64,000 nt of DNA from a virus, in the IMG/VR virus record IMGVR_UViG_3300005537_000022, positions 1 through 64,000 of that record. One strand, 5' to 3'. Of this stretch, positions 1-64,000 are shown piece by piece. The notes under the pieces were generated by a model. It was not told where the DNA came from, did no database searches, and saw only the letters and a program-made list of their open reading frames with translations. A program made the position numbers and the translations under genes. How positions within the stretch are numbered: position 1 is the stretch's first letter; the number at the start of each line of letters is the position of its first letter.

Positions 1-25
1 CCCAACCGAAGGGACAAGCACCATC

Positions 26-778
26 ATGACCGAAACCACTGGCCGTATCGAGACCGGCGGCCCGGACCGCACCCCGCGCTCGGAGATCACGGGCATCCGC
101 AAGCCGGGCCGGAAGTACGAGCCCGGTCTCGCCCTCGACTTCTCCCCGTCCATGTACTGGTCGGCGCAGAACGAGGACAACGCGGCCGAGGAGTACCCGC
201 ACCCGAACTCGCGGCGCGCGATCCTCGAGGCGTTCCTGCCGCTGTTCATCGTCGCCCTGGCCAAGTGGGATTCCGAGGCGGCGGCCGAGCAGGCGGACGG
301 GGATGACGAGAAGGGCGGCACCATGACCGTCGGGTTCGCCGGGAACCTGATCGACGTCGGGGATCTCAACGAGTCGAACATGGCCCGCAAGCTGGAGCGG
401 GCGTGGGAGGCGGCCCGGGGCGGCACCATGATCGGCCCGGCGATCCGCAGGCTGATCGACAAGTACGACGCCGAGTTCGAGGACGACGACCCGGCTGTCA
501 CCCGCGTCCACGAGATCGCGGTCATCACTGACGGCGAGCCCGAGGACCCGGAGGCGCTGCTGCCCTACCTGAGGGCGGCGAACTCCAGGCGCGTCTACAT
601 CGTCGGCATCCTCGGCCACGGCCCGAAGGCGAAGGCCGCCTACGACCTGTACAAGAAGGCCGCCGACGACAACCAGGCAGCCGACGAGTTCGGCAAGCGG
701 CACGTTCACGTCGTGCTGTTCGACGGCGTGACCAACCCGATGGAAATCGCCGAGGATCTCGTCACCCTCGCGGGCTGA
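26..778 (+). CDS. von Willebrand factor A (vWA) domain protein, 250 aa
   Basis: A metal-ion-dependent adhesion site is visible: DFSPS at residues 38-42 (DxSxS), T134 in GGTMIG, and D169 in ITDGE. Such domains bind proteins through a divalent metal; the partner is unknown. No signal peptide or membrane segment is present, so it is probably cytosolic. The ATG is preceded by a GAAGGGA ribosome site. An acidic linker (residues 85-97) interrupts the fold. A second vWA gene lies at 14497-15162, near the other end of this gene block. Domain confident, role unknown. Confidence 0.8.
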   Translation: MTETTGRIETGGPDRTPRSEITGIRKPGRKYEPGLALDFSPSMYWSAQNEDNAAEEYPHPNSRRAILEAFLPLFIVALAKWDSEAAAEQADGDDEKGGTMTVGFAGNLIDVGDLNESNMARKLERAWEAARGGTMIGPAIRRLIDKYDAEFEDDDPAVTRVHEIAVITDGEPEDPEALLPYLRAANSRRVYIVGILGHGPKAKAAYDLYKKAADDNQAADEFGKRHVHVVLFDGVTNPMEIAEDLVTLAG

Positions 779-796
779 CCCCCGCCCACGCTGATC

Positions 797-837
797 GTCC
801 CGTCTGTCCCGCGAACCCGGGACGGGGCGGACGGGAC
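797..837. terminator. stem-loop between the first two genes
   Basis: GTCCCGTC (797-804) pairs with GACGGGAC (830-837), with further inner pairing. No T-run follows, so it could be a terminator of the GC-rich type or an RNA-processing hairpin. A GATAAC -10-like hexamer at 851-856 follows it and may start a new transcript for the gene at 883. Confidence 0.4.
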
Positions 838-882
838 CCCGGCGAACCCTGATAACCACGATGAATCGATGGGAAACGCACA

Positions 883-1914
883 GTGAGTGAGATTTCGCGG
901 GAACCGGCGGACGTGCCGGGCACCGCCCGAGGAGAACTGATGGCCGCCCGGGTGGTAACGCCCGGCGGCAGGGCGTTCGCGGCGTACACCGAGGTGATCG
1001 TCAGGCAAGGGCGCGGCGGCTACGCCTCCTACGAACTCCTCCACCCCCTTGAGCAGGAGGCATGGGAAGCGGCCGGCGTCGGGGGTGCCGAGGCGTACGG
1101 AGACGACGCGGTCCTGGTCGCCGAGCGGGACGCCGCCGTGGCGGAAGCACGGCGCCTCCGCGAGCTGCTCAACGAGGCCCGCATCGCCGACCCCGACGAC
1201 GACGGCCCCCTTGAGGACGCCGCCTCTCTCCACGAGGACCCGTCTGCCGATCCGTTCGCGGACGCGGACCCGCAAGCGGACGCCGAGGAATGCCTGAACG
1301 CCATCATCGAGATCCTGGCTCTCTTCGACGACGACCCGCAGATGACCGGAGAGCTCCTGTCGCCCCACCGGGACCAGACCGCTGAGAGTTCCGCGCTCAT
1401 CACCATCCGCGAGATCGGCCGCCGGGTACTGGAGGGCCGCTCGTCCAGCCTGGGCGGCCTCGCCGACAGCCTCGACCGCCAGGCCGCAGCGCTCGGCGGG
1501 TGCGCCCGGCAGCTCCGCGCGGAACTGGGACGGCAAGCCGCGATGGACGTCGTAGCCGCCCGCGAGTCAGAGATCCCCGTCCGCCTCGTCCAGCTCTGGC
1601 TCTGCGACCCGTGCATTGACGGCAACGGCCAGGAATGCCACACGCCCGGCTGCTCGCTGTGGCTCAACCGGCCGCCCAGCCGCGCCATCCGCGACGGCGT
1701 GGGCGTGACCATCCTCGCCGCCGCGCCGGAACCGCACGCGTCGCCCGACGATCAGCAGCGCTACATCGAGAAGCTCCACGACCTGCTCCGCGACATGTTC
1801 CAGTCGCTGCCGGATACGGCAGACGAGCAGGAGTGGCGCGACCGGGCGGGGGCGCTCAGCGTCTGCGACCTCGACGGCCAGCCGTACCGCGCGTACACCG
1901 AGGACGACCTGTGA
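883..1914 (+). CDS. hypothetical protein with PGxAxYE-type module and Cys cluster, 343 aa
   Basis: Function not recognised. The N-terminus carries a module (GGRAFAAYTEV ... ELLHPLEQEAWEAAG) resembling those in the genes at 2084 and 2638. A coiled-coil-like segment follows at about residues 80-110. Near residues 235-255 lies the Cys cluster CDPCIDGNGQECHTPGCSLW, a likely zinc knuckle that recurs in shortened form in the next gene. The GTG start has only a weak GGGAAA ribosome site. Its stop overlaps the next start by 4 bases, so the genes are probably translationally coupled. Confidence 0.7.
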   Translation: MSEISREPADVPGTARGELMAARVVTPGGRAFAAYTEVIVRQGRGGYASYELLHPLEQEAWEAAGVGGAEAYGDDAVLVAERDAAVAEARRLRELLNEARIADPDDDGPLEDAASLHEDPSADPFADADPQADAEECLNAIIEILALFDDDPQMTGELLSPHRDQTAESSALITIREIGRRVLEGRSSSLGGLADSLDRQAAALGGCARQLRAELGRQAAMDVVAARESEIPVRLVQLWLCDPCIDGNGQECHTPGCSLWLNRPPSRAIRDGVGVTILAAAPEPHASPDDQQRYIEKLHDLLRDMFQSLPDTADEQEWRDRAGALSVCDLDGQPYRAYTEDDL

Positions 1915-2087
1915 ACGCCGCGACGCCAGCGCAGGCGGACGAGATCTTCCCCTGCTGCCAGCACTGCATCGACGGGGACGGGATGCTGCCCTGCGTCGAG
2001 GTTCACGACGAGCCGTGCGGCACCGGCGACTGCGGCCTGGTTACCGACACCGAACTGGCCCGGTGGCGGAAGGGACTCCAGCTGTGA
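1911..2087 (+). CDS. small Cys-rich protein, 58 aa
   Basis: Starts MNAATPAQADEIF and carries CCQHCIDGDGMLPC followed by CGTGDC, closely matching the Cys cluster of the preceding protein; zinc binding is likely. The GTG overlaps the previous stop by 4 bases (GTGA) and its own stop overlaps the next start in the same way. It may be a duplicated, shortened copy of the neighbour's C-terminal module. Function unknown. Confidence 0.65.
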   Translation: MNAATPAQADEIFPCCQHCIDGDGMLPCVEVHDEPCGTGDCGLVTDTELARWRKGLQL

Positions 2088-2638
2088 CCGCCGTGACGCC
2101 AGGGCAGGCGGCGTACGAGGCTGCCGTCCGCGTCATGCTCGACGGCGAGCCTGACACATCCGGTGAAGGCCCGGACTTCGCGTGGAACGCGATCGGCAAC
2201 CATGAGCGCCGGAGCTGGGAAGCCGCCGCGCAGGCCGTCGCCGCGCCGCTTGAACGCGAGCTGGCCGCGCTCCGCGAGCTGCTCGACGAGATCGGCGTCA
2301 TGGCGGCCAACGCGCCCGAGGACGGCGACTCGTACGGGCTCCTTGAGGAGATCGCCATGCGGATCGCGGCAGCCGGCGTGCCGGACACCACGCCGATCGA
2401 TGAATGGCCCGACCCGGAGAACCCCGTCACCGGCCGCACGCCCGGAGACGTGATCTGGGTCACTCCGGGCGACGGCACCCCCATCGGCGGCCTCCTGGCC
2501 CACGTCGGCATACGGCCGAATCCCGCGCCCGAACAGGAACGCGAGGACGCAGAAGCCGGCCAGTGCCCGCTGTGCGAGGCGCCGCTCAACCGGGACGGAA
2601 GCTGCTCGCGGTCGTGCGCAGGCGTGGGGGACGGGTGA
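2084..2638 (+). CDS. hypothetical protein with PGQAAYEA module and C-terminal zinc motif, 184 aa
   Basis: Residues 5-55 form a module PGQAAYEAAV ... RRSWEAAAQAVA that also appears in neighbours. A helical segment LERELAALRELLDEIG follows, and the C-terminus has CPLCEAPLNRDGSCSRSC, a likely zinc ribbon. The GTG start overlaps the previous stop by 4 bases. The module arrangement suggests a family built by duplication. Function not recognised. Confidence 0.65.
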   Translation: MTAVTPGQAAYEAAVRVMLDGEPDTSGEGPDFAWNAIGNHERRSWEAAAQAVAAPLERELAALRELLDEIGVMAANAPEDGDSYGLLEEIAMRIAAAGVPDTTPIDEWPDPENPVTGRTPGDVIWVTPGDGTPIGGLLAHVGIRPNPAPEQEREDAEAGQCPLCEAPLNRDGSCSRSCAGVGDG

Positions 2639-3375
2639 TGAACGCCACGACGCCAGGGCGGGCGCTCTACGAGGTCATCGCCGCGCGCTTCACCGACGAA
2701 CTGGACACGTGGGTCGACTGGGACGAGCTCGAAGACCACGCCCGCACGATCTACGAAGACGCCGCCCAGGCCGCCATCGCCGCGCAGCAGCCGCAGGCCC
2801 GGTCGGGGCAGGCGGTCTACGAGATATGGCGCGCCGCTATCCCCGACTGGGTGTGCAACGTGCCCGGCGGCCCGTGGGAAGGCCTGCCGGAAACGGTCCG
2901 GGCCGGATTCAATGCCATCGCCGCGCAGATCGAAGCGGCCGGCCAGGTCGTCCGCGACATCCTCGAATCCCTCTGCCGGCGTGACGGACTGCCCCTGGAG
3001 AGCGCCGTCGTACCCGGCGAGCCTGCCGGGAACTACGAACTCGCCGGGCGGCTCGGCATCGGCCACGTCTTCGGCCTGCCAGGCGAAGCGCCAGCCTCCC
3101 CGCAGCCCGCGCCCGAGCTAGCCGCCGCGATGGCGCCAATGCCGAAGTGGGACGACCTGTCATACCAGGACAAGCTCATGCTCGCCGCGCTAGGCGATAC
3201 GCAGCCGCAGGCCGCGCCCGAACTGGCCGCCGCACCGCCCGACCTCCGCACCGCCTGGCGGCTGGCTGACGAGCGCCTCGCCCTGCTCAGCGAGATCCTC
3301 GGCCACCCCGGCATCGGCCAGGTACCCGCCGGGCTCCGCGCCAAGTGGCACGAGCGTGCCGGGCTGCCGTCATGA
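2638..3375 (+). CDS. hypothetical protein with two tandem PGxAxYE modules, 245 aa
   Basis: Two copies of the local module are visible: PGRALYEVIAARF ... IYEDAAQAAIA (residues 6-48) and SGQAVYEIWRAAI ... FNAIAAQIEAA (about 56-100). The remainder is Ala/Pro-rich with repeated PQ(P)APELAAA segments near residues 160-170 and 190-200. The ATG overlaps the previous stop by one base (TGATG). No catalytic motif is recognised. Probably a soluble accessory protein of the early operon. Confidence 0.65.
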   Translation: MNATTPGRALYEVIAARFTDELDTWVDWDELEDHARTIYEDAAQAAIAAQQPQARSGQAVYEIWRAAIPDWVCNVPGGPWEGLPETVRAGFNAIAAQIEAAGQVVRDILESLCRRDGLPLESAVVPGEPAGNYELAGRLGIGHVFGLPGEAPASPQPAPELAAAMAPMPKWDDLSYQDKLMLAALGDTQPQAAPELAAAPPDLRTAWRLADERLALLSEILGHPGIGQVPAGLRAKWHERAGLPS

Positions 3376-3767
3376 CCGCAGCACCCGGCCCACCCCCGTA
3401 CACCGCCGTGCAGATCGCGCAGGTCTGCCACGAGGCCAACCGTGCGATGCAGCTCGTCAACGGCGACCCGTTCCCGTCGCTCCCCTGGGAAGAGGAGGAC
3501 GAGGAGACGCGCGAGTTCGCGACGGCGGCGGTCGGGTTCGCGATGCGGGGCGGCACGCCCGAAGAGCAGTTCCGCGAGTGGTCCCGTGCCAAGGCTGACG
3601 GCGGCTGGACGCACGGCCCGGTCAAGGACCCGGACGCTAAGACGCACCCGAGCCTGGTCCCCGACTATGCGGCGCTTCCGGCGTGCGAGCGGGCGAAGGA
3701 CGCCGTGTTCGCCGCGGTGGTGCGGGCGATGACGGACGGGCGCGAGGCGGACGGCGGCACGCCATGA
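3372..3767 (+). CDS. RyR-domain protein, 131 aa
   Basis: Residues 64-120 match the RyR repeat pattern: a Trp (REW), then GWTHGPVKDPDAKTHPSLVP and a following LPACERAKD segment. RyR repeats are named from ryanodine receptors but also occur in bacterial and phage proteins, where they probably bind a ligand; their phage role is not established. The N-terminus (PPYTAVQIAQVCHEANRAM) resembles the local PGxAxYE module. ATGA overlaps with both neighbours indicate operon translation. Domain call fairly confident, function unknown. Confidence 0.7.
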   Translation: MTAAPGPPPYTAVQIAQVCHEANRAMQLVNGDPFPSLPWEEEDEETREFATAAVGFAMRGGTPEEQFREWSRAKADGGWTHGPVKDPDAKTHPSLVPDYAALPACERAKDAVFAAVVRAMTDGREADGGTP

Positions 3768-3988
3768 TGGGCACCCAGTGCGACACGTGCCGGACGTTCG
3801 AGCCCGGCACCCCGAACGGGTGGCTGGTCCTGGTCCAGGTCCAGCCCGTCACGTCGCCGTTCGCGGCCATGATCGGGGGCGGGGGCGGCGGCAATGCCGA
3901 GCCGGTGGCGACGTTCTGCTCGCCGAAGTGCGCCGCCGATTACTGCTACGTCCTGGCGTCGGCGGGAAGCACCGGAAGCCCGCCGTGA
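3764..3988 (+). CDS. small zinc-finger-like protein, 74 aa
   Basis: CDTC near the N-terminus and CSPKCAADYC near the C-terminus form two Cys pairs around a Gly-rich loop (IGGGGGGN), the pattern of a small zinc ribbon. Two adjacent ATGs (3764 and 3767) are possible starts; the first gives the usual ATGA overlap with the gene before. Function unknown. Confidence 0.6.
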   Translation: MMGTQCDTCRTFEPGTPNGWLVLVQVQPVTSPFAAMIGGGGGGNAEPVATFCSPKCAADYCYVLASAGSTGSPP

Positions 3989-4251
3989 ACGACCTGAAGG
4001 CGGCGACAGAGCCCTGCATCCACGACCTTGACCCTGCGTGGTGCGCGGTGTGCAACGGGGCCGACAAGCGGGCGCAGGCGGAGAGCGGCGAATACGGGCA
4101 CGGTGACGGGCCGGATGCCCGTGGCCCGTGGTTCGCCGCCCGGTACCCCGGTCACTGCGGCGGCTGCCTGGAGCGCGTCGAGCCCGGCGACATGATCCGC
4201 GCTGACGGAGACGGCGGCTACCTGTGCCTGGATTGCGGCGAGGGATCATGA
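3985..4251 (+). CDS. small Cys-pair (zinc ribbon) protein, 88 aa
   Basis: Four Cys pairs or groups are seen: CIHDLDPAWCAVC, then CGGC and CLDC. The segment RYPGHCGGCLERVEPGDMI is a pattern common in actinophage zinc-ribbon proteins that bind nucleic acid or act as adaptors. The GTG overlaps the previous stop (GTGA). It is the last gene of the first rightward block before the leftward HTH gene. Confidence 0.6.
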   Translation: MNDLKAATEPCIHDLDPAWCAVCNGADKRAQAESGEYGHGDGPDARGPWFAARYPGHCGGCLERVEPGDMIRADGDGGYLCLDCGEGS

Positions 4252-4283
4252 CCGGGCCGAGGGGTGCCGGTCAAATGACGGGC

Positions 4284-4493
4284 TCAGGACTCGCTGCGCT
4301 CGATCGATTTGATGATCGCGTCAACCGTCGTTCCCTTGGCGCCGAGTCTCGCGGCGATGCGGTACTTGGTCCAGCCTGCATCCAGGGCACGCTTAACGGC
4401 CTTCTGCCGCCTGAGCTGTATCTCGCGAATCAGGGGCATCGCCGCCTGTGCTTCGTCGAGCTCGCGCCCGATCTCCTCGTTGACGTCTTCCAT
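4284..4493 (-). CDS. small HTH DNA-binding protein, probable autoregulator, 69 aa
   Basis: The second half (AGWTKYRIAARLGAKGTTVDAI) has the spacing of a homeodomain-like helix-turn-helix; the first half is a charged helix suited to dimer formation. It is the only leftward gene in the left arm. It faces three 18-bp inverted-repeat units at 4504-4557 that cover both divergent promoters, so it probably represses itself and the gene at 4568. A -10-like TAGACT (minus strand, 4506-4501) would start the RNA at 4494, one base before the ATG, so the mRNA is probably leaderless. Binding is inferred. Confidence 0.7.
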   Translation of the reverse strand: MEDVNEEIGRELDEAQAAMPLIREIQLRRQKAVKRALDAGWTKYRIAARLGAKGTTVDAIIKSIERSES

Positions 4494-4503
4494 GACGGCG
4501 AGT

Positions 4504-4557
4504 CTACATCAGCGGATGTAGCTACACCGATTGACGTAGCTACACATGTGGGTGTAG
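4504..4557. promoter_or_regulatory. three tandem 18-bp operator units
   Basis: Units at 4504-4521, 4522-4539 and 4540-4557 each begin CTACA and end GTAG: CTACATCAGCGGATGTAG, CTACACCGATTGACGTAG, CTACACATGTGGGTGTAG. Each is itself an inverted repeat, and unit junctions make GTAGCTAC palindromes. The array fills most of the 74-base gap between divergent genes and ends inside both -10 elements. It is probably the binding array of the adjacent HTH protein. Confidence 0.75.
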
Positions 4558-4561
4558 TGTT
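4531..4561 (+). promoter_or_regulatory. promoter for the SWIM-protein gene, probably leaderless
   Basis: TTGACG (4531-4536) and TAGTGT (4556-4561) are -35/-10 candidates 19 bases apart. A start seven bases after the -10 falls exactly on the A of the ATG at 4568. No ribosome-binding site precedes that ATG, which fits a leaderless transcript. Operator units overlap both elements. Confidence 0.55.
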
Positions 4562-4567
4562 TCACTC

Positions 4568-4978
4568 ATGAGCAACGACGCGACCACCGCCAGCAGCGAA
4601 ACCGGGCACCGCTGCCTGGCCTGCGGCCGGAAGCTGACCGTCACCACGGCCCCCTACGGCCCGGCCTGCGCCCGCAAGATCCGCCAGGCAGCCGCCCGCG
4701 TCACCGCAGGCTGCACCGCCGCGCAGCGCGACGACGCGGCCGAGCTGATCGCAGACGGCGGGATCGTCCCCGTCCGCGAGACGGCGAAGAACGGGACGCT
4801 CTACCAGACGGTCAGCAGCGGCGGCACCGAGGTTCACCTGACCACGGTGAACGGGTGCAACTGCACGGCAGGGCTTCGCGGCAGGCACTGCTACCACGTT
4901 CTCGCCGCCCGCATCCTCCGCGCCGCGAACCGCCGCCCCGCGACCGCGAAGCGCAACGACTACGTGAAGGCGGCCTGA
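4568..4978 (+). CDS. SWIM zinc-finger protein with N-terminal zinc ribbon, 136 aa
   Basis: The N-terminus has CLACGRKLTVTTAPYGPACARK, a DUF6011-like zinc ribbon. The C-terminal half has CNCTAGLRGRHCYHVLAARI, the CxCx(n)CxH SWIM motif used in DNA or protein binding. The C-terminus is basic. It is the first gene after the operator array and probably the main target of the adjacent repressor. It may be a nucleic-acid-binding regulator; the target is unknown. Confidence 0.7.
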   Translation: MSNDATTASSETGHRCLACGRKLTVTTAPYGPACARKIRQAAARVTAGCTAAQRDDAAELIADGGIVPVRETAKNGTLYQTVSSGGTEVHLTTVNGCNCTAGLRGRHCYHVLAARILRAANRRPATAKRNDYVKAA

Positions 4979-4979
4979 C

Positions 4980-5303
4980 ATGCCCACATGCAAGTTCGCA
5001 GGCATGACCGACGACGCCGAAACCATCACCCGTCTCCGTGCCGCCATGGCGGGAGAGACCCCGCTTGAGCAGCTAGACGAGCACCTGATCCCCGAAGGAG
5101 CGCACTGGACCCCTGAAGGCCCGCACGGGGAACTGTGGGCGGTCCGCTGGTACTCCGCGACAGGGATCGTGGAGGCGCGAGGCTACCCGCACGGGAGCGG
5201 GGAGTTCCACGGGAAGGCGGCAGACCTGCAAGCGGCGAGGCGGGAAGCGCTCAGGATCGCCGGACTAATCAGCAACGGACAGACCGGGGAGGACGGCCAA
5301 TGA
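4980..5303 (+). CDS. hypothetical protein, 107 aa
   Basis: ATG one base after the previous stop. The middle (GELWAVRWYSATGIVEARG ... EFHGKAADLQAARREALRIAGLI) reads as a small alpha/beta domain of a kind often seen in actinophage early regions. No catalytic residues stand out. Its stop overlaps the next ATG. Confidence 0.6.
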   Translation: MPTCKFAGMTDDAETITRLRAAMAGETPLEQLDEHLIPEGAHWTPEGPHGELWAVRWYSATGIVEARGYPHGSGEFHGKAADLQAARREALRIAGLISNGQTGEDGQ

Positions 5304-5434
5304 CCAGCGTCCAGCGCCCCGAGCGCCCGTTCCGCACGATCCCGCTAGGCGAGTCCATGTGGTACCGCGCCGAGTACGGGACTGGCATCCCGGTGACGGA
5401 CGACGCCGGCGACGAGACCGAGGGGGACAACTGA
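5300..5434 (+). CDS. very small hypothetical protein, 44 aa
   Basis: ATGA overlap with the previous gene and tight spacing to the next support translation. The protein starts MTSVQRPERPFRTIP and has an acidic C-terminus. No motif recognised. Confidence 0.5.
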   Translation: MTSVQRPERPFRTIPLGESMWYRAEYGTGIPVTDDAGDETEGDN

Positions 5435-5436
5435 CC

Positions 5437-5814
5437 ATGAGCGACGCAACCGGGGGAATCCTGCTGCGGCCCCGCGAGGTGCTGGAGCGGATCATCACGC
5501 CCGAATCCGAGGGCGAGCGCTGCACCTACTGCAAGAAGCCGATTGCCCAGGGGAGCTTCCACTGGCTGGGCGAGGACGGCCAGCCGCGACGGTCGGACCC
5601 CATGTACGGCGGCCAGATCCAGAGCTTCCGGGACTGGCGGCACGCGGACGGCACGCCCGGCCACGGGCAGGACGGGCACCTGGTCCTGCGCGACAGCCAC
5701 CGCTGCCCGCAGTGCAGGGAGTTCGACACGATCACCCGCCGGGACACCGGCTACGGCACCGACAGCGCCTGCACCGCGTGCGGGTGGAGCAAGTACTACG
5801 ACAGGGGCGACTGA
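5437..5814 (+). CDS. zinc-ribbon protein, 125 aa
   Basis: Three Cys pairs: CTYCKKPI (about residues 29-36), CPQCREF and CTACGWSKY near the C-terminus. The last pattern is typical of a zinc ribbon. The ATG is three bases after the previous stop (TGACCATG). Function unknown; perhaps nucleic-acid binding. Confidence 0.6.
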   Translation: MSDATGGILLRPREVLERIITPESEGERCTYCKKPIAQGSFHWLGEDGQPRRSDPMYGGQIQSFRDWRHADGTPGHGQDGHLVLRDSHRCPQCREFDTITRRDTGYGTDSACTACGWSKYYDRGD

Positions 5815-5816
5815 CC

Positions 5817-6047
5817 ATGGCGAACACCACGACGCCGGCCAGGATCCACGCGGCGGTCACCGCCGCGCTCGCGGACCGCGCGGCCGGGCAGCGGAAGATC
5901 GCCGCCGGCCACGGGATGACCGGCCCGGCGTACGCCGGCACTCGCGAGGCACTGCGCGCCGAGGCGCGGCTGTGCGAAGACCTTCAGCGCATCCTCGGTC
6001 ACGTCACCCCGGAGGCGCTGGCATCGGTACTGGAGGCGCGGCCGTGA
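5817..6047 (+). CDS. small helical protein, 76 aa
   Basis: Starts MANTTTPARIHAAVTAALADRA; predicted largely alpha-helical from its Ala/Arg/Glu pattern. It follows the zinc-ribbon gene after a TGACC spacer and overlaps the next GTG by 4 bases. No known motif. Confidence 0.6.
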   Translation: MANTTTPARIHAAVTAALADRAAGQRKIAAGHGMTGPAYAGTREALRAEARLCEDLQRILGHVTPEALASVLEARP

Positions 6048-6319
6048 GCCGGTCATCGGAACTTCTCAAGGCCGCCGCCGAGGCGCTCGACGACGGGCGC
6101 GACCCGCTCAACAGCGCCTTCCTGGACGAGCACGGCGTGACGCTCGACGAGTGCTACGACCTCGCCGAATCGCTGGCCATGGGTGGCCGCCTGATCGCGT
6201 GGGCGATGGAAAACCCTGTGCAGGCTGCCGCGTTCGCCGCGAACGGCTCGGCCGGGATGGCGATGGACGCGTTGACCAGGGCAATGGCCAAGATCAACTT
6301 GAGCGCGAAGGGGGACTGA
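6044..6319 (+). CDS. small hypothetical protein, 91 aa
   Basis: Begins VSRSSELLKAAAEALDDGRD and continues through HGVTLDECYDLAESLA; helical with no catalytic signature. The pattern LLxxAAxxLxxGxDP recurs in phage small proteins of unknown function. The GTG overlaps the previous stop by 4 bases. Confidence 0.6.
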   Translation: MSRSSELLKAAAEALDDGRDPLNSAFLDEHGVTLDECYDLAESLAMGGRLIAWAMENPVQAAAFAANGSAGMAMDALTRAMAKINLSAKGD

Positions 6320-6320
6320 C

Positions 6321-6650
6321 GTGCCGACCACGTTCACGATGTCCGCGCCGGCCGCAAGCCGCCCCCAGGCCCCGAAGCCGAAGGTCACCCTCGCCCCGGT
6401 CAGGAAGACCCGCATGGTGGGCGGCGTCTGCTGGGGTGCTGAAACGACTGACGGCGAGTGGGGCATGGACCGCCTGGAGGACACGGGGACGACGTGGGAG
6501 GTCACCCACAAGCCGACCAGGAAGGTCGTCGCGGACTTCCTCGGCTCCCTCCACCAGTGCCGCGCCTACGTGGGCTCGGGCGACGCACAGGATGCCCTGG
6601 AGCGCCTCCGGGCGCACGACGGCAGCGAAAGGACGGTGCCCGGTGAGTAG
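6321..6650 (+). CDS. hypothetical protein, 109 aa
   Basis: Pro/Lys-rich N-terminus, then a compact beta-rich segment (WGMDRLEDTGTTWEVTHKPT). The GTG lies one base after the previous stop. It overlaps the next gene by 8 bases. Function unknown. Confidence 0.55.
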   Translation: MPTTFTMSAPAASRPQAPKPKVTLAPVRKTRMVGGVCWGAETTDGEWGMDRLEDTGTTWEVTHKPTRKVVADFLGSLHQCRAYVGSGDAQDALERLRAHDGSERTVPGE

Positions 6651-7119
6651 CTACACGCGCGTCGGCGAAGGCAAGGACGAGTTCGGCCGCCCGTGGAAGG
6701 TGTTCAAGCTCGGCGATGACGGCCTGGTCATCGACACCCGAACGGAGCTGGTGCTCGACGGTGCCGAGCGCGACCGCTTCGCCGAGGCCGTCGCCCGCGC
6801 GGTGACGCCGGGGCATGTGCCGCCGGCGGCCGGGAGTGACGAGTCCCCCGTGATCGAGGGCACCGTCACGCCGGAAGACGAGGCGTGCCCCTTCTGCAGG
6901 CCTGACGAGAACGGCACCCCCTGGCCGTGCGTGCTCGGCATGGCCCACAACAACCAGGGCCCGGACTACGACCCGCAGGAGACGGTGCACAGGGACCAGT
7001 CCGGCACCGAGTGGCGCGTCGCCCGCTGCCAGGACCCGGCCGCCCACGGCATGCCGCACTGCTGGTGCGCGATCCCCGGGCACCACAAGCCGATCGAGCG
7101 TGATGAGGAGACAGCCTGA
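6643..7119 (+). CDS. Cys-rich hypothetical protein, 158 aa
   Basis: The N-terminal 50 residues look like a small beta-fold (GEGKDEFGRPWKVFKLGDD). The C-terminal half has CPFCRPDENGTPWPC and CQDPAAHGMPHCWC, two likely zinc-binding knuckles of a kind also seen in other proteins of this block. The GTG is inside the previous gene; the stop overlaps the next ATG (TGATG). Confidence 0.6.
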   Translation: MSSYTRVGEGKDEFGRPWKVFKLGDDGLVIDTRTELVLDGAERDRFAEAVARAVTPGHVPPAAGSDESPVIEGTVTPEDEACPFCRPDENGTPWPCVLGMAHNNQGPDYDPQETVHRDQSGTEWRVARCQDPAAHGMPHCWCAIPGHHKPIERDEETA

Positions 7120-7601
7120 TGGAGATCACCGAGAGCAGTATCGCGCCGGCGCTTGAGGGCCTCTGGGTGTACGCCAGGAACCGGGACGGCACCCACCACG
7201 CCCAGGTCATCGCCGACGAGGACACGGCGGCATCACTGTGGGAGAAACTGGCCGCGCAGAACTTGGCCGCCCCGGTCGCCGCGCCCGGGAGCGGCGACCT
7301 GGAACGCGCCTACGTCATCAACGGCGACGACCTGCGCATCGCGCTCAGCGGGCGCAACGGGAGCCCGCCGCTCGTCCCCAACCCCCGCGACGTCGCCGCG
7401 TACATCCTCGACTGGATCGCGCGCCCCCTCGACGCGAAGCCCGGCGGCGCGGTCGACGCGCACATCTGCTGCGATCACGCCGCCGCCGACCCGGAGGTGT
7501 CGTTCCTCGCCGGCGTCGTCCGGGCCCTCGACGAGATGGGCGACCTCGCCGTCGCCCGCGTCATGGCCTACCTGTCCGACCGCTACCCGGCCGACAACTG
7601 A
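7119..7601 (+). CDS. hypothetical protein, 160 aa
   Basis: Starts MEITESSIAPALEGLWVYARN. It contains HICCDHAAADPEVSF and a helical C-terminus. No recognisable catalytic motif. The ATG overlaps the preceding stop by one base. Confidence 0.6.
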   Translation: MEITESSIAPALEGLWVYARNRDGTHHAQVIADEDTAASLWEKLAAQNLAAPVAAPGSGDLERAYVINGDDLRIALSGRNGSPPLVPNPRDVAAYILDWIARPLDAKPGGAVDAHICCDHAAADPEVSFLAGVVRALDEMGDLAVARVMAYLSDRYPADN

Positions 7602-7609
7602 GGCCCCCG

Positions 7610-8065
7610 GTGGCTGAGCTGACCACCGTCCGCCCGCGACCGTGCCCGTCGTGCCCCTACCGGCGCGACGTCCCGTCGGGAATCTGGGACGCGTCCGAAT
7701 ACGACCGGCTTCCCGTCTACGACCTGGGCACCGGAGAGCAGGCCCTCGCGGGCGCGTTCTACCTGTTCCACTGCCATTCGGCGCCCGGGCGGATCTGCGC
7801 CGGGTGGGCCGGCTGCCACGACATGGAAGAGAACCTGGCGGTCCGGATGAACATCCGCGACATCGACCCGGCCGTCTTCGAGTACGTCTCCCCGGTGCCG
7901 CTGTTCGCCTCCGGTGCCGAGGCCGCGGAGCACGGCAAGCGGGACCTGCCCGCGCCGGGACCGGAGGCGGTGCGCAAGGCCCGGCAGCTTCTCGGGCTTC
8001 AGGCCAGGAGGAACCGGAACGAGAACGCCGCCACGGCGGCACGCAAGGAGGGAAGTCATGGATAA
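7610..8065 (+). CDS. DUF6283-like protein, 151 aa
   Basis: CPSCPYRRDVPSGIWDASEY near residues 12-31 is the signature I associate with the DUF6283 family of actinobacteria and their phages. HCHSAPGRICAGWAGCHD supplies more Cys and His ligands. The C-terminus is basic. The family has no known activity; metal binding is likely. The next gene's ATG lies inside its end. Confidence 0.65.
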   Translation: MAELTTVRPRPCPSCPYRRDVPSGIWDASEYDRLPVYDLGTGEQALAGAFYLFHCHSAPGRICAGWAGCHDMEENLAVRMNIRDIDPAVFEYVSPVPLFASGAEAAEHGKRDLPAPGPEAVRKARQLLGLQARRNRNENAATAARKEGSHG

Positions 8066-8462
8066 TCCGCGGCTCGGGCGCAAGGTGCTCGACTTCGTGA
8101 CCGCGCACCGCGATCAGTTCGACATGGGGGCGTGGGGCTACACGAGCCACGCCTGCGGCACGACGGGCTGCCTGGCCGGGTGGGCGATGATCCTCTCTGG
8201 CTACACGCTGGCAGTGAACCAGTCGTCCGGTGCCGAGACTTTCCGCCGCCCGGACGGCTCGGAGGTTTCCGACGAGGGGGGCGAGGCGCAGGAGCTGCTC
8301 GGGCTGACGGCCGGCGAGCGCGATAACGGCAGCGGGGCCTCCCCGCTGTTCCTCATGTATGAGGACGAGGCGATCGAACGGTTCCGGGAGCTCGTGGAAG
8401 CCTCCGAGGCGCGGGCCGCAGAGAGGGCTGCCACGGCGGCGCGAGAGGAGTGCCGGGCATGA
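8058..8462 (+). CDS. actinophage-type conserved hypothetical protein, 134 aa
   Basis: HACGTTGCLAGWAMILSGY (about residues 32-50) is a motif I recognise from actinophage proteins of unknown function. The acidic C-terminal half ends in a helix rich in Ala and Glu. ATG with a GGAGGGAAG ribosome site inside the previous gene. Confidence 0.6.
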   Translation: MDNPRLGRKVLDFVTAHRDQFDMGAWGYTSHACGTTGCLAGWAMILSGYTLAVNQSSGAETFRRPDGSEVSDEGGEAQELLGLTAGERDNGSGASPLFLMYEDEAIERFRELVEASEARAAERAATAAREECRA

Positions 8463-8746
8463 CCTTCGCAGAGATCCGGCGCGGAGTCCGGCCGGGCCAG
8501 GAGTACACGGTCACGAACGCCCAGGTTCCGGAACTCGGCCCGGTCACGGTGCGGGTCGGGCGCGTGCTCGACTACGCGTTCTTCGTGGAGCACGGGTCCG
8601 GCGAGTCGAAGATCGCCTGGCCGCCTTCGCGCTACGTGACGCTTGACGACGACGGCACGCTGCACCTGTGCGGCACGGGAGATCACATCGGGCGCCCGTT
8701 CCTGACGCTCGTCCCGGTCGGGCCGCGCGGGCAGGTGAGCAACTGA
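8459..8746 (+). CDS. hypothetical protein, 95 aa
   Basis: Beta-rich: VRPGQEYTVTNAQVPELGPV, then VGRVLDYAFFVEHGSGESK, perhaps a small barrel. ATGA overlap with the gene before; its stop overlaps the next ATG. Function unknown. Confidence 0.6.
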   Translation: MTFAEIRRGVRPGQEYTVTNAQVPELGPVTVRVGRVLDYAFFVEHGSGESKIAWPPSRYVTLDDDGTLHLCGTGDHIGRPFLTLVPVGPRGQVSN

Positions 8747-8934
8747 TGGAAGTTACCCTTGAGCAGCTCGCCGCTGCGGTCCGGGGCATCCCGATGGAAG
8801 CGCACCGGGGCGATATCGACGCCCACGACGACCCGCAGTACTGCCTCGTAATCCCTGCGGATCCTGAGGCGTACGCCAGCATCCTGCTCGACTACGTCGC
8901 CGCGTATTTCCCCGAGCAGGTGAGCGGACAGTGA
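8746..8934 (+). CDS. small hypothetical protein, 62 aa
   Basis: Starts MEVTLEQLAAAVRGIPMEAH. Tight overlap with both neighbours (TGATG and GTGA) supports translation. No motif recognised. Confidence 0.55.
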   Translation: MEVTLEQLAAAVRGIPMEAHRGDIDAHDDPQYCLVIPADPEAYASILLDYVAAYFPEQVSGQ

Positions 8935-9167
8935 ACAAGCGCGAGAAGGCGATCCTCGCCAAGGTGTACGAGGGCCTGAACCAGATGACGGGCCTCAGCC
9001 CGCTCAATCCGATGGACATCCGGGCGGTGAGCGCCAGCCTGAAGACTTGCACCGGGGCGGCGCGGGACCTGCTGTCCGCCGTCTCGAACCTCGGCTTCGG
9101 CGACTACGACGAAGCCGAGACCTGTGCCGACGAAGCACTGAGCACGCTCGCGGCAGGCCGCAAGTGA
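8931..9167 (+). CDS. small helical protein, 78 aa
   Basis: Starts MNKREKAILAKVYEGLNQMTG and is predicted all-helical. GTG start overlapping the previous stop by 4 bases; the next gene begins in its stop. Function unknown. Confidence 0.6.
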   Translation: MNKREKAILAKVYEGLNQMTGLSPLNPMDIRAVSASLKTCTGAARDLLSAVSNLGFGDYDEAETCADEALSTLAAGRK

Positions 9168-9679
9168 GCGACCTCTACGGCCTCGACGACGACTGGCGTG
9201 AGGACGACGACGAGGACCGGGAGCCGGACGACGACTGGTACGACGACGATGATTACCGGGAGCCGGACCCCGAGGACGGCGATATTGCCAGGGCGTACGA
9301 GGAGCATTACGAGCACCTCGACACGGTCCACGGCGGCGGAGAGTGCGACTGCCGGCCCTCCCTGGCCGACCGCCTGTCCCGGCGGGCAGAGGACGCGGCG
9401 TACTGGCTGCGAGGCATCCGCAACCGGATGGCCGCCGCCACCCGGAGGCCGTGCACGCTGCGGCTCGGCCCGGCCGAGATCACCGTCCGCCTGAGCGCCG
9501 GCCGGGCATGCGGTGCCTGCGGCGGCAGGGGATGGTCCTACGGCCTCGACCGCAGCCGTCCCGACGAGAGGCCGCCCGGTTACAACACGGTGTCCCTGTG
9601 CGGGTGCGGGGCCGCGATCGGGCAACTCGCCGAAACGCGCCGCTACCTGCGGAGCACCGACAAGGCACCACCCTTCTAG
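9164..9679 (+). CDS. acidic protein with C-terminal zinc motif, 171 aa
   Basis: The first 40 residues are extremely acidic, which may mimic DNA or serve as a binding tail. CDCRP follows, then CGACGGRGWSY and CGCG near the C-terminus, resembling a DnaJ-type CxxCxGxG zinc repeat. GTG overlaps the previous stop. The acidic N-terminus makes an inhibitor or DNA-mimic role imaginable, but nothing in the sequence proves it. Confidence 0.6.
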   Translation: MSDLYGLDDDWREDDDEDREPDDDWYDDDDYREPDPEDGDIARAYEEHYEHLDTVHGGGECDCRPSLADRLSRRAEDAAYWLRGIRNRMAAATRRPCTLRLGPAEITVRLSAGRACGACGGRGWSYGLDRSRPDERPPGYNTVSLCGCGAAIGQLAETRRYLRSTDKAPPF

Positions 9680-9700
9680 CCACCACGAGAGGACAACGCA

Positions 9701-10231
9701 ATGGGATTCCCGATCGGGGCAAGGTTCGCCCATCCGGACGCCGGATGGAAAACGGACCAGCAACTCGCCGCGAGGCACCTGAAGCCCGGCCAGGTGTACG
9801 TGGTGCTCCGGCTTGAGGTGGGCCAGTCAGGCAGCACCCTGTACCTCAACGAGCCCGGCCTTCGTTACACCGCGTTCAACTCGGTCATGTTCGAGCCGGC
9901 CGCGCTGCCCGGCTTCGAGGACGACGAGGCGGAGGACGGCGAGCCTGGCATGTCCACGGCGGGCGACCTGGCCGACTACCTCGCCGCCCAGCCGAGGGAC
10001 CGCAAGGTGATCCTCCGCAAGGACGCCGAGGGCGACGGGCACTCTCCCCTCGCTGATGCCTGGGAAGCCCTGTACGTGGCCGACAGCACTCATTCCGGCG
10101 AGGTCTACCCGACCCCGGAGGACGTCGCCCTGTGGGTGGCGGCAGGTTCGTGGAGCGAGGCGGACGCGGCCGACCGGTACGAGCCGGGCGACGCCGCCGA
10201 GCGCGTCATCGTGCTGGGACCGGTGAACTGA
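9701..10231 (+). CDS. hypothetical protein, 176 aa
   Basis: ATG preceded by a GAGAGGA ribosome site 21 bases after the previous stop. The N-terminal half is beta-rich with LKPGQVYVVLRLEVGQSGST; an acidic linker precedes a second domain with STAGDLADYLAAQPRDRKV. Function unknown. Confidence 0.6.
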   Translation: MGFPIGARFAHPDAGWKTDQQLAARHLKPGQVYVVLRLEVGQSGSTLYLNEPGLRYTAFNSVMFEPAALPGFEDDEAEDGEPGMSTAGDLADYLAAQPRDRKVILRKDAEGDGHSPLADAWEALYVADSTHSGEVYPTPEDVALWVAAGSWSEADAADRYEPGDAAERVIVLGPVN

Positions 10232-10572
10232 TGGCTGACTTCGGCGAGCTTGTGGCCGCGCTCCGCTCTTGGACCAGGAACCACGACCCGCACGTCCGGG
10301 CCGCTGTCGAACTGCTGATTACGCACGGGCACTGGCTGCGCCGCGAGGACTTCACCAGTGAGTGCGTGCGCCAGGTCGGCGGCGTCACGGTGATCGACTG
10401 GAACCATGCCGCCGGACCCTGGTACGCGTCCTCGTCCGAGGTCGCGATGCTTGACCTGGCGGTCGCGATCGGCTCCGACAGGTACCGGCTGTCCCGCATG
10501 GACGACGAGAACGCAGGGGCGATCGTGAAGGCGTTCGCCGCCGCGCTTGCCGTGGGGGCCCGCCGTGGCTGA
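10231..10572 (+). CDS. hypothetical protein, 113 aa
   Basis: Starts MADFGELVAALRSWTRNHDP. It contains LITHGHWLRREDFTSECV and VTVIDWNHAAGPW. A mixed alpha/beta protein with no catalytic motif recognised. TGATG overlap with the gene before and an 8-base overlap with the next. Confidence 0.6.
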   Translation: MADFGELVAALRSWTRNHDPHVRAAVELLITHGHWLRREDFTSECVRQVGGVTVIDWNHAAGPWYASSSEVAMLDLAVAIGSDRYRLSRMDDENAGAIVKAFAAALAVGARRG

Positions 10573-11077
10573 CCGTCCCCTGATGCTGGTCGACGTTGAC
10601 GGCGTGCTGAACGTGATCACATCCGCGAAAGAGCGCCGCCGCCTGTGCCACTACGAGGGATGGCGGCAGAAGCGAGTGGACGCGGGCGGCCTCTCGTACC
10701 GGCTGACGGTCAACCCGGCGCACGGCCCGATGCTCCTGCGCCTGGCGGCGGAGACGGGTTCGGAACTCGCCTGGGGAACGACCTGGGAAGAGTACGCCAA
10801 CCTGTGCGTCGGCCCGCTGGTCGGCCTGCCAGAGCTGCCTGTCTGCCCGGTGGTGAGGTTCCCGCACAAGGCGGACGGGATCGTCCCGTGGACCGGAGGC
10901 CGGCCGTTCGTGTGGTTCGACGACGAGCCTGACGCCGCCGAGGTCACGGCACGGCTGGCGGGCGCGCAGGCGCATCTCGTGGTGGCCGTGGACGAGCGGG
11001 AAGGGCTGGCCGGGCGGCACATCGACGCTGCCCGCGAATGGCTTCTCGCGCTGACGCCGGAGGCTGGCCGTGGCTGA
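10565..11077 (+). CDS. HAD-superfamily phosphatase-like protein, 170 aa
   Basis: Residues 8-14 read VDVDGVL, the HAD nucleophile motif (D10, D12). WGTTWEE supplies motif II Thr, and WFDDEPD near residue 118 is a motif IV acidic cluster. The family includes the HAD domains associated with RNA-repair proteins and small-molecule phosphatases. Probably a soluble phosphatase with unknown substrate. GTG start; both ends overlap neighbours by 8 bases. Confidence 0.7.
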   Translation: MADRPLMLVDVDGVLNVITSAKERRRLCHYEGWRQKRVDAGGLSYRLTVNPAHGPMLLRLAAETGSELAWGTTWEEYANLCVGPLVGLPELPVCPVVRFPHKADGIVPWTGGRPFVWFDDEPDAAEVTARLAGAQAHLVVAVDEREGLAGRHIDAAREWLLALTPEAGRG

Positions 11078-11408
11078 CGAACCGCTCACCCTGCTCCAGG
11101 CCGCGCTCCTTGAAGCGGTCAGGCCGACCCCGGCCGGGCGGCCTCCGCGACGCCACGCCCCGGACCCGCTGGCCGCCCACGGCTGCCTCCACGCCGCCGT
11201 GCTGGTCACTCCGCGCGGGGAGCGGGTCTGGTACCCGTGCCGCAGCCACGACGGAGGACACCACCGCTTCGCCGCGCACTGGCCGCCGTGCCCCGCCCCG
11301 TGGTGCAGGCTCCCGGCCGGCCATGCCGCGGAGGGAACCATGCACGACATCCCGCCGGGAACCGTCGAGTACCACGACGAGACAGGAGTGACAGGCCATG
11401 TGCGGTGA
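11070..11408 (+). CDS. hypothetical Cys/His-containing protein, 112 aa
   Basis: Contains a repeated Pro/His-rich pattern (HWPPCPAPWCRLPAGHA) that could bind zinc. GTG start 8 bases inside the HAD gene. It overlaps the next gene by 11 bases. Function not recognised. Confidence 0.55.
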   Translation: MADEPLTLLQAALLEAVRPTPAGRPPRRHAPDPLAAHGCLHAAVLVTPRGERVWYPCRSHDGGHHRFAAHWPPCPAPWCRLPAGHAAEGTMHDIPPGTVEYHDETGVTGHVR

Positions 11409-11886
11409 GTGCGATATCGGCTCCGGCCGGTTCGCGGACATCGGGGCGGTCATGGACCAGGTGCGCGCGAACGTCCGCCGTCACGGCTGGCATGCCACCG
11501 CCGTGACGGAAATGCCCCCCTGGGCTTACACGACCGGCCTGGCCGGAACGTACGGCCATCCGGAACTGCTGGTCGCCGGCCTGGACCCGGGCACCGCGCA
11601 CGGCCTGCTCAGCGCGGCGGCGCGCCTGATCAAGGACGGGCGGCGCCTTGAGCCCGGCGCGGACATCACCCGCGTCGCCCGGGGCTTCCCGGTCCGGGTG
11701 GCCGACGTCTACCGGGGTTCGTGCCGCCTGTCGTTCGGGGTGGCGGACCGCTACTACGGCAGGCCGGTCCCGGTCCGCCAGATCCTCTGGCCCGACCCGG
11801 CCGGCCGGTTCCCGGGCGAGCCCGGCTGCGACCCGGAGATGGCGGCCGTGCAGGACACCGGAAGGGGAGACCGCAATGGCGGCTGA
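11398..11886 (+). CDS. DUF4262-like protein, 162 aa
   Basis: The order VRRHGWHATAV, PPWAYTTGLAGTYGHPEL and LLVAGLDPGTAHGLLSAAA matches what I know of DUF4262, a widespread bacterial family of unknown function also carried by actinophages. CGEC at residues 2-5 adds a possible metal site. Start and stop overlap neighbours. Confidence 0.7.
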   Translation: MCGECDIGSGRFADIGAVMDQVRANVRRHGWHATAVTEMPPWAYTTGLAGTYGHPELLVAGLDPGTAHGLLSAAARLIKDGRRLEPGADITRVARGFPVRVADVYRGSCRLSFGVADRYYGRPVPVRQILWPDPAGRFPGEPGCDPEMAAVQDTGRGDRNGG

Positions 11887-12286
11887 CGACCCGGTCTCGG
11901 CCGTCCTGGCGGAGATCCGCGACCGCAACGAGGCGTGGATCAAGAAGGCGCGGTTCACCGAGTGGACGGTGTCCCGCCAGGGCGAGGGGGATATCCGCCG
12001 CCTGCTGGCCGCTCTTGACGCGGTCCTGAAACGCCACCGGCCCGTCCAGCTCTACGGCATGGCGGAGGACTTCTCCGGCCGCCCGGCGTGCGCTCACGGC
12101 CCGGACTACGACGGGGACGCGCATTACGAGGGCGACGACGGGATCTGGTACTGCATGGGCGAGCCGACCGTTGTCGTGTGCGGTTCCTGTGCCGACCAGA
12201 GTGACAGCGACGCGTGGGTGTGGCCGTGCCCGACCTATGAGGACATCGCCGGGGCACTGGCCGGGAAGGGGAACGACGGTGGCTGA
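11876..12286 (+). CDS. hypothetical protein, 136 aa
   Basis: N-terminal helix AVLAEIRDRNEAWIKKARF, a second helix LLAALDAVLKRHRPV, then CAHG...CMG...VVCGSC, a possible zinc site near residues 75-103. The ATG lies inside the DUF4262 gene; the stop overlaps the next GTG by 8 bases. Function unknown. Confidence 0.6.
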   Translation: MAADDPVSAVLAEIRDRNEAWIKKARFTEWTVSRQGEGDIRRLLAALDAVLKRHRPVQLYGMAEDFSGRPACAHGPDYDGDAHYEGDDGIWYCMGEPTVVVCGSCADQSDSDAWVWPCPTYEDIAGALAGKGNDGG

Positions 12287-12599
12287 GGGCGGCACCGGGA
12301 CCGCCCCGTGCTTCCTTGACCTCCAGTGGCACGGCTACTGGGGAGACAAGCCGTCCGGCGTTGCCTGCGGTGAGCCGTCGTCCGCCGCAGTCGGCCTTGC
12401 CTGCGTTCACGAGCATGTCGACGGGGGCCGCATCTGCGCCGGGTGCGCCGCGGATGTCCAGCAGGCAGCCGGGACGCTCACCTGCCCGCGCTGCTGGAAC
12501 AGCCAGGAGCGTCATGCCTGCTACTGCCTGGTCGTCATCTACTGGGATGGCGGCGGGAAGACAATCGTCCAGGGGAAGACGGGAGGCGCCGGTGCCTGA
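12279..12599 (+). CDS. zinc-ribbon protein, 106 aa
   Basis: CVHEHVDGGRICAGCAADV followed by CPRCWNSQERHACYC gives at least two metal sites. The pattern resembles actinobacterial small zinc-ribbon proteins that read 'C.H....D..RVC..C'. Function unknown. GTG start overlapping the previous gene. Confidence 0.6.
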   Translation: MAEGGTGTAPCFLDLQWHGYWGDKPSGVACGEPSSAAVGLACVHEHVDGGRICAGCAADVQQAAGTLTCPRCWNSQERHACYCLVVIYWDGGGKTIVQGKTGGAGA

Positions 12600-12906
12600 A
12601 CCAGCGACCGGGGAGGCAATGCCCGACAACGGCCCGTACGACAGCGACCGCCAGGCGCACGCCGCCGCCGTGGCCGCGATCCCGCCCGAAGGCGGATGGA
12701 GCATCCTGCGACGGGACCAGAACCGGGAACTCCTCGCCCGCGCACTCGAATCCGCGGGCGTCGAGCGCGGCCGGTACGACGACCGGGTCATCGAATGGCT
12801 GTCCGGGTACGGGGACGCGGTCTGCGCCGTGGTGGCCGGGCTGATCGCCCGTGCCCATGAGGCGGGGAAGGCCGCCGCCCCGGCCGGCGCGGAGGAGAGC
12901 CCGTGA
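12592..12906 (+). CDS. helical hypothetical protein, 104 aa
   Basis: Starts VPEPATGEAMPDNGPYDSD; an internal ATG follows at residue 10. Contains RYDDRVIEWLSGYGDAVCAV, a pattern seen in several actinophage small proteins. GTGA-type coupling to the next gene. Function unknown. Confidence 0.6.
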   Translation: MPEPATGEAMPDNGPYDSDRQAHAAAVAAIPPEGGWSILRRDQNRELLARALESAGVERGRYDDRVIEWLSGYGDAVCAVVAGLIARAHEAGKAAAPAGAEESP

Positions 12907-13235
12907 TCGCGGTCCTGAACTGGGCGCTGGCCCACTGGTTCCTGATCTTCCTGCTGTTGGGCGTCTTCGGGGGCGTCCGCGACTTCTTCGTCGGCGCCTG
13001 GAAAGAGGTCGCCGGCGTCCGGCACAAGCGCCGCATGAAAGAGCTGCGGGCGCAGGAGCGGATCGCCCGCGCAGCCCGGCAGGCGGCACCAGCCGGGCTG
13101 CCGAAGCCAGGGCCGTGCGTTCACCGCAACGTCGCCGCCGTGGTCTCGAAAGCCGACGAGGTCGTGGGATGGCTCTGCAGGACGTGCGACACCCAGCTTC
13201 CCGCCGACTGGGCAGTGAGAGAGGAAGACCTGTGA
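12903..13235 (+). CDS. membrane-anchored zinc-ribbon protein, 110 aa
   Basis: Residues 5-25 (LNWALAHWFLIFLLLGVFGG) form one transmembrane helix; a basic helix follows (HKRRMKELRAQERIARAARQ). The C-terminal part has CVHRN and CRTCD, a likely zinc ribbon on the cytosolic side. GTG overlaps the previous stop by 4 bases. It may tether a complex to the membrane; that is inference. Confidence 0.6.
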   Translation: MIAVLNWALAHWFLIFLLLGVFGGVRDFFVGAWKEVAGVRHKRRMKELRAQERIARAARQAAPAGLPKPGPCVHRNVAAVVSKADEVVGWLCRTCDTQLPADWAVREEDL

Positions 13236-13882
13236 GGTTCAAGATCCGCCCGATCGGCCTGTGGACCGACCCGGAAACCCCGGACCGCCGGTCGTCGGGC
13301 GTGTTCCGTGCCACGTGGGACTCCACGCTGGACCTGCTGGGCCGCGAGGCCGAGAGCCTCGGGGCCGGCCTGGTCGTCGTCCAGGTCGACGTGCGGGAGG
13401 TCGACCTGCGCCTTGACGGCACCCTGAAGGCGCGGGCGAGCGTCAGCCATCCCGGCGTCGCCGTGTCGTTCGAGTCGGAGTACGGCCCGCTGCGGTACGC
13501 GACCGACCAGTACGAGCAGCAGTGGCGGGGGGCGATGCCCGGATGGCAGGCGAACGTGCGTGCCATCGCGCTCGCCCTCGGGGCGCTCCGCGCGGTCGAC
13601 CGCTACGGGGTCACCAGGCGCGGCGAGCAGTACCGCGGGTGGACGGCCATCCCGTCCGCGCCGCCGGGGCGCGGCCCGTTCACCGGGCGGGACGACGCCG
13701 AGGCGTGGATGATCCTGTGCGCCACGGAGTGCGGCATCGGAACCTGGGATGACTGGGAAGCCCTCTATAAGGCGCTGGCCAAGCGGATGCATCCCGACAC
13801 GGCCACCGGAAACCCGGACCTGTGGGAACGGCTCGACGCCGCCGCGACGCTGCTCGGGGCGAGAGGAGGCCCCCGTGCCTGA
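13232..13882 (+). CDS. DnaJ-like (J-domain) phage protein, 216 aa
   Basis: Beta-rich N-terminal domain (residues 1-125) with HPGVAVSFESEYGPLRYATD, then RYGVTRRGEQYRGW, and a C-terminal J-like segment with the diagnostic HPD at residues 187-189 (KRMHPDTATG). Similar proteins are called DnaJ-like chaperonins in actinophages. J domains stimulate Hsp70 ATPase, so it may recruit host DnaK. GTG overlaps the previous stop by 4 bases. Confidence 0.7.
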   Translation: MRFKIRPIGLWTDPETPDRRSSGVFRATWDSTLDLLGREAESLGAGLVVVQVDVREVDLRLDGTLKARASVSHPGVAVSFESEYGPLRYATDQYEQQWRGAMPGWQANVRAIALALGALRAVDRYGVTRRGEQYRGWTAIPSAPPGRGPFTGRDDAEAWMILCATECGIGTWDDWEALYKALAKRMHPDTATGNPDLWERLDAAATLLGARGGPRA

Positions 13883-14234
13883 CATCCCGATGACCGGCCT
13901 GGCAGCGGTCCCGTGGCGTACCGGCCGCACCCTGGGCCGTACCCTCTACGCCCGTACGGGCGGGGACGACTGGAAGGCCGACACCGCGATCGGCATGCTC
14001 GACACGCCGGAGCTCGCGGCAGAAGCATGCGCGGCGCACAACGCGGTGCTCAGCCTAGAGCAGCTCGCCGCCGCCGGGTACGACGTCTGCACCGGCACCT
14101 GCAAGGGACCAGGCCAATCGGGGATGTACGCGTCCCTTGAGCACCTGGGACTTGACGAGCCGGAGGAGTTCTACGGGCAGACCGTAGCCGAGGCGCTGGC
14201 GAAGGCCCGTGAGTGGGCGGAGGGGAAGCCGTGA
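13875..14234 (+). CDS. hypothetical protein, 119 aa
   Basis: Contains GRTLGRTLYARTGGDDWKAD and a C-terminal helix; residues 45-60 (MLDTPELAAEACAAHNAV) match a pattern common in phage small proteins (DTPELA..v..HN). Function unknown. GTG start inside the J-protein gene. Confidence 0.6.
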   Translation: MPDIPMTGLAAVPWRTGRTLGRTLYARTGGDDWKADTAIGMLDTPELAAEACAAHNAVLSLEQLAAAGYDVCTGTCKGPGQSGMYASLEHLGLDEPEEFYGQTVAEALAKAREWAEGKP

Positions 14235-14500
14235 TCTGGCAGATGATCTTCGGCGCCCTCGGGGGCGTCGCCTTCGTCGCCTTCGTCGGCGGCGGCGCCG
14301 CCGCGCTCTTGCTCGGGGCGCCAGGCCGGCGGCCGGGAGCGCCGGAACCGCCGCGCGCCGCCGCCCCGGCCACGCTGCACCCCCTGGAAGGGGTGCGGCT
14401 CGGGCTGCTGCTGAGCTTCCCTGACGGGGAGCCCTGCGAGGATGATTACCTCGCCCGCGAGCCGCCGCGGGAACGTAAAGAGACAGGAGACGCCAAGTGA
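14231..14500 (+). CDS. small single-pass membrane protein, 89 aa
   Basis: Residues 2-28 (IWQMIFGALGGVAFVAFVGG and onward) form a transmembrane helix; the rest is Pro/Ala-rich and charged. GTG and stop both overlap neighbours by 4 bases. No motif that would tell its role. Confidence 0.55.
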   Translation: MIWQMIFGALGGVAFVAFVGGGAAALLLGAPGRRPGAPEPPRAAAPATLHPLEGVRLGLLLSFPDGEPCEDDYLAREPPRERKETGDAK

Positions 14501-15162
14501 CCCAGTCCGGTTACCGGCACCGCATCATCGTCATGGACAGGTCCGGCAGCATCGCGAACATCCTCCTAGGGCAGCAGGGCGGCCTGGAAGAGTTCTTCTC
14601 CAGCGAAGGCGCCGTCGCCGCAGGACACCCCTCGGGCAAGGCCACCTACTCGCTGTGGGACTTCGACGACGCGATCCGCTGCGTGCACTCGCTCGCCCCG
14701 CTTGACGCAGTACGGGGCTATGTCATCGAACCGCGCGGCATGACCGCCATGTACGATGCCGTCGGCGACGCGGTGACCGCCGAAGGGGAGAAGCTCGCCG
14801 CCCTCCCCGAAGACCAGCGGCCCGAGGACGTGACCGTCATCATTGCCAGCGACGGCCTGGAGAACTCCTCCCGGCGCCGCGCCGGCCACGAGGTCAAGGC
14901 CATGCTGGACCACCAGCAGGACGCCTACGGCTGGCGGGTCATCTACATGGGCACCGGCCAGGACGCGTTCGCCGAGGGCGCGAAGATGGGCGCACGCGGG
15001 AACCTGACGCTGAACTACGTGAACACGAACACGGGATCGGCGAACACGTGGGCCGCCGCGTCGGCGATGCTCTCCCGCGCGCCCGTCGCCATGGCAACCC
15101 CGGCCGGCTACGAGTTCACCGAGGGCGAGCGGGATCTCGCCGAGTCCGGCGGCACGGACTAG
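14497..15162 (+). CDS. vWA domain protein, 221 aa
   Basis: The metal-binding motif is complete: DRSGS at residues 14-18, T83 in GMTAMYD, D119 in IIASDGLEN. This variant is familiar in actinophages. It is only distantly like the vWA protein at 26-778. The protein is soluble. vWA domains mediate metal-dependent protein contacts; neither an AAA ATPase nor another obvious partner is encoded near it. GTG overlaps the previous stop by 4 bases. Confidence 0.8.
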   Translation: MTQSGYRHRIIVMDRSGSIANILLGQQGGLEEFFSSEGAVAAGHPSGKATYSLWDFDDAIRCVHSLAPLDAVRGYVIEPRGMTAMYDAVGDAVTAEGEKLAALPEDQRPEDVTVIIASDGLENSSRRRAGHEVKAMLDHQQDAYGWRVIYMGTGQDAFAEGAKMGARGNLTLNYVNTNTGSANTWAAASAMLSRAPVAMATPAGYEFTEGERDLAESGGTD

Positions 15163-15181
15163 CTGAACGCATCATCGCCTC

Positions 15182-15457
15182 ATGCCGCCCCGCGACCCGA
15201 GGCTCTGCCCCGCGCTCGAACGCGCCCTCCCCGCCGGCGACGTCCCCGGCGGGGAGTACCGGCCCGTCCGCGAGCCCTGCCTCGTCATGTTCGGCGACGG
15301 CCAGTGGCACCAGGTGACCGTCAGGGCGCGCAGGAAAGACCGGCTGGGACGCGACATCATCGACATCGAATGGCACGCGGCCTGGTCGACGTGGAACGAA
15401 AGCTACGTCGCCACGCCGGAACTCATGAGGGAGCCCCCCGGGCCGGACGGCCCCTGA
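15182..15457 (+). CDS. hypothetical protein, 91 aa
   Basis: Last rightward gene before the attachment region. Beta-rich centre EPCLVMFGDGQWHQVTVRAR and WHAAWSTWNESY. ATG 20 bases after the vWA stop; ribosome site weak. Function unknown. Confidence 0.6.
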   Translation: MPPRDPRLCPALERALPAGDVPGGEYRPVREPCLVMFGDGQWHQVTVRARRKDRLGRDIIDIEWHAAWSTWNESYVATPELMREPPGPDGP

Positions 15458-15466
15458 CGGCGGTCC

Positions 15467-15601
15467 TCAGATCGAGGACTGGAAGCAGGCCGGCTTTTCC
15501 GGCGCGTGCTCCGGGGCGAGCACATGGACGGGAACCGCGGCGAGCTCCGCGAGCGGGACGTCACGGAGATCGCGGATCGATGAGACTGCGCTACCGGTCA
15601 T
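15467..15601 (-). CDS. FxSxx-COOH-type peptide, possible RiPP precursor, 44 aa
   Basis: The peptide contains SSIRDLRDVPLAELAAV and ends CFQSSI, so its last five residues are F-x-S-x-x-COOH. That terminus and the DLxxVPLxxL leader element are what I know of FxsA peptides, which radical-SAM enzymes convert to cyclophanes in actinomycetes. No maturase gene is in this window. A minus-strand TAGCAT (15614-15609) would start RNA at 15602, one base before the ATG, so it is probably leaderless. It is shorter than most family members as I recall them. It lies between the left arm and attP. Alternative: chance ORF. Confidence 0.5.
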   Translation of the reverse strand: MTGSAVSSIRDLRDVPLAELAAVPVHVLAPEHAPEKPACFQSSI

Positions 15602-15646
15602 GCGGCTGATGCTAGCGGGCGGCGCGCTCCCCCGGCGGCACTCTCC

Positions 15647-15668
15647 GGCACGCACGGCGCACGCACGG
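15647..15668. promoter_or_regulatory. candidate integrase arm-type sites (left arm)
   Basis: Two copies of GCACGCACG, at 15648-15656 and 15659-15667, lie 11 bp apart, about one helical turn. The same pair in the same orientation occurs on the other side of the tRNA remnant at 15916-15935. Paired short direct repeats flanking a core are typical of tyrosine-integrase arm sites. Confidence 0.55.
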
Positions 15669-15679
15669 AGATCCCGGTT

Positions 15680-15707
15680 CATCCCGTCGCATCCCGTCGC
15701 ATCCCGG
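15680..15707. repeat. short 10-bp tandem repeat beside attP
   Basis: CATCCCGTCG is repeated with a 10-bp period (CATCCCGTCG CATCCCGTCG CATCCCGG). The helical period next to the attachment core suggests a protein-binding or bend-prone stretch used in recombination. The rest of 15602-15943 holds no convincing gene. Confidence 0.45.
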
Positions 15708-15776
15708 CAACCCGATCCGGCCGTGAGCAGCCAGGACGCCTGCCGCCGTCGCATCGCGGTGGGTCCCGGCAGGGAA

Positions 15777-15844
15777 GGCGCCGCACTGCTAATGCGGTTA
15801 GGGTCTACAGCCCTTCCGGGGTTCAAATCCCCGAGCCTCCGCCA
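15777..15844 (+). other. attP: attP core: 3' part of tRNA-Ser(GCU)
   Basis: The stretch carries an anticodon arm CCGCA-CTGCTAA-TGCGG (15781-15797, anticodon GCT at 15788-15790), a long serine-type variable arm, a T arm CGGGG-TTCAAAT-CCCCG, the 3' acceptor strand AGCCTCC and an encoded CCA (15842-15844). The 5' acceptor strand GGAGGCT and the D arm are missing upstream, so it is not a functional tRNA gene. Integrating phages carry exactly this kind of 3' fragment to restore the host gene. It lies 100 bases from the integrase stop. Confidence 0.8.
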
Positions 15845-15914
15845 GTTCCAGCGGGATTTCCGAATACCCGGCCCGTTCCGTGCGGCTGCCCGTTCTGTCC
15901 CTGTTTGACGGCCG

Positions 15915-15936
15915 GGCACGCACGAAGCACGCACGC
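15915..15936. promoter_or_regulatory. candidate integrase arm-type sites (right arm)
   Basis: GCACGCACG at 15916-15924 and 15927-15935, again 11 bp apart and in the same orientation as the left-arm pair. It lies between the tRNA remnant and the integrase gene. Presence of both arms on one molecule argues for attP rather than attL or attR. Confidence 0.55.
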
Positions 15937-15943
15937 GCATGTT

Positions 15944-17407
15944 TCAGCGGCCCTCCCCGGCACCCGCGGGGCGCGCCCTCCGGGGGACGATCGCCGCGGC
16001 GCGCTCCGCCGCGGCGGCGGCCACTTCCGGGAACACGGTCACGTACACGGCGTCGGTGAACGACGTCCGGGAATGGCCGAGTATGGCCGAGATCACCCGC
16101 GTGTCCTCGCCAGCGGCCTTCAGCAGCGACGCCGTCCCGTGGCGCAGGTCGTGGAACCTCACCGGCGGCAGGCCGGACCTGAAGGCGAGGATCTCGAACC
16201 GCACCGAGGTCCACTGCGCCGGAACCTCCGACCCGTCCTCCCGCGTGAACACCAGGTCGGTGTCGGGCCAGTCGCGGCCCCACGCGAGACGGTCGGCCGC
16301 CTGGGCCTTCCGCCACGCGCGCAGCGCCGCCAGGGCCGGGCCGGGGATCGGGACCGCGCGGACGGACGTCTCCGACTTCGGCCCGCTGCCGCTGCCGGTC
16401 TTCCGCACCCAGATGACGCCCTGGTCAAGGTCGGCCTCGGCCCACGTGAGCCCGAGGATCTCATCCCGGCGCAGGCCGCAGTACACGGCGACGGCGAACA
16501 GGACGGCGAGCCGCTCGCGTTTCTCGTCGAGGTAGTCGAGGAACCGCCCGGCGTGCCAGGGCATCCACACCATGACCGGGCAGGGCCGCAGCGCGGGGGC
16601 CGCCCAGGCGTCCTGCCGCTCGACCGAGGACAGGGAGCGGCCCGCCTCCCATTCCGCGGCGGCCATGTGCTTCGCGAGCTCCCTGCGGAACTTCGCTTCC
16701 CGCGCGGGGGTCCACGCCAGGGGCTTCACCATGTCCGCGTGCGGGAGCTCGACCCCCGTGCACGGGCTGAGGGGGATCTTCTTGGTCGCCGCGGCCGCCT
16801 TCATCGCGGTCCTGAACGGGGCGAGCATCCGCTCGACGCGGGCCGGGGACAGCGGCCTGGTCGACTTCTTCCTCCGCGCCTCGCCCTCGGGCAGGTTCCG
16901 CCGCGCGTCGTCGGCCCGGGCCGCAGTCATGCGCAGCAGCATCTCCGACGGCTTCTCCCCGGCCGGGAGGGGCCGGTTGACCCGCAGCATCTCGGTGATC
17001 ACCTGGGACACCTGGTCGTCGCGGACGTCGGCCAGGCGCAGCTTCCCCAGGGCGGGCTTCCAGTACAGGCGGAACGCCTCTTCGTAGCTTTCGCGCGTCC
17101 GCGGCTTGAGGTTCCGCTTCCCTGCCAGCCAGGTGTCCAGGTAGGCCGCCACGCGCAGGGACCTGTCGGCCTGGCGCCGGCCGCCGCCGCTGCGCGCGAT
17201 CGCCTCGGCGAGGTCGTCCTCGGCTTCCTTCTTCGTGTCGAACGGGCCGAGGACCGGCTGCCTGCGCTCTTCTGTCATGGAGTCGTAGCGGGCGTACCAC
17301 TTCCCGTGCTTCGGGGACTTCAGCTTCGGGCAGGGGGACGACTTGGGGTACCGCCTCCGCGTTTCCGGGTTCCGGCACCAGCACTGCCGGTAGACGCTGC
17401 CCCTCAC
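15944..17407 (-). CDS. int: tyrosine site-specific integrase, 487 aa
   Basis: The C-terminal catalytic domain has GLRRDEILGL (Arg near 313), HDLRHG (His 419, Arg 422), LGHSRTSFTDAVY (His 445, nucleophile Tyr 455). The N-terminal part has CWCRNPETRRRYPKSSPCP, an arm-binding zinc-like domain typical of actinophage integrases, and a SAM-like core-binding domain around residues 85-290. It is slightly longer than the common 380-450 aa. The GTG overlaps the repressor stop by 4 bases, so integrase is translated with the repressor. Acts on the adjacent attP. Confidence 0.93.
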   Translation of the reverse strand: MRGSVYRQCWCRNPETRRRYPKSSPCPKLKSPKHGKWYARYDSMTEERRQPVLGPFDTKKEAEDDLAEAIARSGGGRRQADRSLRVAAYLDTWLAGKRNLKPRTRESYEEAFRLYWKPALGKLRLADVRDDQVSQVITEMLRVNRPLPAGEKPSEMLLRMTAARADDARRNLPEGEARRKKSTRPLSPARVERMLAPFRTAMKAAAATKKIPLSPCTGVELPHADMVKPLAWTPAREAKFRRELAKHMAAAEWEAGRSLSSVERQDAWAAPALRPCPVMVWMPWHAGRFLDYLDEKRERLAVLFAVAVYCGLRRDEILGLTWAEADLDQGVIWVRKTGSGSGPKSETSVRAVPIPGPALAALRAWRKAQAADRLAWGRDWPDTDLVFTREDGSEVPAQWTSVRFEILAFRSGLPPVRFHDLRHGTASLLKAAGEDTRVISAILGHSRTSFTDAVYVTVFPEVAAAAAERAAAIVPRRARPAGAGEGR

Positions 17408-18057
17408 GGCTGCCGCCGCTTCGCCAGGGCGCGCTCGAGCACGTCCTGGAGGAGGGCGTTCTGCTCCAGGAGGGTGCCGATGACGGGATGGGCGCGCTGG
17501 AGTTCCTCCCGGGCCGCGCGGGCTTCCGCGAGCGCGGCCGTGATCTGCTCCGCCGCGGCGAGGCCGGGTGCCGAGGGGACGGCCGCGGCGACTTCCGCGG
17601 CGGCCTCGCTGCCGACGTACCGGGCCTCGGCGGTGATTACGGCCTGCTGGTAGGCGGCCCCGGCGCGGGAGTCGGCTTCCCAGTTGAGCTCGGTCATGAG
17701 GCACCGGTAGTACTCCTCCATCGGGACGCTCCCGCTGGCGATGACGTAGCGGCAGGCGGTGCCGTCGTCGTCGGGCGGCAGGAAGAACGCCGGGATGGGG
17801 ATGCGGAAGATGCTGGCCAGGTCGGCGAGTTCGTCGGCGTCGAACTTGCGGACCCGCCTGCCGTCCCATGACCGCTCGGCCGCCGACACCGCGGTCTTGG
17901 TCCAGCCGCCGAGCTCCGCGCCGAGCTGCTCCTGGGTCATGCCGGCCGCGCGCCGCCACCGGGCGATGTTGTAGGCGACGAGCATGTTCACGGTGATCGC
18001 GCGTTCCGGCGGGGCCGCCCGGCCCGGTTCCCTGCCCGCGTCGCTGATGTCATCCAC
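17404..18057 (-). CDS. XRE-family HTH repressor, 217 aa
   Basis: Residues 27-80 form an XRE-type helix-turn-helix (NIARWRRAAGMTQEQLGAEL ... SAAERSW). The middle is unlike peptidase-type CI repressors, and the C-terminal 90 residues are Ala/Glu-rich helix suited to oligomers. It is transcribed divergently from the excisionase-like gene across a region of repeated CAGACTT sites, and coupled to the integrase. It is the likely immunity repressor; an activator role cannot be excluded. Confidence 0.75.
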   Translation of the reverse strand: MDDISDAGREPGRAAPPERAITVNMLVAYNIARWRRAAGMTQEQLGAELGGWTKTAVSAAERSWDGRRVRKFDADELADLASIFRIPIPAFFLPPDDDGTACRYVIASGSVPMEEYYRCLMTELNWEADSRAGAAYQQAVITAEARYVGSEAAAEVAAAVPSAPGLAAAEQITAALAEARAAREELQRAHPVIGTLLEQNALLQDVLERALAKRRQP

Positions 18058-18075
18058 GGGCGGAGCATAACCGGT

Positions 18076-18198
18076 CAGGTCTGCGCGGGGACAGACTTTC
18101 CGTCAAGGTCTGGCGTGTTGCGGTAAATCGCGGTGCGGTGCGGTAATGTCGGCGCGATGGCAGACTTCACTGAAAGTCTGCGTTGTGACAGACTTTCC
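18076..18198. promoter_or_regulatory. immunity operator region with CAGACTT/AAGTCTG sites
   Basis: A perfect inverted repeat CAGACTT-CACTGA-AAGTCTG lies at 18161-18180. Half-sites or looser pairs lie at 18092-18112 (CAGACTT ... AAGGTCTG) and 18189-18198 (CAGACTTTCC); CAGGTCTG is at 18076-18083. GACAGACTTTCCG occurs twice (18090-18102 and 18187-18199). The sites lie between the repressor and the excisionase-like gene, as expected of the switch. Confidence 0.7.
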
Positions 18199-18213
18199 GC
18201 GCGGGAGGCGCGC

Positions 18214-18453
18214 ATGATCCGCAATCCCATGACGGTCGACGAGCTGCGGGCGCTTCCCGCCGCCGTGCCGATAGCCCTCGCCTGCCGGGCACTGGGCATC
18301 GGCATCACGAAGGGCTACTACCTTGCCAGGAACGAGCGGTTCCCGGTGCCGCTGAAACCGGTCGGCGGCGCGAAGTACCGTGCCCAGCGCAGCGCGATCC
18401 TCGCCTACCTCGGCGTCTCGGAAACGGCACCCGGCCGGGAGATCGCAGCGTGA
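18214..18453 (+). CDS. excisionase-like small HTH protein, 79 aa
   Basis: The protein (MTVDELRALPAAVPIALACR ... ALGIGITKGYYLARNERFPV) fits the winged-helix AlpA/Xis type: HTH followed by a basic wing and YRAQRSAILAYLGV. I chose the ATG at 18214 because GGGAGG sits 5 bases before it; longer forms from 18157 would run through the operators. It probably directs excision and may regulate the switch. It heads a chain of 4-base-overlapping genes reaching 22147. Confidence 0.75.
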   Translation: MIRNPMTVDELRALPAAVPIALACRALGIGITKGYYLARNERFPVPLKPVGGAKYRAQRSAILAYLGVSETAPGREIAA

Positions 18454-19139
18454 GCGAGAAGACCCCGGCCGCCCTCTACCGCGTCTTCGGCGCCGAGGAC
18501 ATGCTGCTCTACGTCGGCATCAGCGAGGATTTCGGCACGCGCTGGAAGCAGCACGCGAAGATCCAGCCCTGGTGGGACGAGAAGCGGCGGCTCACGGTCG
18601 ACTGGCACGAATCGCGGCCGGAAGCCGAGGCAGCGGAGCGCGCCGCCATCAAGGCAGAGAAGCCGAAGTACAACCTGGTGCACGCAGTCACCGCCGAGGC
18701 CGCGGAGCGCCGCAGGCGGAGGCGGCCGGCCGCCTCGCTGCCGGCGGCGCGGCGAGTCCCGCCCGGCGGCCTCCGGCTGTCCATCCCGCGGCTTGAGCAG
18801 ATGGAGCCGCTGGCGTCCCTGGCCGGATTTTCCGTGCTGAGCTACTTTCCGGTACCTGAGGCCGGCGACCCGGGCATCGAAGCCTGGGCGGCGGGCCTTT
18901 ACGCCGACCTGACCCTTGCCCATGCCCGCGGGCTGCACCGGATGGGGGCGATGCTGGAGAATTCGCGGGATGCCGAGCGCATCGCGGGCACCCCCGAAGC
19001 CGCCGCGGTCGCCAGGAAGTTCCGCCGCGGGCTGTACGGTTTCACCGGCATCCCGTGCCCGCGCTGCTCTGGCGCGCCGCCCTCGGGCATGACCTGCCTT
19101 GAATGCGGCTCCGGCGCCGTCGCGGATGCCGCCGCGTGA
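18450..19139 (+). CDS. GIY-YIG nuclease-domain protein with zinc ribbon, 229 aa
   Basis: Residues 8-75 fit the GIY-YIG fold: ALYRVFG, LLYVGIS, Arg 31 in FGTRWKQH, and a downstream Glu helix ending KPKYNL. The C-terminus has CPRCSG...CLECGSG, a zinc ribbon likely to bind DNA. The middle is a basic linker (RRRRRRP). Could be a stand-alone homing or defence nuclease. GTG overlaps the excisionase-like stop by 4 bases, so it is expressed with the integration/immunity genes. Confidence 0.75.
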   Translation: MSEKTPAALYRVFGAEDMLLYVGISEDFGTRWKQHAKIQPWWDEKRRLTVDWHESRPEAEAAERAAIKAEKPKYNLVHAVTAEAAERRRRRRPAASLPAARRVPPGGLRLSIPRLEQMEPLASLAGFSVLSYFPVPEAGDPGIEAWAAGLYADLTLAHARGLHRMGAMLENSRDAERIAGTPEAAAVARKFRRGLYGFTGIPCPRCSGAPPSGMTCLECGSGAVADAAA

Positions 19140-20623
19140 CCCCTTACCCTGCGGGCGCGGACACCGTCCCCCTGCCCCTCGCAGAACCGTCAACCGGCCC
19201 GCCGACGGGCGGGCAGCTCGCCGCCCTCGGCGCCCTGCGCCGGGTCGCGGAGGAGCAGGCCCGCGGAACGGCGCAATCCCCGCCCCACCGTTCCCGCGGC
19301 GAGCGGCTGCGCCCCCTCATCGCGGCCGGGGTCATCACCGGGACCGTGCTCGGGATCGTGATCGGCATGCGCGCCGCATGGCACCCGGGCGGGCGGCCGG
19401 AGGTGCGGCTCGGCTGGTACGGCACCGCGGTGTCGCTGCTGCTCGGGTCGAAGCTGCTGCTTTCGCTGCTGGCCCGCCCGGTCCCGGACTCCCCGCGGGC
19501 GCGGGCCCTGCTGGCCCGCGCCCGGGTCGCCGCGGTGATCACCCTGTACAACGAGGACCCGGCCGCGTTCGCCGCGTGCCTTGACTCGCTGCTGGCGCAG
19601 ACGTCGATGCCCGCCGCGGTGACGGTGGTCGACGACGCGTCCGCCGGCCCGCGGTGCGCGGAGCTGGCCAGGTCGCGGGTAGGGGAGTTCGCCGCCCGCG
19701 GCACGCTGCTGCGGGTCGTCACGTTCCCGGAGAACCGGGGCAAGCGGGAGGGGCTCGCCGCCGGGTTCCGCGCGGATCCGGAGGCGTTCGCGTACCTGTG
19801 CGTGGACAGTGACACGATCCTGGCCCCGACGGCGCTGGAGCGGCTGATGCGGCCGATGACGTCGCGGAAGGTCCAGGCGGTGACCGGGTGCGTGCTGGCC
19901 GCGAACCGGGACAGGAACGTGCTCACGCGCCTGATCGACCTGCGCTACGCGTACGCGTTCCTGGGCGAGCGCGCAGCGTACAGCGTTCTCGGCTCGGTGC
20001 TGTGCGTGTGCGGGAGCCTCGCCCTGTACCGCGGCTCGACTGCCCGGAAGTACCTGCCGGCGCTGACCGGGCAGCGGTTCCTCGGCCTGCCGTGCACGTA
20101 CGGGGACGACAGGCACATGACGTTCCTCTGCTTGAAGGAGGGGAAGGTGGTGCTCGCGCCGGACGCCGTGGCGTGGACGCTCGTCCCGTACCGGATGGGG
20201 CATTTCCTCAGGCAGCAGCTCCGGTGGAGCAAGAGCTTCTTCCGCGAGTCGGCGTGGATGCTGGCCAGGATGCCGCCGTGGCGTGCCTGCTGGTGGCTGG
20301 CCCTGGTCGAGACGGTCACGTGGCTCGGGTTCACCGCAGCGCTCACCTGGTCGCTCGCGGTCCGGCCGGCGTTCACCGGCCAGTTCGCGGCGCTCGCCTA
20401 CCTGGCGTCGGCCCTGCTCCTGTCATATGCGCGGGCCGGTCATTACGCGCGGGCCGAGCACCCGGGGATGACCTGGCGGGGACGGCTCCTGACGCTGGCG
20501 ATCGCCCCGCTGTACGGGGCGATCCACATGGTCCTGCTGCTCCCGCTGCGCCTCGTCGCCCTGGTCACGCTGCGCGACCCGAGGTGGGGGACGAGGAAGA
20601 CAGTCGAGGTCGAGGCATCATGA
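19136..20623 (+). CDS. processive family-2 glycosyltransferase (polysaccharide synthase), 495 aa
   Basis: GT2 motifs are complete: VVDDAS (D166, D167), VDSD (D224-D226), GDDRH (323-327) and QQLRW (360-364), the QxxRW signature of processive synthases such as hyaluronan, chitin and cellulose synthases. Two N-terminal membrane helices (about 60-80 and 97-113) and three or more C-terminal ones (388-409, 415-432, 450-475) suit a polymer-exporting inner-membrane enzyme. The sugar is not predictable. GTG overlaps the nuclease stop by 4 bases. It partners with the GH26-like lipoprotein that follows. Confidence 0.85.
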   Translation: MTPYPAGADTVPLPLAEPSTGPPTGGQLAALGALRRVAEEQARGTAQSPPHRSRGERLRPLIAAGVITGTVLGIVIGMRAAWHPGGRPEVRLGWYGTAVSLLLGSKLLLSLLARPVPDSPRARALLARARVAAVITLYNEDPAAFAACLDSLLAQTSMPAAVTVVDDASAGPRCAELARSRVGEFAARGTLLRVVTFPENRGKREGLAAGFRADPEAFAYLCVDSDTILAPTALERLMRPMTSRKVQAVTGCVLAANRDRNVLTRLIDLRYAYAFLGERAAYSVLGSVLCVCGSLALYRGSTARKYLPALTGQRFLGLPCTYGDDRHMTFLCLKEGKVVLAPDAVAWTLVPYRMGHFLRQQLRWSKSFFRESAWMLARMPPWRACWWLALVETVTWLGFTAALTWSLAVRPAFTGQFAALAYLASALLLSYARAGHYARAEHPGMTWRGRLLTLAIAPLYGAIHMVLLLPLRLVALVTLRDPRWGTRKTVEVEAS

Positions 20624-21555
20624 GGACCCGCATCCTGGCTGTCGCGGCGGCCGTCTCGGCGTGCGCGATGGCGGCGGCCTGCACGGCGGCAGTCCGCACC
20701 GGGGACGCGCCCCGCGCCGCCGCGGCCGTGCCCGCGGTGACGGCACTGCCCGCGCATCCCGTGGGCATCGTGACCGGGGACCTGGCCGGGTTCGGCGCCC
20801 GCTGCGGGTGCTCGCCGGATCTCGCCGTCAGGTACGTCCGCTGGGGCGAGACCGCGCAGTCAGCCGGGCTGGCCTACGACCTCGGGCGGGGGGCGGTGCC
20901 GCTCGCGGAGCTGGAGCCGTACGGGGTGAGCCTGGCGCAGGTCGCGGACGGCTCCGGGGACGGGTACCTGGCGGCGTTCGCACGGCAGGTGTCCGCGCTG
21001 CGCGGCCCGGTGCTGCTGTCGTTCGCGCCCGAGGCCAACAACGACTCCTACCCGTGGGGCTGGCGGCGTTCGGGCGCCGCTGAGTACCGGGCGGCGTGGC
21101 GGCACGTCGCCGCCGTGTTCCGCGCGGCCGGGGCGCGGAATGCGCGGTGGGCGTGGATCGTGAACGCGGCCAGCATCCACACCGGGCCGCTGCCGCCCCT
21201 GTGGCCCGGCCCGGGAATCGTCTCGTACATCGGGATCGACGGGTACGCCACCCATGAGTACACGACGTTCGCCGGCCTGTTCGGGCCGACGATCGGGCAG
21301 GTCCGCCGCCTGTCCCGCGTCCCGGTGCTGATCACCGAGACCGCCGCCGACCCGCAGGCAGGGCAGGCCCGGTGGATGGCCCAGGTGACGGCCGGAGTGC
21401 GCTCCTACGGGGCGGCGGGGTTCGCCTGGTTCGACGTCGACCAGGAGAACGGCATGGACCCGGACGCCCCCCGGGGAAACCGGCACGACTGGTCTCTCGA
21501 CGGCGACCCGGCGGCCCTCGCCGCGTTCCGGGTAGCAGCGGAGGCGGCGCGGTGA
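20620..21555 (+). CDS. GH26-like glycoside hydrolase lipoprotein, 311 aa
   Basis: A lipoprotein signal (residues 1-20, Cys 21 after AMAAA) predicts a surface-anchored enzyme. The fold resembles GH26: candidate acid/base Glu 138 in LLSFAPEANNDSYPWGW and nucleophile Glu 240 in VPVLITETA, with WAWIVN and YIGIDGY between. GH26 enzymes cut beta-mannans and some beta-glucans. Synthase operons often include a cognate hydrolase, so it may trim the polymer made by its neighbour. ATG overlaps the synthase stop by 4 bases. Confidence 0.75.
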   Translation: MRTRILAVAAAVSACAMAAACTAAVRTGDAPRAAAAVPAVTALPAHPVGIVTGDLAGFGARCGCSPDLAVRYVRWGETAQSAGLAYDLGRGAVPLAELEPYGVSLAQVADGSGDGYLAAFARQVSALRGPVLLSFAPEANNDSYPWGWRRSGAAEYRAAWRHVAAVFRAAGARNARWAWIVNAASIHTGPLPPLWPGPGIVSYIGIDGYATHEYTTFAGLFGPTIGQVRRLSRVPVLITETAADPQAGQARWMAQVTAGVRSYGAAGFAWFDVDQENGMDPDAPRGNRHDWSLDGDPAALAAFRVAAEAAR

Positions 21556-21806
21556 CCGTCTTCCTGGTCGCGTACGGGCTGTTCTTCCCGCCGGCGTGGG
21601 GATTCTGGTACGCGCGGTTCCTGCGCCGCCGGGGGATCAGGGCGTTCAGCGGGCAGGCCTACTGGTTCATCGGCGGGGTAACGGTGCTGGCCGTGTTCGC
21701 CTTCGCGGGCAGCCCGGCCGCCGTCGTGGCCGCCGACCTGTCCGCCATCGCGGCGTCCGTCGCCCTCGGGGTCCGCTGGGAGCTGGGCAGGAGGCGGGGA
21801 CGGTGA
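21552..21806 (+). CDS. small membrane protein, 84 aa
   Basis: Three hydrophobic segments are visible (residues 2-20, 36-50, 52-72), with RFLRRRG between the first two. GTG overlaps the hydrolase stop by 4 bases and its stop overlaps the next GTG. Probably belongs to the glycan module, perhaps as a subunit of the exporter; this is inferred from position only. Confidence 0.6.
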   Translation: MTVFLVAYGLFFPPAWGFWYARFLRRRGIRAFSGQAYWFIGGVTVLAVFAFAGSPAAVVAADLSAIAASVALGVRWELGRRRGR

Positions 21807-22147
21807 CGATCGCGGAAGGCGTCGTGGCTGCGTGCTGGGCGGCCACGATCGTGAATATCGGCGTGGCGAGGCGGCGCGGCTTCATGTCAGGCGTGGCGCG
21901 CATGGCCTGGGTCTCAGCCGCCTCTTACGGCACTGCGGCGCTGTTCCTCGCGCTGGGGCGCGACTGGCCGGCGGCCGGCGGGGACGCCGCGCTTGCCGCC
22001 TTCTGGCTGTGGCTGTGGTGGCGCGGCCGGCGCGGGAAGCGGCGCAAGGCACTCAAGGCGATCGGGGACAAGTCCCGGGCGGTCCTCGCCGCGATGGCAA
22101 GGAACATGCCCCGGCCGGCTCCCCGGCTGGCACCGCAGAGCGCATGA
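21803..22147 (+). CDS. membrane protein with basic C-terminus, 114 aa
   Basis: About three transmembrane helices in the first 75 residues, then a strongly basic tail (RGRRGKRRKALKAIGDKSRA). Last gene of the 4-base-overlap chain that starts with the excisionase-like gene. Function unknown. Confidence 0.6.
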   Translation: MTIAEGVVAACWAATIVNIGVARRRGFMSGVARMAWVSAASYGTAALFLALGRDWPAAGGDAALAAFWLWLWWRGRRGKRRKALKAIGDKSRAVLAAMARNMPRPAPRLAPQSA

Positions 22148-22180
22148 AAAAACGGTTCCGGCCGCACGGAAGCAGCCGGA
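22146..22180 (-). terminator. rho-independent terminator for leftward transcripts
   Basis: GTTCCGGC pairs with GCCGGAAC around a 12-base loop. On the plus strand six A precede it, so on the minus strand a T-run follows the hairpin. It would stop leftward transcription before it enters the glycan operon; for rightward RNA it lacks a T-run. Confidence 0.65.
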
Positions 22181-22214
22181 ACGGCTACACGATCAGCCAA
22201 GGAGGAGTTCGCCG

Positions 22215-22727
22215 ATGTCCCTGTACGACGCGGCCGTCGCTGACGGCCGCCAGCATGAGCGAGGCGCTGTACTGCTCGCGATCCTCGGGAACCCTGTCGT
22301 CGCGCGGTTCCGGGACGCATGGGTGGAGAAAAGCGGCGACGGCCCGGTCATCGCCATCTACACGAGGCAGGGCGGCGGGAACCGCGAGTGCTACTGCGAC
22401 GGCGGCGACCCGGGCCGGGCCCACGTCCCGGAGCAGTGCTACGCCGCCTGCAACGAGGCGCTGGCCGCCCATCCGCTGTACCTGCGGGACGCCGACGACG
22501 GATTCGATGCCACGTACGCCACGTTCTACTTCCGGGTGCCCGGTGAATACCGTGACGCGCTCGCGGAGGCGGCAGGCGACCCGGTGGACACCGATGCCCG
22601 CTGGCGGGAGGCGATCGAGCGCATCCGGCGCGGCGAGATCCGGCCTGCGGAAACCGCGATGATGGACCAGATCGCAGCCGCGCTCGGCGACCCGTCACCG
22701 GACAGCCCCAAGATCATCAGGATCTAG
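22215..22727 (+). CDS. hypothetical protein, 170 aa
   Basis: ATG with a strong AAGGAGG ribosome site (22199-22205). It contains VIAIYTRQGGGNRECYCDGG and EQCYAACN, a Cys-containing centre that may bind metal, and an acidic C-terminal helix. Not coupled to the genes before. Resembles actinophage conserved hypotheticals. Confidence 0.65.
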   Translation: MSLYDAAVADGRQHERGAVLLAILGNPVVARFRDAWVEKSGDGPVIAIYTRQGGGNRECYCDGGDPGRAHVPEQCYAACNEALAAHPLYLRDADDGFDATYATFYFRVPGEYRDALAEAAGDPVDTDARWREAIERIRRGEIRPAETAMMDQIAAALGDPSPDSPKIIRI

Positions 22728-22732
22728 GGCAC

Positions 22733-22996
22733 ATGATGTCGGGCGGGCAAGAACCCGGGCGCGAGGCGGCGCGGGAGGGCTTCCGGACTGTTACGGAGTC
22801 CGGGGAGCAGATCGTCGTGGTTGACGGCTATAGCTACCGCTGGCGTGGCAATCCGCTTGCCGTCGGGGATCGCGTCATGCTGCCCGAGAACTGGCTGAGC
22901 GCACTGAAGTACGGAAGCGGCCCGTTCCCGGGAACTGTAACCGGCATTGGCAGCAGCTATCAAGGCGAGCTGGCGGCGGTTTTGCGCAAGCTCTGA
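22733..22996 (+). CDS. small beta-rich hypothetical protein, 87 aa
   Basis: VVVDGYSYRWRGNPLAVGDRVML, then GTVTGIGSSYQGELAAVL, suggests a small barrel (KOW- or SH3-like). Two ATGs, at 22733 and 22736, are alternative starts. Last rightward gene before the strong hairpins at 23010-23164. Confidence 0.6.
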   Translation: MMSGGQEPGREAAREGFRTVTESGEQIVVVDGYSYRWRGNPLAVGDRVMLPENWLSALKYGSGPFPGTVTGIGSSYQGELAAVLRKL

Positions 22997-23009
22997 TGCT
23001 GGGCACGCG

Positions 23010-23052
23010 AAAAAGCGCCTCCCGCGAGCCTGTGACGGCTCACGGGAGGCGC
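23010..23052 (-). terminator. strong terminator at the end of the late region
   Basis: GCGCCTCCCGCGAGCC (23015-23030) pairs with GGCTCACGGGAGGCGC (23037-23052) with one mismatch. Five A on the plus strand become a T-run for leftward RNA. On the rightward side only TT follows, so it may work in both directions but best leftward. With the next hairpin it fills the 206-base gap between genes. Confidence 0.75.
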
Positions 23053-23123
23053 TTCGGTACGGTGCCGGTCCGCAGGCGTGGACCTTGCGGCGGGATAAGG
23101 CTTAAGGCTCGCTAACGCGGGAA

Positions 23124-23164
23124 GCGCCGCCGGGCGGCCCGTGTGAAAGGCTGCCCGGCGGCGC
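23124..23164. terminator. second long hairpin between converging operons
   Basis: GCGCCGCCGGGCGGCC (23124-23139) pairs with GGCTGCCCGGCGGCGC (23149-23164) around a 9-base loop. No T-run on either side. It directly follows the last leftward gene and may act with the terminator at 23010-23052. Confidence 0.55.
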
Positions 23165-23202
23165 TTCGCCGTGAAATCGCGAGAGCTGTTGCGACAGGAA
23201 GC

Positions 23203-23472
23203 TTACAGTGCCGCGATCATCGCCAGGATGCGTTCCGCGTCGGGGATCAGCCCGGCGATGGCCTGCTCGACGGCGGGGTCGGCCTTGGCGGCGGCGAGGA
23301 TCTTCGGCAGGTACGCCTCGATCTCGGGGATGACGGCGCGGGCCTTCTCCGCGTCGGCGGCGATCGTCTTGAATCCGGGAACGAGGTGCTCTTCGACCCA
23401 GCCGGCGAACCCGGACGGGTGGGTCGAAGGGGCGGGAGGGGCCGGGACCGGGGCTGAGGTGGGGGTGTTCAC
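23203..23472 (-). CDS. small late protein, 89 aa
   Basis: The N-terminal third is Pro/Thr/Ala-rich (TPTSAPVPAPPAPSTHPSG); the rest is helical (GWVEEHLVPGFKTIAADAEK ... AYLPKILAAAKADPAVEQAI). A GGAG ribosome site 8 bases before GTG 23472 fixes the start. It is the last gene of the leftward region. Function unknown. Confidence 0.65.
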   Translation of the reverse strand: MNTPTSAPVPAPPAPSTHPSGFAGWVEEHLVPGFKTIAADAEKARAVIPEIEAYLPKILAAAKADPAVEQAIAGLIPDAERILAMIAAL

Positions 23473-23524
23473 GGGGCTTGCTCCGTTCGGTTCGGGGGCT
23501 GGCGCGGGGAGCGCGCGAGTGCGG

Positions 23525-23530
23525 GAGGAT
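23525..23530 (+). promoter_or_regulatory. -10-like hexamer, leaderless moron promoter
   Basis: GAGGAT lies 6 bases before GTG 23537, so a start seven bases after it falls on the G of GTG. The geometry matches five other rightward islands. GGAGG here could also act as a ribosome site, so this is the least clear of the six. Confidence 0.4.
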
Positions 23531-23536
23531 GGGTGC

Positions 23537-23791
23537 GTGAGCGGCCAGGACGATAACGATGCCTTCTGGCGGCGCAAGATCGCCGAGGCCGATGCGGCGG
23601 GGGGCCCGGTGAATGTGCGCCTCGGTGACATTCCCAAGGTTCCGGGTGCCAGCGCGGCGTTCGTCCTTCCGCGCCAGGATGTCACCAGAGGGCGGAAGGT
23701 GATCCTCGACTGCCACGGCCAGGTGATCACCGAGACGTCCGAGGACGTGGTCCTGACCTTGACCGTCTGGTCGCCGGCGGGCCGTCAGTAG
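23537..23791 (+). CDS. small rightward moron-type protein, 84 aa
   Basis: Begins VSGQDDNDAFWRRKIAEADA and contains FVLPRQDVTRGRKVILDCHG. Located between two leftward genes; its end overlaps the tail-fibre stop by 7 bases. Probably expressed on its own. Function unknown. Confidence 0.6.
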   Translation: MSGQDDNDAFWRRKIAEADAAGGPVNVRLGDIPKVPGASAAFVLPRQDVTRGRKVILDCHGQVITETSEDVVLTLTVWSPAGRQ

Positions 23792-26700
23792 CTGACGATC
23801 TCGTAGTAGACGGTGCTCGTGTCCGTGGCGGACGAGCTGTTGACCGTGAAGCTGGTCCCTGCCGTCAGCGCGACGGACAACTCGCCGAGGGTGCCGCCCG
23901 CGGCCTGCCGGTTCAGGCGGACAATCGAGCCGGCCGTGATCTCAGTGTTCGCCACGGTGACGGTGCCCGCCGCCAGGGTGACGGTGCCCGATGCGACGGA
24001 CGGCATGGGCGGGACGGCATCCTGCGCGCCGAACCAGGTGACAGCGGTTACCTGGTCGGCCAGGAACAGCAGCCCGTCCAGTGTTGTGGCGAAGCCTCCC
24101 ACGGGGTAGGGCGGCGAGCCGTTGCCCGTCTGGAAGTTCAGCGCGGCCGACTGGGCGGCGGTCAGGCCGTAGGCGGCTTTCTGGACGCCGCCGACGTACA
24201 GCGCGACCCATACGGGGACGCCGAGGGCGTTGCAGATGACCTCGATCCCGATCGTGACGGTGGCCGGCGGGGTCACCGTGGCGGCGCTGGCGATGAGGGT
24301 GGTGAGGGTCGTGCCGGCCCCCGTCACCAGATCAATGGCTCCCCCGCCGTGGACATGGGCGCCGATCCAGTTGTTGGCGTTGGTGCCGCCCCGGCACCAG
24401 CCGGCGATAAGCGCGACGTTGAAACCCGATGAGGGCAGTACGAACGTTGCCGATGTCAGCCGGGAGACGCCGTTTTCCTTAGTCGGAACCAAGGCGATTG
24501 AATTTCCCGACGACGTCGATTTCAGGCCGGTGCCGCTGGTGATCGTGAAAGTGTTCTGGTGCAGTGACCAGGGGTGGAACGTCGGGTTCGTCAGGCCCAA
24601 TGACGTCATCGGGGAATAGATGCGGCTGAAATTGTCCTGCGGGTGGATGCCCTTCCAGCTCTGGTCACGGTACCCGCCGGCGTTGACGATCTCCAGGCGG
24701 CCGAGCAGGTTGCTCGCCCCGGCGGTGCCGAGTGACAGCGGGAAGCTTCCGCCCGTAACGCTGTGGACTTTCACGCTACCGACGAACGAGCCGTTGTTGC
24801 CGTTCGGGTTCGGCTGGCTCACGAAAGCCGTCATCTGGACGGAGTTGTACTCGTAGTCGAGCGTCCCGTATACCCTGACCGGATTAGAGGACAGGTCAGT
24901 GGTCGCGTTGAAGATTATCGCGCAGTTCTCGACGTCAAGCTCATTGAAGAACAGGCCGTGGCCGGTGTTGGTCGTCGTCGCGTTGATGACGATGTTAGCG
25001 AAATAAACGCTCACATAGTCGAGCAGCATATGCTCGCCGAACCGGAAGGCGATCGGGAGGTTGCGGAATCCGCACTGCTCGAAGACGTTCATTCCCTCGC
25101 TTTCAAATCCGGGGATGACGATCGCCTCGTTGGTGCCGGTCAGCGTCTGCGCCCCGTCGAATGAGGTCATTCCGTACAGCCGCCGGCCCCTGATGGAAAG
25201 GCAGCACAGGGCGTTGACGATGCCGCACTGCGGGTTGGACGGCAGCTCGACGGTCACGTCCTCAAATGCGAGGGTGACATTGGTCCACGGCTGCGGGGCC
25301 GAGAAAGCGGTGTTGGCGGGGATGCAGTCGAACACCCATCCCCCCGTCGCGTTGGAGACCAGTGTCACGCCGCCGCTGATAGGGCGCTCCTCGCCGGGCC
25401 ATCCCGGTGACACCATCCCCTTGATCGTTATCGCCAGGCCGGTGGTGTCCGACGCCGACACTGCGGGAACGAGGATCTGGCCGTTGTAGGTGTAGCCGAG
25501 CACGGTGGCGCTCTGCAGCGCGCCGTTGATCGTGTACGTGCCGGGGATGCTGATGACGACTTCGCCGCCGGTGCCCGCCGTGGCGAGCGTGTTCAGTGCG
25601 CCCTGGATCGCGGCGGTCACGTCATTGCCGGGGACGACCCCGTAGGCCCGGCAGATGTCGATGCTCGCCGGGCTGCTCAGTGCGTTGCCCGCGTTGTAGG
25701 CGGTGTTCGCGGCCAGGTACCGGGTGTCGAGCTGCGTCAGCGCCAGGTCGTCGGCAAGGACGTACCAGATGCCGCCAGATGCCTTGTACTGGAGCAGAAG
25801 CCCCTGGGCTAGAAGGGTCAGCGTGGCCGAAGTGGCACCGGCCGTCTTATTGAACACGTCCGAGCCCGCGCAGGCGACAGTGACCGTGCTCGTGCCGCCC
25901 TGGATCACCATCTTGACGCCGACGACGGTCAGGTCCGCCGGGGCGTTCGGCAGGGTGACGGTGAAGGACCCGCCCGTCGTGTCGCACGGCACGTAGTCTC
26001 CGGCCGCCGCACTGTAGGCGGACGTCTTGACCGCTGTCGGGGTGAGCAGGCCCGCGAAGTTCCGGGTGCTGCTGCCAGTGCCGCCCTGTCCGATCGTGAC
26101 CGTGTTCCCGCCCGCCGGCGTCTGCCCGAAGGCCGCGCTGTCGGTGCTGGCGGACCCGTTGGCGAGGCCGGTGAGCTTGTGCCCGTTCATCGGCACGCTG
26201 CCCGCCGTCGCGTTAGCGCCGGCGATGGCCGACAGGTCGTCCGTCGAGGGGAGCGCGCCGACCTGTGCCGCCGTGTAGTCTCCGGACTGCGCCGTCACCG
26301 CTCCCGTGCGGCCGAACACGCTGGCGACCGCGCCGCCGGTCCCTGGCGGCACCGCCCACGTCCCGTCGCCCCGCAGGAACTCGGTGCTGCCGCCCGGCGG
26401 GGCGGCGACAGGGGTGCCCTGGATCTTCGCCACCGTCGGCGCGGTCGCGGTGCCCCCGATGTCCCCTGCGGGCGGGAGAATGCCGGCCGGCCCGGGGCCG
26501 GTATTCGCCAGGGCGAACAAGTCGACGCTGGACGGGGTATGCGGGAGGAAGAACGACCACGGGGCGAGAACCTCGCCGGCCAGGGTGACGGTCACGGTGT
26601 AGAACGCGAACGACGTCTGGCCCCCGAAAGTAAGGCCGCCCTGGTCCGTGGCCAGGAGCTGGAGCGTCCCGCCGGACAGGTTCTTCAGGGTGCCGTTGAC

Positions 26701-26847
26701 GATCTCGCCGACCACGGGCACGCCCGGCTGGAGGACGGGGATGCCGGCGGCGTACACCGTCGTGTTGACGGCGAACGACGCCGTCCCGGAAAGCGGGCTG
26801 CCCTGGGAATCCTGGAACGTCCCGGTGATCTGGGTATACAGCAGCAT
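23785..26847 (-). CDS. long tail fibre / receptor-binding protein, 1020 aa
   Basis: The N-terminal region (SGTASFAVNTTVYAAGIPV) is typical of actinophage tail-tip fibres. FLRGDGTWAVP near 155 and FGRTGAVTAQSGDYTAAQ near 175 are common fibre-shaft motifs. From about residue 410 (YGVVPGNDVTAAIQGALNTL) a pectate-lyase-like right-handed beta-helix follows, which may bind or cut host glycans. The ATG has GGAGGG about 9 bases upstream. The gene lies downstream of a terminator at 26911-26939, so it may need its own promoter or antitermination. Local GC is lower than in neighbours. Confidence 0.8.
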   Translation of the reverse strand: MLLYTQITGTFQDSQGSPLSGTASFAVNTTVYAAGIPVLQPGVPVVGEIVNGTLKNLSGGTLQLLATDQGGLTFGGQTSFAFYTVTVTLAGEVLAPWSFFLPHTPSSVDLFALANTGPGPAGILPPAGDIGGTATAPTVAKIQGTPVAAPPGGSTEFLRGDGTWAVPPGTGGAVASVFGRTGAVTAQSGDYTAAQVGALPSTDDLSAIAGANATAGSVPMNGHKLTGLANGSASTDSAAFGQTPAGGNTVTIGQGGTGSSTRNFAGLLTPTAVKTSAYSAAAGDYVPCDTTGGSFTVTLPNAPADLTVVGVKMVIQGGTSTVTVACAGSDVFNKTAGATSATLTLLAQGLLLQYKASGGIWYVLADDLALTQLDTRYLAANTAYNAGNALSSPASIDICRAYGVVPGNDVTAAIQGALNTLATAGTGGEVVISIPGTYTINGALQSATVLGYTYNGQILVPAVSASDTTGLAITIKGMVSPGWPGEERPISGGVTLVSNATGGWVFDCIPANTAFSAPQPWTNVTLAFEDVTVELPSNPQCGIVNALCCLSIRGRRLYGMTSFDGAQTLTGTNEAIVIPGFESEGMNVFEQCGFRNLPIAFRFGEHMLLDYVSVYFANIVINATTTNTGHGLFFNELDVENCAIIFNATTDLSSNPVRVYGTLDYEYNSVQMTAFVSQPNPNGNNGSFVGSVKVHSVTGGSFPLSLGTAGASNLLGRLEIVNAGGYRDQSWKGIHPQDNFSRIYSPMTSLGLTNPTFHPWSLHQNTFTITSGTGLKSTSSGNSIALVPTKENGVSRLTSATFVLPSSGFNVALIAGWCRGGTNANNWIGAHVHGGGAIDLVTGAGTTLTTLIASAATVTPPATVTIGIEVICNALGVPVWVALYVGGVQKAAYGLTAAQSAALNFQTGNGSPPYPVGGFATTLDGLLFLADQVTAVTWFGAQDAVPPMPSVASGTVTLAAGTVTVANTEITAGSIVRLNRQAAGGTLGELSVALTAGTSFTVNSSSATDTSTVYYEIVSY

Positions 26848-26910
26848 TGGGCCGCGCCCTCCATTTCACAGGTGATCCGGAACAGGGGAAGGGCACGGGG
26901 TGAGGGCATG

Positions 26911-26939
26911 AAAAAAGCCCCGTGCCGGACGGCAGGGGC
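26911..26939 (-). terminator. rho-independent terminator after the endolysin
   Basis: On the minus strand GCCCC-TGCC pairs with GGCA-GGGGC (one bulged G) around a 4-base loop, followed by six T. It lies between the endolysin stop and the tail-fibre start, splitting the late region. Confidence 0.75.
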
Positions 26940-26957
26940 CTCGGGAAGCGGCGCGGG

Positions 26958-27800
26958 CTAGACGGCGAGCAGCGCCGCCCAGGTCAGCGGGCCGACCTTG
27001 CCGTCAGGGTAGAGCCCACGCGCCGTCTGGAATGCCTCCACCGCGGCGAGGGTTTCCAGGTCGAACGTCCCGTTGACCGTCACGGCGTGGCCGCGGGCGC
27101 ACAGGAGCCCCTGGACGGTCCGCACGGTCTCCGCGCCGGGGAAGCCGCTGATCACGAGCGGCAGCCTCTTCAGGAACGGGTCTTCCCATGCCGGGGGCAC
27201 TGGCGGCTGCTTCTTCACGTAGGACGCGATCCACGTGCCGAGCTGCTCTGCGGTGCCGTTGAACGCGTCGGCGTCCCCGCCGTCCGTGCCGCCCCCGTCG
27301 CGCCACTGCCAGAACGTCCAGCCGTCCCACGGGGCGACCGACGCCGGGGCGGCGGGCTCGAACCAGGCGATCCACAGCGGGTAGCCCGCGCAGTCCGCCA
27401 GGCCGGCGAGCGACGACAGGTCCGAGTAGGCGAGCACCGGCGACCGCGGCCCCGCGAGCTCCGCCGTCTTGCCGAGGAACGCCTTCGCCTGGGCCCCGGT
27501 GACGCCGGCGTAGTCCGACAGGGACACGGCGAGCATGTCGCCCGGCTTCAGCCCCTGGGCGGCGACGGTGGCGACGAAATGCTCCGCCTGGGCCACGGGG
27601 TCATCGGCGGTGAACTCGTGATACGCACCGCGCCAGATCCGGGCCGATCCGATGGCGGACCAGTTGGCGGCGAAGTGCGGATCAACTCCGGTGACGCCAT
27701 TGGTCGCCTTGCAAAAGGCGAAGTGCAGCCCGCTCAGCATCTCCTCGTCAACCGGCTGCTGGTATGCGCTGACATCGACTCCCTGGGCGCTGTCCGTCAT
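26958..27800 (-). CDS. endolysin: GH25-type lysozyme fold with peptidoglycan-binding domain, 280 aa
   Basis: Residues 7-14 (GVDVSAYQ), FAFCKATNG, WRGAYHEF, LWIAWFE and WTFWQWRDG follow the order of a GH25-like barrel. The place where GH25 enzymes have D-x-E reads AVSLSDYAG, so the usual catalytic Glu is not obvious. Residues about 205-278 form a PG_binding_1 domain (VRTVQGLLCARGHAVTVNG ... VGPLTWAALL). Probably degrades the wall at lysis. It is followed by a strong terminator and preceded by an HNH gene. Confidence 0.78.
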   Translation of the reverse strand: MTDSAQGVDVSAYQQPVDEEMLSGLHFAFCKATNGVTGVDPHFAANWSAIGSARIWRGAYHEFTADDPVAQAEHFVATVAAQGLKPGDMLAVSLSDYAGVTGAQAKAFLGKTAELAGPRSPVLAYSDLSSLAGLADCAGYPLWIAWFEPAAPASVAPWDGWTFWQWRDGGGTDGGDADAFNGTAEQLGTWIASYVKKQPPVPPAWEDPFLKRLPLVISGFPGAETVRTVQGLLCARGHAVTVNGTFDLETLAAVEAFQTARGLYPDGKVGPLTWAALLAV

Positions 27801-27821
27801 CGCCAGAGCACCTCTCCTCGT

Positions 27822-28370
27822 TTATGCGCGGCGGGAACCCAGTGCTTCGCTCGCGCGCCGCTGCTTCCGTCGTTGACGTTGATAGGCCGCCCCGCGGGCG
27901 CGCATGCAAATGCGGCAGTAGCGTCCGCCGCGTCCCGGGTCGACGTAGGTGTTTTCCGTGCTGTACTCGTGACCCTGCGGGCAGTGGGTCTTCCCGGCGT
28001 TGTTGCGACCATGCTCAACCATGTCCCGCATGTTTTCCGAATGGGTGCCCCATTCCAGATTGGAAACGGCATTGTCGGATGGATCGCCATTGCGGTGACA
28101 GCCCTCAGTACCTTCCGGGGCCGGGCCGACGAATGTCTCCAGCACGAGCCGGTGCACGTACTTGGTAACAGGCGTGCTGTGCTGCCAGAAGTTCACGTAG
28201 AGGTGGCCTCGCGCGCCTCGTCCGGGCTTCAAGATGCGCCCGCTGCTGAGATACGGCTTGCCGCCATTCGTTATATAGCGATCCACGCTCCGCACACGGC
28301 CGAGGTCGCTGACCTCGTAGAACCCTTCCCAGCCGGTGACGGACGCCCAGCGTTCACTAAGCTCACCCAT
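27822..28370 (-). CDS. HNH homing endonuclease with NUMOD4 domain, 182 aa
   Basis: VTGWEGFYEVSDLGRVRSVD (residues 11-30) is the NUMOD4 motif. The HNH core follows: YVHRLVLETFVG, CHRNGDPSDN, NLEWGTHSEN. A C-terminal zinc pair (CPQGHEY ... CRICMRARG) and a basic tail follow. Such free-standing genes move by cutting uninserted relatives. It has a GAGGAG ribosome site and sits between the holin-like and endolysin genes. The 110 bases upstream (28371-28481) hold no gene and are AT-richer at 28430-28470. Confidence 0.85.
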   Translation of the reverse strand: MGELSERWASVTGWEGFYEVSDLGRVRSVDRYITNGGKPYLSSGRILKPGRGARGHLYVNFWQHSTPVTKYVHRLVLETFVGPAPEGTEGCHRNGDPSDNAVSNLEWGTHSENMRDMVEHGRNNAGKTHCPQGHEYSTENTYVDPGRGGRYCRICMRARGAAYQRQRRKQRRASEALGSRRA

Positions 28371-28481
28371 GTCGGTCTGCTCCTCAGATCGGCCAAGCCC
28401 CGGGGTGCTCGCAACGCCGCCGGGGCACTTAGAACATTTTATCGCTTATCTGGCTTGATAGTGGCGAGATCAATGCACGCG

Positions 28482-28874
28482 CTAGCTACGCCCATGACCG
28501 TCCTTCCCTGCCGCGATCTTCGCGAGCGCGGCCTTGATCTCGTCGACCGTGTTGTGGATGGACGTGAGCGCCTGATGGTCGGCGTCCGCCTTGGCGTTCT
28601 GGGACTTGCCGAGCTGGTTGCCGACGAAGGTCATGACCGCGCAGAAAACGAGCTGGACCCCGTTTGACCAGTACAGCATGTGGTTCTGCGTGCCGTTGGA
28701 GACGACCGCGCCGAGCATCGAGTAGAGGGCGAAGATCCAGATCGCGGCGGCCGAGCCGTAGAAGGCGGCGACCTTGAATGCCGCTGCCCTGTTCAGTTTC
28801 TGGGCTGCGCTGCTTTCGCGCTTCAGGAGTTCGCGGGGGTGCGGGACGTGCGCATGCGGGCGCGGGGCGGTCAT
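28482..28874 (-). CDS. holin-like membrane protein, 130 aa
   Basis: Two membrane segments (FKVAAFYGSAAAIWIFALYS and VQLVFCAVMTFVGNQLG) joined by a short loop, a basic N-terminal tail and a helical charged C-terminus. Size, topology and proximity to the endolysin fit a holin. A GGAGG ribosome site precedes ATG 28874, which overlaps the previous stop by 4 bases. Confidence 0.6.
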   Translation of the reverse strand: MTAPRPHAHVPHPRELLKRESSAAQKLNRAAAFKVAAFYGSAAAIWIFALYSMLGAVVSNGTQNHMLYWSNGVQLVFCAVMTFVGNQLGKSQNAKADADHQALTSIHNTVDEIKAALAKIAAGKDGHGRS

Positions 28875-29065
28875 CGGTACGCCTCCGTGTTCTCTGGACT
28901 GGCGCATGCGGCCGTGAGGACAGGCGGTGCGCCTGGCCGTGGTCCCGTCCGGGCCGGGACGCCTGCGGGCGGATCCTCGGACGGCGGCGTGCCCGCCCCC
29001 GAAATCCGGGTGACCGTGATACTGCCGCCGTTCGCCATGGTGCTGGTCCTCGTGAAGGCGGTCAC
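28871..29065 (-). CDS. small hypothetical protein, 64 aa
   Basis: MANGGSITVTRISGAGTPPS within a Pro/Thr-rich sequence. Both ends overlap neighbours by 4 bases, the main support for translation. No motif recognised. Confidence 0.5.
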   Translation of the reverse strand: MTAFTRTSTMANGGSITVTRISGAGTPPSEDPPAGVPARTGPRPGAPPVLTAACASPENTEAYR

Positions 29066-29478
29066 GCCGTCCCCCAGTCGGGCGTTCCGTCGCCGCCGCC
29101 CGCGAAGATCCGCGCAGCGGCACCGTCCATGCCGAGCGGGTTGCGGGGCTTGCCGCCGAACCGTGCACGGGCCTCAGTGGCCCGCTGCACCTGGAAGTCG
29201 ATCTTGAGACCGCCCGTGCGCTCGCCCAGGTAGGCGCCGATCGCGACGCACAGGAGTTCCCAGCGCTCGCGCGTCGGGCATGCCTCCGCGAACTCGTCGT
29301 CGTCGAGTATCAGGCGCACGTCGATATCCCGTGGCGGAGTCCCGTCGTTGCCGACCCCGGCCGAGCCGACCAGGTACGGGTGCTCGCCGCCGAACGCCCT
29401 GCTGACCACCCGGCACGCCTGGTCGAGATGGTAAAGCTCCGTGGTCGTCAGCAGGTCGGTGCGGCGCTTCGCGCTCAT
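29062..29478 (-). CDS. nucleotidyltransferase-fold protein, 138 aa
   Basis: YLVGSAGVGNDGTPPRDIDV gives the GS(x)nDxD signature of the polymerase-beta-like nucleotidyltransferase fold, with a third acid likely in KIDFQV near residue 105. Such proteins transfer nucleotides to RNA, proteins or antibiotics; some are toxins or toxin antidotes. The substrate is unknown. It sits between a DUF6527-like gene and a small gene, all with 4-base overlaps. Confidence 0.65.
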   Translation of the reverse strand: MSAKRRTDLLTTTELYHLDQACRVVSRAFGGEHPYLVGSAGVGNDGTPPRDIDVRLILDDDEFAEACPTRERWELLCVAIGAYLGERTGGLKIDFQVQRATEARARFGGKPRNPLGMDGAAARIFAGGGDGTPDWGTA

Positions 29479-29789
29479 GCGTCGACCAGTTCGCCGCCGC
29501 GGATCCAGCCGTGCCACGGCCGGTTCGGGTCGGTGTCGTTGATCGACGGATTGACCGTGATGTTCGGGGCCTCGCCGGTTACCGTCCAGCAGGCACCGGA
29601 GGCTGACGCGATGCCCGAATACCAGACCGTCATGTTCGGCAGCACAACAGCCCAGCACTCGTGCACGAACCACATGTCGCCCGGCTTCAGGTCCGGGTGC
29701 GGCGCATCAGCCTCGGGCGTTCCGGGCACCGGCAGGCGCGGGCCGCCGATATCCGGCACGGGAACGATGCGCAGCGGGATGCCGGTCAC
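29475..29789 (-). CDS. DUF6527-like phage protein, 104 aa
   Basis: The C-terminal half (CWTVTGEAPNITVNPSINDT ... WHGWIRGGEL) follows the W-x-x-x-G...P-x-x-x-x-x-PSI...HGxI pattern I associate with DUF6527-type proteins common near phage tail genes. Function unknown. ATG overlaps the PLD stop by 4 bases. Confidence 0.5.
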   Translation of the reverse strand: MTGIPLRIVPVPDIGGPRLPVPGTPEADAPHPDLKPGDMWFVHECWAVVLPNMTVWYSGIASASGACWTVTGEAPNITVNPSINDTDPNRPWHGWIRGGELVDA

Positions 29790-30331
29790 TTCGCCGCCTT
29801 CGCCGCGGCGGCGGTCAGCATCGCCTCGTGGATGAGGTCGATCTTCGCCCGCGCGTCGGCTGCCTGGACCCGGTCGCGGGTGACGGTCAGTTCGTTGTCT
29901 TGCAGCGTCTCGCCTGCCGCCGACAAGTTCGTCGACCCGGTTACCCGGTAAAGCATGTCGATCACGGCGACCTTAAGGTGCATGATCCGGTGCTTTTCCG
30001 ACTGGCCGATCGCGATGGAGTTCGACGGGAATGCGGACTTGGCGAGGATGTTCCGCTCGTGCACTCCAGCGGCCTGCGATGAGTCGAGCGTCAGCGACAC
30101 GTAGCAGCCAGGGTCATCGAGCCGGTCATGGACGGCCGCCGCGATCTCGTCGTCAGCAAACCCGTACATCGCCAGTATCAGGCTGTGGGTCGCGGAACGG
30201 ATCATCGTCATGAGCACGCCGTGGAGGTCGTCGTCTGGCGCCCAGAATGTGTAGGTGTCCTTGGGCTGGTCCGGTGGCCACGGGCCGCGCTTGCGGTATC
30301 CGGCGAGCTCGGACAGGTCAGCGAGGGCCAT
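29786..30331 (-). CDS. phospholipase-D-fold (single HKD) nuclease-like protein, 181 aa
   Basis: HLKVAVID (H118, K120, D125) followed by TGSTNLS is a complete HKD motif of the PLD superfamily. One motif per chain indicates an active dimer, as in the Nuc and BfiI nucleases. ATG has an AAGGAGG ribosome site. It leads a chain of five genes with 4-base overlaps ending in the holin-like gene. Substrate may be DNA or phospholipid. Confidence 0.75.
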   Translation of the reverse strand: MALADLSELAGYRKRGPWPPDQPKDTYTFWAPDDDLHGVLMTMIRSATHSLILAMYGFADDEIAAAVHDRLDDPGCYVSLTLDSSQAAGVHERNILAKSAFPSNSIAIGQSEKHRIMHLKVAVIDMLYRVTGSTNLSAAGETLQDNELTVTRDRVQAADARAKIDLIHEAMLTAAAAKAAK

Positions 30332-30453
30332 GCAGCCTCCTTGCCGCGAAGTTGATGAGGGAGAGGCCCGCCCCGCCCGCTGACGTCGCTCGGCTTCACG
30401 GGCGGCTGGGTCGGGTCAAAGCGACAGAAGGCCCCGAGACTGGCCTCTCCCGG
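30332..30453. other. 122-base gap with long-range inverted repeat
   Basis: GGGAGAGGCC (30359-30368) is complementary to GGCCTCTCCC (30442-30451), enclosing 73 bases; inside, AGGCC/GGCCT (30429-30446) can form a small hairpin. It may be a processing or termination structure between the membrane genes and the PLD chain. No gene seen. Confidence 0.45.
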
Positions 30454-30807
30454 TCAGGGGGCGGCATCCGGGGAACGGTGCCGTGCGAGCTGACGGCGGA
30501 CCCGGATGTCAAGCGCGGAATTGACGAGCCATATCGCCTGGACGCCGCTGAACACGATGAGGGCTTCCGGGCTGAGAGTGCCCGCGCCGGGGATCCGGAC
30601 GCCGATGATGTCGAGCAGCGCGACCGCCGAGTAGACCGCGGCGGCCAGGACCCGGCACGCCGCGGTGCGGACGTAGCCGCGCCCGGCGAGCCCCTCGGCG
30701 GCGTAGGAGGCGTGCTGCCGGCGCAGGTGGACGAGGGCACCGGACTGGAGGACCAGCGATGTCCACGACACCAGCAGCATCAGCAGCAGGAGCGCCCGGC
30801 CCGTCAC
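30454..30807 (-). CDS. small membrane protein, 117 aa
   Basis: Three hydrophobic segments: the N-terminus (ALLLLMLLVSWTSLVL), the middle (VLAAAVYSAVALLDIIGV) and ALIVFSGVQAIWLVNSAL. A basic C-terminus follows. The ATG overlaps the gene before by 4 bases. Part of a three-gene membrane block that may act in lysis. Confidence 0.6.
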   Translation of the reverse strand: MTGRALLLLMLLVSWTSLVLQSGALVHLRRQHASYAAEGLAGRGYVRTAACRVLAAAVYSAVALLDIIGVRIPGAGTLSPEALIVFSGVQAIWLVNSALDIRVRRQLARHRSPDAAP

Positions 30808-31139
30808 GGGCCGGGGCCGCGCAGGGCCCGCTGGAGCGCGGCGACTTCCGCCTCAAGCTCGGTGATCCGCTTGCGCGCCCCGTCGAGCTGGGCCTGGTAG
30901 TCGCCCCTCAGCCCGTCGAGCTGCCGCTGGTAGTCGGCCCGCTGCCGTTCCAGTTCCCCTGTCACCCGCTTGATCTCGGCCTGGAGGGCTTCGTTCAGCT
31001 CCGCCCATGAGGAGACCGCGTCGCGTTTCTCGTCGCCGGCGTCCTTGCTCTTGACGAGGCGCACGGGGACCACGTAGGCGGCGACGAGGGCGCCCGCGCC
31101 GAGAACAAGCTCGGTGAGGAGCGTCGGGTCAACCGCCAT
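30804..31139 (-). CDS. membrane-anchored coiled-coil protein, 111 aa
   Basis: One N-terminal membrane helix (LLTELVLGAGALVAAYVV), then a long heptad-pattern helix (residues 45-105, LQAEIKRVTGELERQRADYQ ...). The layout resembles spanin- or Rz-like lysis accessories, or a holin partner. Overlaps both neighbours. Confidence 0.6.
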   Translation of the reverse strand: MAVDPTLLTELVLGAGALVAAYVVPVRLVKSKDAGDEKRDAVSSWAELNEALQAEIKRVTGELERQRADYQRQLDGLRGDYQAQLDGARKRITELEAEVAALQRALRGPGP

Positions 31140-31596
31140 TGCCGTCTTCCGCGTCGCGGGGGCGGGACGGGACGAGCACTTCCCGGTAGTCGAGGAGGAC
31201 GGCGGCCCGTGCCAGCAGGTAGGCGTTGAACGCCCATGAAACCCAGGTTTCCGGGGTGGTGGAATCGTTGGTGGCCCACCGGACGATGAACGCGAGCGTC
31301 CATGCCAGGGTGATGATCCCGGCCGCGGTCAGGGCGGCGACGGACAGCCACCGCATCCGGTAGGCGGCGACGGCGGCGAGCAGGGCGGCGGACACGCACG
31401 CGAAGCACAGTCCCCACGCGGGGGCGGGCATGATCGCGAGGAGGTTGCTGTAGGCGGGGGTCCGGGACCACCGGGCGCCCTGGAGGAGGAGGGAGAGGGC
31501 GTAGATCCCGTACCCGGTGCCGATGACGGTCATGTTGGCGCGGCTCGCCCCGATGGTGCGGGCGAACGGCCTGGACAGCCTGGGCATCGTGAGCAC
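31129..31596 (-). CDS. four-helix membrane protein, 155 aa
   Basis: Four hydrophobic segments (about residues 22-40, 50-75, 84-106, 118-136). Acidic C-terminus. It follows the tail genes and starts the membrane block; a holin or lysis-control role is possible. No specific motif. Confidence 0.55.
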   Translation of the reverse strand: MLTMPRLSRPFARTIGASRANMTVIGTGYGIYALSLLLQGARWSRTPAYSNLLAIMPAPAWGLCFACVSAALLAAVAAYRMRWLSVAALTAAGIITLAWTLAFIVRWATNDSTTPETWVSWAFNAYLLARAAVLLDYREVLVPSRPRDAEDGNGG

Positions 31597-31630
31597 CCCC
31601 TGGCTGCGTGCGGATGCGGGATCACGGCGG

Positions 31631-33556
31631 TCAGGCGAGCTGGGCGAGCCCGGACGGCTGCCCGGAGGAGTACGTCACCTGCGTGACGGCGGGCAGCATG
31701 GCCGCCGGGGAGCCGGGCGGGAACGCGGTCGCCTCGAGGACGCCGAGGAGCTGCCCGGTCGATGACCCGTAGGCGAGGGTGACGGCGCGGGCCCCGGAGT
31801 CGTCCAGCAGGTGCATGAGCGGGCCGGACGGGGACTGGTCGTAGATGTCGGCCGGGATGACGTGCCCGGCGTGGGCGGTCCACGGGCCGCCGCTGCCGGG
31901 TGCCGAGTACAGCCACGGGGCAAGCCCGGATGACGCCATCTCCCCGAGTTGCAGGTAGTTCACTGCCGCGTCGCCTCCGGCCTGGTGGAAGACCAGGTGG
32001 TAAGTGGATCCGGCGACCAGGCCGGAGGCGGCCAGCGGCACCGGCACCATGGGCACCGGCTGCAGAAGCCCGAGCTGGTAGGAGGTGAGCTGGAAGGTGA
32101 ACGCCTCCCAGTTCCCGGCGAGCCCGGACGGGTAGGCGGCGCACTGGAAGGTGCCGGCCACGTCTCCCCAGTCCTGGAGCTGCCACTGCGGGGCGGGCCC
32201 GTCGGCGGTGAACGACAGGATCTGGGTGCACGCGGAGGCGGTCGGCGTGTTGGAGTTGAGGCCGGAGATGATGAGGAGGACGTTCCCGGCGGTCGCCTGG
32301 TTCCAGCCGGGGACGAACGCGGCCGCCGGCTCGGGCAGCGGCGGGCCGGGCGCCCAGGACTGGAGCGACCCGTCGGGGTTGATGCCCGCGATCCACGTCT
32401 CTGCGAGGAAAGTTCCGGAGGAGTCGGTGCCCCCGGTGATGACCAGCCAGTTCCCGATGACGGCGCAGAACGGCCGGTACAGGCCGCGGGGCAGCGACTG
32501 GCAGGTTACCCACGCGGAGATCTGCCCGTTGCTGACTTGCGCCCGGTAGACGGCCGGGGACGCGGTGGACGCTCCCCCGGTCGCGGTGGCGCCGCACGCG
32601 AGGTAGACCGTGTCGTTCCAGGCGGCCATGCCCGCGCAGACCGCGGGCTGCGGGAGGGCCTGCTGCGCGGACCAGGCGCCCACGGTGCCGGTGCCGGGCG
32701 CCCACGGCGCGGTCCACACGTTCGCGAAGGCGGTCGAGCCGGAGAACCCGCCGGCGACGACGATGGTGTCGGGGGTCGCGGCGGCGCACACGGTGGAGGC
32801 GGCCTGCGGCAGCGGCGGCTGGGGGATGGCGCCGGAGACGGCGCTGCCGCCGAGGTACTGGACGGCGGAGACGCCGGTGATCGCGGCGAGGGTCACCCCG
32901 TCGGCCCCGCCGACGAACAGGGTCCAGTTCCCGCTGGTGACGGGGGTGGCGTAGTTGCCGGCCCCGTTGGCGGACACGGCCGGCTGGCTCCACGTCGTCG
33001 CGAACGCCGTCCCGAGGCAGGCGGTGTTGTACCGGGACAGGGCGAGGGGGCCGGCGGCGGCGAGGCCGGACGGGGCGGACAGGGCGGTGATGTGCGCGGC
33101 GGGCACGGTCGCCTGGGCGGCCGGCGATGACGTGCGGGGGGCGCCCGACCCGTTGTCCGGGTACAGGGTCACCTGGAGGTCGGCGCCGTTCCCCGCGGCC
33201 AGGACGGGCACCTGGACGCGGCCGACCTGGTTCGAGCCGAACGGCATCGTGAACGGCTGGTCGACGTCATGCAGCGGCAGCGCGCCGATGCCCCCGATGG
33301 ACGACGGCGGGAGCCAGAAGAAGTTGCCGGCCGACGGCGTCCCGCTCACGGACGCGGCGGTCCAGATCCGGTTCCCGGCGTACAGGGGGACGATGCCGTG
33401 CACCGTGAGGAACTGGGCGACCTGGACCGCCGCGTTGACCGCGCCGGCGTCGGCCGGCATGCCGGCCCGCGCCGCCTGCCAGTACGGGCTGACGTACGGC
33501 GGGCTGGGATAGGAGCCGTAGTTGGCGTAGTACTGCGCCGGGTAGAGGTCGCTCAC
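31631..33556 (-). CDS. kelch-like beta-propeller tail protein, 641 aa
   Basis: Repeats with the kelch spacing are seen, e.g. DTIVVAGGFSGSTAFANVW, DTVYLACGATATGG, NWLVITGGTDSSGTF, VLLIISGLNSNTPTAS. The flanking parts are beta-rich with GSTYHLVFHQAGGDAAVNYL, a jelly-roll-like segment similar to that in the protein at 35975. Probably a distal tail or receptor-binding protein. GTG 33556 chosen, 2 bases after the neighbour's stop. Confidence 0.7.
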   Translation of the reverse strand: MSDLYPAQYYANYGSYPSPPYVSPYWQAARAGMPADAGAVNAAVQVAQFLTVHGIVPLYAGNRIWTAASVSGTPSAGNFFWLPPSSIGGIGALPLHDVDQPFTMPFGSNQVGRVQVPVLAAGNGADLQVTLYPDNGSGAPRTSSPAAQATVPAAHITALSAPSGLAAAGPLALSRYNTACLGTAFATTWSQPAVSANGAGNYATPVTSGNWTLFVGGADGVTLAAITGVSAVQYLGGSAVSGAIPQPPLPQAASTVCAAATPDTIVVAGGFSGSTAFANVWTAPWAPGTGTVGAWSAQQALPQPAVCAGMAAWNDTVYLACGATATGGASTASPAVYRAQVSNGQISAWVTCQSLPRGLYRPFCAVIGNWLVITGGTDSSGTFLAETWIAGINPDGSLQSWAPGPPLPEPAAAFVPGWNQATAGNVLLIISGLNSNTPTASACTQILSFTADGPAPQWQLQDWGDVAGTFQCAAYPSGLAGNWEAFTFQLTSYQLGLLQPVPMVPVPLAASGLVAGSTYHLVFHQAGGDAAVNYLQLGEMASSGLAPWLYSAPGSGGPWTAHAGHVIPADIYDQSPSGPLMHLLDDSGARAVTLAYGSSTGQLLGVLEATAFPPGSPAAMLPAVTQVTYSSGQPSGLAQLA

Positions 33557-33558
33557 GG

Positions 33559-35403
33559 CTAGCTCGCCGGATATGCCTGGACCGGCTCGACCGAGTAGCC
33601 GTCGCAGGTGATCGTCGGGGAGCCGGCAGCCGACGCCCATGCCGCGTTCAGGACGATCGCCTGGGCGGACTGCGTGCTGACCGTGATGCTGGGGTTGGAG
33701 TGCTGGGACGCCGCGCCGTTCCACGCGTACTTCTCGTTGGCGGAGAAGGTGCCCGACGTGCCGGTGGCGGTGACCGTGATCAGCGCCTCGTATTCCCACG
33801 TGAAGCTGGCGGCGGCGGCCGGGTTGGTGCCCGGCGTCCAGGTGCCGAGGGACGCGGAGCCGAGCTTGGCCTGGAGGCTGAGGTTAACGGCCGTGCCCGC
33901 GGCCTGCGTGCCGTGGCCCCACGCCCGGACGCGGTAGACCTTGTTCGTCACCATGTCATAGGCGGGAACGGTCACCGATCCGGACAGGGCCGTGAGGGTC
34001 ACCACGGTCACCGTGGCGCCCTGGCCGGCCGAGGAGTCCGCCAGGCCCAGGCCGATGTTCCCGCGCTTCATCACGATGCCAGCCGTGCCGTTGTCGACGA
34101 CGGCGGCCGTGCCGTACCCGGTGCCCGGCCCCTTGGAGTTGCTGAGCGTCACCTCGGTCGCGCCGGAGGCCACGTAGACGGCGGAACGCGGAACGCTGCC
34201 GCTGCCCAGGCCCGCGTTGGCATTGACATTGAAGTGGCAGGCGTCGATTGTCACCTGCGCGACGCCGCTCGCGATGTTGATCTCGTCGTAGGTGTTGCTC
34301 GCGAACTTGTAGCCGCTGCCGCCGCCGAACACGCAGTCCGTGATCGTGTACCCGGTGCCCCCGTTGATGGCGATCGAGTGCCCCGGCTGGCCGATGAACT
34401 TGCACGCCACGACGGTCGCGTCACCCTGGAAGCTGCTGCCGAACAGCAGGCCGGGCACGTTTGCGGCGACCGCCGCGCCGGAGAAGATGCAGTCGTTGAG
34501 GTAGGCGTGCACGCCGTAATCGAACTCGACGGCGGCAATGCTGTGATTGTTCAGCTCCAGGTCGTAGGCGAAGAAGATGTGCGGCTGCTGGGGAATCGCG
34601 TCCTGCGTCCACAGGATGCCCCGGTCCCCGTCGTGGCAGATGACGTGCCGCAGGTTCACGCCGAGCGTCTGCCCCTGGAAGAGGACCGACGCGGCCGTGG
34701 CCACGCCGGTCCCGGCCGGCTGCCAGACGGACGTGTTCGTGACCTCGCACACCTGGCATTCGCCGGTGAAGGCGATCCCGTTGACGGCGGTGTACAGGTT
34801 GGCGTTGTCGATCAAGAGCTGGTTGCAGGCGTTGGCCACGATGCCCTGGTTGAGGCGCTGCGAGGCCCCGCCCTGGTAGAAGCCGCAGTTGCGGACCGCC
34901 CCGTAGTTCACCCCGGACAGGTACAGGCCGATGTCCGTGTCGGCGAACGCGCCCGGCCAGTGGTCGGAGTAGAACGACAGGTCGTCGATGATCACGGTGC
35001 CGTCGTTGCCGGACTGGCTGCCCCACGAGCCGGTCTGCGTGATCGACAGGCCGGTGACGCTCGTGCCCGTGGCCGCGAGACGGAGCTGGGTGGCCTGCGG
35101 GCCGTCCCCGGTGATCGCCAGCGGCGCGGTGCCCGAGTAGGTGAGCCCGGACGTGATCTTGTAGCTGCCGGCGGGGATGCGGATGCGGCCGCCGTAAGTG
35201 GCGCCCGCGACCGCGGTCAGGGCCGCCTGGAACGCGCCGGTGGAGTCGGCGGAGCCGGTCGGGTCGGCGCCCCCGGCGAGTGCCGTGTTCAGCACGTTCA
35301 GCGGGGCGCCGAGGCCGTTGAGGACGTCGGCTATGTTGTTGTGGTCGGGGGTGTGCCCCGGGTTGCCGACCGCGTGCGCGTCCGACGGGACGGTGAAGCT
35401 CAA
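33559..35403 (-). CDS. pectate-lyase-like beta-helix tail spike, 614 aa
   Basis: After a short adaptor (GHTPDHNNIADVLNGLGAP), residues 55-420 have the spacing of a right-handed parallel beta-helix starting DSTGAFQAALTAVAGATYGG, the Pectate_lyase_3 pattern of phage spikes. The C-terminus has a beta-sandwich (WEYEALITVTATGTSGTFSA) that may trimerise or bind sugar. Likely recognises or degrades a host surface polysaccharide. Confidence 0.78.
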   Translation of the reverse strand: MSFTVPSDAHAVGNPGHTPDHNNIADVLNGLGAPLNVLNTALAGGADPTGSADSTGAFQAALTAVAGATYGGRIRIPAGSYKITSGLTYSGTAPLAITGDGPQATQLRLAATGTSVTGLSITQTGSWGSQSGNDGTVIIDDLSFYSDHWPGAFADTDIGLYLSGVNYGAVRNCGFYQGGASQRLNQGIVANACNQLLIDNANLYTAVNGIAFTGECQVCEVTNTSVWQPAGTGVATAASVLFQGQTLGVNLRHVICHDGDRGILWTQDAIPQQPHIFFAYDLELNNHSIAAVEFDYGVHAYLNDCIFSGAAVAANVPGLLFGSSFQGDATVVACKFIGQPGHSIAINGGTGYTITDCVFGGGSGYKFASNTYDEINIASGVAQVTIDACHFNVNANAGLGSGSVPRSAVYVASGATEVTLSNSKGPGTGYGTAAVVDNGTAGIVMKRGNIGLGLADSSAGQGATVTVVTLTALSGSVTVPAYDMVTNKVYRVRAWGHGTQAAGTAVNLSLQAKLGSASLGTWTPGTNPAAAASFTWEYEALITVTATGTSGTFSANEKYAWNGAASQHSNPSITVSTQSAQAIVLNAAWASAAGSPTITCDGYSVEPVQAYPAS

Positions 35404-35425
35404 CGCGGCGCTCCCCTCCGGCCGG

Positions 35426-35971
35426 TCACGGGGTGATGGTCAGGAACGTCGACCCGTAGGTCGCCAAACCCTGGCCGGAGGACGAGGCGCCGAACAGGTA
35501 GCCGAGCGCGATGTTGTCGGCGGCGGCCACGGTGAGGGTCTGGGACAGGGGGGCGAGCGGGACGGACCCGGAGCCGGGCGTGACGCTGCTGGCCGTCTCC
35601 CCGATCGCGCCGGCAAGCGCGAACCGGGCTGTCGTCGCCGACAGCACCCGGACGGTGAGGACCAGCCAGCCCGCGATCGTCGCGCCGGAGGAGAACGCCC
35701 CCGTGCCCACGGAGGGGGCCATCGACGTCCACGTCCCGGCGACGTCGACGGCGAACGCGAGCGCGTTCCCCTGCCACGTGCCGGTGAACTCGGTGCTGAT
35801 CATGTAGACGGTGCCGGCCGAGGGGGTGCCGGGGAGCATCGTCCAGAATTTCGTGAACGCGGTCGCGGTGGTGACGTTGCCGGGGTTGTAGGAGGTCGGG
35901 TCGGCGGAGCAGGCGACGGGGGCGTTGCCGCCGGTGAGGCTCGCGAGCAGCAGGACGGTCGCCGAGTCCAC
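35426..35971 (-). CDS. minor tail protein, beta-rich, 181 aa
   Basis: Starts MDSATVLLLASLTGGNAPVA; Ser/Thr/Ala-rich strands throughout (TVYMISTEFTGTWQGNALAF). Such proteins are common beside actinophage spikes. Position and composition support a virion role; no enzyme motif. Confidence 0.6.
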   Translation of the reverse strand: MDSATVLLLASLTGGNAPVACSADPTSYNPGNVTTATAFTKFWTMLPGTPSAGTVYMISTEFTGTWQGNALAFAVDVAGTWTSMAPSVGTGAFSSGATIAGWLVLTVRVLSATTARFALAGAIGETASSVTPGSGSVPLAPLSQTLTVAAADNIALGYLFGASSSGQGLATYGSTFLTITP

Positions 35972-35974
35972 GCC

Positions 35975-36706
35975 CTATGCCACCCCCGTCAGCAGCGGCC
36001 CCGAGTAGGACAGGGTGCGCTTCGCGACCGCGTACCCGTTCGCCGACTGGCCCGCGGTGTATTCCTGGCTGCCGGTGAGCAGGCCGGCCGTGTAAGTGAG
36101 CCACGTCCACCGGGCGCCGGAGTCCTCCCACGTCCCGGCGAGCGGCAGCAGGGGCGACTGGTCCCAGACCTGGTACGTGAGCCCGTACGGCTGGGCGGTC
36201 CACGTCGCCCCGTCCGGTGAGGTCGACGCGCCGGAGGACTGGTTGGACTGGTGCCAGCCGTACCAGTCGCCGGAATCGCCCGTTTCCTGGGCGACGATCC
36301 AGTACCGGGTGCCCGCGACCAGGCCGGTGAAGGGCAGCGGGACCGGTATCCACCCGTAGGAGCCGGCGGCGAACTCTTTCGGGAGTGCCGCCTGCGACAG
36401 GATCGTGCCGGACGGGGCGCCGGAGCCGTTATCGGTTTGCAGGGTGAGCGGCCAGGGGGGCGGGGAGCCGGTGACCGCGGCGTATACCTCCACGTAGCCG
36501 GCCTGGTTATGGCCGAGGGCCGCGGTGAACGACTGGGCGTACCAGGCGGCATTGGACTGCTCGCCCGTGCCGCCGGCCGTCGCCTGGGATACGGCGAGCG
36601 CCCCCTGGTAGAGGTAGGTGACGGTGTGGGAGGCGAGGAACTGGTTGACCTGTCCCGCCTCGCCGGGGTACCCGGTGGTGGCGGCGAGCCATGTCGGGGC
36701 CGGCAT
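35975..36706 (-). CDS. minor tail protein with jelly-roll repeats, 243 aa
   Basis: The segment PLPFTGLVAGTRYWIVAQET ... GDWYGWHQSN resembles carbohydrate-binding-like domains in other tail proteins here. Starts MPAPTWLAATTGYPGEAGQV. ATG follows a GAGG-type ribosome site. Likely part of the baseplate or adhesion device. Confidence 0.65.
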   Translation of the reverse strand: MPAPTWLAATTGYPGEAGQVNQFLASHTVTYLYQGALAVSQATAGGTGEQSNAAWYAQSFTAALGHNQAGYVEVYAAVTGSPPPWPLTLQTDNGSGAPSGTILSQAALPKEFAAGSYGWIPVPLPFTGLVAGTRYWIVAQETGDSGDWYGWHQSNQSSGASTSPDGATWTAQPYGLTYQVWDQSPLLPLAGTWEDSGARWTWLTYTAGLLTGSQEYTAGQSANGYAVAKRTLSYSGPLLTGVA

Positions 36707-36726
36707 CCGCTCACCGCCTCGCGTGG

Positions 36727-36732
36727 GATGCT
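36727..36732 (+). promoter_or_regulatory. -10-like hexamer, leaderless moron promoter
   Basis: GATGCT with a 6-base spacer (GTCGGG) before ATG 36739 places the start on the A of ATG. Same geometry as the other rightward islands. No -35 is recognisable. Confidence 0.5.
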
Positions 36733-36738
36733 GTCGGG

Positions 36739-37050
36739 ATGAGCCCTGTCACTGTCTTCGGCGCAACGGCCGATCCTGACGAGCTGCGCGAGATCGCCGC
36801 GCTGGCCGGCGCTGGCCGCTCACCCGGGCTGGCTGAGCGGCTGGCCGTCTATGGCCTCAAAACCACGCCCGCCGTCGACAGGAACGGCAACTACGGGCCG
36901 GCCGGGATGTTCCTGGTGGCGGCCCCTCCCGGCGGCGCGGCCTTCGTGTCCGAGGGATTCTGCCCGGACTGCCGGGTGCCGCTCGCAGGCGACGCGCGCA
37001 ACTGGTGCCCGTCATGCACGGCCACCTGGCACCGGGCGCCGCGCGCCTAG
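36739..37050 (+). CDS. rightward moron-type protein with zinc motif, 103 aa
   Basis: Contains ATADPDELREIAALAGAGRS and a C-terminal zinc ribbon CPDCRVPLAGDARNWCPSC. It lies alone between leftward tail genes, and its end overlaps the next leftward gene by 4 bases. It is probably transcribed by its own promoter, perhaps in lysogens. Function unknown. Confidence 0.65.
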   Translation: MSPVTVFGATADPDELREIAALAGAGRSPGLAERLAVYGLKTTPAVDRNGNYGPAGMFLVAAPPGGAAFVSEGFCPDCRVPLAGDARNWCPSCTATWHRAPRA

Positions 37051-37637
37051 CTGCCCGCGACGCTGAGGGCCACCTGCAAGAGCACGGTATCCGGCGACGT
37101 GACGGTCACCGGCGACCCGAGCGCGTAATGGTCGAGCATCGTCCCGCTCCCCGCCGATGAATTCGCGCCGGCGAACACCCCGGCCTCGGCGACCGTCCAC
37201 GGCGAACTCGGGGGCGGGAAGTAGAACAGCCACGTCACCAGCGCCGGGATCGACGGGGTCGCCGGCGAGTACGCCCCGGCCCCCACGGTTTCCCGTCCGA
37301 GCTCGGCGTACAGCGCGGTATCGGACGCGGCCGGGGTGCCGGTCCCGGACCCGACGGCCCCGTACAGCGGGGTCAGGTACGTCGCGGCGGTGACGCCGAG
37401 GTTCGCGGCCTGGTCCTGGATCCCGGACCATGCGAGGGCGGCGGCGAACGCGGTCAGCCCGTTCGTGCAGGTCACGTTGTCGCCCTCGCACCGGGCGGTG
37501 ACGGCCTCCGGCGGCGGGCTCAGCACGGCGCGGATGTCGCGGCGGTGCGCGCCCAGCCATGCGCCGTTGACGGCGGTGACCGTGATCCGGGCGTGCAGGC
37601 CGAGGGACGCGCCGGAGCGCGCACGGCTCAAGACCAT
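37047..37637 (-). CDS. baseplate/minor tail protein, 196 aa
   Basis: Contains ALYAELGRETVGAGAYSPAT and WTVAEAGVFAGANSSAGSGT, segments often seen in actinophage proteins near the baseplate ('aEaGvFnaa.gGtml.h'). The ATG at 37637 has a GGGGG ribosome site and overlaps the previous gene by 10 bases. Confidence 0.65.
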   Translation of the reverse strand: MVLSRARSGASLGLHARITVTAVNGAWLGAHRRDIRAVLSPPPEAVTARCEGDNVTCTNGLTAFAAALAWSGIQDQAANLGVTAATYLTPLYGAVGSGTGTPAASDTALYAELGRETVGAGAYSPATPSIPALVTWLFYFPPPSSPWTVAEAGVFAGANSSAGSGTMLDHYALGSPVTVTSPDTVLLQVALSVAGS

Positions 37638-37843
37638 ATGAACTGCCCCCACTGGCCTGCGTCCCAGGCCGGGCTGACCTGGGCCGTCACTGTCGCGGAG
37701 TCGGTGATGCCGAGGGTCTCGTCGGCCTCGGTGAAGTGCCCGGTGCCGGTCGCGGTCGTGTCCCCCGCCGTGGCCGCGCCGATCTGGTCCGACAGGGAGC
37801 CGAACACGTCGGCGAACGAGTACGGGCGGAACACGCCGGGCAA
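37628..37843 (-). CDS. small tail-region protein, 71 aa
   Basis: Probable TTG start at 37843 (GGGGTG ribosome site); a GTG slightly inside would give a protein starting VFRPYSFADVFG. Ends ...QWGQFIWS. Position between baseplate genes suggests a virion protein. No known motif. Confidence 0.5.
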   Translation of the reverse strand: MPGVFRPYSFADVFGSLSDQIGAATAGDTTATGTGHFTEADETLGITDSATVTAQVSPAWDAGQWGQFIWS

Positions 37844-37870
37844 GGCACACCCCCCGGCCGGACTGCCTGA

Positions 37871-39262
37871 TCAAAGCCGGATCCCGGTTATCTGGCAGGT
37901 CCGGTAGCCGGCCTCGCCGAAAGTGACCTGGTTGGCGATGGCGATGAACGTGTCGTTGATTCCCCACGCCGACCGCTGCACGTCGTAGACAAGCGGCGTG
38001 TCGAGGGTGAACGTCTGCCCGGCCCGCACCCACCCCACCCAGTCCGGGGAGGTGTTGAACGTGACCCGCTCAGCGATGAACGCGTACTCGGTGCGGTCCT
38101 GCATCGCCCTGGCGAGCGCCATCGGCATCGACGTGAGCGACGAGTCCGAGATGTACTCGGCGTACACGCCCCCGTTCGGCCCCGTGTAGGCCGCCTGGGA
38201 CGCGGCGTCGTTCGCCTGGGCGATGACCGGCACCTCGTAGGAGTACCAGGCCTCGATCACCGTGCCGGCCGCCGGGGGGAACTCTGCGACGAGGAACCAG
38301 CCGCCGCCCGCGTTCTGCACGATGGACCACGGCCCGGACGGCGCCTTCCCCGACGATTCGACGGTGACCGCGGTCGCGGCGCCCCCCACGTACAGGGCCG
38401 GGGCGGGCGAGGATGACACCGTGTACCGCAGCGGCCACGACGCGGCCGTCCCGTCCGCCCGCCACGTGTCCGTCGGCCCGGACGCGTACGACCACCGGAT
38501 CACCTGGGTGGCGCCCTGCACCAGCACCCGGTTGCGGACGGAGGTGCCGTCGTACTCGTAGGCGAACTGGGAGTCGTTCAGGACGTGGCCCTCGTACAGC
38601 GATCCCATCGTCGTCGGCGACGTGGTGAAGGTGACGCCGGAGTCCTGTGCCGTGGACTGGTCGTAGAAGTGGAGCCGGCGGAACTCGTCGACGTACCAGC
38701 CGTAGGGGGTGACCTGTCCCATGGCGGCGGCCAGGGTCCGCCACGCCCCCGACAGGGTGGTGTAGCCGGAGGTCCACTGGGGGAGCGCGGGGCCGGGGGC
38801 GACGTAGCCGCCGGCGGCGTAGGCGACGGCGGTGATGCCGCAGCCGGCCCCGTTGGTGAGGGCGATCACGATCTGGTCCCCGGCCTGCACTGATGACGGG
38901 GGCCAGCGGACGATCGCGTTGTCCGCGTAGGCCGTGTAATCGGTGCAGTTCAGGTACCATTCGTTGCGGTTCGGGCCGTCCGGGCGGAGCACCGGCTTGG
39001 TGATCACCCCGGCGAACAGCGTCTGCCCCGCCGTCGTGTCGTGGAGCTTCACCTGGGACATGGCCGGGATCTCGATGGCCGGGGTCCCGGAGTGCTCCTC
39101 GACGAGCGTGAGCGCCGCCGTGTCGCCCTGCCGGCCGAACGACTGGGTGATCGTGCATCCCTGGTCCGCCCCGTCGTACGCCAGGTACTGCGTGTAGTAC
39201 GACGTGGAGCCGCCCGGCGGGGTGACCGCGAGCTGCACGTCCGGCAGGGGGATGCCCGGCAC
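37871..39262 (-). CDS. distal tail / baseplate hub protein, 463 aa
   Basis: The first gene after the tape measure, where siphovirus hub proteins are expected. Beta-rich start MPGIPLPDVQLAVTPPGGST; contains FAGVITKPVLRPDGPNRNEW and YGWYVDEFRRLHFYDQ, typical of the late-control/hub fold. Probably forms the tail tip ring to which fibres attach. Confidence 0.7.
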   Translation of the reverse strand: MPGIPLPDVQLAVTPPGGSTSYYTQYLAYDGADQGCTITQSFGRQGDTAALTLVEEHSGTPAIEIPAMSQVKLHDTTAGQTLFAGVITKPVLRPDGPNRNEWYLNCTDYTAYADNAIVRWPPSSVQAGDQIVIALTNGAGCGITAVAYAAGGYVAPGPALPQWTSGYTTLSGAWRTLAAAMGQVTPYGWYVDEFRRLHFYDQSTAQDSGVTFTTSPTTMGSLYEGHVLNDSQFAYEYDGTSVRNRVLVQGATQVIRWSYASGPTDTWRADGTAASWPLRYTVSSSPAPALYVGGAATAVTVESSGKAPSGPWSIVQNAGGGWFLVAEFPPAAGTVIEAWYSYEVPVIAQANDAASQAAYTGPNGGVYAEYISDSSLTSMPMALARAMQDRTEYAFIAERVTFNTSPDWVGWVRAGQTFTLDTPLVYDVQRSAWGINDTFIAIANQVTFGEAGYRTCQITGIRL

Positions 39263-39263
39263 G

Positions 39264-42200
39264 TCAGCCCCTGATGCTGATCTTGCGGCCGGCGGCGGGC
39301 AGGAGCTGCGACGCGACCTGCCTGCCGATCTTCGCGGTCAGCTTGTCGATGTCGGAGTCGGACATGACGGTGTTGCCGTGCACGTCGATCACCACCGTTA
39401 TCCCGCCGCCGCCCCCGTAGCCGCCGCCTGCCGGGGCGACGGCGGAGGCCGCCAGCGCCGACCCTGCCGCGGCGCCGCCCGCGCCCAGCCCCGCCGTGGC
39501 CGACAGGGCGCTGCCCGCGACCCGGCGCGCCGCGCCGAGGATGTACGGGATGGAGGCGATGAGCCCGTTCCCGAGGCCCATGCCGAGGTACATGCCGTGC
39601 GGGTAGGTTTTCTTCGACGGGGAGGAGATGCCGAGCGCCGACCCGATGCCGCTGATGATCGACGACGCGAATCCCTCGATCTTGGACATCAGCCAGCCGG
39701 CCGCCCCGGAGATCCCGTTCCAGATGCCCTGCACGATGCCGGCGCCGATGGACACCATCTGCCCCGGGAGGCCGGACAGCCAGCCGAGGATCTTGCCGGG
39801 CAGCGACGAGTACCAGGCCAGGAACCTCGTCCCGGCGTTCCAGACCGCAGACGCGGCCCCGGCGATCCACCGGCCGAACATGCCCGGCAGGCCGGTGAAC
39901 CAGGAGAGCACGTGCTGCACGAACTGGACGCCGTCGGAGAACCAGTGCTTGATGTCGTCCCAGTGCCTGACGATCTGCGTGACGGCCAGGCCGAGCGGCC
40001 CGGCGACCAGCCCGACGATCAGCGTCCAATGCGACTTGACGAAAGATATTACGTCAGAGATAATTTTCGAAATAAAGTCGTAGACATCATCCCACGCGAC
40101 CTCGACGCCGTGCACGATATCGTGCCAGTGCGTGACGATCTCGTAGACGGCGCCGGCGACGGCGGCGACCACGAGCCCGATCCCGAGCAGCATCACCGCG
40201 TTCGCCGCCACCCACGCCGCTGCCGTGGCCAGGGCCCCGGCGATGTTCCCCGCGACGACGACCGCGACCTTCGCCAGGCTCTGCGCTGCCCAGACCGCGC
40301 CCTGGACGGCCATCCCGGCCGCCGACGCCGCCCACGAAGCCGCCGTCGCAGCGGCCCCGGCGACGTTCCGCGCCACGACCACGGCGACCTTCGCGACGGA
40401 CTGCGCCGCCCAGGAAACGCCGGCCGCGGCCTGCTGCCCCATGGACGCCAGCCACGACGACGACGACTCCGCCGCGCCCTCCTCGTTCGCGACGGCGACC
40501 GCCCCCGCGTCGGCCTCCTGCTCGGCCGCCGCCGCGTCCGCCGCGGCGGCCTGCTCGCCGGAGGACTCCCCGGAGATGATCCCGAGCTTCTTCAGCAGGC
40601 CCATCGCCGCATTGGCGGCCTTGCCGACGTCGTCGATGGCGCCCTTGACCGCCTTGTAGGCTTTCGCGGCCCCGGCGATCACCGCGATCGTCGCGGCGAT
40701 CGCGGCCACGCCGACGAACAGGATCTCGGTCAGCGTCTTGTTCTTCGCCGTCCACTCGGCGATCGGGATGACCACCTTCGTGACCGCCGACAGGATGGCG
40801 GTCACCGCAGGGAGGAGCGCGGTGCCGATCGCGATCCCGGTGTTCTCCACCCCGGTCTTCGCCTGGTCGAGCTTGAAGTTGAACGTGGACTGGATCTTGC
40901 CCCAGTTGTCGACGGTGTCGCCGCCCTTGCGGGCCGCCGCCGCCACGGTCGCCGCGTTGTGCTGGAACGTCGACAGCCGGCCGCCGGTCAGCATCAGGGC
41001 GGTGGTCAGCCCGGTGGTGCCGCCCATCGCCTTGTACATGGCCTGCGTGTACGTCTGGCCCAGTGCCCCGGAGTGCTGCTTCGCCGCCGTGGCGACCATG
41101 TTCAGGGTGGCGGCCAGGCCCCGCTTGCCCATGTTCTTCGACAGGTCCGTGGCGGACAGGCCGAGCGCGCCCAGTTCCTTCTGCGCGACCTTATTCGGCG
41201 ACTGGAGCGAGAGAATCGTGTGCCGTAGGTCCTGCGTGGCTTGCTGGGCGGACATGTTCTGCGCCGTCATCGTGGCCAGCGCGCCGCCCACGTCGGAGAA
41301 GCGGATCTTCGCGGCGGCGGCGACCGGGGCGACGTTGCCGAGCGAGGACGCGAGATCCTGCATCCGCATGTCGCCCGCGCCCACGGTGGCGATGAGCTGG
41401 TTCATCATCGACGCCGCGTAATGCGTCTGCTTCCCGGCGTTGCTGCTGGTCATGCCGTAGGCGTTGAGGGTGCCGGTGAGGGTCTTGCCGATCGTGTCGA
41501 GGTCGGCGCCGCCGACCCGCGCGCCCTCGGCGGCGATCTTCAGCACGGCCAGGCCCTGCGCCCCGTGATAGCCGGCGCTCTCCACGTGATACATGGCGGC
41601 GGTGATCGCCTCGGCTGAGGTGCCGGTTGCCGTGGACACGTTCAGGATCCCGGCCCGGACCATGGCGAGGTTCCCCTGGGTCTCGCCCGCGTCCGTCACG
41701 AGATGCTGCGTGGAGTCCTGGAAGTTGCCGGCCGCCTTGACCATCACGCCGGCGGCGACCCCGAGGCCCAGCGCCATGATCCCGGCGATCTTCCCGGCCT
41801 TGCCGAAGCTGGCGCCCGACTTCTCGCCCGCCTTGCCGGCCCGGGTCTGCGCGGCGGCGGCCTCGTCGTTCTTCGCCGCTACCGCCTTGGCGGTGTCCGC
41901 CTGGAGCTTCTCCGCACCGGAGAGGGTCTTCTGCGCGGCGGCGTTCTCCTTGGACGCGGCGGCGAGCCGTTCGTTCGCCTCCATGAGCCGGTACTGCGCG
42001 GCGACGTCGTCGTCCGCGGCCCCGGCCGCTGCCTGGTGCGCTTCCAGGAGGCCGCGCTCGGCGTCGGCCTGCTCTTCCGCCGTCCGGGTGGCCCTTTCCT
42101 GGGCCGCGCTCACCCTCGCGGAGGCCAGTTCCAGCGCGTCGGCACCGGAGGCGGTCTTGAGCAGCGACTCGTCGATCGAGTCGCCGGCGCCCTTCGCGGC

Positions 42201-42323
42201 GCCCGCGGCACGCTCGGCGGTGCCGGCGAACTTGTCGAGGGACTCGTCGACCTTCGCGAAGATCTCCGACGCCCGGTCGCGGGCCTCGAGGATCGCCAGG
42301 AGCGTGAAGGACTCGGCACCCAC
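39264..42323 (-). CDS. tape measure protein, 1019 aa
   Basis: Long helical N-terminus, a phage tail TMP-like domain (MMNQLIATVGAGDMRMQDLA), hydrophobic stretches around residues 525-560 and 610-720, and a Gly-rich C-terminus. Length sets tail length; by the usual 1.5 angstrom per residue it predicts a tail near 150 nm. GTG start with a poor ribosome site directly after the chaperone genes. A sharply AT-rich patch lies at about 40036-40076. Confidence 0.9.
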   Translation of the reverse strand: MGAESFTLLAILEARDRASEIFAKVDESLDKFAGTAERAAGAAKGAGDSIDESLLKTASGADALELASARVSAAQERATRTAEEQADAERGLLEAHQAAAGAADDDVAAQYRLMEANERLAAASKENAAAQKTLSGAEKLQADTAKAVAAKNDEAAAAQTRAGKAGEKSGASFGKAGKIAGIMALGLGVAAGVMVKAAGNFQDSTQHLVTDAGETQGNLAMVRAGILNVSTATGTSAEAITAAMYHVESAGYHGAQGLAVLKIAAEGARVGGADLDTIGKTLTGTLNAYGMTSSNAGKQTHYAASMMNQLIATVGAGDMRMQDLASSLGNVAPVAAAAKIRFSDVGGALATMTAQNMSAQQATQDLRHTILSLQSPNKVAQKELGALGLSATDLSKNMGKRGLAATLNMVATAAKQHSGALGQTYTQAMYKAMGGTTGLTTALMLTGGRLSTFQHNAATVAAAARKGGDTVDNWGKIQSTFNFKLDQAKTGVENTGIAIGTALLPAVTAILSAVTKVVIPIAEWTAKNKTLTEILFVGVAAIAATIAVIAGAAKAYKAVKGAIDDVGKAANAAMGLLKKLGIISGESSGEQAAAADAAAAEQEADAGAVAVANEEGAAESSSSWLASMGQQAAAGVSWAAQSVAKVAVVVARNVAGAAATAASWAASAAGMAVQGAVWAAQSLAKVAVVVAGNIAGALATAAAWVAANAVMLLGIGLVVAAVAGAVYEIVTHWHDIVHGVEVAWDDVYDFISKIISDVISFVKSHWTLIVGLVAGPLGLAVTQIVRHWDDIKHWFSDGVQFVQHVLSWFTGLPGMFGRWIAGAASAVWNAGTRFLAWYSSLPGKILGWLSGLPGQMVSIGAGIVQGIWNGISGAAGWLMSKIEGFASSIISGIGSALGISSPSKKTYPHGMYLGMGLGNGLIASIPYILGAARRVAGSALSATAGLGAGGAAAGSALAASAVAPAGGGYGGGGGITVVIDVHGNTVMSDSDIDKLTAKIGRQVASQLLPAAGRKISIRG

Positions 42324-42342
42324 GGGGGATCACCCCCGCCCG

Positions 42343-42537
42343 CTAGCGACCGCCGCCGGCCCGCGCCCGCGCGGCCCTTGCCTGCTCCTCGCGGCGGATC
42401 AGCGAGATGAACAGGGCGTAGTCGTCGATCTCGCGGCGGGGCCTGTTCTCCAGGTCGTCCCGCGTCCAGCCGAGTTCCCTCCAGAACTCACGCTGGATCA
42501 GGAACGCCGTAAGCTGCGGCGGGCCCTCCGTCCCCAT
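42343..42537 (-). CDS. tail assembly chaperone, downstream (T-like) part, 64 aa
   Basis: QLTAFLIQREFWRELGWTRD and PRREIDDYALFISLIRREE are typical of the C-terminal part of gpGT-like chaperones. It overlaps the upstream chaperone gene in the +1 frame. ATG 42537 has no good ribosome site (GAGGAC is 16 bases away), so it may be made by frameshifting within 42488-42560. The exact slip site is uncertain. Confidence 0.65.
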   Translation of the reverse strand: MGTEGPPQLTAFLIQREFWRELGWTRDDLENRPRREIDDYALFISLIRREEQARAARARAGGGR

Positions 42538-42961
42538 CCGGATCGCCGCCGAGGTCCTCGCCAGGAAACTGGGCCGCTTCCTTGGAACTGCGCGGCCCGT
42601 TGAGGTCGTCGCACACCTCGTAGACCTCCATGCGCACGGCTACGGGAAGGGCGGCGATCGCCTTGCGCTTTTCCTTCTCCGGCTCCAGGGGCCACGGGGT
42701 GCCGTCCGGCCACGGGGCGCCGTCCAGGTTCCAGGCCGTGACCGACTGGAAGAGCATCTCTTCCTGGGCGCTGCGCGGGTCGACCGTGATCGTCTGCGTG
42801 CCGCCGTCGACCCTGACCGCCATGCGCCCGGTGCCGAGGTGCCTCTCGACGGGGGCGTACTCGGCACTGGAAAGGGCGCGCTTGACTTCGATCCAGTAGC
42901 CGCCGGGGAGGTCGATGCGCTCCGTGCCGCCGTATCCGGCGGCATCGAGGAAACCTGGCAT
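42488..42961 (-). CDS. tail assembly chaperone, upstream (G-like) protein, 157 aa
   Basis: Located between tail tube and tape measure, the position of gpG-like chaperones that coat the tape measure before tail polymerisation. MPGFLDAAGYGGTERIDLPG start; WNLDGAPWPDGTPWPLEPEK in the middle is typical of actinophage members. Its last 50 bases overlap the downstream chaperone frame. Confidence 0.75.
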   Translation of the reverse strand: MPGFLDAAGYGGTERIDLPGGYWIEVKRALSSAEYAPVERHLGTGRMAVRVDGGTQTITVDPRSAQEEMLFQSVTAWNLDGAPWPDGTPWPLEPEKEKRKAIAALPVAVRMEVYEVCDDLNGPRSSKEAAQFPGEDLGGDPDGDGGPAAAYGVPDPA

Positions 42962-42984
42962 TTATCGCCTTTCGCGGTCGCGGG

Positions 42985-43959
42985 TTAGTAGGGGGTGGTT
43001 ACGCCGTTGGTGATCACGGCCTGCACCGTGTACTGGGAGCCGCCCGTCAGCGGCCTGGACGCCTCGAACGCGAGCGTCGACATGACGACGTCTTCGAGCT
43101 TCACGTCGGGCGCCACCTTGGTGAGCGCGACCTGCGGGAGGGTGAACGCCACCGAGTAGCCGCCGCCGCCGGGGTGGGTGAACGACAGGGCCAGGGCGCC
43201 GAGGGTGCCGTTCACCATCGTCGTGAAGTCGCCGTAGGTGGAATCGGTGAGCGACGACCAGACGACGTCGATCGTGCCGCTGGCCTTGACGGTCACCGGG
43301 GTGATGAAGCTGGGCCCGTGGTTGCCGGAGAACGTCCACGTCTCCTTGAGCCCGTTGTCGATTTCGAGCTGGATGCTGGAGACCTCGGCGCGGGCGTGGC
43401 TGTCGAGGGTGACCGACGCCTCGGAGAACACGAACGGCAGCTCGTTCGTGATGCTGACCGCGGTCGGGGTGGTGAGGGCGGTGACGGACTGGGCGGACAG
43501 GTCGGCGCTCACGGACACGGCCTCGTTGCCCGCCGCCGCCTTGACGGTCAGCTTCCCGACCTTGCAGCCGGCGAACTGGAGCGACTGGTAGCCGCCGATG
43601 TTCTTTTCCACGGTCAGCGAGGCGAGCGTGTTGGCCTGCGAGATCGTGTGGACGTACGGGCCGGTGCCGGTCACGGCGTCGGTGCCGACCGACGCCCTGA
43701 TCAGCGCCGCCGCGTTGGACGGGAACAGGGCGCCGTCGATGCTCCCGGTGCCCTTGGCTTCCCCGTACAGGTTGAAAACCTGCCTGTCGCGGACGTTCAT
43801 CATCAGGCCGGGAGAGAACCAGCCGGGGTCCCATTCCAGGCCGTTGGTGGTCATCGGCAGGAAGGTGGAGGCGGCCACGGGCACGCCGAAGGACGTTTCG
43901 ATGGCCAGCCCGGTGGCGGAAAGGGAACCGGCGCGCTCGGTGATGGTCGGGAACGGCAC
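42985..43959 (-). CDS. major tail tube protein, 324 aa
   Basis: TSFGVPVAASTFLPMTTNGL and VYTGTGSID-like segments (GTGSIDGALFPSNAAALIRA), with repeated beta strands and a C-terminal QYTVQAVITNG, fit siphovirus tail tube proteins. GTG 43959 with GGAGG 9 bases before was chosen over longer forms. Located just before the chaperones and tape measure in transcription order. Confidence 0.8.
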   Translation of the reverse strand: MPFPTITERAGSLSATGLAIETSFGVPVAASTFLPMTTNGLEWDPGWFSPGLMMNVRDRQVFNLYGEAKGTGSIDGALFPSNAAALIRASVGTDAVTGTGPYVHTISQANTLASLTVEKNIGGYQSLQFAGCKVGKLTVKAAAGNEAVSVSADLSAQSVTALTTPTAVSITNELPFVFSEASVTLDSHARAEVSSIQLEIDNGLKETWTFSGNHGPSFITPVTVKASGTIDVVWSSLTDSTYGDFTTMVNGTLGALALSFTHPGGGGYSVAFTLPQVALTKVAPDVKLEDVVMSTLAFEASRPLTGGSQYTVQAVITNGVTTPY

Positions 43960-43987
43960 GGATGCCTCCTTGCTCCGCCCACGGCGG

Positions 43988-43993
43988 CAGAAT
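43988..43993 (+). promoter_or_regulatory. -10-like hexamer, leaderless moron promoter
   Basis: CAGAAT with a 6-base spacer before GTG 44000 places the RNA start on the G of GTG. No ribosome site lies in the spacer. It begins a four-gene rightward island. Confidence 0.5.
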
Positions 43994-43999
43994 GGGCGG

Positions 44000-44470
44000 G
44001 TGAGCGAAGAACTGGCCGCGTGGCGGCAGGCGGAAGGCCGGCCTGGCGCGGAATGGGCGACCCCGCGCGAGGTGGCGCGCATCCGCGTTGAGGTCGCCTA
44101 CGGCGACGGGACCGCGATGACGTTCGCGGCCGACCGGCCGGAGAAAGCCGAGATCGACTTCGACTGGGCGCTTCCGGTCGCGCCGTTTCCCTGGGAGCCG
44201 CCGGCGCTCCAGGTCGCGCGGCCTCCTGTGCTCCGGGTGTCCGTCTCATTCGAGGCGCACCCGGCGCGGCCCGCGACCTCCGAGATCCGCACGGCGCCGG
44301 CTTGCGAAGCCCGGCTGACGGACAGGGAGCTACTTGACCCGGTCCTCGGCAGCCCCTGGATGCGCGCGCTCGCCGGGCGCGACCGGGAAGCGTGGGCCGC
44401 CACGGGCGACCTCATCGCGCAGGCGTTCGAGGCAGGCAAGTTCGCGGCCGGTCCCGGCAGGAAGCCGTGA
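44000..44470 (+). CDS. rightward moron-type protein, 156 aa
   Basis: VRIEVAY-like beta strands (ARIRVEVAYGDGTAMTFAAD) followed by a helical C-terminus (WAATGDLIAQAFEAGKFAAG). First gene of an island of four rightward genes inserted between tail-tube and connector genes. Function unknown. Confidence 0.6.
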   Translation: MSEELAAWRQAEGRPGAEWATPREVARIRVEVAYGDGTAMTFAADRPEKAEIDFDWALPVAPFPWEPPALQVARPPVLRVSVSFEAHPARPATSEIRTAPACEARLTDRELLDPVLGSPWMRALAGRDREAWAATGDLIAQAFEAGKFAAGPGRKP

Positions 44471-44874
44471 GTGATGCCAGCGGCCTGGCCAGGTTCTTCG
44501 CGGCCCGGCTGGACGACGACGCGCGCTACTGGCGCGTCATCAGTGAGGCGAGAGAACGCCGGTGGGCCAGCCCGAGCCCGAAAGACATCGCCGACGTGAC
44601 GGCACTGTTCCTTGACCTGCTGTCCGACCCGGCGGTTCTTGACGAGTGCGAGCGGTGGGAGGCAGTCCCCACGCCGAACGCGATAGAGAGGGGACTCGCT
44701 GACATCGAGGCCGACCGGGCGATCCTGGCCAGGTACGAGACGCTGCTGTGCCCGTCGTCGCCAGCCGACCGCCTGACGTTCCCGGCGCTGGCAGAGGCGG
44801 TCCTGGCGTGCATCCGCGACCGGGCGGCGAGGTACGCGGGGCACCCGGATTATGACGAGAGGTGGAAGCCGTGA
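44467..44874 (+). CDS. DUF6221-like protein, 135 aa
   Basis: Starts with FFAARLDDDARYWRVIS, contains ERGLADIEADRAILARYETL and ends YAGHPDYDERWKP; this order matches DUF6221, a family widespread in actinomycetes and their phages with no known function. GTG overlaps the previous stop by 4 bases. A second family member is at 53062. Confidence 0.65.
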   Translation: MSDASGLARFFAARLDDDARYWRVISEARERRWASPSPKDIADVTALFLDLLSDPAVLDECERWEAVPTPNAIERGLADIEADRAILARYETLLCPSSPADRLTFPALAEAVLACIRDRAARYAGHPDYDERWKP

Positions 44875-45218
44875 CCGCCACGTGGGACTGGCGCAAGCAC
44901 TACCGCCAGACGCTGGAGATCGAGAGCCCGCTGGCCACCTGCGGCGGGTGCCGGTTCACCACGGCGCTTTCCGGGACGTGGACAGTGGAGGACAGCAGGC
45001 TCGTGTTCCGCGCCGACCTGAACCCGCTGGCGAGACGGGGGCCGGGCATGGACTCCTGCTGCGAGGGAACCCACGAGGGCACCCCTTCCGGGGTGCTCGA
45101 TTTCCGGTACCTCACCGTGGACGGCAAGCCGCTGGGCGATGAAGAGTACGCGGCGCTCAAGGCGAGCGCGGCATCCCCGGAAGCACGGGAAGAGGAGATG
45201 GGACATGAGCGGCGGTAG
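44871..45218 (+). CDS. hypothetical protein, 115 aa
   Basis: Cys pairs CGGC and CC lie in ATCGGCRFTTALSGTWTVED ... MDSCCEGTHEG, giving a possible metal site. GTG 44871 gives the usual 4-base overlap. The C-terminal helix overlaps the next gene by 14 bases. Function unknown. Confidence 0.6.
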   Translation: MTATWDWRKHYRQTLEIESPLATCGGCRFTTALSGTWTVEDSRLVFRADLNPLARRGPGMDSCCEGTHEGTPSGVLDFRYLTVDGKPLGDEEYAALKASAASPEAREEEMGHERR

Positions 45219-45510
45219 CTACAACTATCTCTACTGCCACGTCCGGGGCCTCGAAGGGCAGCGCGAGGACATCGAGAAGATGGAGCGCCGCCTCCAGTCG
45301 CACGGCTACTACGCGGCGGCGAGGTCAACCCGCGAGGTGCTGCGCGCCCTGGACGCCGCCGAGCGGATCGCGGAGAGCCTTGAGGATGTCTGGCTGGCGG
45401 TCGAATGGGCCGACTCGGGCGACAGCGGCGAGGAATCGGTGCGGAAGGCCGTGGAGGCGTTCAGTCCCTGGCCGCCCGAGGGCGGCGCGGCGGCCCCGCT
45501 GCCGGGCTAG
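45205..45510 (+). CDS. conserved actinophage protein (MSGGSYNY type), 101 aa
   Basis: MSGGSYNYLYCHVRGLEGQR and VWLAVEWADSGDSGEESV match a conserved bacterial/phage family without known role. Ends the rightward island; its stop overlaps the next leftward gene by 4 bases. Confidence 0.65.
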   Translation: MSGGSYNYLYCHVRGLEGQREDIEKMERRLQSHGYYAAARSTREVLRALDAAERIAESLEDVWLAVEWADSGDSGEESVRKAVEAFSPWPPEGGAAAPLPG

Positions 45511-45719
45511 GCGGCCGGCTCCCCGTTCCCGCCCTGGCCCGGCACCGGGCGCTTGCGCCGGGCGGCTTCCGCCTCTTCGATGTCCGGCCTCCGCAGGTAG
45601 CGTTCCGCCTGGTCCTCCGGCACCTCGAACTCGTCCCCCGGTTCCAGGTGCCCGGCTTCGGTGAACGCCTGCGGGTGCGTCCCGGTGTACCTCAGCCGCA
45701 CTGTGCCGTCGCCGCTCAC
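45507..45719 (-). CDS. small late protein, 70 aa
   Basis: VRLRYTGTHPQAFTEAGHLE and EVPEDQAERYLRRPDIEEAE is a familiar small protein of head-tail gene clusters. 4-base overlap with the gp10-like gene. Probably structural or assembly-related. Confidence 0.6.
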   Translation of the reverse strand: MSGDGTVRLRYTGTHPQAFTEAGHLEPGDEFEVPEDQAERYLRRPDIEEAEAARRKRPVPGQGGNGEPAA

Positions 45720-46159
45720 AGCCCCATCGTCTCCTTAACGGACGCCTCGAACAGCGCGGCCACGGCCGGCCCGATGGCGGCCATCGCGTCCTCGGCGAAC
45801 CTGTTCGGCCGCGTTCCCGGGTGGTTCACCCGCTTCGCGAACATGACGGCCCCGTGCCCGCTGTTGCCGACCCAGCGCAGGGCGCGGGCGTGGCGGGCCG
45901 CGATCGGGTGCGGCCCCGTGCCGCCGATGATGTACTTCGCGTACGAGGCCTGGCTGTAGTACATGACCAGCCGGGAGCCCGCCGAGGCTTCCTGCCGGTC
46001 AGCGACCGACTCGCGGAACGCGCCGGTCCGGAACGGGGCGCGGGCCCGCAGCATCTGCCGTCCGAGCGGCGCCGCCCGCGAAGCCCACAGGCCCGAGGCG
46101 GCCTCCCAGTCGAGCTTCGGGAGCCGGCCCTCGCGCTCCACCGTCATCCTGATGCTCAC
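45716..46159 (-). CDS. HK97 gp10-like tail completion protein, 147 aa
   Basis: ARAPFRTGAFRESVADR followed by YASYAKYIIGGT-like (SQASYAKYIIGGTGPHPI) and an FAEDAM C-terminal helix is the HK97-gp10 pattern. These proteins cap or complete the tail at the connector. It lies in the usual order after the connector genes. Confidence 0.7.
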   Translation of the reverse strand: MSIRMTVEREGRLPKLDWEAASGLWASRAAPLGRQMLRARAPFRTGAFRESVADRQEASAGSRLVMYYSQASYAKYIIGGTGPHPIAARHARALRWVGNSGHGAVMFAKRVNHPGTRPNRFAEDAMAAIGPAVAALFEASVKETMGL

Positions 46160-46662
46160 CCCTGCTTCACCTCCGTGATGCGGAGCTGTATCTCCGTCGA
46201 GAACCAGAGCTGCCGCAGGGACATGGTGGTCCGCTCGGGCGGGTAGTCCATGCCCCAGTTCTCGCCTATGGACGTGATCTGGGTGTCGGTCGCCGCCGTG
46301 GCGTTCGGCCCGACCGGATTACCGGCCGCGTCGATGAACAACGGCATGACAGTGGTCTCGAACACGTCCGTCACCGCGTCGATCACCTGCGTGAACGGCT
46401 CGTTCGCGAGCGCGTCGTCCGGGGTGTCGAGGTAGGCGAGGTAGAGGCTGACCGGCCAGGTGCGCTTGCGGAAGCCGGGCCCGCGCGGCGCGGACTGGCG
46501 CACCACGTCGACCCGGCCCGGCCAGATGTAGGCGCGGGGCTCCTTCAGCTTCTCCGACGTAGGCGGCGTGATGTACGCCTTCAGCGGGCCGGGAACGCCC
46601 GGCGGCATGGCCAGCCCGTCGGCCAGGCCCCGGATATAGCGCGCCACGCTGTACAGCCCCAC
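46156..46662 (-). CDS. head-tail joining / tail terminator-like protein, 168 aa
   Basis: Mixed alpha/beta: VARYIRGLADGLAMPPGVPG, then KEPRAYIWPG and WPVSLYLAYLDTPD, ending in FSTEIQLRITEV. The beta-alpha-beta layout and place between connector and gp10 fit a tail terminator. No catalytic motif. Confidence 0.55.
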   Translation of the reverse strand: MGLYSVARYIRGLADGLAMPPGVPGPLKAYITPPTSEKLKEPRAYIWPGRVDVVRQSAPRGPGFRKRTWPVSLYLAYLDTPDDALANEPFTQVIDAVTDVFETTVMPLFIDAAGNPVGPNATAATDTQITSIGENWGMDYPPERTTMSLRQLWFSTEIQLRITEVKQG

Positions 46663-46666
46663 GGGC

Positions 46667-46813
46667 TCACCAGATCCCCTTCGGGGCGTTGACCGTCTTC
46701 TTCCCGGCCCCGGCGGACTTGCCGGCGACGGCGCCCTTCGCCTTCTTCGCGGCCAGGGCTGCCGCCCGCCGGTTCCGGCCGGTCCTGCGGCTGCTTCCGC
46801 GCTTGTTCGCCAC
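46667..46813 (-). CDS. very basic small protein, 48 aa
   Basis: A GAGGAGG ribosome site precedes GTG 46813. The product is MANKRGSSRRTGRNRRAAAL followed by Lys/Ala-rich sequence, ending NAPKGIW. About one third is Lys or Arg, suggesting nucleic-acid contact. Position among head genes suggests a minor capsid or packaging accessory. Confidence 0.6.
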   Translation of the reverse strand: MANKRGSSRRTGRNRRAAALAAKKAKGAVAGKSAGAGKKTVNAPKGIW

Positions 46814-46824
46814 GATGCGCCTCC

Positions 46825-47785
46825 TCAGATCACTCTCTTGAAGGGGTCGAGCAGCAGTTCCATCTCCGTCGCGATGTCCGAGATCCCGGAGCCGGAGGAA
46901 ACCTTCTCCCCGGTCAGGGTCTGGATCGTCACCGAGTCGATGCCGCCTTCCAGCGCCTGGATCGCCGCGGCGTAGACCGCGCTCTCGATGACCGTCGCGG
47001 GAAGCGCGGACACGACCGTGCCCGCCTCATGCTGGTACTGGAGCGGCGACGACAGGGTGAGCATGCCGGGGCCGGACAGGGCGAATCCCGCGCCGTTCGG
47101 CAGGGGGAACGCCGTGTTCGCGGTCACCGACGCGACGACGGCCTGCTCGGTCGCGCCGCCGTCGTAGGCGAAGCCGGCCGCCCCCGCCCACCCGGTCACG
47201 TCGTCGACGTACAGCGTTTCCGCCCCCTCCGGGGCGTCCTCGGTGAGCGACGTGTGCGGCCAGCCGTTCACGTGCGACGCCTGGACGAGCAGGCCGCCCC
47301 TGCGCCTGGCCGCCGCCTGCCACGAGATATAGCCGGGGGCGACGTCGACCGTCCAGCTCCCGTCCGGCCCGGTCGGGGCCGCGGAGTCGCCGGAGAAGAC
47401 CAGCGGGTGGCGGATCCGCCACTGCCCGGCCGGAACCGGCGTCCACGCCGCGGGGAACGACCGCGCGGGCGACGTCTGGATCGCCAGGACCTCGGTGACC
47501 GGCCAGCGTTTCATGATGAGCACGCCGTTGCCCGTATCCGGGTCGACGTTGCAGCGGGGCATCCCCGGGCCCGCGGGGTACTCGGTGTTCACCGTGGCCC
47601 GCAGCACCTGGTGAACATAGGTGTCGATGCGGCTGGTGGCCTGCCAGCACATCTGCCGGGCGGCGGCGAGCTGGTCGGCCTCGGTGGACTGCGGGGCGGG
47701 GATGATCGACCACGACACGCCGGGGTAAACCAACCGGGGCGTTGATCAGCATTTGAGGGCTGACATAAGGCGTCCCGAGTGACAT
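46825..47785 (-). CDS. head-tail connector protein, frame broken near its start
   Basis: The body (VSWSIIPAPQSTEADQLAAA ... ending LLLDPFKRVI) is a connector typical of this position. Its frame opens only at a TTG (47733) without ribosome site. The well-placed ATG 47785 (GGAGGTG upstream) starts MSLGTPYVSPQMLINAPVGL in the frame from which a +1 shift at CCC-C (47725-47722) leads into the body. Either a programmed +1 shift or a lost/added base in a C run explains this. Confidence 0.6.
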
Positions 47786-47844
47786 TGGCATCACCTCCCG
47801 GGGAAGACGCTGGGCGATCGGCAGCTTCGCGAACTGGCCGGCCG

Positions 47845-48210
47845 CTAGCAGCCGACGGCGGCCTGGGTTGCGAAGGCCGTCGTCGTCCCCGCCCACTTGA
47901 GGTACCAGCCCGCGGGCAGCCGGACGGTGTACACCGTCCCCGCCGTGGCCGCGGCCGACGCCATGATCGTGGCGGCGTTCGCCGCCGACGTGGGGCCGAT
48001 CGTGATGGACGTCGCGGTACCCGAGGTCGTGCACTCCAGGTAAACCTGGTAATCCCGGGTGGTGTCCGAGAGCTGGGCCGCGGTGCCGCTCGCGAACGAC
48101 GGGGTGAGGACGGGGGCTGAGGCGGCCGTGCTCGTCCCGGCCGGGAACGACACGGGGTCGGTAGGGACGCCGGCCAGGCTGCCGGGGCCGGACGCAAGGG
48201 CGTTGGACAT
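47845..48210 (-). CDS. small capsid decoration-like protein, 121 aa
   Basis: Ser/Thr/Ala-rich and beta-patterned: YLECTTSGTATSITIGPTSA, VRLPAGWYLKWAGTTTAFA. ATG 48210 with GGAGG upstream. It follows the capsid gene in transcription order, where decoration or spike proteins often sit. Role inferred from place and composition. Confidence 0.55.
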   Translation of the reverse strand: MSNALASGPGSLAGVPTDPVSFPAGTSTAASAPVLTPSFASGTAAQLSDTTRDYQVYLECTTSGTATSITIGPTSAANAATIMASAAATAGTVYTVRLPAGWYLKWAGTTTAFATQAAVGC

Positions 48211-48327
48211 GAAAACCTCCGGGCATGGGAAAGCGCCCCGGGGCGGTCGCGTCCGGGGATGGAACGAGCGGTGCAGGGGTTTTCTCACGCGGCCTGGCGC
48301 GGGTCGCGCCGGGTTCGCGGCGGCTTG

Positions 48328-48771
48328 TCAGGCGGACTTGTCCGCCGGGGCCTTCCGCCGCGGTGCGGGCTTGTCCGCAGGCTCGGCGTCGCCTGCGGCG
48401 TCACCTGGCTGCCCCGCGGCGGGACTGGCGGCGGCGCGAAGCTCGGCAAGCTCCCGGCGCAGCTCGGCAAGCTCGGCCGCCAGGTCCGCCGGGGCGCCCG
48501 CGCCATGCGCCTGCTTGCTCAGCTGTACCAGCTCGGACACGGCGGCGTACAGCACGGCCGGGTCCCGGTGCCGCTGCTCGGCTTCCTGGTGCATGCGCTC
48601 GGCGCGCATTTCCTCGTCTTCCCACATCCGCTTCTTGCGGACGTGCTGGCGCAGCAGCCGGTCCGACAGGTCGTCCGGGAAGGTGAACCCGCCGTCGCCG
48701 TCCGGCTCGAACCGGCCGTATTCCGGGTCCTCGTGCGCGATCGCGCCAATGCGCGAGTACAGCCTGGCCAT
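48328..48771 (-). CDS. head region protein with coiled coil, 147 aa
   Basis: DPEYGRFEPDGDGGFTFPDD then a charged helix (RKKRMWEDEEMRAERMHQEA) and a heptad helix (DLAAELAELRRELAELRAAA), ending in a Lys/Pro-rich tail. AAGGAG precedes ATG 48771. Probably a head-tail joining or capsid accessory protein. Confidence 0.6.
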   Translation of the reverse strand: MARLYSRIGAIAHEDPEYGRFEPDGDGGFTFPDDLSDRLLRQHVRKKRMWEDEEMRAERMHQEAEQRHRDPAVLYAAVSELVQLSKQAHGAGAPADLAAELAELRRELAELRAAASPAAGQPGDAAGDAEPADKPAPRRKAPADKSA

Positions 48772-48792
48772 GCCTGGCGCTCCTTTGAACAC

Positions 48793-48838
48793 GCCGGAAG
48801 CCCGGGAGGCGGAGCAGAATCCCCCCGGGGCTTCCGGC
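48793..48838. terminator. long hairpin downstream of the capsid gene
   Basis: GCCGGAAGCCCGGG (48793-48806) pairs with CCCCGGGGCTTCCGGC (48823-48838). It lies just after the major capsid gene in transcription. Without a T-run it may attenuate or protect the capsid mRNA 3' end. Confidence 0.5.
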
Positions 48839-48901
48839 ACGGGCGTTTGAGCCGCGATGCCGCGGCGGTGCTTTTCGGTGCAGTCGGCCGGTTACGTTCG
48901 G

Positions 48902-50404
48902 TTAGCCCACGTTCTGGAGCACGGACATGGCGAGCGGGGCGCGGTTCACGAAGGCGCCGTTGCACCTCAGCTCCGTCTCGCGGCGCGGGCCGCCGCCGGC
49001 CGTGTTCGCGATCCGGGAGGCGGCGTACTCGAACTGCGTCATGTCCCGCAGCGCCCGGTAGGCGAGCACCGAGGAAATGTTGGCCTGCGGGAACGGAACG
49101 CGGTCGCTGCGCGCGATGATCGTGCCCGGGGGCACCGACACGTGGACCTCGATCGGCACGGGAATGCCGCCCGCGGGGGCGTTGAGCACGTGCCCGACCC
49201 GGCCGCCGGCCACGACGTCGACACGGCCGTTCTTGTCGGTGTTGAGGAACGTCGTCGCCGAGTTGCTGCCCAGGATCAGGTTGGCTATCTCCTGCGCTTG
49301 GGCCGCGTTCACCATGATCGCGGTCGGGGAGACCTTGATCGACTGCCACAGCGCCAGGAACAGGTACTGCTCGATCTCGGTGACGGTGCCGCCGGTCAGG
49401 GTGAGGGCGGCCCCGTTGAGGCTCGTGTTGATCGACGGGTTAGCAGTGCCGGTGCCGGTGGTGACCCACTGGCCGGTGGCGTTGTAGTCGCCGGACAGGG
49501 TGGCGAGCAGGCCGTCCATGTCCGCGGCGTTCGCCGACCCGTTGTCGGCGCCGCTGTTGAAGGTCGGGACCGTGTTCGCGATGCCCTTCCAGCCGGTCGA
49601 CAGGTCCGGGACGGTGATGGCGGACGGGAGCGCCTGATTCGAGGTGATGACCTTGGTCATCGTGACCGCGTTGGTGGTCGTGGTCGTGTAGTAGTACCAG
49701 GTCGTGCCGTTGCTGGACTGGAACCAGTCGTAGCAGACCGCGCCGCGTACGCTGGCCACCGAGGCGGTGATCGAGTTCGTCGTCCCGGACCCGAACGTGG
49801 TGCTGCTGCTGTTGCCCTGGCTGTTGCCCGAGCCGTAGTAGTACCCGCTGCCAGTCCGGGCCGCAACGCCGACGTACACCTGGACGGCGCCGATGGTGCC
49901 GCCTGTGCCGACCTGGGTGAGCGACGGCGCCGCCGGCTGGACCAGCGCGAACGACTGCGCGCCGATGAACTTGCGGTCCTTCGCGATCAGCATCTGGTTG
50001 ACCAGGTTGAACGTCGCGACCGCGAAGGGGTCCGCGTATCCCAGGGCGAGATCGTAGGAGTCCTGGGTGACGATGGTGTCGAACGACAGCACCTTGTATG
50101 CGGCCTGGAAGTCCTGCTCGCTGAAGACCAGCTCGGAGCCGGCGTAGTCGAACGGGGTGGCCGGGTCGGGCTGGGCGGCGTTGGTGTTGAGGATCGCCCG
50201 CCAGACGGCGTACTTGTTTCCGTCCTGGCTCTTCTCCGTCGGGATCATGTCGAAGAACGGGGTGACGACCGGGACCTGGGAGACCAGGCCGGACAGGTCG
50301 TAGGACGTGATTCCGGTGGCAGTGGTGATGCCGGTGGTCTGCGCCTTGGCGATATCCGCCATGGCCGCGAGGGTCTCCTCGGAGATCTCCTGCTGCGTGG
50401 GCAC
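48902..50404 (-). CDS. major capsid protein, 500 aa
   Basis: Large protein in the place of the capsid gene after protease and scaffold. It contains SYDLSGLVSQVPVVTPFFDM, AAYKVLSFDTIVTQDSYDLA and a C-terminal MTQFEYAASRIANTAGG, fitting an HK97-type fold. A Gly/Ser/Thr-rich middle with YYYTTTTT could be a surface insertion domain. GTG 50404 with GGAGG 4 bases before. A hairpin-rich leader precedes it. Confidence 0.8.
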   Translation of the reverse strand: MPTQQEISEETLAAMADIAKAQTTGITTATGITSYDLSGLVSQVPVVTPFFDMIPTEKSQDGNKYAVWRAILNTNAAQPDPATPFDYAGSELVFSEQDFQAAYKVLSFDTIVTQDSYDLALGYADPFAVATFNLVNQMLIAKDRKFIGAQSFALVQPAAPSLTQVGTGGTIGAVQVYVGVAARTGSGYYYGSGNSQGNSSSTTFGSGTTNSITASVASVRGAVCYDWFQSSNGTTWYYYTTTTTNAVTMTKVITSNQALPSAITVPDLSTGWKGIANTVPTFNSGADNGSANAADMDGLLATLSGDYNATGQWVTTGTGTANPSINTSLNGAALTLTGGTVTEIEQYLFLALWQSIKVSPTAIMVNAAQAQEIANLILGSNSATTFLNTDKNGRVDVVAGGRVGHVLNAPAGGIPVPIEVHVSVPPGTIIARSDRVPFPQANISSVLAYRALRDMTQFEYAASRIANTAGGGPRRETELRCNGAFVNRAPLAMSVLQNVG

Positions 50405-50416
50405 GATGCCTCCTTC

Positions 50417-50459
50417 CGGGGGGCATGCGAAAGCCCCCGGAGCGGTGCTCACGGGGGCT
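50417..50459 (-). promoter_or_regulatory. alternative hairpins in the capsid gene leader
   Basis: AGCCCCCG (50432-50439) can pair with CGGGGGCT (50452-50459), giving a terminator-like hairpin followed on the minus strand by TTTC. The same GCCCCCGG (50433-50440) can instead pair with CCGGGGGGC (50417-50425) close to the ribosome site. The two are mutually exclusive, as in attenuators. Confidence 0.45.
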
Positions 50460-50481
50460 GGTTCGGTCTTAGGGCGGAGCG

Positions 50482-52500
50482 CTACCGGCGGGCGCCGTGG
50501 ATGGCCTCAAGGTGCGTGATGGCCGACCGGTTCAGCTCGGCCGCGATCCGGTTGGCCTCGGCGGGGTCCGCCGTGTACATGCGCTGCTTCATCTCCCTGG
50601 CCTTGGCCACGTCGATGAGGGGCGCCGCCCCGTGGTCCTGTCCGCGAAGCTGGCTCGCCGGGGGGACCTGCCCGTTCGTGAATACCTTCGGCGCGGCGGG
50701 CGTCTCCTCCACCTTCGCGATGCGGGCCTCCAGCTCCCCGACCTTCGCGAGCGCCCCGGCGACGTCGGCCTGCTTGGCCACGTCCTGTGCCGGGGGCATC
50801 GCGCCGAGCGCTGCTGCCACTGCCTTCGCGACGGCGCTCTCGAGCGCGCCTTCCGTCACCGTGATCACGCCTGTGCCCGCGGCCTTCCCGACCGCGTCGG
50901 CGGGGGTTCCCGCGTCGGCCGGGGGCTGCGGGGTCATGTCGCCGGCATCCGGGGCGGCGTCCTGCGCCCCGTCGCCGTCCGTGCCGTCCGCGGCGGGCTT
51001 GCCGCCCGCGCCGGTGACCGGCTGGATCGCGTCGGGGTCGACGATGCCGATGAGGTCGCCGTCCTGGTCGAACACGGCCTGCATCGCCTTCTTCTCCCCG
51101 TCGCCGTCGGCCTTCGCGACGCGGAGCGCGATCGACTCCGTGTCGGTGACGCCGACGAGGCGCCGGCCCTGGTCGTAGACGAGGGTGAGCGCGGCCTTGA
51201 CGACCTGGCGCCCGGGGACGTCGCCGGGGAGCGCCGCGGCGGAGCCGGCCGCCACGGGCTCGCCCGGGGCGGCGTCGCGGGCCTGCCCGGCGGGGGATGC
51301 GGTCTCCTTGGCGACGTCCGCCGCCTTGGTCTCGGGCACGGTGCCCTCCTTCTCCTTGGCGACCGGCTCTGCGGCCTGGGGTGCGGACGGGAGGCTCGCG
51401 AGCACGTCGCCGAGGGCCTGCGCGGCGTCCCGGATCTTCGTCTCGTTGCTGGCGGACAGGACGCGGCCGGACTTGGCGACGGCCGCCAGTCCCTCGGCGG
51501 CGTCAAGGTGCGCGGTATCGAACCCGGCGAGCGCCTTGCACATCTCCGCCATCTCCGCGCCGATCTCCGCCTCGGCCTGCTCCCCGGCGGCGAACACCGC
51601 GAGGTTCCCGATGGCGTAGTCGATGGCGCAGGCGGCGTCCTCAAGGCTGAACGCGTTCTCCGCGTCGGACGGGTCGGCGGAGGCGGCTTCGAGCATTTCC
51701 CGCTCGGCGAGCATGCACAGGGCGTTCTTCGCGCGGGCGAGGATGCCCGCCCACTTCTGGGCGGTCGCCGCGTCGATCGCCTCCCACGCCGGGGAACCGG
51801 GGTCGGTCGGGTCGCCCGGGACGTCCATCTCGTCATCGGGGGCGGCGAGAGGAGTCGTCGGGTCCATGCCGTCGATGCCCTCGTCGAGGACGACGGCGTC
51901 CCCGGCCATGTCCATTACGTCCTTGCTCACCGCGTACGGCACGCCGGCCTCCTTGGAAACCTTCTTCTCGCCGAACCTCCGCTGGGCGGCTTCGACCTTG
52001 GGCTTCGCCTTGTCGCCGAACTTCGCGCCCTGGGCGATGCGGGCGGCGGCGTTGTCCGCGTGGGCCTTGTCGTGGATGGCGAAGTGCCGCAGCGAGCGCG
52101 GGGTCGTCTTGCCCTCGGCGTCCTTCTTGCCGCCCGGTTCGATGTAGGCGAATGCCGAGTCGGGCAAGTCGTTGAGGCTCTTCGTGCTCATGTCGGCCTT
52201 GGCGACGGAACCGGCTGGGTCCGCCTCGCGTACGCTCGCGGCGTGGATGAACGCGGCCATCGCCGCCGGGGAGCCCTTGATGACGATCCCGTTCGGCAAG
52301 GTCGTTTCCCCCGCCTCGGCTACGGCTGGCACGGGGGCCTCCTCGATGAGGTCGCGGACGAAATCAGGCTCGAGAAGACCGCCGCCTTCCGTGCCCTTCA
52401 TGACGAGCCACTCATCGACGCCGTGCGCCGGAGCGCTCACCAGGTCGGCGCGCGGCAGGTCGGCGTCGAACAGGCCCGTGAACTCCTCGTCGTCATCCAT
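50482..52500 (-). CDS. scaffold-type protein with DUF6582-like domain, 672 aa
   Basis: Residues about 105-175 (LPDSAFAYIEPGGKKDAEG ... GKTTPRSLRHFAIHDKAHAD) match the DUF6582 pattern. The rest is acidic, helical and low complexity, with two related units VYDQGRRLVGVTDTE and VFDQDGDLIGIVDPD. Between protease and capsid genes, it is probably the scaffold removed during maturation. Confidence 0.65.
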   Translation of the reverse strand: MDDDEEFTGLFDADLPRADLVSAPAHGVDEWLVMKGTEGGGLLEPDFVRDLIEEAPVPAVAEAGETTLPNGIVIKGSPAAMAAFIHAASVREADPAGSVAKADMSTKSLNDLPDSAFAYIEPGGKKDAEGKTTPRSLRHFAIHDKAHADNAAARIAQGAKFGDKAKPKVEAAQRRFGEKKVSKEAGVPYAVSKDVMDMAGDAVVLDEGIDGMDPTTPLAAPDDEMDVPGDPTDPGSPAWEAIDAATAQKWAGILARAKNALCMLAEREMLEAASADPSDAENAFSLEDAACAIDYAIGNLAVFAAGEQAEAEIGAEMAEMCKALAGFDTAHLDAAEGLAAVAKSGRVLSASNETKIRDAAQALGDVLASLPSAPQAAEPVAKEKEGTVPETKAADVAKETASPAGQARDAAPGEPVAAGSAAALPGDVPGRQVVKAALTLVYDQGRRLVGVTDTESIALRVAKADGDGEKKAMQAVFDQDGDLIGIVDPDAIQPVTGAGGKPAADGTDGDGAQDAAPDAGDMTPQPPADAGTPADAVGKAAGTGVITVTEGALESAVAKAVAAALGAMPPAQDVAKQADVAGALAKVGELEARIAKVEETPAAPKVFTNGQVPPASQLRGQDHGAAPLIDVAKAREMKQRMYTADPAEANRIAAELNRSAITHLEAIHGARR

Positions 52501-52519
52501 CAGCGACCGCCTTGCCTGC

Positions 52520-53038
52520 TCATGCCGTCTCGATCCGGCGGCGGGCCGCCCGGCCCTGCGGGGAGAAGCCGTTCACGCGCCGGGATTTCGCCAGGCTCCA
52601 CGCGTACTCGTCGCAGATCCCGCCGATCAGCCATGCCATGCCGGACTTGATCACCAGGCCGCTGGGCTGCTCCCAGTCCGGCCCCCGGTAGATGTAGTTC
52701 TCGGTGACCGTCATGTGGCCGAGGGTGCCGTCCAGGTGGGCGATGCCGATCTGGCCGCCGCCGGGAAGGAAACTCCAGCAGGCTTTCTCAAGCTCGTCGG
52801 GGGTGAAGGTGTCCCGGCCGCCGTCCTGGCCCTTGCGGATGCGCGGGTCGGGGCCCGCCTGGTAGGCCAGCCCGAGGAGGAAGCGCTTCTCGTCGCCGGA
52901 CTTGGCCACGGGAAGCGCCTGCCGGACCACGCCCCGCCGTACCGGGGCCGGGAGCTGGCGGGCGGCGTCCTCGGCGAGGATCTTTCGGATCTCCGCCCGC
53001 AGCGTGTCCGGGTCGATGTTCACCAGCACGGCCACCAC
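52520..53038 (-). CDS. XkdF-like capsid maturation protease, 172 aa
   Basis: YIYRGPDWEQPSGLVIKSGM, WLIGGICDEYAWSLAKSRRV and NGFSPQGRA follow the order in XkdF-family putative phage serine proteases, with His in GIAHLDGTLGH. It lies upstream of the scaffold and capsid genes. GTG starts are ambiguous over the first 5 codons. Confidence 0.7.
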   Translation of the reverse strand: MVAVLVNIDPDTLRAEIRKILAEDAARQLPAPVRRGVVRQALPVAKSGDEKRFLLGLAYQAGPDPRIRKGQDGGRDTFTPDELEKACWSFLPGGGQIGIAHLDGTLGHMTVTENYIYRGPDWEQPSGLVIKSGMAWLIGGICDEYAWSLAKSRRVNGFSPQGRAARRRIETA

Positions 53039-53049
53039 GTCACCTCCGC

Positions 53050-53055
53050 GAGAAT
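53050..53055 (+). promoter_or_regulatory. -10-like hexamer, leaderless moron promoter
   Basis: GAGAAT with a 6-base spacer (GAGCGT) before GTG 53062; RNA would start on the G of GTG. The hexamer lies 12 bases from the protease start on the other strand. Confidence 0.5.
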
Positions 53056-53061
53056 GAGCGT

Positions 53062-53526
53062 GTGAGCGAAGACATCCACCGGGAAGGGCGAAGGCCGGTG
53101 AGCGGGCGAGACGAGCTGGTCCCGTGGCTGCGGCAGCGAATCCGCGAGCGCCGCTACCTTGCCGGGCGGGCCATCGAGCTGGGCAACGCGGCCGTGTGGG
53201 AAGAGACGAGCAGCGGCGTCCTCGTTACCGGCGAGCCGACCGAGGCTGACGCCTGGCACGGCACCTGGGCGATGGGCGACTCGTCGCTAGCCCGGCTGAT
53301 GGAAGCCAACGACCCGAGGGACACGATCGCCCGGTGCGAGTCCGAGCTTGCGGTCCTTGACCTGCACGACGCCGAGCCGCTTGAGACGGACCTGCCTGAC
53401 GGCGACTACCGGGTCCGGCAGGTCTGCACTCGGTGTGATGACGGCTACTGGCCTTGCCGTACCGTCCGCCTGCTCGGCTACGGGTACCGCTGGCAGCCCG
53501 GCTACAGGGAGGAGTGGAAGCCGTGA
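53062..53526 (+). CDS. DUF6221-like protein, 154 aa
   Basis: ELVPWLRQRIRERRYLA, NDPRDTIARCESELAVLDLH and a C-terminus with CTRCDDGYWPC...GYRWQPGYREEWKP are the features I know of DUF6221. Cys pairs suggest metal binding. Second member in this window, again first or second gene of a rightward island. Confidence 0.75.
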   Translation: MSEDIHREGRRPVSGRDELVPWLRQRIRERRYLAGRAIELGNAAVWEETSSGVLVTGEPTEADAWHGTWAMGDSSLARLMEANDPRDTIARCESELAVLDLHDAEPLETDLPDGDYRVRQVCTRCDDGYWPCRTVRLLGYGYRWQPGYREEWKP

Positions 53527-53708
53527 GCGAAGACGACTGTTACGACGGCTTCCTGCCGGCACTCGCGCGAGTGGGCGACGACGTGACGCTGACGTGGGAG
53601 ATTGTCAGCCGCGTCCTTTACGAGATGCGGAACGCCGAGAACGCGTACGGGCCGGGCGGCCCGTTGCCGGCTCGGCGGCTGGGGCGGCCAGGTGCCCGCC
53701 TCGCCTGA
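53523..53708 (+). CDS. small protein overlapping an antisense gene, 61 aa
   Basis: VSEDDCYDGFLPALARVGDD and LTWEIVSRVLYEMRNAENA look coding; GTG overlaps the previous stop by 4 bases. The last 30 codons run through the end of the leftward gene 53618-53995, and that part is of low complexity. Either C-terminus may have been extended by read-through after rearrangement. Confidence 0.45.
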   Translation: MSEDDCYDGFLPALARVGDDVTLTWEIVSRVLYEMRNAENAYGPGGPLPARRLGRPGARLA

Positions 53709-53995
53709 TCTGCCAGTACGCGGATGACGCGCTCACTGAATGCCTCGTCGTCCTCCGGCTTCGCGACGGCCAGCCCTTCCCCTATGACGACGAGCACGCG
53801 GAACGGGAGGCCCTGCGCGTCAAGGACCTGCTGGTAGCAGTCGGCCTGGCCGGGCGTCCAGTCCGTGACCCGGATGACCAGCGTCTCGCCCGGCTTCACG
53901 ACGGCGTGCCCGGCGATCACCTCGATGATCCGGTCGCGGAGTGCTTCCTCGTCGATCTCGGGGACGAGTTTCACGTGCATGGCCGCGTCAGCCAT
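53618..53995 (-). CDS. hypothetical protein, 125 aa
   Basis: MADAAMHVKLVPEIDEEALR, then GETLVIRVTDWTPGQADCYQ and VVIGEGLAVAKP, a small alpha/beta protein. A GGAGAGGG ribosome site precedes ATG 53995. Its last 91 bases overlap the rightward gene at 53523. Function unknown. Confidence 0.6.
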   Translation of the reverse strand: MADAAMHVKLVPEIDEEALRDRIIEVIAGHAVVKPGETLVIRVTDWTPGQADCYQQVLDAQGLPFRVLVVIGEGLAVAKPEDDEAFSERVIRVLADQARRAPGRPSRRAGNGPPGPYAFSAFRIS

Positions 53996-54443
53996 GACCC
54001 TCTCCCAGAGCGCCGATCTCGGCTGCGGCACGGGCCCGGACCCGCATCTCGCCGACGAGGAACGGGAACGTGGCCGTCCGGAACCCGCCGCCGTCCGGCA
54101 CCGGCTCGCCGAACAGCGGCTCGCCGTCCTCGTCCGTCAGCATGGTCAGGTCGGCGGTGACGAGCGCCTCGGCATTCGCGCGGATCGTGATGTCAGTGCA
54201 GGTCTTGATCTGCGCGCCCGACACGGCGTCGGTGACCGTCAGCAGGCAGCCGGCCATGACGTTGTACGGGCTGCCGGCGTTCACCGGGGCCGGCCATTCG
54301 ATGATGATCACGCCCCGGTACGGTGCGGCTTCCCGCTCCTGCCTCGCGCCCTCAGCGGGAACGCGCAGGACCGTCAGGCCCTCGGGCACCGCGAAGCCGC
54401 CGTCGCCGACGGGGCATGGGCTGTCGTCGCTCAAGCTGCGCAC
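53988..54443 (-). CDS. hypothetical protein, 151 aa
   Basis: Contains YRGVIIIEWPAPVNAGSPYN and TDITIRANAEALVTADLTML, beta-rich, with similarity to a common actinophage protein in which 'DITIHA.a..i.A.lT.l.d' recurs. GTG 54443 with GGGGA ahead. Overlaps both neighbours. Function unknown. Confidence 0.6.
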   Translation of the reverse strand: MRSLSDDSPCPVGDGGFAVPEGLTVLRVPAEGARQEREAAPYRGVIIIEWPAPVNAGSPYNVMAGCLLTVTDAVSGAQIKTCTDITIRANAEALVTADLTMLTDEDGEPLFGEPVPDGGGFRTATFPFLVGEMRVRARAAAEIGALGEGHG

Positions 54444-54865
54444 TCCCCGGTAATCGTCACGCCGCCGCCGAATACCGCCGGCCGGCTTTTGGTTGCCGTC
54501 GCCCACGAGACAAGCCCCACCGCCTCGTCGGCTCGCTTTTCGTCGGCCACCGCCATGTACCGGGCGCGGCCGGCGTCCCCCTGGCAAGAGGCGAATGTCC
54601 AGATGCCGGCTTCCCACAGGAGCCTGGCGTCGGCATGGATTCCCAGGTCCACCCACGCGACGCGACCGCCGGCTATCAGCAGTTCCTGCCGGTGGCGGGC
54701 CCCCGCCCAGAGGTACCCGGCCCCGCGCTTATGGGCCGCGCCCCCAGGGCAGTCGCACTGGACGAAGCCGGAGTGGAGCCCGGCCCAGGGCGTCGGGTAC
54801 ATCAGCGCCCCGTAGCACTTAACGCACCCGGCGTTGAGAACACGGGGCATCAGGCGCTCGTTCAC
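54431..54865 (-). CDS. hypothetical protein with Cys motifs, 144 aa
   Basis: CVKCYG and CDCPGG near the N-terminus, then LGIHADARLLWEAGIWTFAS and CQGD, a pattern found in phage and bacterial proteins of unknown role. GTG 54865 is divergent from the rightward gene at 54902; only 36 bases separate them. Confidence 0.6.
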   Translation of the reverse strand: MNERLMPRVLNAGCVKCYGALMYPTPWAGLHSGFVQCDCPGGAAHKRGAGYLWAGARHRQELLIAGGRVAWVDLGIHADARLLWEAGIWTFASCQGDAGRARYMAVADEKRADEAVGLVSWATATKSRPAVFGGGVTITGECAA

Positions 54866-54888
54866 GCCTGCTCGCCGCGTTCGCCAGG

Positions 54889-54894
54889 GATGAT
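54889..54894 (+). promoter_or_regulatory. -10-like hexamer, near-leaderless moron promoter
   Basis: GATGAT with a 7-base spacer before ATG 54902 places the RNA start one base before the A. It lies in the 36-base gap between divergent genes and begins an island of four rightward genes together with the promoter at 55800. Confidence 0.5.
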
Positions 54895-54901
54895 GGCCGG
54901 C

Positions 54902-55234
54902 ATGACCCCTTCCGAGTACGTCCACCCCGAGTCCGGCCGCCTCTACCGGGAGGGCGACCCCGCGCACCATTTCGCCCTGCTCGCCGCAGGGCTCGCAAGG
55001 GAATGCGAGACATTCCTCCGCCACTACAACGAGCGGCTCAAGAACGCGGACTACCTGGCCCAGTACCATGAATGGCCGTCCGATCCCGGCAGCATCGCAC
55101 GGTCCATGGCTCACACCATCGAGGCGCTCGACAAGGCGTACACGGCCATCACGGTCGACCGGGACCTGCACCTGTTCGGGCTCGGGAGGCAGGACGAGGA
55201 GTGGCACCGCAAGTACGGGAGACTTGAGGAGTGA
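54902..55234 (+). CDS. rightward moron-type protein, 110 aa
   Basis: MTPSEYVHPESGRLYREGDP then a helical region (CETFLRHYNERLKNADYLAQ). No known motif. First of three coupled rightward genes between the MuF gene and the leftward gene at 54431. Confidence 0.6.
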   Translation: MTPSEYVHPESGRLYREGDPAHHFALLAAGLARECETFLRHYNERLKNADYLAQYHEWPSDPGSIARSMAHTIEALDKAYTAITVDRDLHLFGLGRQDEEWHRKYGRLEE

Positions 55235-55551
55235 CTGATCCCCAGGCGGCGGGCGTGTACGGGCCGCCACGCCGGCCAGAGCTCAACCGGCGGTTCCCCG
55301 CCTGCGCCTGGATCGCCCGCAGGCTCCTGGCCGAGGTGTACGGCTGCCAGCCCGGGGACCTGATTCCCGGCGAAGACGAGCTGCTCGCGCACGCCCGCAC
55401 GGTCATCGCGGCCGAGAAGGAAGCGGAGCGGACGCGACGCGGCCTTTTCAGGGTTGTCGGCGGCAAAGCGCAGTACGCGGTCGCCATGGTGCAGGAAATC
55501 GGCGGCATCTTCGACCGGGCCGATGCCGACGAAAAGGGCAGCGGGGAGTGA
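55231..55551 (+). CDS. hypothetical protein, 106 aa
   Basis: GVYGPPRRPELNRRFPACAW then a long basic-acidic helix. GTG overlaps the previous stop by 4 bases. No motif recognised. Confidence 0.55.
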   Translation: MTDPQAAGVYGPPRRPELNRRFPACAWIARRLLAEVYGCQPGDLIPGEDELLAHARTVIAAEKEAERTRRGLFRVVGGKAQYAVAMVQEIGGIFDRADADEKGSGE

Positions 55552-55555
55552 GCAC

Positions 55556-55804
55556 GTGAACGAGGCCGCCGGCGAGACGCCGGGCGGCGATGAGACCGTC
55601 TTCGGCGTCCCTCTGCTGGCCCTGGTGCGCAGCTTCCGGAGCGACCCGCTCGCCGCGAAGGCGTTCCTCGCCGCCGAGGGCTACCTGCTGGCCGTCGAGC
55701 GGCTGAAGACGGACCCCGGCGTGACCCTGGAGGAGGCCGCCGCGCTCAAGGCCGGCATCCACGGCACCGCCGGGGACCCTGGGCACGCGCCGCATCCGGG
55801 ATAA
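55556..55804 (+). CDS. small hypothetical protein, 82 aa
   Basis: GTG 55556 with GGGGAG ahead. VFGVPLLALVRSFRSDPLAA and AEGYLLAVERLKTDPGVTLE suggest an all-helical protein. Its end lies over the promoter of the next gene. Function unknown. Confidence 0.55.
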   Translation: MNEAAGETPGGDETVFGVPLLALVRSFRSDPLAAKAFLAAEGYLLAVERLKTDPGVTLEEAAALKAGIHGTAGDPGHAPHPG

Positions 55805-55805
55805 T
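55800..55805 (+). promoter_or_regulatory. -10 hexamer GATAAT, near-leaderless promoter
   Basis: GATAAT, five of six bases of the consensus, with a 7-base spacer before ATG 55813. RNA would start at 55812, one base before the ATG. It overlaps the stop of the previous gene. This is the clearest of the six. Confidence 0.6.
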
Positions 55806-55812
55806 CGCAGGC

Positions 55813-56313
55813 ATGACCGACAGTCCCGCAGAGATCCCCGCCGCCTTCAGCGGGCGGGTGAACGGCTCCCTGACTTCCGCGCAGCAGACCGCCGAGAACA
55901 CGGCCCGGATCGCCGCCCTGGTCGCCCAGATCCCCCAGGCGATCGGGATGATGCTCGCCCAGGTGGCCCGCGCCATACCCTCGGGCCACCTGTGCGCCAC
56001 GTGCCTGGCGAACAGGATCGCCTGGGAAGTGGCGAACCGTTCCCACGTCGAGGCGGCTATCGCCGGCGCGCGGGCGGCGCACGGGCTCGCTGAAGGGGAC
56101 CCGGTGCCGCCGGGGTTCGACCCGGCCCCGTTCCTGCCGGCGGACCTGCGGCCCGGCGCGGTGCGCGGCATGCCGCCGCTCACGGCCGCCATCACCACGG
56201 TCGCCGGGACCGACACCTGCTCCGAGCACATTCCCGGCCGGGCCGGGGGCCGGACGCTGCTGGTCGCCTCCGGGGCGCTGTCCCCGTCGGGGATGGCGCG
56301 CTTCGGCACCTAG
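55813..56313 (+). CDS. rightward moron-type protein, 166 aa
   Basis: Helical N-terminus (AENTARIAALVAQIPQAIGM), CATC metal-type pair near residue 61, and Pro/Gly-rich C-terminal half. Its end overlaps the MuF stop by 4 bases. Function unknown; the promoter position suggests leaderless, independent expression. Confidence 0.6.
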   Translation: MTDSPAEIPAAFSGRVNGSLTSAQQTAENTARIAALVAQIPQAIGMMLAQVARAIPSGHLCATCLANRIAWEVANRSHVEAAIAGARAAHGLAEGDPVPPGFDPAPFLPADLRPGAVRGMPPLTAAITTVAGTDTCSEHIPGRAGGRTLLVASGALSPSGMARFGT

Positions 56314-57110
56314 GCCGGGACTATCGCGCACCGGCAGCCGCCCGGGTGGGCCGGCGGGCACAGGTCGCCCGAAGGCCACTCGATCCCGGCGGGACGGGGA
56401 TCGGCGGCGGCATTGTCCAGGCACGCCTTGCAGGTCCGGGAGTCCTGTACGGCGGCCCACCGGAGCAGTCCCGCGCCGTTCGCCTGGTACCACTCCAGCG
56501 CGGCCAGGCCGCCCGCGACCGTGATCTGGGTGACGGCCAGCCCCTCGGCGTAAGCCCCGTCCGCCACGGCGGTCTCCAGCATGCCCGCGAGCTCGGACGC
56601 GGCCGTGTCCGGATCCCAGCCGGCGAGCACGCGGGAGACTACGTTCAGGTAGCCGTCCCCGATCGCCTGGGCGATGCCCGGCCCTTCCCCGCCGCCGGAG
56701 CCGCCGGCGAGCGAGGCGAGCAGCGCGGCCAGGCCGAGCGCCTCCGCCAGCCGCCTCGCCTTCGCCGTGTCTCCCGGGGTCCAGCCGGCCGTGTCCGCGT
56801 CGGCGCTGCCCGCCATCGCGGCCTGCGCCGACGTCCCGCCGATCGCCAGGGCGTCGGCGGCGATCCGCTCGGCCAGGTCCCCGGCCGGGACCGTGATCCC
56901 CTGCGACCGCAGCCAGGCGAGAGCCGCCGCGTTCCGCTCCCGCTTGCCGGGCGCGCTGCCGTCCTGATCCGGGTGGCCGGCCGTGTACGCGGAGGCGATG
57001 GCGTCCAGTTTCCCGCGCGAGAGCGCCTGCCGCGCCGCGGCGGTGACCTTCGGGGCCCACCAGGCGGCGGCGGCCAGGTCTAGCTTCCAGCCCGGCCAGT
57101 CACCAGGGCT
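56310..57110 (-). CDS. MuF-like head morphogenesis domain, expressed by -1 frameshift from the portal
   Basis: The C-terminal part has WAAVQDSRTCKACLDNAA, WPSGDLCPPAHPGGCRC, the MuF signature. MuF proteins bind the portal inside the head. The coding signal begins at the portal stop (GDWPGWKLDLAAAAWWAPKV), but the frame has no ATG, GTG or TTG there; the only upstream ATG (57236) lies 157 bases inside the Nudix region. The frame is -1 to the portal frame and a C CCA AAA heptamer (57116-57110) joins them. The result would be a portal-Nudix-MuF fusion. Confidence 0.75.
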   Translation of the reverse strand, partial: SPGDWPGWKLDLAAAAWWAPKVTAAARQALSRGKLDAIASAYTAGHPDQDGSAPGKRERNAAALAWLRSQGITVPAGDLAERIAADALAIGGTSAQAAMAGSADADTAGWTPGDTAKARRLAEALGLAALLASLAGGSGGGEGPGIAQAIGDGYLNVVSRVLAGWDPDTAASELAGMLETAVADGAYAEGLAVTQITVAGGLAALEWYQANGAGLLRWAAVQDSRTCKACLDNAAADPRPAGIEWPSGDLCPPAHPGGCRCAIVPA

Positions 57111-59443
57111 TTTGGGACGGGCATCGCCGCCTTCACCGCGACGGTCTCTTCCGGCTCGCAGCCCAGCAGCGGCAGCACGTCGCCGAGGGAGGCGGCCAGC
57201 TCTTCCCGCAGCATCGGGTTGCCGGGCAGGTCGCACGGGTCAGCCCACATGATCGCCTCGACGGCGTCGCCGTCCGGGTCGTCCGGGTTCGGCACCACGG
57301 CACCGCCGCGGACGGGGACCGCGGCCTCGGACTCGGTCGTCCACACGATGCCCCGGTAGATGCCGTCCCCGGCCGTCCACTCGCCCGTCACCGAGCCGGG
57401 AGGGGGAACGGCCCCGGTTTCCTCTGCCCATTCGCGCCATGCGGCGCGCAGCGGGGACTCATCGCCCTCGACGTGCCCGCCGGGGAACTCGATCTTGCCT
57501 CCGGCCGGGTCGCCGGGGTCGAGCGCCCGCTGGATCATCAGGACGCGGCCGGTGTCGGCGGCGAGGACCGCGAGGCCCGCGACCGCGACCTCGCCCGCGG
57601 CCTTGCGGACCGCGAGCCTTCCGTCGTCGTTGAGGTTGTGCGCCCAGACCCCTGGCACCGAGCGGAACTCGAAGTCCCGCCACTCGCCATCCTTGCGGCG
57701 GGCCTTCGCGAACCGGCGGAATGCCCGCATCTCCTTGAGGACGGCCGTGCTGCGGACCGCATCCGCGTCCTCGTCATCGTCGTCATCGCCGGCGAGGTCG
57801 TAGGAGTAGATCCCCGTCTCCGCGGTGATCCCCGCGGAGGCGTTCCCGGCCGGGGCCGCGCCCTCGCCTTCCTTGGCGACGGGCTGGCCGGGCCCGGCCT
57901 CGTCGGCCGGCGTCATCTTCGGCTGCGGGGGCGGCGCCGGTGGCATCGCGGACTCGCCGAACTCCCGCTCGGCCAGCGACATGACCTTGATCGGCGGGTT
58001 CGGCAGGACGCCCTCCGTGCCGCCGAAGACCGTCCGCGGCAGCTCCGCGCCTTCCTCGGGCAGCCCGTCCGCCGGGTCGACGTCGCCCGCGACGGCCAGC
58101 AGCGAGGAAACCGGGATGGGCCCGGCTCTCTCCGTGTAGATGAACCGGGGGATCGGCCGGGCGTCGGTCAGCCCGTAGCGCATCTCGCGGATCTCGGACG
58201 GGCCGATGACGCCCATCTTCATGTACTTGTCGTCGGCGTTCGCCTGGTCTACGCGGTCGTCCTGCTCCTCGCCGAGGTCGAACGCGAACTTGAGCGGAAG
58301 CTGCATGTCGTCTTGCAGGAAAGCGGTCAGGATGTCCTGCACGTGGTGGGCGAGCGGGAGGTCGCCGACGCGGTGCTGCACGTCGGCCTGCGACTCGCCG
58401 CTGCTGCGGTTCACGCTCTCGGTGAACCCGAGGTCGCTGGGGACCACGGAGTAGGCGGCGCACGTCTTGCGCATCAGGAACAAGCTGAACTTGTCGTCGA
58501 AGTCCTTCTCGCTGCTCCACGCGAACGACGAGCCGCCCGGGATCCACCGGATCTGGTGCTTGCCCTCCTGGTTGCCCAGCATGAAGCCGTCCCAGTATTC
58601 CTGGAACTGCTCGATCTGCTCCGGGGTCCAGCTTTCGGGGGCGCCCGCGAAGGCGGCGGGCAGGTTCCCGGCGGTGAACCGCTGGAGGAAGTAGAGCTGG
58701 AACCGGATGTCGGTGTTGGCGTTGAGGAGGATGTCCTCCAGCGGCGCCCGGCCGTAAGCCGAGTCGTCCTGCGGGTCGTACGGCTCGTAGATCAGGTCGT
58801 CGCGGGTCAGCCAGTCCCAGGCCAGCCCGTTGACGTACTGGACGTAGGCGGGGGCGGGAGAGTCCGGGGGGTCGCCCCAGTAGTCGAGCAGCGGCGCGAT
58901 CGTGGTGCCGTCGACGACCCTCAGGCCGACGCACCGGCCGGCCCGGTTCCGCATCCGGGCCAGGGTGCCGGCGTCGTAGGACAGTACGCCCCTCATCCAC
59001 TTGGCCAGCCACGGCTTGAACAGGGTCTTGCGGTCCGGCCGCTTCAGCGCGCGCATCCCGGCGGCGATGTCATCGGCGACGTCGCCGTCGTGGCCGTCGG
59101 CGGCGACGAGCTTCCAGTCCAGGCTGCGGAGGCTGGCGATCCTGTGGCGGATGCAGAGCTGGGCTACGTCGTAGGAGCCGATCAGGCCCTTGAGCGTCTC
59201 GAAGCTGACCCGTTCGTGGGTGCGCGGCCGGGTGGCCACGTTGTACTGCGGGACGTACTCCTTGGACCGCGGGGTGCGGGAGAACCCGTCGTACGGCGCG
59301 ATCGGCTCGCCTGGCGAGAACGGGGACGACGGGCCCATCTGGGCGCGTTCCTCGGCTGCCTCGATCGCGGGCGGGACGGAGCTGCCGAAGACCTTCGCGA
59401 CAGGCACCGGCGCGGCGGCGGCGGCGCGGGAACGGACGCTCAT
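57080..59443 (-). CDS. portal protein fused to a C-terminal Nudix hydrolase domain, 787 aa
   Basis: Residues about 70-470 are the portal (RHRIASLRSLDWKLVAADGH, DDLIYEPYDPQDDSAYGRAP, LEDILLNANTDIRFQLYFLQ, PSDLGFTESVNRSSGESQAD). An acidic linker (DDDDDEDAD) follows. Residues about 615-760 form a Nudix domain; the box GHVEGDESPLRAAWREWAEE-TGA (656-678) keeps every key residue of Gx5Ex7REUxEExGU, so it should be active. Nudix enzymes cut nucleoside diphosphates linked to other groups. The portal places it in the capsid interior or neck. Fusion is read through without frame breaks. Confidence 0.88.
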   Translation of the reverse strand: MSVRSRAAAAAPVPVAKVFGSSVPPAIEAAEERAQMGPSSPFSPGEPIAPYDGFSRTPRSKEYVPQYNVATRPRTHERVSFETLKGLIGSYDVAQLCIRHRIASLRSLDWKLVAADGHDGDVADDIAAGMRALKRPDRKTLFKPWLAKWMRGVLSYDAGTLARMRNRAGRCVGLRVVDGTTIAPLLDYWGDPPDSPAPAYVQYVNGLAWDWLTRDDLIYEPYDPQDDSAYGRAPLEDILLNANTDIRFQLYFLQRFTAGNLPAAFAGAPESWTPEQIEQFQEYWDGFMLGNQEGKHQIRWIPGGSSFAWSSEKDFDDKFSLFLMRKTCAAYSVVPSDLGFTESVNRSSGESQADVQHRVGDLPLAHHVQDILTAFLQDDMQLPLKFAFDLGEEQDDRVDQANADDKYMKMGVIGPSEIREMRYGLTDARPIPRFIYTERAGPIPVSSLLAVAGDVDPADGLPEEGAELPRTVFGGTEGVLPNPPIKVMSLAEREFGESAMPPAPPPQPKMTPADEAGPGQPVAKEGEGAAPAGNASAGITAETGIYSYDLAGDDDDDEDADAVRSTAVLKEMRAFRRFAKARRKDGEWRDFEFRSVPGVWAHNLNDDGRLAVRKAAGEVAVAGLAVLAADTGRVLMIQRALDPGDPAGGKIEFPGGHVEGDESPLRAAWREWAEETGAVPPPGSVTGEWTAGDGIYRGIVWTTESEAAVPVRGGAVVPNPDDPDGDAVEAIMWADPCDLPGNPMLREELAASLGDVLPLLGCEPEETVAVKAAMPVPKALVTGRAGS
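57110..57116 (-). other. -1 slippery heptamer C CCA AAA
   Basis: On the minus strand the portal frame reads GTC CCA AAA GCC; the last C plus CCAAAA makes X XXY YYZ in the correct phase. Slipping back one base continues as AGC CCT GGT GAC TGG in the MuF frame. A GAAGGCGG sequence about 12-19 bases upstream could act as an internal stimulator. Confidence 0.7.
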
Positions 59444-59498
59444 CCGGCCGACCCCCCGCGTGCCGCGTGGCGGCGGTAGGCGTTGCCGTTCGCGCCCG

Positions 59499-59759
59499 TC
59501 ACCCTGGCGGAGGCGTCCAGCCGAGCGAGACCAGCGCGTCCCGTGTCGCGTCGGTGACCTGCACCCGCGCGCCGGGGCCGAGCAGGAGCTTCAGCGCCCC
59601 CTGGTCGACCAGGCCGAGGGTGACCACGGGCACCCCGTCAGAGGCCGCGGCGACCGACCAGGAGGAGACGGACGAGAGGGGGTGGCCGTTGACCTTGACG
59701 GCGCCCGTGAACGGCCACTGCCCGTCGACCTCGAACACCGGGGGCTGGTCGTCAGCCAA
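59499..59759 (-). CDS. small late protein, 86 aa
   Basis: VFEVDGQWPFTGAVKVNGHP and a C-terminal LLLGPGARVQVTDATRDALV; beta-rich. Located between terminase and portal; overlaps the previous gene by 8 bases. Probably an accessory of the packaging or head genes. Confidence 0.6.
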   Translation of the reverse strand: MADDQPPVFEVDGQWPFTGAVKVNGHPLSSVSSWSVAAASDGVPVVTLGLVDQGALKLLLGPGARVQVTDATRDALVSLGWTPPPG

Positions 59760-60150
59760 GTCGCGCTCCAGTCATGTCGTGGCGGACCATCCCGGTGGCC
59801 GCGTCCCAGGGCGCCCCGTCCCGCGAGATCACCGCAGGCGTCAGCGGCTCCGGGGCGCGGCCGGTCCGCTCGTAGAAGTCCTGCTCGGCCCCGGCCAGCA
59901 GGCCGATGTCGCGCCGTGCCTCGTCCCGCGCGGCGCCCTCGGACGGCTGCGGGAGCCCCGCCGGGCAGATGACCCGGCCGTCGGAAGCCAGGCGGAGCGG
60001 GTAGAACCAGTCCTCCCCGGCCCAGGGCTCAAGCGGGGGCGGCAGGCCGGAGCCGCGGACGACTGCCCAGCGGCAGCCGAACAGGGTAGCGGGACGCTGT
60101 TCGGGGACCGTGCGGGCGAGGGTGACGGGGCCGGGGTCGACGGAGGGCAC
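59752..60150 (-). CDS. hypothetical protein, 132 aa
   Basis: Pro/Gly/Arg-rich start then WAGEDWFYPLRLASDGRVIC and LLAGAEQDFYERTGRAPEPL. Lies directly after the large terminase. No known motif. Confidence 0.55.
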   Translation of the reverse strand: MPSVDPGPVTLARTVPEQRPATLFGCRWAVVRGSGLPPPLEPWAGEDWFYPLRLASDGRVICPAGLPQPSEGAARDEARRDIGLLAGAEQDFYERTGRAPEPLTPAVISRDGAPWDAATGMVRHDMTGARLG

Positions 60151-60172
60151 AGGCGGTCGCCTCCTCGCCTGT

Positions 60173-61837
60173 CTACCGGCCTGTCATGCGCGCCCGCATC
60201 GCCGCGTCCCTCGCCAGCTTCCTCGCGGTCACCGGGTCGGGAGGGACTGGCGGTTCGGGTTCCGGGGCGTCCTCGGGGGCCGGGGCGCGGCGCGGGGACG
60301 GCGCGGGGTTCCCGGCTTCGGCCTCCGCGAGTTCGGCTTTTCTTTTCGCCCAGTTAATCCAGGCTTCAGCACCGCCGCCGACATTCAATAGCCAGTACCT
60401 CAATGCGTCCATGAGGTGGTCGGGGGCGCTGGAGTTCGCATCTTCAGGGTCGCCCCGGGTCGCGTGCGGGAGATTGGATAGTTCCCACCACGTCTTCGGC
60501 AGCGTCCGGAAGAAATGGATCATCGGGCAGGTTTCCCAGCCCATCCCCCGGTGCATCAGGCAGGCAGGGCCTTCGGCGAGGTAGGAGTGGACGCGCTGCC
60601 ACCCCGAGACCCTCGATCCCGGACCCTTGCCCGCAGGCGTCAGGTGGACGCCGTTGTCCGAGTAAATCCGGGAGATCGCCTTGGCATCGCCCCTGGTGGC
60701 AAACATCGCGTCGTCGCCGTACCGCGCCGCGATGTGCTCGGCCTCGCCCTCGGACGCGAGGATGCGCTTCGCCTGCTCCGCTTCGCCGACCTGGGTCTCG
60801 TAGATCTCGCGGTAAGCCCAGCATCTGCCGTCCTCGTCGACCGCGCCCCACAGCACAGCCCACGGTGCCGTGTAGCCCCAGTCAACCGAGCAGTACCGGC
60901 GCCACGAGGCGGGGAGCGTGAACGGGTCGACAGAGTGCCGGTCCCAGCGGAGCTCGGGGAACATCTGCCCGGCGAACTGGCCCCAGTCGCCGTCTCGCAT
61001 CGCCGCGCGACGGGCCGGGTCGGGGATGGCGTCCAGGCGGCGGAAGTACGCCTCGTCCAGGTGGGGGTTGTCGGTGGCCTTCGCGGGGATGAACCGCACC
61101 GTGAGGCCGTGGTCGTCAGTGACGACCTTGCGCCCGTGCTCCGTCGGGTCGATGTACCGGGCGCGGACCTCGCCGTGACCGGGGCCGCCCGGGTTGGACG
61201 TCGACCGGATGCCGATCACCGGGACGCCGTGCGCCGACCGGAGCCGCTCAAGCGCGATCACGTCAACGATCCCCGGGGCGAGCAGCGTGCGCTCGTCGAC
61301 GAACACGAGCTGGTACGCGCCGCCCTGGCGCCGGGACGCGTCGTCGAGCGTCTCCATGTAGCGCAGCCGGATCAGCGAACGGTTCGGGAAGGCGACTTCC
61401 TTCTCCGTCTTGTTCAGCCTGCCGCCGAGGGCCTCGCCCCAAGCGAACCGCTGGAACTCCGGGTAGATCGACTCCGCGAGCTCGTCATAGGAGCGGCGCA
61501 GGATCAGGACGCGGATTCCGGGGTACCGGGCACAGGCCCGCAGTGCCTCGGCGACGATCGCGGCCGTCTTGCCGCCGCCCGCCGATCCGCCGTACAGGAC
61601 GTCGTCCTCGGTCGCCGCATGGAACTGCTCTTGCGGGCACTGGCCGCAGGGCTCGGGAACAATCGCGTCGCCCCGCTTGCGGGCCGCCTGGCGCGGCAGG
61701 CAGATCGGCTCGTAGCCCAGCACCTTGAAGGCGTCTACATTGCGGAGCCGCTCTTCGTCGGCCGCGCGCTTGCGCTCGCGGAGCTCGGCGAGACGGCGGA
61801 GGGTGTCAGGCGACGCCAGGACGAGGGGTGCCGGCAT
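60173..61837 (-). CDS. terL: terminase large subunit, 554 aa
   Basis: Walker A at residues 83-91 (GGSAGGGKT), Walker B VFVDE at 178-182, and a C-terminal nuclease domain beginning YCSVDWGYTAPW (Asp 319). Together these define the packaging motor and DNA-cleaving subunit. N-terminal Cys pair CGQC at residues 64-67 is an extra. The start overlaps the small subunit by 32 bases. Confidence 0.95.
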   Translation of the reverse strand: MPAPLVLASPDTLRRLAELRERKRAADEERLRNVDAFKVLGYEPICLPRQAARKRGDAIVPEPCGQCPQEQFHAATEDDVLYGGSAGGGKTAAIVAEALRACARYPGIRVLILRRSYDELAESIYPEFQRFAWGEALGGRLNKTEKEVAFPNRSLIRLRYMETLDDASRRQGGAYQLVFVDERTLLAPGIVDVIALERLRSAHGVPVIGIRSTSNPGGPGHGEVRARYIDPTEHGRKVVTDDHGLTVRFIPAKATDNPHLDEAYFRRLDAIPDPARRAAMRDGDWGQFAGQMFPELRWDRHSVDPFTLPASWRRYCSVDWGYTAPWAVLWGAVDEDGRCWAYREIYETQVGEAEQAKRILASEGEAEHIAARYGDDAMFATRGDAKAISRIYSDNGVHLTPAGKGPGSRVSGWQRVHSYLAEGPACLMHRGMGWETCPMIHFFRTLPKTWWELSNLPHATRGDPEDANSSAPDHLMDALRYWLLNVGGGAEAWINWAKRKAELAEAEAGNPAPSPRRAPAPEDAPEPEPPVPPDPVTARKLARDAAMRARMTGR

Positions 61838-62399
61838 CCGCCTCTCCGAGTTCGGCCGCCAGCCGGGCTATCTCGGCGTTCACCACGTCATCGGTGATGA
61901 CCTCGATGCGCGACTGGGACGGCGCGTCGTAGCCGATCATCTTCGCGCGGCGCTCGACGAGGGCACGGATCTCGCGGATCGCCGCGACGGCCGGGGCGTC
62001 GTCCATGACGTCTTCGTACAGCGGGAGGGGTGCCCCGTCGCCGTCACGCAGAACCTCGCCAGTCTCGGGATCCCGCTGCCAGCCGATCTGCTTGCCGACC
62101 ACATGCCCCTGGGAAACGGTGACGTGCGGGCGGAGCATGATGTCCCATGCCTGCTCGATGAGGCGGTCGATCCGTTCGAGGTCAAGCTGCTTGGCCTGCT
62201 TGACGTCCTCGGAGGGGATGTCGGCGTAGGCGCGCATGACCGCGTCGTGGGCCTTGCCCTTGGAGGCGAAGCCGAGCTTGTCGGCGATGCGCTGGAAGCT
62301 GTAGCCGCGGGCGCGGAGGGCGGCGGCCTCGGCGTCGCGCTTCACGCTGCTGGCGGTGCGGGCGAAGCGGCCGTTGCCGCCCCGGGTTCCCGTGGTCAT
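61806..62399 (-). CDS. terS: terminase small subunit, 197 aa
   Basis: N-terminal HTH (EAAALRARGYSFQRIADKLG), a helical core (LDLERIDRLIEQAWDIML) and a C-terminal segment RIEVITDDVVNAEIARLAAE. This is the usual layout of actinophage TerS, which binds the packaging site and feeds DNA to TerL. ATG start; overlaps terL. Confidence 0.85.
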   Translation of the reverse strand: MTTGTRGGNGRFARTASSVKRDAEAAALRARGYSFQRIADKLGFASKGKAHDAVMRAYADIPSEDVKQAKQLDLERIDRLIEQAWDIMLRPHVTVSQGHVVGKQIGWQRDPETGEVLRDGDGAPLPLYEDVMDDAPAVAAIREIRALVERRAKMIGYDAPSQSRIEVITDDVVNAEIARLAAELGEADAGTPRPGVA

Positions 62400-62421
62400 G
62401 GGTTCCTCCCGTCGCCAGTGC

Positions 62422-62616
62422 TCAAGATCGCGCCCGGGACCCGGCGCCGCACGGGGCTGCCGCCGTCTTGCGCGTGATTGCCCGCGCCAGCTTCTGCGCG
62501 TGGCGGGCGGCGGAGAGCGCGTCCGGGTGGCCTGCCGTGCAGCAGGGGAAGGACTGCCCCTCGAACGGGATGATGGCGCGGTGGATGCCGTTGTCGTTTT
62601 CGACGGTGACGGTCAC
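62422..62616 (-). CDS. small hypothetical protein, 64 aa
   Basis: VTVTVENDNGIHRAIIPFEG then CCTAGHPDALSAARHAQKLA; a strand-helix protein. GTG overlaps the HTH gene stop by 4 bases. Function unknown. Confidence 0.55.
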   Translation of the reverse strand: MTVTVENDNGIHRAIIPFEGQSFPCCTAGHPDALSAARHAQKLARAITRKTAAAPCGAGSRARS

Positions 62617-62867
62617 GCGGCGGCGGTCGCCGGCCGGGGTACGGCCCGGCGTGCCCGGTACTTCGTCGCGTGGTCGGCCTTGGCGACCTCGACGGGGTCG
62701 AGCAGCACGGTCCTGCCCTCGCGCGCGGCGACCGGGAGCTTCTTCTTGGCGGCTCGCGGCCCGTAGCCGCGGCTGATCCACTGGGAGATCGTGTCCGGGG
62801 TGACGCCGCACAGCCGGGCCGCGGTGTCCCTGTCGATCAGGCCGTCGTCGCGGGTGATGGCCAGCAT
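62613..62867 (-). CDS. small HTH (MerR/excisionase-type) protein, 84 aa
   Basis: IDRDTAARLCGVTPDTISQW followed by ISRGYGPRAAKKKLPVAARE is an HTH with a basic wing. A GGGAGGTG ribosome site fixes the ATG at 62867. Upstream of terS, it could regulate the late operon or help packaging. Confidence 0.65.
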   Translation of the reverse strand: MLAITRDDGLIDRDTAARLCGVTPDTISQWISRGYGPRAAKKKLPVAAREGRTVLLDPVEVAKADHATKYRARRAVPRPATAAA

Positions 62868-62947
62868 CCGGGGCACCTCCCGGGAACTGGAAAGGCCCCG
62901 GGCCTGGCCGAAGCCTGATCCGGGGCACACGTCTCCTGGGCCTGATA

Positions 62948-62959
62948 CTGACATGTCAG
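62948..62959. promoter_or_regulatory. palindrome CTGACATGTCAG upstream of the HTH-terS genes
   Basis: A perfect 12-base palindrome within the 118-base gap 62868-62985. On the minus strand CTGACA resembles a -35 and the region holds CAGTAT-like -10 candidates, but spacing is not ideal. It could be an operator for the HTH protein. Nothing else is seen in this gap except GC-rich hairpins. Confidence 0.35.
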
Positions 62960-62985
62960 GAACGGGAGCGCAATCCGGCGCGCGG

Positions 62986-63891
62986 TCAGGCGAGGGTTTC
63001 GGGCTGCCGGCCGTCCGCCCACCGGGCGTAGCGCCTGGTCCAGTCCCGGTACCCGGCCTCGGTCATGACGTCGCCGCACTCGGCGCACACCGACCACGGA
63101 GGGTCCTGGCCGGGGTCGTCGGGCAGGTCGGCCCGGCGGAGGGCGAGCATGTCGCATTCCGGGCAGGGGACGCCGAGCAGCTCGACCGGGCGGGGCCGGG
63201 TCTCGCCGAGGGCGGCCCGTGCCATGCGGTGGAGCCAGAGGATCTCCAGTCCCGCGTCGGCGCCGCCGAGCTCGGGGCGCATGGCGGCGTAGCCGGAGCG
63301 GACGGTGCCGTCGGGGGCGGCGTCGCCGAGCATGGCGATGAGATGGTGGGCGGCGGCGCGGCGCACCGGCTCCGGCTCGAGGGCGAGCAGGGCGTCCAGG
63401 CGGGGGGACAGCACTTTCACGGCCCGGTCCACGAGCCAGCCGTCCCGGACGATCCTGCGGCCCTCGCCGTCGCGGTCGGGCAGTTCCGCGAGCGAGGCGA
63501 CGCCGGCGACGCGGTCATGCCAGGAGGCGAGGGACTCGGTGATGGCGCGCATGAGGGCCTCGGTGCCGAGGCCGAACGGGATGCGGGGGCCGAACGGGGA
63601 GCGGACCGCCGTAGTGCCCTGTCCCGGGTTCCGGAGGTCCCCGGCGAGCGCGGCGTAGTCGCGGGGCAGGGCGTCCAGGGCGGTGGCGGCCTTGCCCCGG
63701 TCGGGGTCGCAGAAGGCGCGCGGGCCGCGGAGGGGGATGCGTTCCGGCCCGTCGGGGCCGTCGGCGGTGACGGCGGACGCGCAGTGCTCCCCCAGGGCGC
63801 AGGGGCGGCCGTCCAGGGGCCTGCCGTCGCGTTCCGGATCGCCGCGGAAGCTGGTTGACGGGGGTGAATATGCCCAGGGAGGCAGTGCCAT
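62986..63891 (-). CDS. late-region hypothetical protein with C-terminal zinc ribbon, 301 aa
   Basis: Helical central part (RAAAHHLIAMLGDAAPDGTV) and a C-terminal zinc ribbon VPCPECDMLALRRADLPDDP ... CAECGDV, ending YRDWTRRYARWADG. Similar proteins stand near terminase in actinophages. CALGEHC and FCDPDRG near the N-terminus may form another metal site. Function unknown. Confidence 0.65.
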   Translation of the reverse strand: MALPPWAYSPPSTSFRGDPERDGRPLDGRPCALGEHCASAVTADGPDGPERIPLRGPRAFCDPDRGKAATALDALPRDYAALAGDLRNPGQGTTAVRSPFGPRIPFGLGTEALMRAITESLASWHDRVAGVASLAELPDRDGEGRRIVRDGWLVDRAVKVLSPRLDALLALEPEPVRRAAAHHLIAMLGDAAPDGTVRSGYAAMRPELGGADAGLEILWLHRMARAALGETRPRPVELLGVPCPECDMLALRRADLPDDPGQDPPWSVCAECGDVMTEAGYRDWTRRYARWADGRQPETLA

Positions 63892-63942
63892 GCGCCCATG
63901 ATCACCTACCGGGGCATGCGGGGCGAACGAGGCGCGCGGGTC

Positions 63943-64000
63943 CTATCCCGTCTCGCCGAGTGAGCGCTTCAGGAACTGCTTCTTGTGCTCCTGTCCCCAC
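63943..64000 (-). CDS. C-terminal end of a leftward gene (partial)
   Basis: The last 58 bases read on the minus strand as WGQEHKKQFLKRSLGETG and a TAG stop. Basic and helical. The rest lies outside the window; function cannot be judged. Confidence 0.45.
   Translation of the reverse strand, partial: WGQEHKKQFLKRSLGETG

Follow-up and report, generated by a model that had tools for sequence, protein, structure and literature searches.

A host-derived synthase-hydrolase gene pair carried as cargo beside the immunity switch of a tailed actinophage

A block of six genes (positions 18,214-22,147, plus strand) was found to lie divergently from the immunity repressor and integrase of a tailed phage, and at its centre is a putative exopolysaccharide gene pair of host origin, a GT2 synthase gene followed directly by a GH26 hydrolase gene. 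The window analysed comprised 64,000 nucleotides (positions 1 to 64,000) of the 98-kb record IMGVR_UViG_3300005537_000022. The block is probably, and we say so with modest confidence, accessory cargo in a tailed, temperate actinophage; its products would make and trim a beta-linked surface glycan when the switch opens. The features of the region are as follows (loci used for comparison carry L numbers).

15,944-17,407, minus strand: tyrosine integrase, by identity to phage and prophage integrases
17,404-18,057, minus strand: putative HTH immunity repressor (PHROG 3/4 transcriptional repressor, HTH_3/HTH_31)
18,077-18,195, no strand assigned: CAGACYT half-sites clustered as direct and inverted pairs, presumably the repressor operators together with the divergent promoter region
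18,214-18,453, plus strand: gene 1, excisionase/MerR-type HTH protein (P0001), with homologues adjoining integrase or repressor in L020, L119 and L134
18,450-19,139, plus strand: gene 2 (P0002), GIY-YIG endonuclease-like, ending in a C-terminal segment of the form CxxC...CxxC (PF01541, PHROG 3312)
19,136-20,623, plus strand: gene 3, hyaluronan-synthase (HAS)/NodC-type processive GT2 membrane synthase (P0003), by sequence and predicted fold
20,620-21,555, plus strand: gene 4 (P0004), probably a lipoprotein; GH26 glycoside hydrolase of lichenase type, by sequence and fold match to CtLic26A
21,552-21,806, plus strand: gene 5 (P0005), small hydrophobic protein; its sequence shows two hydrophobic stretches
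21,803-22,147, plus strand: gene 6, small membrane protein with a conserved basic tail (P0006 family), by phage homologues
22,215-22,727, plus strand: phage gene past the cassette, marking the right edge of the slot; 64-66% identical to the genes that occupy this position in L243 and L247

All six frames are open, and the chain of overlaps described in the first-pass annotation was found at every junction, each being exactly 4 bp (ATGA or GTGA). Such overlaps are frequent across the record (47 of 140 same-strand neighbours, 34%), and the block is the longest run of them, with five in succession against three for the runner-up. The GIY-YIG identity of gene 2 was upheld (PF01541, 1.4e-5, 25.8 bits against a cut-off of 22.6; PHROG 3312, 9e-20). 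Direct matches of the excisionase-like gene 1 were weak (HTH_17, E 0.096; PHROG 32619, E 0.006), the positions of its homologues beside integrases and repressors in other phages supporting the assignment. Genes 5 and 6, noted earlier as two membrane proteins, do encode small hydrophobic proteins; no homologues of gene 5 were found, while gene 6 belongs to a conserved, phage-only family which stands behind GH26 in three phages (immediately behind it in L028 and L243), occupies the same slot in L247 and is absent from the chromosomal loci.

The integrase is 63% identical to that of L020/L118, which lies beside a GT2-GH26 cassette, 60% to that of L119 and 57.5% to that of a Streptosporangiaceae prophage (L134), and the repressor is 44-48% identical to repressors in the equivalent position of L119, L134 and L028. 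Between repressor and gene 1 lie 6 of the 13 CAGACYT sites of the 98-kb record (Poisson P ~2e-14, for a motif picked after looking), in agreement with the earlier placement of the block under immunity operators; from these repeats we infer operators and repressor binding in front of gene 1. No clear sigma-70 consensus promoter was seen ahead of the operon, and no operator motif common to the relatives was found, every repressor region having repeats of its own. The clustered operator-like repeats suggest that the operon is repressed in lysogens, and for that reason the proposal that the phage coats its lysogen stands only in part. The cluster, together with the location of the cassette downstream of the excisionase-like gene, favours expression at derepression (infection or induction) over steady expression in the lysogen.

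Classical lysogenic conversion, in which the operon would be active from the prophage during lysogeny and its product would mask receptors or aid attachment or survival of the lysogen, is a possible but rather unlikely account. It would fit a cassette of host-type EPS genes which adjoins the integrase in the window, in L020 and in L032 (a serine recombinase in L032), and a slot which in relatives also carries other secreted, collagen-like proteins. Against it, the first gene of the operon is the excisionase-like one and lies behind the operator-like cluster, where it would normally be off in a lysogen, and neither a promoter nor a terminator of the cassette's own was found.

The placement of such genes at the switch had been thought unusual; in the relatives, it proved to be a recurrent cargo slot. 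Beside the repressor/excisionase switch, these phages carry GH12, GT2 and GH26 together, a BcsA-like GT2 with GH26, other secreted cargo or nothing, and different cassettes lie there in the window, L020/L118, L028 and L243. The pair is missing from the equivalent slot in L119, L134, L242 and L247, as expected of an accessory lysogenic-conversion moron. The gene order recurs in other actinophages. GH26 lies directly behind a synthase in the window, GX15bay, L020, L026 (where it follows GT2 at 7254), L028, L030, L032 and L243. The GT2 of L028 is BcsA-like; the HAS-type profile did not pick it up, and it was recognised from open reading frames. The L243 cassette includes GH12, and its transferase, which resembled a PMT from its leader, was reassigned to GT2 by Pfam; in L148, a window-clade GT2 has a GH16 laminarinase-like partner. 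The synthase-plus-hydrolase pair, coupled to the excisionase-like gene and adjoining the switch, is owned by the phage.

The GT2-GH26 pair is also a common chromosomal unit in Actinomycetota, a P0004-like GH26 lying directly behind a GT2 gene in 75 of 116 cases (79 genome loci). The nearest copies of the phage pair are chromosomal pairs of Streptosporangiaceae (GT2 60-63% and GH26 44% identical), and in L039 and L145 these have the same 4-bp GT2-GH26 overlap; we therefore conclude that the phage captured a host pair. The window GT2 groups with L039 (support 100/99) and the window GH26 with L039 and L145 (100/100), which indicates that both genes were taken up together. On the GT2 tree, phage pairs are interspersed with chromosomal ones at four or more points, indicating at least four separate phage captures, while in the GH26 tree, which contains long branches, the viral label requires at least eight changes. 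The earlier caution that the block might be a chromosomal locus captured by assembly was right in that the GT2-GH26 pair is a host chromosomal unit; assembly capture itself is ruled out by phage genes on both flanks and by versions in independent phages. One further pair, in a provirus prediction (L031), was left out as probably belonging to flanking host DNA: next to it lie genes for a PMT, a GH12-lectin and a UDP-glucose dehydrogenase, and neither a portal nor an MCP was matched. Searching viral_contigs with a single sequence, whether gene 3 or gene 4, gave no matches, and alignments were required. The phage relatives are almost all metagenome contigs, the single isolate being Streptomyces phage Kromp, which has the GT2 without GH26.

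The cassette is dispensable, being absent from the closest relative by capsid (MCP 91%). This absence, which extends to most family members, and the high turnover of the slot would also be expected of passenger or decaying cargo, currently functionless for the phage. We consider this unlikely, as all frames and catalytic residues are intact, acquisition has been repeated independently and the phage-only gene 6 is conserved behind GH26. No codon or GC difference marking the cassette as a recent capture was found.

Gene 3 had been called a processive GT2 with QxxRW, and it can now be described more precisely as hyaluronan-synthase/NodC-like. It matched the Pfam GT2 families and the chlorovirus HAS (phmmer, 6e-33), and scored 190 bits on the NodC equivalog TIGR04242, below the curated cut-off of 550. 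In an AF2 model (pLDDT 84.3), the predicted glycosyltransferase domain and transmembrane channel fold are HAS-like; the top 13 Foldseek matches were all HAS (6.6e-19 to 4.6e-15), and the nearest solved structures are the chlorovirus and frog hyaluronan synthases. Behind an N-terminal leader (TGxxTGxQLaaL), all four motifs (DxD, GDD, QxxRW and a C-terminal WGTR) are intact, and D224-S-D226, D324-D325, R363-W364, W484, T486 and R487 are invariant over 15-21 relatives; variants of WGTR occur elsewhere among the relatives (WTTR in L032, WVTR in L051, L058 and L059, WSTR in L012). The HAS-like sequence leaves the sugar and linkage unfixed. Hyaluronan synthase proper builds its polymer from UDP-GlcNAc and UDP-GlcA; no UDP-glucose dehydrogenase was found in the 98-kb record, and the lichenase-type partner argues for a glucan.

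It is improbable, even more so than idle cargo, that gene 3 is a single-transfer GT2 decorating the virion, teichoic acid or wall proteins by Gtr-type conversion. That is the usual mode of phage glycosyltransferases, and a PHROG GtrB-like match was obtained, but so weak (E 0.62) that GtrB-type conversion was dropped; the top matches are to processive HAS/NodC enzymes, QxxRW and WGTR are present, the fold is of channel type, and there is a hydrolase partner. A Gtr cassette consists of a GtrA flippase, GtrB and a specific transferase; genes 1-6 do not form such a set and gave no GtrA match. The gtr serotype-conversion systems are alike in being a phage-borne change of surface glycan near the integration module, but gtrABC modify an existing O-antigen, whereas the block described here encodes a predicted processive synthase (gene 3) and a predicted hydrolase (gene 4).

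For gene 4, previously described as a GH26-like lipoprotein, GH26 was supported by PDB sequence search, fold and relatives, the lipobox being a reading by eye. The nearest match was the lichenase CtLic26A (phmmer 2e-18; Foldseek 1.7e-21 with an AF2 model of pLDDT 89.5), ahead of mannanases by approximately 10 orders of magnitude. The predicted catalytic residues E138 and E240 align with E109/E222 of CtLic26A and both are invariant in 26 relatives; the modelled (beta/alpha)8 fold with these two putative catalytic glutamates confirms the GH26 assignment. PF02156 (cut-off 20.2) gave no match at E<=1 on P0004 itself, while the nearest relatives, L039 and L145, pass at 42-46 bits. The hydrolase partners among the relatives (GH26 lichenase-type, GH16 laminarinase-type and GH12) suggest a beta-glucan, possibly of mixed 1,3/1,4 linkage. 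That the GH26 is an environmental carbon gene degrading an outside polysaccharide, with the GT2 an incidental neighbour, would match the habit of most GH26 enzymes and the published reading of soil-virus CAZymes, but is very improbable given that the gene directly follows a synthase in eight phage loci, as in most genomic cases, and that the GT2 and GH26 have nearest relatives in common.

Under the favoured reading of switch-controlled cargo, the repressor would silence this excisionase-side operon in the lysogen, and the glycan layer would form upon induction, infection or spontaneous derepression. Gene 3 would convert cytosolic UDP-sugar to a beta-linked chain and push it out via its own transmembrane channel, gene 4, tethered outside the membrane, would cut or trim that chain, and genes 5 and 6 may aid or adapt the complex. 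The layer might alter what the infected hypha presents, with consequences for superinfecting phages, clumping or virion release.

The chloroviruses of algae are the best-known case of polysaccharide synthesis by viruses, although what it serves there is not settled, and we know of no hydrolase partner of the chlorovirus HAS. The PBCV-1 hyaluronan synthase genes are expressed early and the infected cell becomes coated (PMC7019647). Theirs is a viral class I HAS-type GT2 and the nearest solved structure to gene 3. Unlike the present phage, however, the chlorovirus infects algae and supplies UDP-GlcA through its own dehydrogenase, an enzyme which this record lacks and phage locus L244 encodes beside a Pfam GT2 of a separate group; the chlorovirus product is also proven, whereas that of gene 3 is a prediction. 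No prior report of a phage-encoded HAS-type synthase was found in the open-access literature, subscription papers being outside the scope of the search. Tailed phages in which a HAS-type synthase comes with its cognate hydrolase, and in which such pairs have entered one regulatory slot several times, would offer a bacterial system for asking why viruses build host polymers, and the repeated uptake of such pairs by related viruses points to viruses re-coating infected bacteria. More tentatively, temperate actinophages may possess a lytic-side switch slot for surface cargo, loaded repeatedly and independently with host synthase-hydrolase pairs that a phage-specific membrane protein adapts, such that the infected or induced hypha is briefly wrapped in a new beta-glycan, comparable to the chlorovirus hyaluronan coat. 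If there is such a dedicated slot, some of the "carbon-degrading" phage genes in soil viromes, such as GH26 and GH12, would serve to trim phage-made polymers.

Genes of the GH26 type read as biomass-degrading in soil viromes may belong to the synthesis of phage-made polymer. In the mangrove virus GX15bay (MK557849), the GH26 "mannanase" and endoglucanase genes were read as carbohydrate-degrading auxiliary genes (PMC6460857); its genome likewise has a GT2 followed by two GH26 genes, but the GT2 falls in another clade and no integrase is annotated. The chromosomal pairs L039 and L145, representing the source of the phage pair, have the same enzymes and order but lack the excisionase-like gene 1, the GIY-YIG gene and gene 6. 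A single GT2 of Romboutsia ilealis, not phage-encoded, is able to make (1,3;1,4)-beta-glucan (PMC10374906), the substrate type of CtLic26A-like GH26, the comparison with gene 3 being one of putative product. A comparable chromosomal case is the wps-1 locus of Actinoplanes missouriensis, in which the GH26 is WpsE (PMC13390465).

All six genes of the block described in the first-pass annotation were present, joined by five successive 4-bp overlaps (ATGA or GTGA):

18214-18453, +, gene 1, excisionase/HTH-like
18450-19139, +, gene 2, GIY-YIG protein
19136-20623, +, gene 3, GT2 synthase
20620-21555, +, gene 4, GH26 hydrolase
21552-21806, +, gene 5, small membrane protein
21803-22147, +, gene 6, small membrane protein

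The 4-bp overlap was the commonest junction in the record (47 of 140 same-strand neighbours), and this run of five was the longest, the second longest being three. The virus record is 98,382 bp long, and the window covers its positions 1-64000. The record also encoded terminase, portal, major capsid and tail proteins and a GH25 endolysin; the capsid protein was 40% identical to those of Arthrobacter phages. The repressor and integrase were found to the left of the block on the opposite strand, and to the right was a gene (22215-22727) with 64-66% identity to the same-position gene in two other phages; the block is therefore flanked by phage DNA on both sides and is not a chromosomal locus captured by assembly, an alternative raised earlier. 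A complete tRNA-Ser(GCT) (15759-15844, +), possibly the attachment site or a phage-borne copy, adjoined the integrase, as in the related locus L119 (L numbers denote phage or chromosomal loci of relatives); in L134 and L135 a tRNA-Ser(CGA) was several kb from the integrase. The portal gene (57080-59443, -) carried a NUDIX hydrolase domain (PF00293, 1.1e-14) C-terminal to the portal domain.

The gene 3 product (495 aa) contained Pfam GT2 domains and scored 190 bits against the NodC model, under the model cut-off; the nearest solved structures by sequence were chlorovirus hyaluronan synthase (6e-33) and Xenopus HAS1. Its AlphaFold2 model (21 sequences, pLDDT 84.3) returned hyaluronan synthases (HAS) as the top 13 Foldseek matches (6.6e-19 to 4.6e-15), with chitin and cellulose synthases ranking below. 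The processive-synthase motifs were intact (DSD 224-226, GDD 323-325, QxxRW 360-364, WGTR 484-487), and the earlier call of a processive GT2 with QxxRW is borne out. An N-terminal leader, TGxxTGxQLaaLxxLxxIaxeQA (19136-19290; also in L145, L028, L048, L053, L243 and L247), recurred on membrane transferases unrelated to one another (GT2, PMT/GT39-like) and on a secreted, collagen-like protein of a phage; it is possibly a docking or exchange segment.

The gene 4 product (311 aa) matched the Clostridium thermocellum lichenase CtLic26A, a GH26 enzyme (phmmer, 2e-18), and CtLic26A also ranked first in the search with the structural model of this product (pLDDT 89.5; 1.7e-21 versus ~1e-9 for GH26 mannanases). 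Residues E138 and E240 aligned with CtLic26A E109 and E222 and were invariant in 26 sequences. The Pfam GH26 model gave no match to the protein itself and did match its nearest relatives. Of the "GH26-like lipoprotein" annotated initially, the GH26 part is upheld by the sequence and fold matches and both glutamates; the N-terminus (VSAC/AAAC), read by eye, would resemble a lipoprotein signal. Sequence matches likewise agreed with gene 2 as a GIY-YIG protein. Gene 1 was HTH-like at a weak score, but its relatives adjoined homologous integrases or repressors. No known relative of gene 5 was found. Gene 6 was one of a small family whose members share a basic tail that ends in MPxPxPxLxP. It directly followed the GH26 gene in the window, L028 and L243, and no homolog was found in the chromosomal loci.

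CtLic26A-type GH26 enzymes cut mixed-linkage beta-glucan, and beta-1,3-1,4-glucanase activity is known in GH26, GH16 and GH12 (CAZy). At the chromosomal locus L148, a GT2 from the window's clade was paired with a GH16 laminarinase-like gene, and the L243 cassette added a GH12; these partners hint at a product of the beta-1,3-1,4-glucan type. Counting against a glucan, UDP-glucose dehydrogenase genes near 15 of 79 chromosomal loci suggest uronic-acid polymers for some members; none was found in the window's 98,382-bp record. At L148:6952-9137 (Streptosporangiaceae) the GT2 gene overlapped the GH16 gene in place of GH26, a hydrolase swap with the same synthase type. The phage locus L244:5669-8524 (record G315) likewise pointed to uronic-acid polymers for some members: in a row it encoded UDP-glucose dehydrogenase, a small transmembrane (TM) protein with LAKTG and a HAS-type GT2 from a group other than the window's, an arrangement resembling hasB-hasA and the chlorovirus set.

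A genome scan by GH26 alignment gave 79 loci, nearly all in Actinomycetota, at which 75 of 116 GH26 genes resembling gene 4 had a GT2 gene immediately in front of them (21 HAS-type, 54 BcsA-like). The nearest relatives of the phage pair were chromosomal: L039 (Streptosporangiaceae MAG; GT2 60%, GH26 44% identity), adjoining heme-biosynthesis genes, and L145 (Streptosporangiaceae genome; GT2 61-63%, GH26 44%). Both shared the window's gene order and 4-bp overlap, and the GT2 leader was also conserved. The window grouped with L039 in the GT2 tree (support 100/99) and with L039 and L145 in the GH26 tree (100/100). Since the trees agree and the nearest pairs are chromosomal, the pair moved together from a Streptosporangiaceae chromosome to the phage, a direction we infer from its wide chromosomal distribution. 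A GT2 of the window's clade was present (E<=1e-60) in only 7 of 295 Streptosporangiaceae genomes. The nearest pair and the integrase and repressor relatives point to Streptosporangiaceae as the probable host.

The GT2-GH26 order, which the first-pass annotation had proposed seeking elsewhere, recurred in GX15bay, a complete virome assembly, and in L020, L026, L030, L032, L028 and L243; the phage relatives were nearly all metagenome contigs of unestablished completeness, with genes called by the analysis script. In the GT2 tree, phage pairs grouped with chromosomal pairs at separate places: L032 with L051, L030 inside a chromosomal clade (100/100) and GX15bay in a Streptomyces/Actinocatenispora clade (100/100); L020 and L026 joined Kromp in a clade of phage sequences. 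L028 carried a BcsA-like GT2 and L243 another GT2. At least four separate acquisitions are indicated. On the GH26 tree, which includes GH26 genes without synthase linkage, the viral label required at least eight changes. The L028 and L030 phages had capsid proteins 68-69% identical to the window's, yet their cassettes were unlike the window's and each other's. Of 28 records sampled from this capsid family, seven had a PF13632-type GT2, and three of the seven (G299, G302, G332) also had GH26.

The window, L028 and L243 shared a plan of repressor (-), HTH/xis (excisionase-like) gene (+), glycosyltransferase(s), GH26 and gene 6 homolog. In L020/L118 (integrase 63%, xis 41% identical to the window's) a small TM ORF, GT2, GH26 and an endolysin (45%) followed, and L119 and the Streptosporangiaceae prophage L134 shared the integrase/repressor/xis plan but lacked the pair. 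L247, 91.7% identical in DNA to L243 across the integrase/repressor region, had the N-terminal leader fused to a collagen-like protein, then gene 6; L242, the closest capsid relative (91%), held an RlaP-type nucleotidyltransferase and a collagen-like secreted protein. These differing contents indicate a slot whose cargo is exchangeable, and many of the cargo proteins are secreted or directed to the surface. The window's record carried RlaP (PF10127) at another position (73484-74221, +; 74% identical to L242:10362-11075, in the cassette slot).

CAGACYT occurred 13 times in the record; six of these sites, some as inverted pairs, lay within 120 bp between the repressor and gene 1 (Poisson P about 2e-14, the motif being picked post hoc). 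Related phages had other repeats there, which would fit repressors that each bind operators of their own. No obvious sigma-70-type promoter was seen upstream of gene 1. In the lysogen the repressor would keep the operon of xis and cassette silent, the main departure from the earlier proposal of a polymer coating the lysogen; what stands of it is a synthase-hydrolase pair in a phage, beside the repressor.

In chlorovirus infections hyaluronan or chitin is produced, a polymer dispensable for replication in the laboratory (PMC7019647). The block would represent viral surface-polysaccharide synthesis, a known kind of system, in a new form: carried by tailed actinophages and equipped with a hydrolase partner and a regulatory slot. 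No earlier report of phage-borne HAS-type synthase and hydrolase cassettes was found in the open-access literature; the GX15bay GH26 genes were interpreted as carbon-degrading auxiliary genes (PMC6460857), and a 2026 study of an Actinoplanes GH26 cluster stated that a Wzx/Wzy cluster with GH26 had until then never been characterised (PMC13390465).

Most solo phage GT2 genes were preceded by a gene for a single-TM protein of ~56 aa in which an LAxTG motif is conserved (L001:7115-7285, Kromp gp78; L244:7071-7229; also L009, L010, L013-L015, L017, L019 and L021-L025). With its one hydrophobic stretch and basic tail, this protein resembles a sortase sorting signal that lacks nearly all of the protein it would anchor. 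A shorter version lacking LAxTG preceded GT2 in phage L020, L026, L030 and L032 and chromosomal L051, L053, L058 and L059. Ro60/TROVE-like proteins, recognised by eye, lay near GT2 or GH26 loci of three phages (L007:9397-11052, L243:11071-12636, L244:12505-14001).

Follow-up and report, generated by a model that had tools for sequence, protein, structure and literature searches.

In the portal gene of the IMG/VR virus IMGVR_UViG_3300005537_000022, a programmed −1 frameshift cassette very probably separates the portal(-Nudix) part from a C-terminal MuF domain, and two isoforms would be produced from it. The window, i.e. the whole stretch of DNA that was analysed, comprises the first 64,000 nucleotides of this record. 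The best reading is dnaX-like programmed −1 frameshifting giving a portal and a portal-MuF protein, and at the level of the sequence it is based on the slip site, its phase, its conservation, nearby stops and repeated switches of polarity. One and the same slip site seems to provide many viruses of soil actinobacteria with two versions of the portal protein, with and without an extra head domain.

The gene is located between the genes for the terminase large subunit (61837-60173) and the XkdF protease (53038-52520). Its features, in coordinates of the window, are as follows.

57080..59443, minus strand: zero-frame ORF for portal and NUDIX (787 aa; Pfam PF04860 at residues 97-421, PF00293 at residues 624-745)
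57121..57134, minus strand: anti-Shine-Dalgarno-like stretch GAAGGCGGCGATGC, a predicted stimulator upstream of the slip site
57110..57116, minus strand: slippery heptamer C CCA AAA, in phase with the portal frame
57087..57109, minus strand: region just 3′ of the slip site with a weak predicted hairpin (GCCC..GGGC)
57080..57109, minus strand: zero-frame tail ALVTGRAGS with its TAG stop (57082-57080), nine sense codons past the heptamer
56310..57110, minus strand: −1-frame MuF ORF, as it would be read once the ribosome has shifted (AGC CCT GGT ...), TAG stop at 56312-56310
about 56322-56597, minus strand: MuF domain

The zero-frame ORF gave clear Pfam scores for portal (4e-15) and NUDIX (1e-14), and the match of the MuF ORF (E 3e-4) was below the Pfam cut-off. 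PHROG 2662, a 'portal protein' model of 717 positions, matches both ORFs (the portal ORF at 28-403 and the MuF ORF at 601-707), which are thus the halves of a known fusion. Single-ORF proteins of the Arthrobacter phages Sonali and Mufasa8 (995 and 1000 aa), which pass the Pfam cut-offs for all three domains, align with the read-through protein from one end to the other. The domain order portal, optional NUDIX, MuF is collinear with and homologous to that of known fusions. In Sonali and Mufasa8 the parts are fused in frame, with CCCAAAA at the junction as an unannotated slip site. On the opposite strand of the window, a 166-aa ORF (55813-56313, plus strand) ends against the MuF stop; it has no match in Pfam or PHROG, and a similar ORF is found at the same place in contig L002. 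A tRNA-Asp called by ARAGORN antisense within the portal gene (58874-58969, plus strand) is probably a false positive.

At the junction the portal frame reads ...ATG CCC GTC CCA AAA GCC CTG GTG ACT GGC CGG GCT GGA AGC TAG. A reading of the sequence alone had proposed that C CCA AAA at 57116-57110 joins the portal frame in phase to the −1 MuF frame. Re-reading the sequence confirms the site, and the −1 reading (CCC AAA followed by AGC CCT GGT GAC TGG) yields exactly the junction peptide that had been proposed, MPVPK-SPGDWPGWKL. MuF was also said to begin exactly at the portal stop; this has to be corrected, as similarity to relatives begins at the heptamer, 10-11 codons before that stop. The claim that no start codon is present near the MuF coding start holds from 57233 to about 100 codons beyond the heptamer, an interval in which the MuF frame has no ATG, GTG or TTG, but not for the listed MuF start at 57236, which is itself a GTG. 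This GTG is located within a stretch whose MuF-frame translation has no likeness in relatives.

CCCAAAA occurs only once in the 98,382-bp virus record, both strands included, at the junction. Since 1.7 chance occurrences are expected per 64 kb (both strands, any phase), the heptamer in the window alone is only suggestive. Judged from the sequences, it is its conservation in relatives which makes the site decisive. Set 1 of our survey consisted of loci fetched by portal or MuF similarity only and scanned with portal-NUDIX and MuF profiles; after removal of near copies, 57 loci remained. An in-phase slippery heptamer was found in the portal-MuF linker of 55 of these, in 49 of them as CCCAAAA. 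All eight split loci of this set have MuF in −1 and an in-phase CCCAAAA, and the 49 loci fused in one frame carry CCCAAAA (41), GGGAAAA (4), CCCTTTT (1), CCCTTTA (1) or no heptamer (2). Set 2 comprised 71 non-redundant loci with Nudix-less portals, fetched via two portal alignments regardless of the heptamer; the query portals were taken from pattern-selected loci, near copies of which were excluded. As pattern-selected loci had been picked for the heptamer, they were not themselves counted in the conservation statistics. Here 63 of 71 loci have an in-phase heptamer: 33 loci are fused (32 CCCAAAA, 1 GGGAAAA), 30 are split in −1 (26 CCCAAAA, 4 GGGAAAA) and 8 are split in +1. At control codon positions an in-phase CCCAAAA was never found, neither among 48,142 positions for set 1 (same genes outside the linker) nor among 40,530 for set 2. 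The cassette is seen in IMG/VR contigs, in prophages of Streptomyces, Kitasatospora and Catenulispora and in one Acidimicrobiaceae MAG, and it is present as CCCTTTA in Subtercola. Hence the alignment of relatives, which had been suggested for deciding between a conserved heptamer and fused frames, gave both: most relatives are fused in frame and retain the heptamer.

Instead of being a slip site, the heptamer might be kept as a protein or DNA motif, for instance one cleaved by a protease at Pro-Lys, or one recognised in packaging or by an endonuclease. A recurrent KA(A/G)...PK linker would be in line with this, as would the frequent processing of phage head proteins. We nevertheless regard such a motif as extremely unlikely. 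CCA accounts for 148 of 3,650 Pro codons (4 percent) and AAA for 113 of 1,137 Lys codons (10 percent), and these rare codons are used almost without exception, which points to selection on nucleotides. Furthermore, the substitutes GGGAAAA, CCCTTTT and CCCTTTA encode different residues and have only slipperiness in common with CCCAAAA. Selection at the peptide level therefore cannot account for the heptamer. A mere motif would also leave unexplained why fused loci have so early a stop in the −1 frame, at a median of 4 codons past the heptamer compared to 62 at control positions (P<5e-5, relatives counted as independent). In the split loci of set 1 it is the zero frame which stops early, 7-27 codons past the heptamer. 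Due to these nearby stops, a short and a long protein would result from slippage in both the fused and the split state. Loci with other C-terminal modules (L021, L036, L064, L069) also retain the heptamer and the quick −1 stop. Taken together, a zero-frame X XXY YYZ is present at the junction, it is conserved beyond peptide constraint, and the alternative frame leads to a defined product, as is typical for −1 programmed frameshifting.

The closest relatives of the window allow two other explanations of its split gene to be weighed against programmed frameshifting. On the MuF tree its nearest relatives are L003, L009 and L010, which are split, and L016 and L030, which are fused; the fused state of the latter two is what would be expected if the gene of the window were truly fused in frame and its apparent split came from an indel made in sequencing or assembly. 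This is hardly credible, since the independent IMG/VR contigs L002/L009 and L003, with MuF parts about 62-67 percent identical to that of the window, agree with the window in heptamer, relative frames and portal stop. In addition, all 38 split −1 loci of both sets possess the heptamer and all but L315 an early zero-frame stop, a pattern that random indels would not give. L315 (set 2) is anomalous in its late zero-frame stop. In L019 a −1 break without a slippery heptamer was noted in the NUDIX domain near 5865, possibly a sequencing error.

The second explanation takes the heptamer to be incidental: MuF would have a start of its own in the −1 frame and be translated independently, either after ribosomes reinitiate at the portal stop or by use of a rare start codon. 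Very little probability remains for this in the window, as in L003 and L009, because ATG, GTG and TTG are absent for about 80-100 codons after the junction. In L003/L009 a TGA in the MuF frame directly precedes the heptamer, and the first ATG, GTG or TTG follows about 80 codons downstream. Independent starts do seem to be used in L326, L330, L334, L337 and L338 (five of the eight +1 loci of set 2), in which no heptamer is found and MuF lies in +1 with an ATG overlapping the portal end. L007, L029, L035 and L046 also have no heptamer, and the relatives without one are largely those possessing a start codon. As these five heptamer-less loci carry a MuF ATG, loss of the heptamer appears to accompany gain of a start codon. 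Conversely, the heptamer is conserved even in loci whose MuF part, being fused in frame, requires no start.

Apart from the slip site, we infer that slippage and its stimulation by SD-like and hairpin elements occur at these loci. C_CC.A_AA.A is among the frameshift-prone motifs in E. coli (PMC4066793). In the window the 30 nt upstream of the slip site are predicted to pair well with the 16S rRNA 3′ end (duplex −11.4 kcal/mol). For the family this pairing peaks in 10-nt windows whose first base lies 15-16 nt ahead of the heptamer, and about 6-16 nt upstream its mean is −6.9 vs. −2.8 kcal/mol (P 7e-30, relatives counted as independent). Enrichment of local structure is confined to the first 30 nt past the heptamer, with a mean z of −1.34 relative to shuffled sequences (P 5e-9, relatedness ignored); an example is the stem CCCTCC..GGAGGG just past the heptamer of Sonali. 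The downstream hairpin of the window itself is weak (z about −0.8). The codons for WPGW in this region, TGGCCGGGCTGG (57098-57087), are conserved across the family. Stronger stimulators had been expected in fused than in split loci, and no significant difference was found (z30 P 0.37, SD P 0.67).

Stuttering of the polymerase on CCCAAAA could in principle replace ribosomal slippage, and Thermus dnaX achieves the same two-product outcome in that way, as stated in a review (PMC5009743). The homopolymer parts of the heptamer are just 3 and 4 nt long, however, compared to runs of 9 A or T cited in that review (PMC5009743), and the strict X XXY YYZ phase, the structure just downstream and the SD-like pairing upstream fit −1 shifting by ribosomes. 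Transcriptional slippage is therefore most improbable here, and the earlier proposal of a programmed −1 frameshift from portal-Nudix into MuF is strongly supported by heptamer conservation, frame relations, nearby alternative-frame stops and homologous in-frame fusions.

The conserved site is found with both polarities, one in which the shift would fuse and one in which it would truncate. Between the fused and the split −1 state, a MuF tree of 159 rows requires at least 11 changes, 8 of which are forced by well-supported branches; on a tree of 95 rows there are at least 8, of which 4 are forced. Since sequencing indels may be present in single metagenome contigs, artefacts could account for a few of the isolated split states. 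For dnaX, role reversal is considered easy at an efficiency near 50 percent in the review (PMC5009743). The frequent reversals in our trees likely reflect intermediate efficiency or retuned stimulators.

One group of loci, L308 (5776), L310 (5860) and L311 (2157), the other three +1 loci of set 2, with the related L137 and L176, has kept the heptamer, which is entered in a different phase, with MuF in +1 relative to the portal. As the slip run lies in another phase, the ribosome would have to shift by +1 (or −2), and the group may represent a +1 (or −2) recoding variant. Large insertions of hundreds of bases to more than 1 kb, several of them in frame, were observed in the portal or NUDIX coding parts of L064, L065, L071 and L080 as well as L040, L042 and L056, and L056 has an intein-like sequence within its MuF part. 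No heptamer cassette was found in Brevundimonas phage Polewnik, the most distant portal-MuF fusion seen; accordingly, the cassette is a trait of this mainly actinobacterial lineage and not of all portal-MuF fusions. Likewise, Alicyclobacillus MMB025 has no heptamer at a linker. The distant portal-MuF phage of Thermoanaerobacterium THSA-485A has many heptamers, but is AT-rich.

Ribosomes remaining in frame on the mRNA of the window would produce the 787-aa portal-Nudix protein, and those slipping back one base on C CCA AAA a 1044-aa portal-Nudix-MuF protein. For most relatives the polarity would be reversed: as they are fused in frame with the same slip site, in-frame translation would give portal-MuF, and a slip would lead to the −1 stop a few codons on and thus to a short portal. 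In either state slippage on a single mRNA would give rise to two portal isoforms and determine their ratio. Their most likely role would be to supply MuF-bearing and MuF-free subunits for a ring with a limited number of MuF domains, and we infer that both assemble in mixed portals, which would limit the number of MuF domains at the portal vertex. A fixed fraction of portal subunits might then carry MuF inside the head, as the sequence-only reading had supposed; a supply of two isoforms, not simply a rare fusion, would widen that picture, and the phenomenon seems larger than described there. We consider it moderately probable that this actinobacterial phage lineage builds mosaic portal rings of MuF-bearing and MuF-free isoforms, the proportions of which are determined by a conserved −1 frameshift (+1 in one group) that works at intermediate efficiency, both isoforms always being made and fused and split states hence flipping freely.

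If this is true, the limited number of MuF domains in the 12-fold ring would be explained, and the copy-number question could be tested in the isolated phages Sonali and Mufasa8. Many phage annotations as 'portal-MuF fusion' would conceal a second product, and the many independent reversals of one recoding signal would make it possible to study the constraints that shift efficiency places on gene architecture. Among phage morphogenesis genes, those for tail chaperones and for some coat and tail proteins are known to use programmed frameshifting. No report of frameshifting in a portal or MuF gene was found in the openly accessible literature searched, and the word 'portal' is absent from the examined portion of the Atkins 2016 review.

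The closest parallel in mechanism is dnaX of E. coli, where one gene yields two products, tau and gamma, which differ by a C-terminal domain. As described in the review, dnaX likewise combines an in-phase slippery heptamer with an upstream SD-like element and a downstream stem-loop, the −1 stop follows a codon or so past the site, and role reversal is recorded in a few bacteria (PMC5009743). Unlike dnaX, the gene studied here is a phage portal gene, its heptamer is C CCA AAA instead of A AAA AAG, and reversals are frequent. With gpG/gpGT of lambda and many other phages it shares the function in morphogenesis and a −1 shift, late in the first ORF, which leads to an extended minor product. In contrast to G/GT, the gene encodes portal-MuF and most relatives are fused with the truncating polarity, which is undescribed for G/GT in the literature searched. 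Identity with the tail assembly chaperone itself was rejected on the basis of the genes flanking the locus, which are not those for the major tail and tape measure proteins.

Known portal-MuF fusions (Sonali gp3; Microbacterium clusters EA3, EA5, EA8 and EB; PHROG 2662) have the same domains in the same order, and the Sonali and Mufasa8 proteins are homologous to the window protein over their length; the annotations of these fusions show one simple ORF each and mention no frameshift. For Mycobacterium cluster B1 a protease-MuF fusion is described (PMC9584339), and NUDIX domains fused to portal or MuF are proposed to be packaged in the head and injected (PMC9503650). In SPP1, the MuF-type protein gp7 binds the portal protein gp6, few copies enter the procapsid, and virions without gp7 are about 25 percent infectious (PMC6316719). 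Thus SPP1, too, has a MuF-type protein that accompanies the portal in few copies and supports infection, but gp6 and gp7 are separate proteins binding each other, whereas here both parts would be covalently joined in one predicted isoform.
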